Shown in pieces: positions 1-7,507 of a DNA stretch of 7,507 nt. The position numbers and the translations under genes were made by a program. The stretch lies in the NCBI GenBank assembly GCA_024641365.1, contig JAHEDF010000177.1:1-7507 (forward strand), in the 5' to 3' direction. The notes under the pieces were generated by a model. The model did no database searches and was not told the origin of the DNA. It worked only from the letters and a program-made list of their open reading frames with translations. The stretch comes from Planctomycetota bacterium. GTDB lineage: Bacteria; Planctomycetota; UBA11346. Positions within the stretch are counted from its first letter, which is position 1. Each line of letters begins with the position of its first letter.

Positions 1-1818
1 GCTCATGTTGCAGATGTCGACGGCGTGAATGGTGTTCGTTTTGCCGTATGGGCACCGAATGCGGAACGCGTGTCGGTCATTGGTGATTGGAATGATTTTG
101 ATGGACGATGGCATGCCATGCGTCCACATCATCCGTATGGCGTATGGGAAATATTTATTCCGGATGTTCGTCCGGGCATGCAATATAAATATGAAATACG
201 TACGCCTGAAGGTGAGCTTAGAATTAAAGCGGATCCATTTGCATGGCAATCAGAGCTACCGCCAGCAACAGCAAGTATCGTTCCTACACCAGATGAATTT
301 AAATGGGATGATGTAAAGTGGTTAACGACGCGTCGTTCGTTTCCACATTTAGAACGCCCCATGGCAATTTATGAATGTCATTTAGGGAGCTGGAAACGTG
401 GTCCTGAACCCGGTGATACGTGGCCAAATTATCGAGTATTAGCCCAAGAGTTAATTGCGCATTGTAAGAAATTTAATTTTACCCACATTGAATTATTGCC
501 AGTGGCGCAACATCCCTATGAAGGTTCATGGGGTTATCAGGTAACAGGCCAATATGCTCCGAATAGTCGTCATGGTTCGCCGGATGATTTTCGCTGGTTC
601 GTTAACGCCTGCCATAAAGAAAATATTGGCGTTATCGTTGACTTTGTACCCGGACATTTCCCTAAAGACGATTTTGCCTTAGCGCGCTTTGACGGCAAAG
701 CCTGTTTTGAATATGAAGATCCACGTGAGGGGGAACACAAGACCTGGGGTACGCATGTCTTTAACTTTCGTCGCCCAGAAGTGCGAAATTATTTAATTGC
801 CGCTGCATTACATTGGATCCGTCGCTTTCATATAGATGCACTACGAGTCGATGCGGTTTCATCGATGCTGTATCGTAATTATGATCGTGACGATGGGGAT
901 TGGGTTGCGAACGAAGATGGCGGTATTGCGAATTTAGAAGCCGTTACCTTTTTGCAGGAACTAACCAGCACCATCCATCGCGAATGTGCAGGCGTATTAA
1001 TGATTGCGGAAGAAAGCACCGCTTGGCAAGGCGTCACTGCGCCGACCGATATGGAAGGGCTTGGCTTTGATCTGAAGTGGAACATGGGTTGGATGCACGA
1101 TACGCTTAGTTATTTAGCGCGTGATCCTTTAATGCGCCCAGGAAAACATGACTCCATTACCTTTCATCAATGGTATGCGTATGATGATAAATGGGTGTTG
1201 CCGCTTAGTCATGATGAAGTGGTGCACGGTAAAAAATCATTAGTAGATAAAATGCATGGCGATTGGTGGCGCCGCGTTGCTCAATTACGTTTATTATATG
1301 GCTATCAAATTGGGGTCCCGGGCCGTCCATTATTATTTCAAGGCGCTGAATTTGGTCAGGGCCTAGAATGGGGATGGCAACGGCAAGTTGACTGGCAAGA
1401 AGCAAAGGAACCGCTGCGTGCAGGACTCGGATTATTTTTAGCGCATGCCCTCAAATTATACGGCACTGAACCAGCATTACATGTACGCGATGATCACCGT
1501 GATGGTTTCCAATGGGTCGATTGTGAAAACAGGCAGGAATCAATTTTAGCATTTTTACGCAAGGCCCCGGGCGCACCAGATATTTTAGTTGTTTGTAACT
1601 TTACGCCCATTCCACGTCATGCTTATCCATTAGGCGTACCCATGCGTGGTAATTGGAAGACATTAATTGACTCTGATGAAACGCGATATGGTGGCAGTGG
1701 AGTAGTTAATTCGAGTATCATCGAAGCCACTCGGGAAGAACGTGGTATTTTCCCTGCGACTATTCGCGTTACTTTACCACCACTCGGCGTGGTATTTATA
1801 AAAGCACCAAGTAAGTAA
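1..1818 (+). CDS. glgB: 1,4-alpha-glucan branching enzyme (GH13), 5'-truncated by window edge
   Basis: Transfers segments of alpha-1,4-glucan chains to form alpha-1,6 branches during cytoplasmic glycogen synthesis. The frame is open from base 1, so the gene starts outside the window; the GTG at 25 is an internal Val codon, not a start. In-window residues 1-95 are the CBM48-type beta-sandwich (RFAVWAPNA, YKYE), followed by the GH13 barrel and an all-beta C-terminal domain from about residue 510. Catalytic residues are visible: Asp284 in ALRVDAV (nucleophile), Glu337 in AEEST (acid/base) and Asp405 in LSHDEVVHGK. Their spacing (53 and 121 residues) matches E. coli D405, E458 and D526, giving an offset of 121 residues and an inferred full length near 726, so only the N-terminal N1-type region is missing. 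GSWGYQ (175-180) and VPGHFP are also intact. No other glg gene is in view. The function is secure; the N-terminus cannot be assessed. Confidence 0.97.
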   Translation, partial: AHVADVDGVNGVRFAVWAPNAERVSVIGDWNDFDGRWHAMRPHHPYGVWEIFIPDVRPGMQYKYEIRTPEGELRIKADPFAWQSELPPATASIVPTPDEFKWDDVKWLTTRRSFPHLERPMAIYECHLGSWKRGPEPGDTWPNYRVLAQELIAHCKKFNFTHIELLPVAQHPYEGSWGYQVTGQYAPNSRHGSPDDFRWFVNACHKENIGVIVDFVPGHFPKDDFALARFDGKACFEYEDPREGEHKTWGTHVFNFRRPEVRNYLIAAALHWIRRFHIDALRVDAVSSMLYRNYDRDDGDWVANEDGGIANLEAVTFLQELTSTIHRECAGVLMIAEESTAWQGVTAPTDMEGLGFDLKWNMGWMHDTLSYLARDPLMRPGKHDSITFHQWYAYDDKWVLPLSHDEVVHGKKSLVDKMHGDWWRRVAQLRLLYGYQIGVPGRPLLFQGAEFGQGLEWGWQRQVDWQEAKEPLRAGLGLFLAHALKLYGTEPALHVRDDHRDGFQWVDCENRQESILAFLRKAPGAPDILVVCNFTPIPRHAYPLGVPMRGNWKTLIDSDETRYGGSGVVNSSIIEATREERGIFPATIRVTLPPLGVVFIKAPSK

Positions 1819-1829
1819 CGGCGCTTTTT

Positions 1830-2930
1830 TTAGCGACCAAAAATTAATTCCATGGCATAGGTACAAACCCACGCAACAATGGCGCTTGCGGGTAAGGTCA
1901 GAACCCAAGCGACTAAAATATTAACTGCTGTTCCCCAGCGTACTGCGGCTAATCCTTTTGAAGCACCCGCACCCATAACACTTGAGGTAATACAGTGTGT
2001 CGTCGATACGGGAATGCCAAAAGAACTTGCGGATAATATAACGGCGGTCCCACTGGTTTGAGCGGCAAAGCCTTGTAGTGGATTAATTTTAATAATTTTC
2101 GAGCCCATAGTTTTAATAATTTTCTTTCCACCAGCCATAGTTCCTAAGCACATAGCTAAAGCGCATGAAATAATTACCCATGTTGGAATATTTGTTGCGT
2201 GTGGTAACGCCCAATGCAGCCAGGTTGGCAAAATATCAAAAAGCGGCTGTGCCCATCCAGGTACAGTCTTAGCGTCAAGTGGAGCAGCCCATTCAGGCAG
2301 GACAATACCGCCTGCTACGGCAGATAATAATGCTAAAGTAATAATACCCATAGCTTTTTGTGCGTCATTTGAACCGTGTGCAAATGACAGGGTGCACGCA
2401 GAAATTAATTGTAGGTACCGAGCACCTGTATTAACAGTCGTTGGGCGCATGTGACGGACAATCCACAATGAAATGATCATTAAAATAAATGCCGTAATGA
2501 GACCAATTACTGGCGAAGCAACTAAGGGAATTATTACTTTTTTGATTAAAGCAGCCCAATGAAATCCATCGATACCGGCATGGGCAACAACCGCGCCAGC
2601 TAATCCGCCAACCAGCGCATGCGAAGAGCTAGATGGTAATCCCCACCACCAAGTCAGCAAATTCCATGTACTTGCTCCGATTAATGCTCCTAAGACTACT
2701 TGTTGAGTAATTATGTGAGGGTCCGCTAAACCTTTAGCAATAAATGCGGCAACCGCGGTTCCAGCTAAGGCGCCAAAAAAATTAAAAATACCAGATACAA
2801 TGACAGCAGTTCGAACTGACATAACCCCAGTCGACACACTGGTCGCTATCGCATTTGCTGCATCATGAAAGCCATTGATGAAATCAAAAACGAGCGCAGC
2901 TATGACAACAAGTATTAACAGCTCAAGCAT
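1830..2930 (-). CDS. pit: Pit-family (PHO4/PiT) low-affinity inorganic phosphate transporter
   Basis: Integral inner-membrane carrier of 366 residues, expected to import phosphate (as metal-phosphate with H+ symport in characterised bacterial Pit proteins). Both PiT signature repeats are present: GFHDAANAIAT (20-30) and AHGSNDAQKAMG (184-195). Each is followed by a conserved re-entrant-type segment, GLPSSSSHALVG (97-108) and GIPVSTTHC (305-313). The rest is mostly long hydrophobic stretches, with a hydrophilic insert around 212-245. It is shorter than E. coli PitA (499 residues) but matches the compact bacterial Pit form. Its ATG overlaps the end of the upstream DUF47 gene by 8 bases (ATGCTTGA), which suggests translational coupling in one operon; no strong Shine-Dalgarno is visible. 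It converges on glgB with an 11-base gap. The substrate could be sulfate in some PHO4 members, but the DUF47 partner favours phosphate. Confidence 0.94.
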   Translation of the reverse strand: MLELLILVVIAALVFDFINGFHDAANAIATSVSTGVMSVRTAVIVSGIFNFFGALAGTAVAAFIAKGLADPHIITQQVVLGALIGASTWNLLTWWWGLPSSSSHALVGGLAGAVVAHAGIDGFHWAALIKKVIIPLVASPVIGLITAFILMIISLWIVRHMRPTTVNTGARYLQLISACTLSFAHGSNDAQKAMGIITLALLSAVAGGIVLPEWAAPLDAKTVPGWAQPLFDILPTWLHWALPHATNIPTWVIISCALAMCLGTMAGGKKIIKTMGSKIIKINPLQGFAAQTSGTAVILSASSFGIPVSTTHCITSSVMGAGASKGLAAVRWGTAVNILVAWVLTLPASAIVAWVCTYAMELIFGR

Positions 2931-3561
2931 GCTTCACGGCAACAGACAGAAGGGTGTCAGCAACTTGTTCACAGCGATTGACGGCTTTTTCTAAATCGTC
3001 GAGCACTTCTTTTTCACGTAAAATATCTTTAGCGTCAATTTCTGGATCGTGAAATAATTTGCTAATCGCGTCTCGAAAGACGACATCACTTTCTTTTTCT
3101 AAGAGGCCAATTTTTTTAGCGCCTTCTGTCACTTTGTTGTATTCGTGTTTGCGAAGAAAAGGCATTGTTGCTTCTAACTGCGCGGTGCAGGCAACAAGAT
3201 TTTCTATGAGTACATTCATTGGTTTAGTTGGCTTTTGGACGCCAAATAAAACACATGCACGAGCTGCAGCATTACAACAATCACAAATATCGTCGATCCG
3301 TTTTGATAATTTTTGTAAATCATCTCGATCAATGGGGGTGACAAATGTTTGTGCTAAGGAATCGAGCATTTTGCGAACAACCACATCGCCAGCGTGTTCG
3401 AACTCCTGGACAGAGGCACGCACTTCCGCGACAACAACACCCTCAGTTAGGCCTTTTAGCGCTAAGGCAGTTTTGTGTGCTATTGCGCTCTGCTCTTCAA
3501 GATAATCGTAGAAATGATCTTCTTTAGGGAGCAACCAACGGAGAAAGTTTTGAAATGGCAT
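2923..3561 (-). CDS. DUF47 / PhoU-like Pit accessory protein
   Basis: Cytoplasmic all-helical protein of 212 residues, normally encoded beside Pit transporters and thought to modulate phosphate uptake. PhoU-like metal-binding ExxxD motifs occur twice: E55-D59 (EFEHAGD) paired with IDDICD (89-94), and E155-D159 (EKESD) paired with a helix at 184-202 containing NRCEQVAD. The start chosen is the ATG at 3561 (MPFQNFLRWLLPKED), because family members begin with this motif and reach about 210-220 residues. The frame remains open upstream to 3747, crossing the start of the divergent MCE gene; an alternative ATG at 3633 would add 24 residues that repeat the PKE motif (see findings). Neither ATG has a convincing Shine-Dalgarno. 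The gene overlaps pit by 8 bases, making a two-gene operon. Family assignment is firm; the start is moderately certain. Confidence 0.9.
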   Translation of the reverse strand: MPFQNFLRWLLPKEDHFYDYLEEQSAIAHKTALALKGLTEGVVVAEVRASVQEFEHAGDVVVRKMLDSLAQTFVTPIDRDDLQKLSKRIDDICDCCNAAARACVLFGVQKPTKPMNVLIENLVACTAQLEATMPFLRKHEYNKVTEGAKKIGLLEKESDVVFRDAISKLFHDPEIDAKDILREKEVLDDLEKAVNRCEQVADTLLSVAVKHA

Positions 3562-3616
3562 GGCCGGGATACCATGTCTTGTTTCCAAAAGATCAAGGCA
3601 CAGCTCCTCTTTAGGC

Positions 3617-3643
3617 AGTATACGCCGGACCATATGACGTAAA
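3617..3643 (-). promoter_or_regulatory. Candidate sigma70-like promoter for the DUF47-pit operon
   Basis: Read on the minus strand, TTTACG (3638-3643) resembles a -35 box and TATACT (3617-3622) is 5/6 to the -10 consensus. The spacer is 15 bases, shorter than the preferred 17. Transcription would begin near 3609, leaving a leader of about 50 bases before the ATG at 3561 and excluding the alternative ATG at 3633. This is inference from a motif match only. Confidence 0.35.
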
Positions 3644-3645
3644 CT

Positions 3646-3659
3646 CTTGCTGTAGCAAG
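3646..3659. promoter_or_regulatory. Palindrome in the divergent control region, possible operator
   Basis: CTTGCTGTAGCAAG is a perfect 6-bp inverted repeat with a 2-base centre. It lies just upstream of the candidate -35 of the DUF47-pit operon and 23 bases before the ATG of the MCE gene. Its symmetry and position suit a dimeric regulator serving both genes, or a small hairpin in the MCE leader. Nothing identifies a specific regulator; it does not look like a classic Pho box (no CTGTCAT direct repeats). Confidence 0.3.
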
Positions 3660-3682
3660 TTTCCAACGGTAGGGTCCCCATC

Positions 3683-4846
3683 ATGCGCTCGACGACGACG
3701 CTCGAAATTAAAGTCGGTTTATTGATCCTGGTCGGCATTGTTGCCACCGTGGTTTTGGTGTTGATGACAGACCGTATTCGCTTTGATCGATTTTACACCG
3801 TCAAGGCGTATGTATCTGATGCTGCTGGGCTACGTCCAAATTCCCCAGTTACCGTTGACGGTATTCGCGTTGGCGATGTTGTTAGTTTAAATGCGGTTGG
3901 TGACCCGCGTGGTAATATTCAGGTTGTCATACGCATTAATGAGCGTTCGGCAATTCCGTCTGATTCTAAATTAACCATTGCATCAAGCGGTATTTTTGGC
4001 GATAGCTTTTTAGCATTTTCTGGGTCAGCGGATAGTAATGCGACACCATTTCCCAAAGATGGCACAGCAGAAATTCAAGCGTCTCGAGGATTTTTAGATA
4101 AAGCAAGTCAACAAGCAGAAAATATATTAGCCGGTGTCAGTGATTTATTAGATGAAGATATGCGCAATAACGTCAAGCGTATGATGAAGGGCGCAGCGGA
4201 TATTGCAGAAAATGGAGCGCGATTAACCAAAAATTTAGATGATCAAACGGCCTTAATTAGGGAGTCGCTTACAAGTTTAAAAGCGTTAAGTGAAGATTTG
4301 CGCAAAACGGTAGGCGCACTCGAATCTCGGGTAAATACCTCACTCACCAAAGTAGAAGATTCATTAACCAAAGTTGATTCATTGGTGGTTTCGACCAATG
4401 AACAAATTCTCAAAGTGACCTCGCAAGCTGAGTCCACTTTGAAAACCTTTGATGAAACAGGCAAAAGTGCGCAAGCCGTTATGACTCAAGTCGGACCGGA
4501 TGTTGGACAAACACTCGCTGCCGCCAGACAATTAGCTGAACGCGTTGACCGTCTGGCTGCGGCACTAGAAAATGGTGATGGCGTCATTGGTCAATTGTTA
4601 GTTAATAAAGCCCTTGCAGAGGATTTAAATAATACGGCGATTGATTTGAGTCGTACGGCAGCGCTTATTGCCGAACACCCCGAAGTGTTAGTGTTTGGTA
4701 TGTCTAATGAAGAATCTGCTGCACAAGCTGCGCGTCGTGAACGCGCAAAACAGCGCCGTTCATTTCATGAAAATTATCGTCCCGGTATTCCTATTTCTGT
4801 AGAGCAGCTACAACCAGCTAGCGATAAGCAACCAATGGAAAAGTAA
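3683..4846 (+). CDS. MCE-domain (MlaD-like) lipid transport protein
   Basis: Probable periplasmic, inner-membrane-anchored substrate-binding subunit of an MCE-type ABC lipid transporter (387 residues). Residues about 11-28 form a single N-terminal membrane helix (VGLLILVGIVATVVLVLM), oriented like MlaD. The MCE domain follows at about 38-115, with the typical GLRPNSPVTVDGIRVGDV segment (49-66) and a GIFGDSFL strand (103-110). Residues 140-300 are long helical heptad-like sequence. After them comes the usual MCE C-terminal element, GDGVIGQLLVNKALAEDL (298-315) and HPEVLVFG (332-339), and then a basic, disordered-looking tail. The start ATG has AGGG at 3671-3674 with an 8-base spacer. The gene stands alone: no permease (MlaE) or ATPase (MlaF) gene is adjacent, and the neighbours are divergent pit genes and convergent sucD. 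The exact lipid substrate is unknown. It is longer than E. coli MlaD (183 residues), so it is not a strict mlaD orthologue. Confidence 0.88.
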   Translation: MRSTTTLEIKVGLLILVGIVATVVLVLMTDRIRFDRFYTVKAYVSDAAGLRPNSPVTVDGIRVGDVVSLNAVGDPRGNIQVVIRINERSAIPSDSKLTIASSGIFGDSFLAFSGSADSNATPFPKDGTAEIQASRGFLDKASQQAENILAGVSDLLDEDMRNNVKRMMKGAADIAENGARLTKNLDDQTALIRESLTSLKALSEDLRKTVGALESRVNTSLTKVEDSLTKVDSLVVSTNEQILKVTSQAESTLKTFDETGKSAQAVMTQVGPDVGQTLAAARQLAERVDRLAAALENGDGVIGQLLVNKALAEDLNNTAIDLSRTAALIAEHPEVLVFGMSNEESAAQAARRERAKQRRSFHENYRPGIPISVEQLQPASDKQPMEK

Positions 4847-4883
4847 CAGACAAAGAATCGCCTCTCTTTTATATGTGGAAATA

Positions 4884-4912
4884 AAAAGGCCCTGATAAAA
4901 TCAGGGCCTTTT
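4884..4912. terminator. Bidirectional rho-independent terminator between the MCE gene and sucD
   Basis: A perfect 12-bp stem, AAAAGGCCCTGA (4884-4895) with TCAGGGCCTTTT (4901-4912), closes a 5-base loop (TAAAA). The GC-rich core is flanked by A and T runs on both sides, so a U-tract forms in either direction. It lies 37 bases after the MCE stop and 24 bases beyond the sucD stop, which fits termination of both converging transcripts. Confidence 0.9.
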
Positions 4913-4936
4913 GTAATTTAAATAAAAATGTTTTAA

Positions 4937-5827
4937 CTAGCGTTTGCCAGCAGCAATTTTTAATGTTTCGCCCAAAGTCGCAGGACTTTCGGCAATAAAA
5001 ACACCAGCTTTACGCATGGCTTTAAATTTTGCCTCTGCTGTACCGGTGTTACCACTGACGATAGCACCTGCATGTCCCATACGTTTGCCTTTAGGTGCAC
5101 GAGAACCAGCGATAAAGCCGACAACTGGTTTGGTGACATTTTTTGCAATAAATTCGCATGCGCGTTCTTCACTGTCGCCGCCAATTTCACCAATCATAAT
5201 TATTTGTTTAGTTTCTGGGTCATTTTGGAATAACGTTAACGCATCAATAAAGTCGGTGCCTTTAATCGGATCGCCACCGATACCGATACAGGTTGACTGG
5301 CCTAAGCCAGCATTGGTGGATTGGAAAACCGCTTCATACGTCAACGTACCGGAACGACTGACGATGCCAGTTGAGCCACGTTTGTGAATGTACCCTGGCA
5401 TGATGCCAATTTTACATTCGCCAGGGGTAATAACACCTGGGCAGTTTGGTCCAATAAGTCGTGATGATGATTTTTCCAATTTTTGTTTGACGATGTACAT
5501 ATCACGAACGGGAATGCCTTCGGTGATGGCGACAATTAATGGAATGCCAGCATCAATTGCTTCGCAAATTGCATCGGCGGCACCAGGAGGTGGTACAAAG
5601 ATCATGGTTGCGTTTGCGCCGCCTTCTTTGACCGCTTCAGCGACGGTATTCCAAACGGGAAATTTTTTACCCTTTTCAGAAACCCACGTCTGTCCACCTT
5701 TGCCGGGTGTAACACCGCCCGCGAAATTGGTTCCGTAACTAACGGCGCCATTGGAATGGAAAGTACCTACTTTGCCAGTTATGCCTTGGCAAATGAGGCG
5801 GGTCTTTTTATTGACGAGTACGGCCAT
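4937..5827 (-). CDS. sucD: Succinyl-CoA synthetase (ADP/GDP-forming), alpha subunit
   Basis: Alpha subunit (296 residues; E. coli 289) of the TCA-cycle enzyme that converts succinyl-CoA to succinate with substrate-level phosphorylation. The N-terminal CoA-binding Rossmann domain shows [12 protein letters not shown] (13-24). [10 protein letters not shown] (101-110), [11 protein letters not shown] (126-136), SRSGTLTYE (157-165) and GIGGDP (182-187) are conserved. The phosphorylated active-site histidine is His252 in GHAGAIVSG. The start is the ATG at 5827, giving the family N-terminus MAVLVNKKT, with GGAG at 5836-5839 (minus strand) 8 bases upstream. An in-frame ATG 24 bases earlier lies beyond this Shine-Dalgarno and is unlikely to be used. 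The gene follows sucC by 54 bases in one operon and ends shortly before the bidirectional terminator. It has no tail comparable to that of SucC. Confidence 0.97.
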
Positions 5828-5835
5828 GTGAGATT

Positions 5836-5839
5836 CTCC
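5836..5839 (-). promoter_or_regulatory. Ribosome binding site of sucD
   Basis: GGAG on the minus strand, 8 bases before the ATG at 5827. It decides between this ATG and the in-frame ATG at 5851. Confidence 0.75.
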
Positions 5840-5881
5840 ATCTGCTAGCACATTATATAGTGCGAGCGAGAGTCATTTGGT

Positions 5882-7393
5882 TCAGCGCTTGGTGGATTTC
5901 TTTACTTGTTTAGCAGCCGCTTTTTTAGCGGCTTTTTTTAAAGCTTTCTTGAAAGCTTTTTTAACGAGTTTTTTTGTTTTTATTTTAACCGACGGTTTTT
6001 TTCCCGCTTTTTTAACAGCAGGTTTAGCCTTTTTACTAGCGGCAGGACGCGCTGATTTTGCGGGTTTCGCAGTAGGCTTCTTTGCTATTTTCTTCGCCGG
6101 TTTTGATTTTGGAATATATGCAATTGCTGGTGGTGTTGGTAATGCTGGACGAGGGGGGAGCCCTTGTTGTGCACGATATTCGGCAGCAGCTTTAGCTGCT
6201 TTAATGCAACCATCTTTTAAATCATCTGCAGCAATCACAGTGAGACCGGATTCAGCAATTAATTTTTTACCTTCTTTAACATTAGTGCCTTCTAAACGCA
6301 CCACTAACGGGCGATCTAATCCAACTTCTTTTACTGCGGTGAGAACGCCAGTTGCGATGGTGTCACATTTCATGATGCCACCAAAAATATTTACTAATAT
6401 AGCTTCAACGGCTGGATCTTTTAAAATAATTTTAAATGCAGTTGTTACTTTTTCGGCTGTCGCACCGCCGCCCACATCAAGAAAGTTCGCAGGAAAAGCA
6501 CCTTGTTTAGCGCCGTATTGAGCAATGGCATCCATGGTGGCCATGGCTAATCCAGCACCATTGACCATGCAGCCAATGTTGCCGTCTAATTTCACAAATG
6601 CCATGTCATGACTTTTTGCTTCTAATTCAGCGGGGTCTTCTTCATTCGGATCTAACATCGCTTGAATTTCAGGATGACGGTAGAGGGCATTATCATCAAA
6701 TGACATTTTACTGTCGAGTGCAATTACGTCATCATTGGCGGAAACCACTAATGGATTAACTTCCAACATATCAGCATCGGTTTCGAGGAAACACGTCGCT
6801 AATGCCTGTGCTGTTTTCACAAATGCTTTAATCTGATTTGGGGTCAATCCCATTTCAAAGCCAAAGCGACGCGCTTGCCAGGTACCTAATCCTGCATGCG
6901 GATCAAAATGAGTTTTGAGAATTTTTTCAGGATGCGAGTGGGCCACTTCTTCAATATCCATGCCGCCTTCACTACTCACAATTAATACAGGTGCCGCTGC
7001 GGCGCGATCCATTAAAATTGAAAAATATAATTCTTTGGCAATTTGACAGCCATCTTCAACGTAAAGGGTTTGAACTTGTTTGCAGCCATCGCCTGTTTGA
7101 ATAGTTTTTAAATAATTACCCAATAATTTACCGGCCATTTCCTTGGCTTGCTCAGGTGATTTGACGACCTTTACGCCGCCGTCCATGACATGTTGGGTCA
7201 TGGCTTCATCAGCGTAGACGGTGCCTTTACCCCGACCACCGGCATGAATTTGTGACTTCACAACAACAACTGGCGAACCTAATTCGCGAGCTGCTTTTTC
7301 AACTTGATCAACTGTGGTGCATGCATGACCGCGTAGCACCGGAACGCCATGCGCTTTAAAGAGTTGTTTGCCTTGGTATTCGTGAATTTTCAT
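5882..7393 (-). CDS. sucC: Succinyl-CoA synthetase beta subunit with lysine-rich H1-like C-terminal extension
   Basis: Nucleotide-binding ATP-grasp beta subunit that pairs with SucD in the TCA cycle. It is 503 residues against 388 in E. coli. The start is the ATG at 7393, giving the conserved [12 protein letters not shown], with GAGGA at 7398-7402 (minus strand) just upstream. Core motifs are all present: [10 protein letters not shown] (48-57) in the ATP-grasp, [12 protein letters not shown] (140-151), EVNPLV (211-216, metal binding), [15 protein letters not shown] (226-240), [18 protein letters not shown] (271-288), NFLDVGGGA (303-311) and [11 protein letters not shown] (334-344). The enzyme proper ends near residue 405. 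The frame then runs on, without a stop or frameshift, through a Pro-rich linker into a tail of Lys, Ala and Pro to residue 503. The core is very likely an active enzyme; the tail's role is unknown. sucD follows after 54 bases. sucA/sucB are not in the 114 bases visible upstream. Confidence 0.96.
5885..6157 (-). other. Region of sucC encoding a histone H1-like Lys/Ala/Pro tail
   Basis: This covers residues 413-503 of SucC. By my count the 91 residues contain 31 Lys, 3 Arg, about 20 Ala and 13 Pro, and no Asp or Glu. Residues 413-428 are a Pro-rich linker ([10 protein letters not shown]). Residues 430-475 carry AKKP/KPAK-type repeats like those of histone H1 tails and bacterial H1-like or AlgP-type proteins. 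From about residue 472 the pattern becomes [18 protein letters not shown], a predicted cationic amphipathic helix with hydrophobic residues every 3-4 positions. No Met codon lies in the tail, so it is unlikely to be an independently ATG-initiated protein. Likely properties are nucleic-acid, polyphosphate or membrane binding; this is inference from composition. Confidence 0.85.
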
Positions 7394-7507
7394 GGCGTCC
7401 TCGTGAAGAGCGCACACGTTGGATGTGCTTGGTTGCTATGCAATGGGTAAGGTGCAACCGCAACAATCCATGCGTGAGCGGATGGTTGACCCATGTGTCT
7501 ATGAGGG
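7394..7507 (-). other. Upstream leader region of sucC, no gene seen
   Basis: These 114 bases hold the sucC ribosome binding site (GAGGA, 7398-7402) and a small inverted repeat, GCACA/TGTGC (7412-7416 and 7424-7428, 7-base loop). A second repeat, GGTTGC/GCAACC, lies at 7431-7436 and 7454-7459. I find no convincing -35/-10 pair, so the operon promoter may lie beyond the window or upstream suc genes may be cotranscribed. No coding feature is supported here. Confidence 0.4.

What the first reader, a model, noticed from the sequence alone, without database searches (positions are those of the whole stretch)
5885..6157. Succinyl-CoA synthetase beta subunit carrying a histone H1-like polycationic tail
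Seen directly: an intact SucC frame continues about 100 residues beyond the usual end into a Pro linker and a segment with 34 basic and zero acidic residues of 91, ending in an amphipathic cationic helix. Established: bacterial SucC is normally about 385-400 residues with no such tail, and Lys/Ala/Pro tails of this kind are typical of H1-like DNA-binding proteins. Inference: the tail may tether a TCA enzyme to nucleoid DNA, RNA, polyphosphate or the inner membrane, or scaffold a TCA-enzyme assembly. It may also have arisen by stop loss or by fusion with an H1-like gene.
Basis: partly seen in the sequence, partly recalled or inferred. Interest (0 to 1): 0.75.

Follow-up and report, generated by a model that had tools for sequence, protein, structure and literature searches.

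The report
TCA enzyme with DNA-binding-type tail
A bacterial lineage, probably within the Planctomycetota, has given one subunit of an ordinary TCA-cycle enzyme a long, floppy, positively charged tail like those of DNA-packaging proteins, which may park the enzyme on DNA or another negatively charged polymer.

Summary
Window 5885-7393 (minus strand) encodes an intact SucC (succinyl-CoA synthetase beta subunit) of 503 aa. Its catalytic core ends near residue 402; a 26-residue linker and a 75-residue polybasic tail (33 K/R, no D/E) follow. It is not a sequencing error or a one-genome stop loss: 44 further database proteins (two of them fragments) carry the tail, in a clade that also holds tail-less SucCs and whose few named members are Planctomycetes MAGs. 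Holding 37 tailed rows together gives a better core tree than the free search, so one origin is the simplest reading. The linker is nearly fixed in length and conserved; the tail drifts in sequence and length but stays basic, mostly acid-free and modelled as disordered. New here: four orthologues have GRP-repeat, AT-hook-like arrays instead of K/A/P-rich tails. The same H1-like/AT-hook exchange within one orthologue set is described for the DNA-binding tail of myxobacterial CarD. Best explanation: a flexible polyanion-binding arm, most likely for nucleoid DNA, on a catalytically normal SucCD, working like the tails of AlgP, PhaF and CarD. DNA binding is inferred, not shown.

The parts
6188..7393 (-). 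sucC catalytic core (residues 1-402): ATP-grasp_2 and Ligase_CoA domains
   Evidence: Pfam PF08442 at 2-217 and PF00549 at 276-393; NF001913 535.5 bits; PDB match to E. coli SucC 1jkj over residues 1-400
6110..6187 (-). conserved linker of 26 residues (403-428)
   Evidence: Same length in 42 of 43 tailed rows, 25 in one; in those 42 rows A403, R407, G411 and P428 are in 42, I424 and A425 in 41, L418 in 40. AlphaFold2 mean pLDDT 82 for 411-420 and 61 for 421-430
5885..6109 (-). polybasic tail of 75 residues (429-503): 33 K/R, 0 D/E
   Evidence: Composition; pLDDT below 50 for 439-503; no Pfam or NCBIfam family in 5885-6157 at E up to 1
5882..5884 (-). stop codon of sucC
4937..5827 (-). sucD (alpha subunit, 296 aa), 54 bases downstream of the sucC stop; no tail
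   Evidence: NF004230 442.4 bits over residues 1-290 of 296; the E. coli H246 position aligns with H252

Best explanation
SucC here is a normal catalytic beta subunit that pairs with the adjacent SucD. In this lineage its C terminus has gained a two-part arm. A linker of 26 residues leaves the last core helix, perhaps packs partly on the enzyme, and sets where the arm exits. A free, disordered, strongly basic segment of 32-121 residues then binds a polyanion, most likely nucleoid DNA, through many weak contacts, and so keeps SucCD on or near the nucleoid. Shown by computation: the frame, the inheritance, the nearly fixed linker, the drift of sequence with charge kept, low-confidence (disorder-like) models, and the exchange between K/A/P-rich (H1-like) and GRP-repeat (AT-hook-like) tails. 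Inferred: that it binds nucleic acid, that DNA is the ligand, and that localisation is the purpose.
For: (1) Tails in 42 database proteins plus the window, and in two N-truncated fragments: 45 of 121 (the fragments P0001 and P0004 were left out of the tree). (2) The tree with 37 tailed rows held as one clade is 11.7 lnL better than the free tree; p-AU 0.625. (3) Linker of 26 residues in 42 of 43, with near-invariant positions. (4) After the linker K+R is 30-55%; D+E is 0 in 30 of 43 and at most 12%. K and R replace each other (31:2 in the window, 9:12 in P0026); post-linker identity is lower than linker identity in each of six core-identity bands. (5) pLDDT under 50 from residue 439 in the window and in most of the stretch from 424 on in P0026. 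(6) P0023, P0024, P0057 and P0060 have 5-6 GRP motifs each, 0 of 5000 shuffles as many; P0023 reaches 16.5 and P0024 14.8 bits for Pfam AT_hook, below its 17.4 cut-off; the switch needs 3 changes on both trees, 2 forced by starred branches of the tailed-only tree. (7) CarD orthologues show the same alternation in a DNA-binding tail (passages of PMC4374960 and PMC9304148). (8) AlgP and PhaF have KPAA/AAKP tails linked to DNA binding or nucleoid association (passages). (9) Catalytic positions are kept.
Against: No binding data exist. Of 43 tails 39 have no AT-hook-like array; the single GRP in P0003 is not more than chance (305 of 5000 shuffles). Pfam AT_hook stays under its cut-off in two of the four and is not listed for P0057 and P0060. 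A polybasic chain would also bind RNA, polyphosphate or acidic lipid. E. coli SucC, without a tail, was crosslinked to nucleic acid at scattered sites, read by the authors as a hint of RNA-related roles (passage of PMC12359043). About half of the clade lives without the tail (50 of 93 rows), so it is dispensable. The free trees need 6 changes of tail state, so losses or transfers are not excluded. Six of the 43 rows (P0026-P0029, P0036, P0058) are near-copies, so the sample is smaller than it looks. The lineage's other proteins could not be examined.
Confidence: 0.5

Rival explanations
1. The arm binds RNA or ribosomes, or polyphosphate granules, rather than DNA; the enzyme, which interconverts ADP and ATP, is placed beside the translation machinery or a phosphate store.
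For: Polybasic composition does not tell polyanions apart. AlgP, with a KPAA tail, localises to polyphosphate granules (passages of PMC9239181). E. coli SucC and SucD were found crosslinked to nucleic acid, one SucD site being of unambiguous RNA origin (passage of PMC12359043). The window also holds a Pit-type phosphate transporter and a PhoU-like gene.
Against: AT-hook-like arrays in four orthologues point to DNA. Whether the Pit/PhoU neighbours are kept beside other tailed sucC genes could not be checked (no genome of the clade was reached).
Confidence: 0.25
2. The arm is a protein-protein device: linker and tail dock SucCD to another TCA enzyme, such as the 2-oxoglutarate dehydrogenase complex, forming a metabolon.
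For: The linker is nearly fixed in length and conserved, as a docking motif would be; A/P/K-rich linkers occur in E2 subunits (recalled).
Against: Only the linker is conserved in sequence; the long basic segment keeps charge but not sequence, and the AT-hook-like switch has no role in this reading.
Confidence: 0.12
3. The tail has no specific function: a one-time C-terminal extension by stop loss or fusion, since tolerated.
For: Tail-less members exist in the same clade (50 of 93 rows); tails vary from 58 to 147 residues, linker included.
Against: Random mutation would put stops in 60% of copies at 10% change and add acidic residues (mean 2.0 at 10%, 4.6 at 30%). Observed tails stay long and basic, 30 of 43 acid-free, among rows whose cores are down to 70% identical to each other, and no row of 116 has a tail of 21-49 residues. 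The linker is conserved. Rows were selected for having a tail, which weakens this argument somewhat.
Confidence: 0.1
4. Assembly artefact or missed stop codon in the window.
For: None found.
Against: Tailed relatives occur on contigs of up to 316,863 bases (P0006); one (P0026) is on 51 contigs.
Confidence: 0.01

Closest known systems
Bacterial SucC, ADP-forming succinate--CoA ligase subunit beta (NF001913, TIGR01016; E. coli 1jkj/2scu)
   Same: Whole catalytic core and active-site positions; adjacent sucD.
   Different: E. coli SucC has 388 residues; here a 26-residue linker and 75 basic residues follow the core. 0 of 82 SucC loci fetched from other bacteria have more than 25 residues after the core.
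Myxobacterial CarD (HMGA-like or H1-like C-terminal domain)
   Same: A folded bacterial domain followed by a disordered basic tail; orthologues alternate between AT-hook repeats and H1-like K/A/P-rich tails (passages of PMC4374960 and PMC9304148), as these SucC tails do.
   Different: CarD is a transcription regulator with shown DNA binding; the SucC core is a metabolic enzyme and binding is not shown. No relation of the folded parts is claimed.
AlgP and PhaF (H1-like KPAA/AAKP tails, Pseudomonas)
   Same: K/A/P-rich disordered C-terminal tail on an unrelated N-terminal part. PhaF attaches PHA granules to nucleoid DNA; AlgP binds DNA, localises to polyphosphate granules and spaces them (passages of PMC9239181 and PMC5658603).
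   Different: Tandem KPAA/AAKP repeats and granule-associated N-terminal parts; here the carrier is an enzyme and the tail is irregular.
AT-hook of HMGA type (Pfam AT_hook PF02178)
   Same: RGRP(P/A) repeats in P0023, P0024 and P0060, mostly PGRP variants in P0057.
   Different: Absent from the window's own tail; scores below the Pfam cut-off in P0023 and P0024 and is not listed for P0057 and P0060.

Membership tests
SucC (NF001913 / TIGR01016) | Score over the curated family cut-off | tested here: met
   535.5 against 370 bits and 477.8 against 375.55 bits
SucC (NF001913 / TIGR01016) | Active-site residues (E. coli E197, N199, D213) and a partner SucD with phospho-His 246 | tested here: met
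   E211, N213 and D227 are invariant in the alignment of 70 rows and align with those of E. coli (residue roles recalled); SucD H252 aligns with H246
SucC (NF001913 / TIGR01016) | Usual size of about 385-400 residues | tested here: not met
   503 residues. Size is usual rather than defining, so it remains a SucC, of a tailed variant
Histone H1-like C-terminal tail (AlgP/PhaF/H1 type) | K/A/P-rich, nearly acid-free, disordered C-terminal tail | tested here: met
   K+R 44%, A+P 31%, D+E 0 after the linker; pLDDT under 50 from 439
Histone H1-like C-terminal tail (AlgP/PhaF/H1 type) | DNA binding or nucleoid association | not testable with these tools
   needs binding or localisation assays
Histone H1-like C-terminal tail (AlgP/PhaF/H1 type) | Regular KPAA-type tandem repeats | tested here: not met
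   The window's tail reads as irregular (by eye; no repeat finder was run) and its segment matches no Pfam or NCBIfam family
AT-hook (HMGA-like) protein | RGRP core repeats, Pfam PF02178 over cut-off | tested here: not met
   Window: none. P0023 16.5 and P0024 14.8 bits against 17.4, although P0023, P0024, P0057 and P0060 have 5-6 GRP motifs each, which 0 of 5000 shuffles reach

The most novel reading that the evidence does not exclude
The tail makes a central-metabolism enzyme part of the nucleoid and turns its own product into a signal: succinyl-CoA made by SucCD succinylates the nearby tail lysines (+1 to -1 each), so that TCA flux switches the enzyme off DNA and, when bound, feeds local acylation of nucleoid proteins.
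Probability: 0.07. Interest if true: 0.9.

Novelty: new variant of a known kind. Interest (0 to 1): 0.58.

Why it matters
It would be a clear, conserved case of a core TCA-cycle enzyme wired to the nucleoid (or another polyanion) by a dedicated disordered arm, in what is probably a lineage of a phylum known for unusually condensed nucleoids (recalled). Tail-less members of the same clade, up to 86% identical to the window in the core, give a natural control. The exchange of H1-like for AT-hook-like tails in one orthologous enzyme family would be a second case beside CarD of two chemistries solving one DNA-tethering task.

Tried and rejected
Sequencing error or private stop loss: rejected by 44 tailed relatives. 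Conserved terminal amphipathic helix or membrane anchor: rejected, 30 of 43 tails have no proline-free 18-mer. Tails in other bacteria: 0 of 82 SucC loci (80 genome, 2 viral-collection) have more than 25 residues after the core. Two phylum surveys with the window protein: 145 genomes of the phylum of a Chthoniobacterales-titled genome (85 with a match at E up to 0.001, of which 63 strong places at E below 1e-40) and 120 of the phylum of a Rhodospira-titled genome (113 with a match at E up to 1e-60). No strong match without an in-frame stop passes query residue 407; the longer ones cross stops, so they are compositional run-ons. These surveys see only tails that align with the window's; a tail of other make-up would be missed. 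Searching again with a profile of 37 tailed proteins added no tailed member to the best 120 listed of 8000 (its new entries P0121-P0130 are 390-400 aa, judged by length only).

Led nowhere: the window's own genome is not held, and no Planctomycetota genome handle could be reached, so neighbourhoods, DNA-level selection and other tailed proteins of the lineage were not examined. The plasmid search shows no long match: 15 of 104 records listed, at most 82% of the query covered. Literature: searches (0 papers; 0; 0; 2, unrelated by title; 15 of 32 listed; 8 of 59 listed) show no title on such a tail; these listings are capped and subscription journals are mostly not held, so this is weak evidence of absence.

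The free trees interleave tailed and tail-less rows (6 changes). I read one origin from the AU comparison, run on 93 rows after 23 long, near-copy or partial rows had been taken out, six of them tailed. Rows dropped before the first tree: P0001, P0004, P0086, P0088, P0099 (fragments). P0051 was left out of the per-position linker counts (linker one residue shorter). The hook label is not more clustered on the tailed-only tree than chance would give (50 of 500 shuffles as low), as expected if it switches repeatedly, but also with only four rows.

Full report
What is there. The minus-strand gene at 5882-7393 is sucC, followed 54 bases later by sucD (4937-5827). The SucC frame is 503 codons from ATG 7393. 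The NCBIfam SucC match ends at residue 404 and the alignment with E. coli SucC at residue 400. Codon choice in the tail resembles the core. SucD has no tail (family match over 1-290 of 296).

The enzyme looks intact. Positions aligned with E. coli SucC E197, N199 and D213 (E211, N213, D227) are invariant in an alignment of 70 rows, and SucD keeps the phospho-histidine position (H252 against E. coli H246; roles recalled). AlphaFold2 gives a mostly confident core whose best solved matches are SucC chains.

It is a heritable trait. Two searches gave 120 relatives. Of these, 42 have tails of 58-147 residues after residue 402 of the core, two more are N-truncated fragments with tails, and with the window that is 45 tailed of 121. 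In the core-only quick tree of 116 rows, 43 tailed and 50 tail-less rows make up one clade of 93 (SH-aLRT 99). Tailed proteins come from several sources (ncbi, jgi, ena), on contigs of up to 316,863 bases, and P0026 is on 51 contigs. Six of the 43 (P0026-P0029, P0036, P0058) are near-copies. Organism names are few: in the clade, all that were shown are Planctomycetes or Planctomycetota MAGs, namely P0010 and P0042 with tail, P0044, P0061 and P0096 without, and P0086, P0098 and P0099, which are partial. I place the window in Planctomycetota as an inference from these names. The free quick trees need 6 changes of tail state, but the tree that holds 37 tailed rows together against 56 others is 11.7 lnL better (p-AU 0.625), so one origin is the simplest reading. 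A profile search added no tailed member to its listed best 120.

Anatomy. The arm has two parts. First, a linker that ends exactly 26 residues after the core in 42 of 43 rows and 25 in the other, with A403, R407, G411 and P428 in 42 of 42, I424 and A425 in 41, L418 in 40 and Y426 in 37. Residues 411-420 are modelled at mean pLDDT 82 and 421-430 at 61 in the window, 86 and 51 in P0026. Second, a basic segment of 32-121 residues with K+R 30-55% and D+E 0 in 30 of 43, at most 12%, with very low pLDDT in both models made. Among 268 pairs whose cores are 80-85% identical, the linker is 64% and the basic part 45% identical (basic low-complexity sequence inflates the latter). Lys and Arg replace each other between rows. 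Under random mutation stops and acidic residues would soon appear. So charge and openness are kept while sequence is not. Two cautions: rows count as tailed because they have tails, and tails cut to 20 residues or less would count as tail-less; no row of 116 has a tail of 21-49 residues.

Switch to AT-hook-like tails. P0023, P0024, P0057 and P0060 share the linker but then carry 5-6 GRP motifs (RGRP followed by P or A in three; mostly PGRP variants in P0057); none of 5000 shuffles of each tail has as many. One GRP in P0003 is not beyond chance (305 of 5000). The switch needs 3 changes on the tailed-only tree, 2 forced by starred branches. Pfam's AT_hook model rings under its cut-off in P0023 and P0024 (16.5 and 14.8 against 17.4 bits) and is not listed for P0057 and P0060 at E up to 1, so this is a resemblance, not a formal hit.

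What it works like. In CarD of myxobacteria the disordered C-terminal DNA-binding domain has AT-hooks in most orthologues and an H1-like tail without them in two (passages of PMC4374960 and PMC9304148; the 2009 paper titled as reporting functional equivalence of the two was seen only as a reference entry and is not held). PhaF attaches PHA granules to nucleoid DNA, and AlgP, also with a KPAA tail, binds DNA and spaces polyphosphate granules (passages of PMC5658603 and PMC9239181). The SucC family shows the same two solutions on one carrier. I therefore commit to a polyanion-binding arm (about 0.75 in total), with nucleoid DNA as the most likely ligand (0.5). RNA or polyphosphate is the main rival: E. 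coli SucC and SucD were crosslinked to nucleic acid, which the authors read as a hint of RNA-related roles for SucC (passage of PMC12359043), and AlgP localises to polyphosphate granules.

Not seen elsewhere, within limits. None of 82 fetched SucC loci has more than 25 residues after the core. In two phylum surveys (145 and 120 genomes; 85 and 113 with a match, 63 strong places in the first) no strong stop-free match passes query residue 407; tails that do not align with the window's would be missed. Other phyla were not surveyed, and Planctomycetota genomes could not be reached, so rarity is shown only within these samples.

Limits. No experimental data, no DNA from tailed relatives, no view of other proteins of the lineage. 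If many of its proteins bear such tails, the SucC-specific story weakens. Literature searches listed no title on a tailed SucC, within an open-access library and capped listings.

Verdict. A real, conserved and, as far as these searches show, undescribed variant of SucC: known parts (SucC; H1-like and AT-hook-like tails) in a new combination.

Noticed in passing
window 2923-3747 (-) and 3683-4846 (+): The PhoU-like (PF01865) ORF as listed overlaps the divergent MlaD-type gene, but the Pfam match starts only at residue 64 of the 266 given, so the true start is probably an internal ATG near 3561 and the genes need not overlap.
   Followed up: no
window 3683-4846 (+): MlaD-domain protein of 387 aa with a long C-terminal part beyond the MlaD domain (Pfam 38-113); that part gives weak side hits to ZorA and LegC2/C7 models, perhaps a coiled coil (inference).
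   Followed up: no
window 4884-4912: Perfect inverted repeat (13-base arms, loop of 3) ending in A and T runs between the converging MlaD-type gene and sucD, looking like a shared bidirectional terminator (read by eye; the scan did not list it).
   Followed up: partly
window 5877-6521 (+): A 214-aa open frame antisense to the sucC tail, rich in Phe/Ala; probably a mechanical mirror of the Lys/Ala codons, not a gene (not searched).
   Followed up: no
P0004, P0006, P0010, P0011, P0032, P0051 (tails): A recurring motif VRKSGGPEVRKS or close variants is embedded in several tails, perhaps a repeat that seeds tail growth.
   Followed up: no
P0032 and P0051 (tails): Both end in SLMSFNP(K/T)RR, a motif unlike the ends of the other tails in the alignment.
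   Followed up: no
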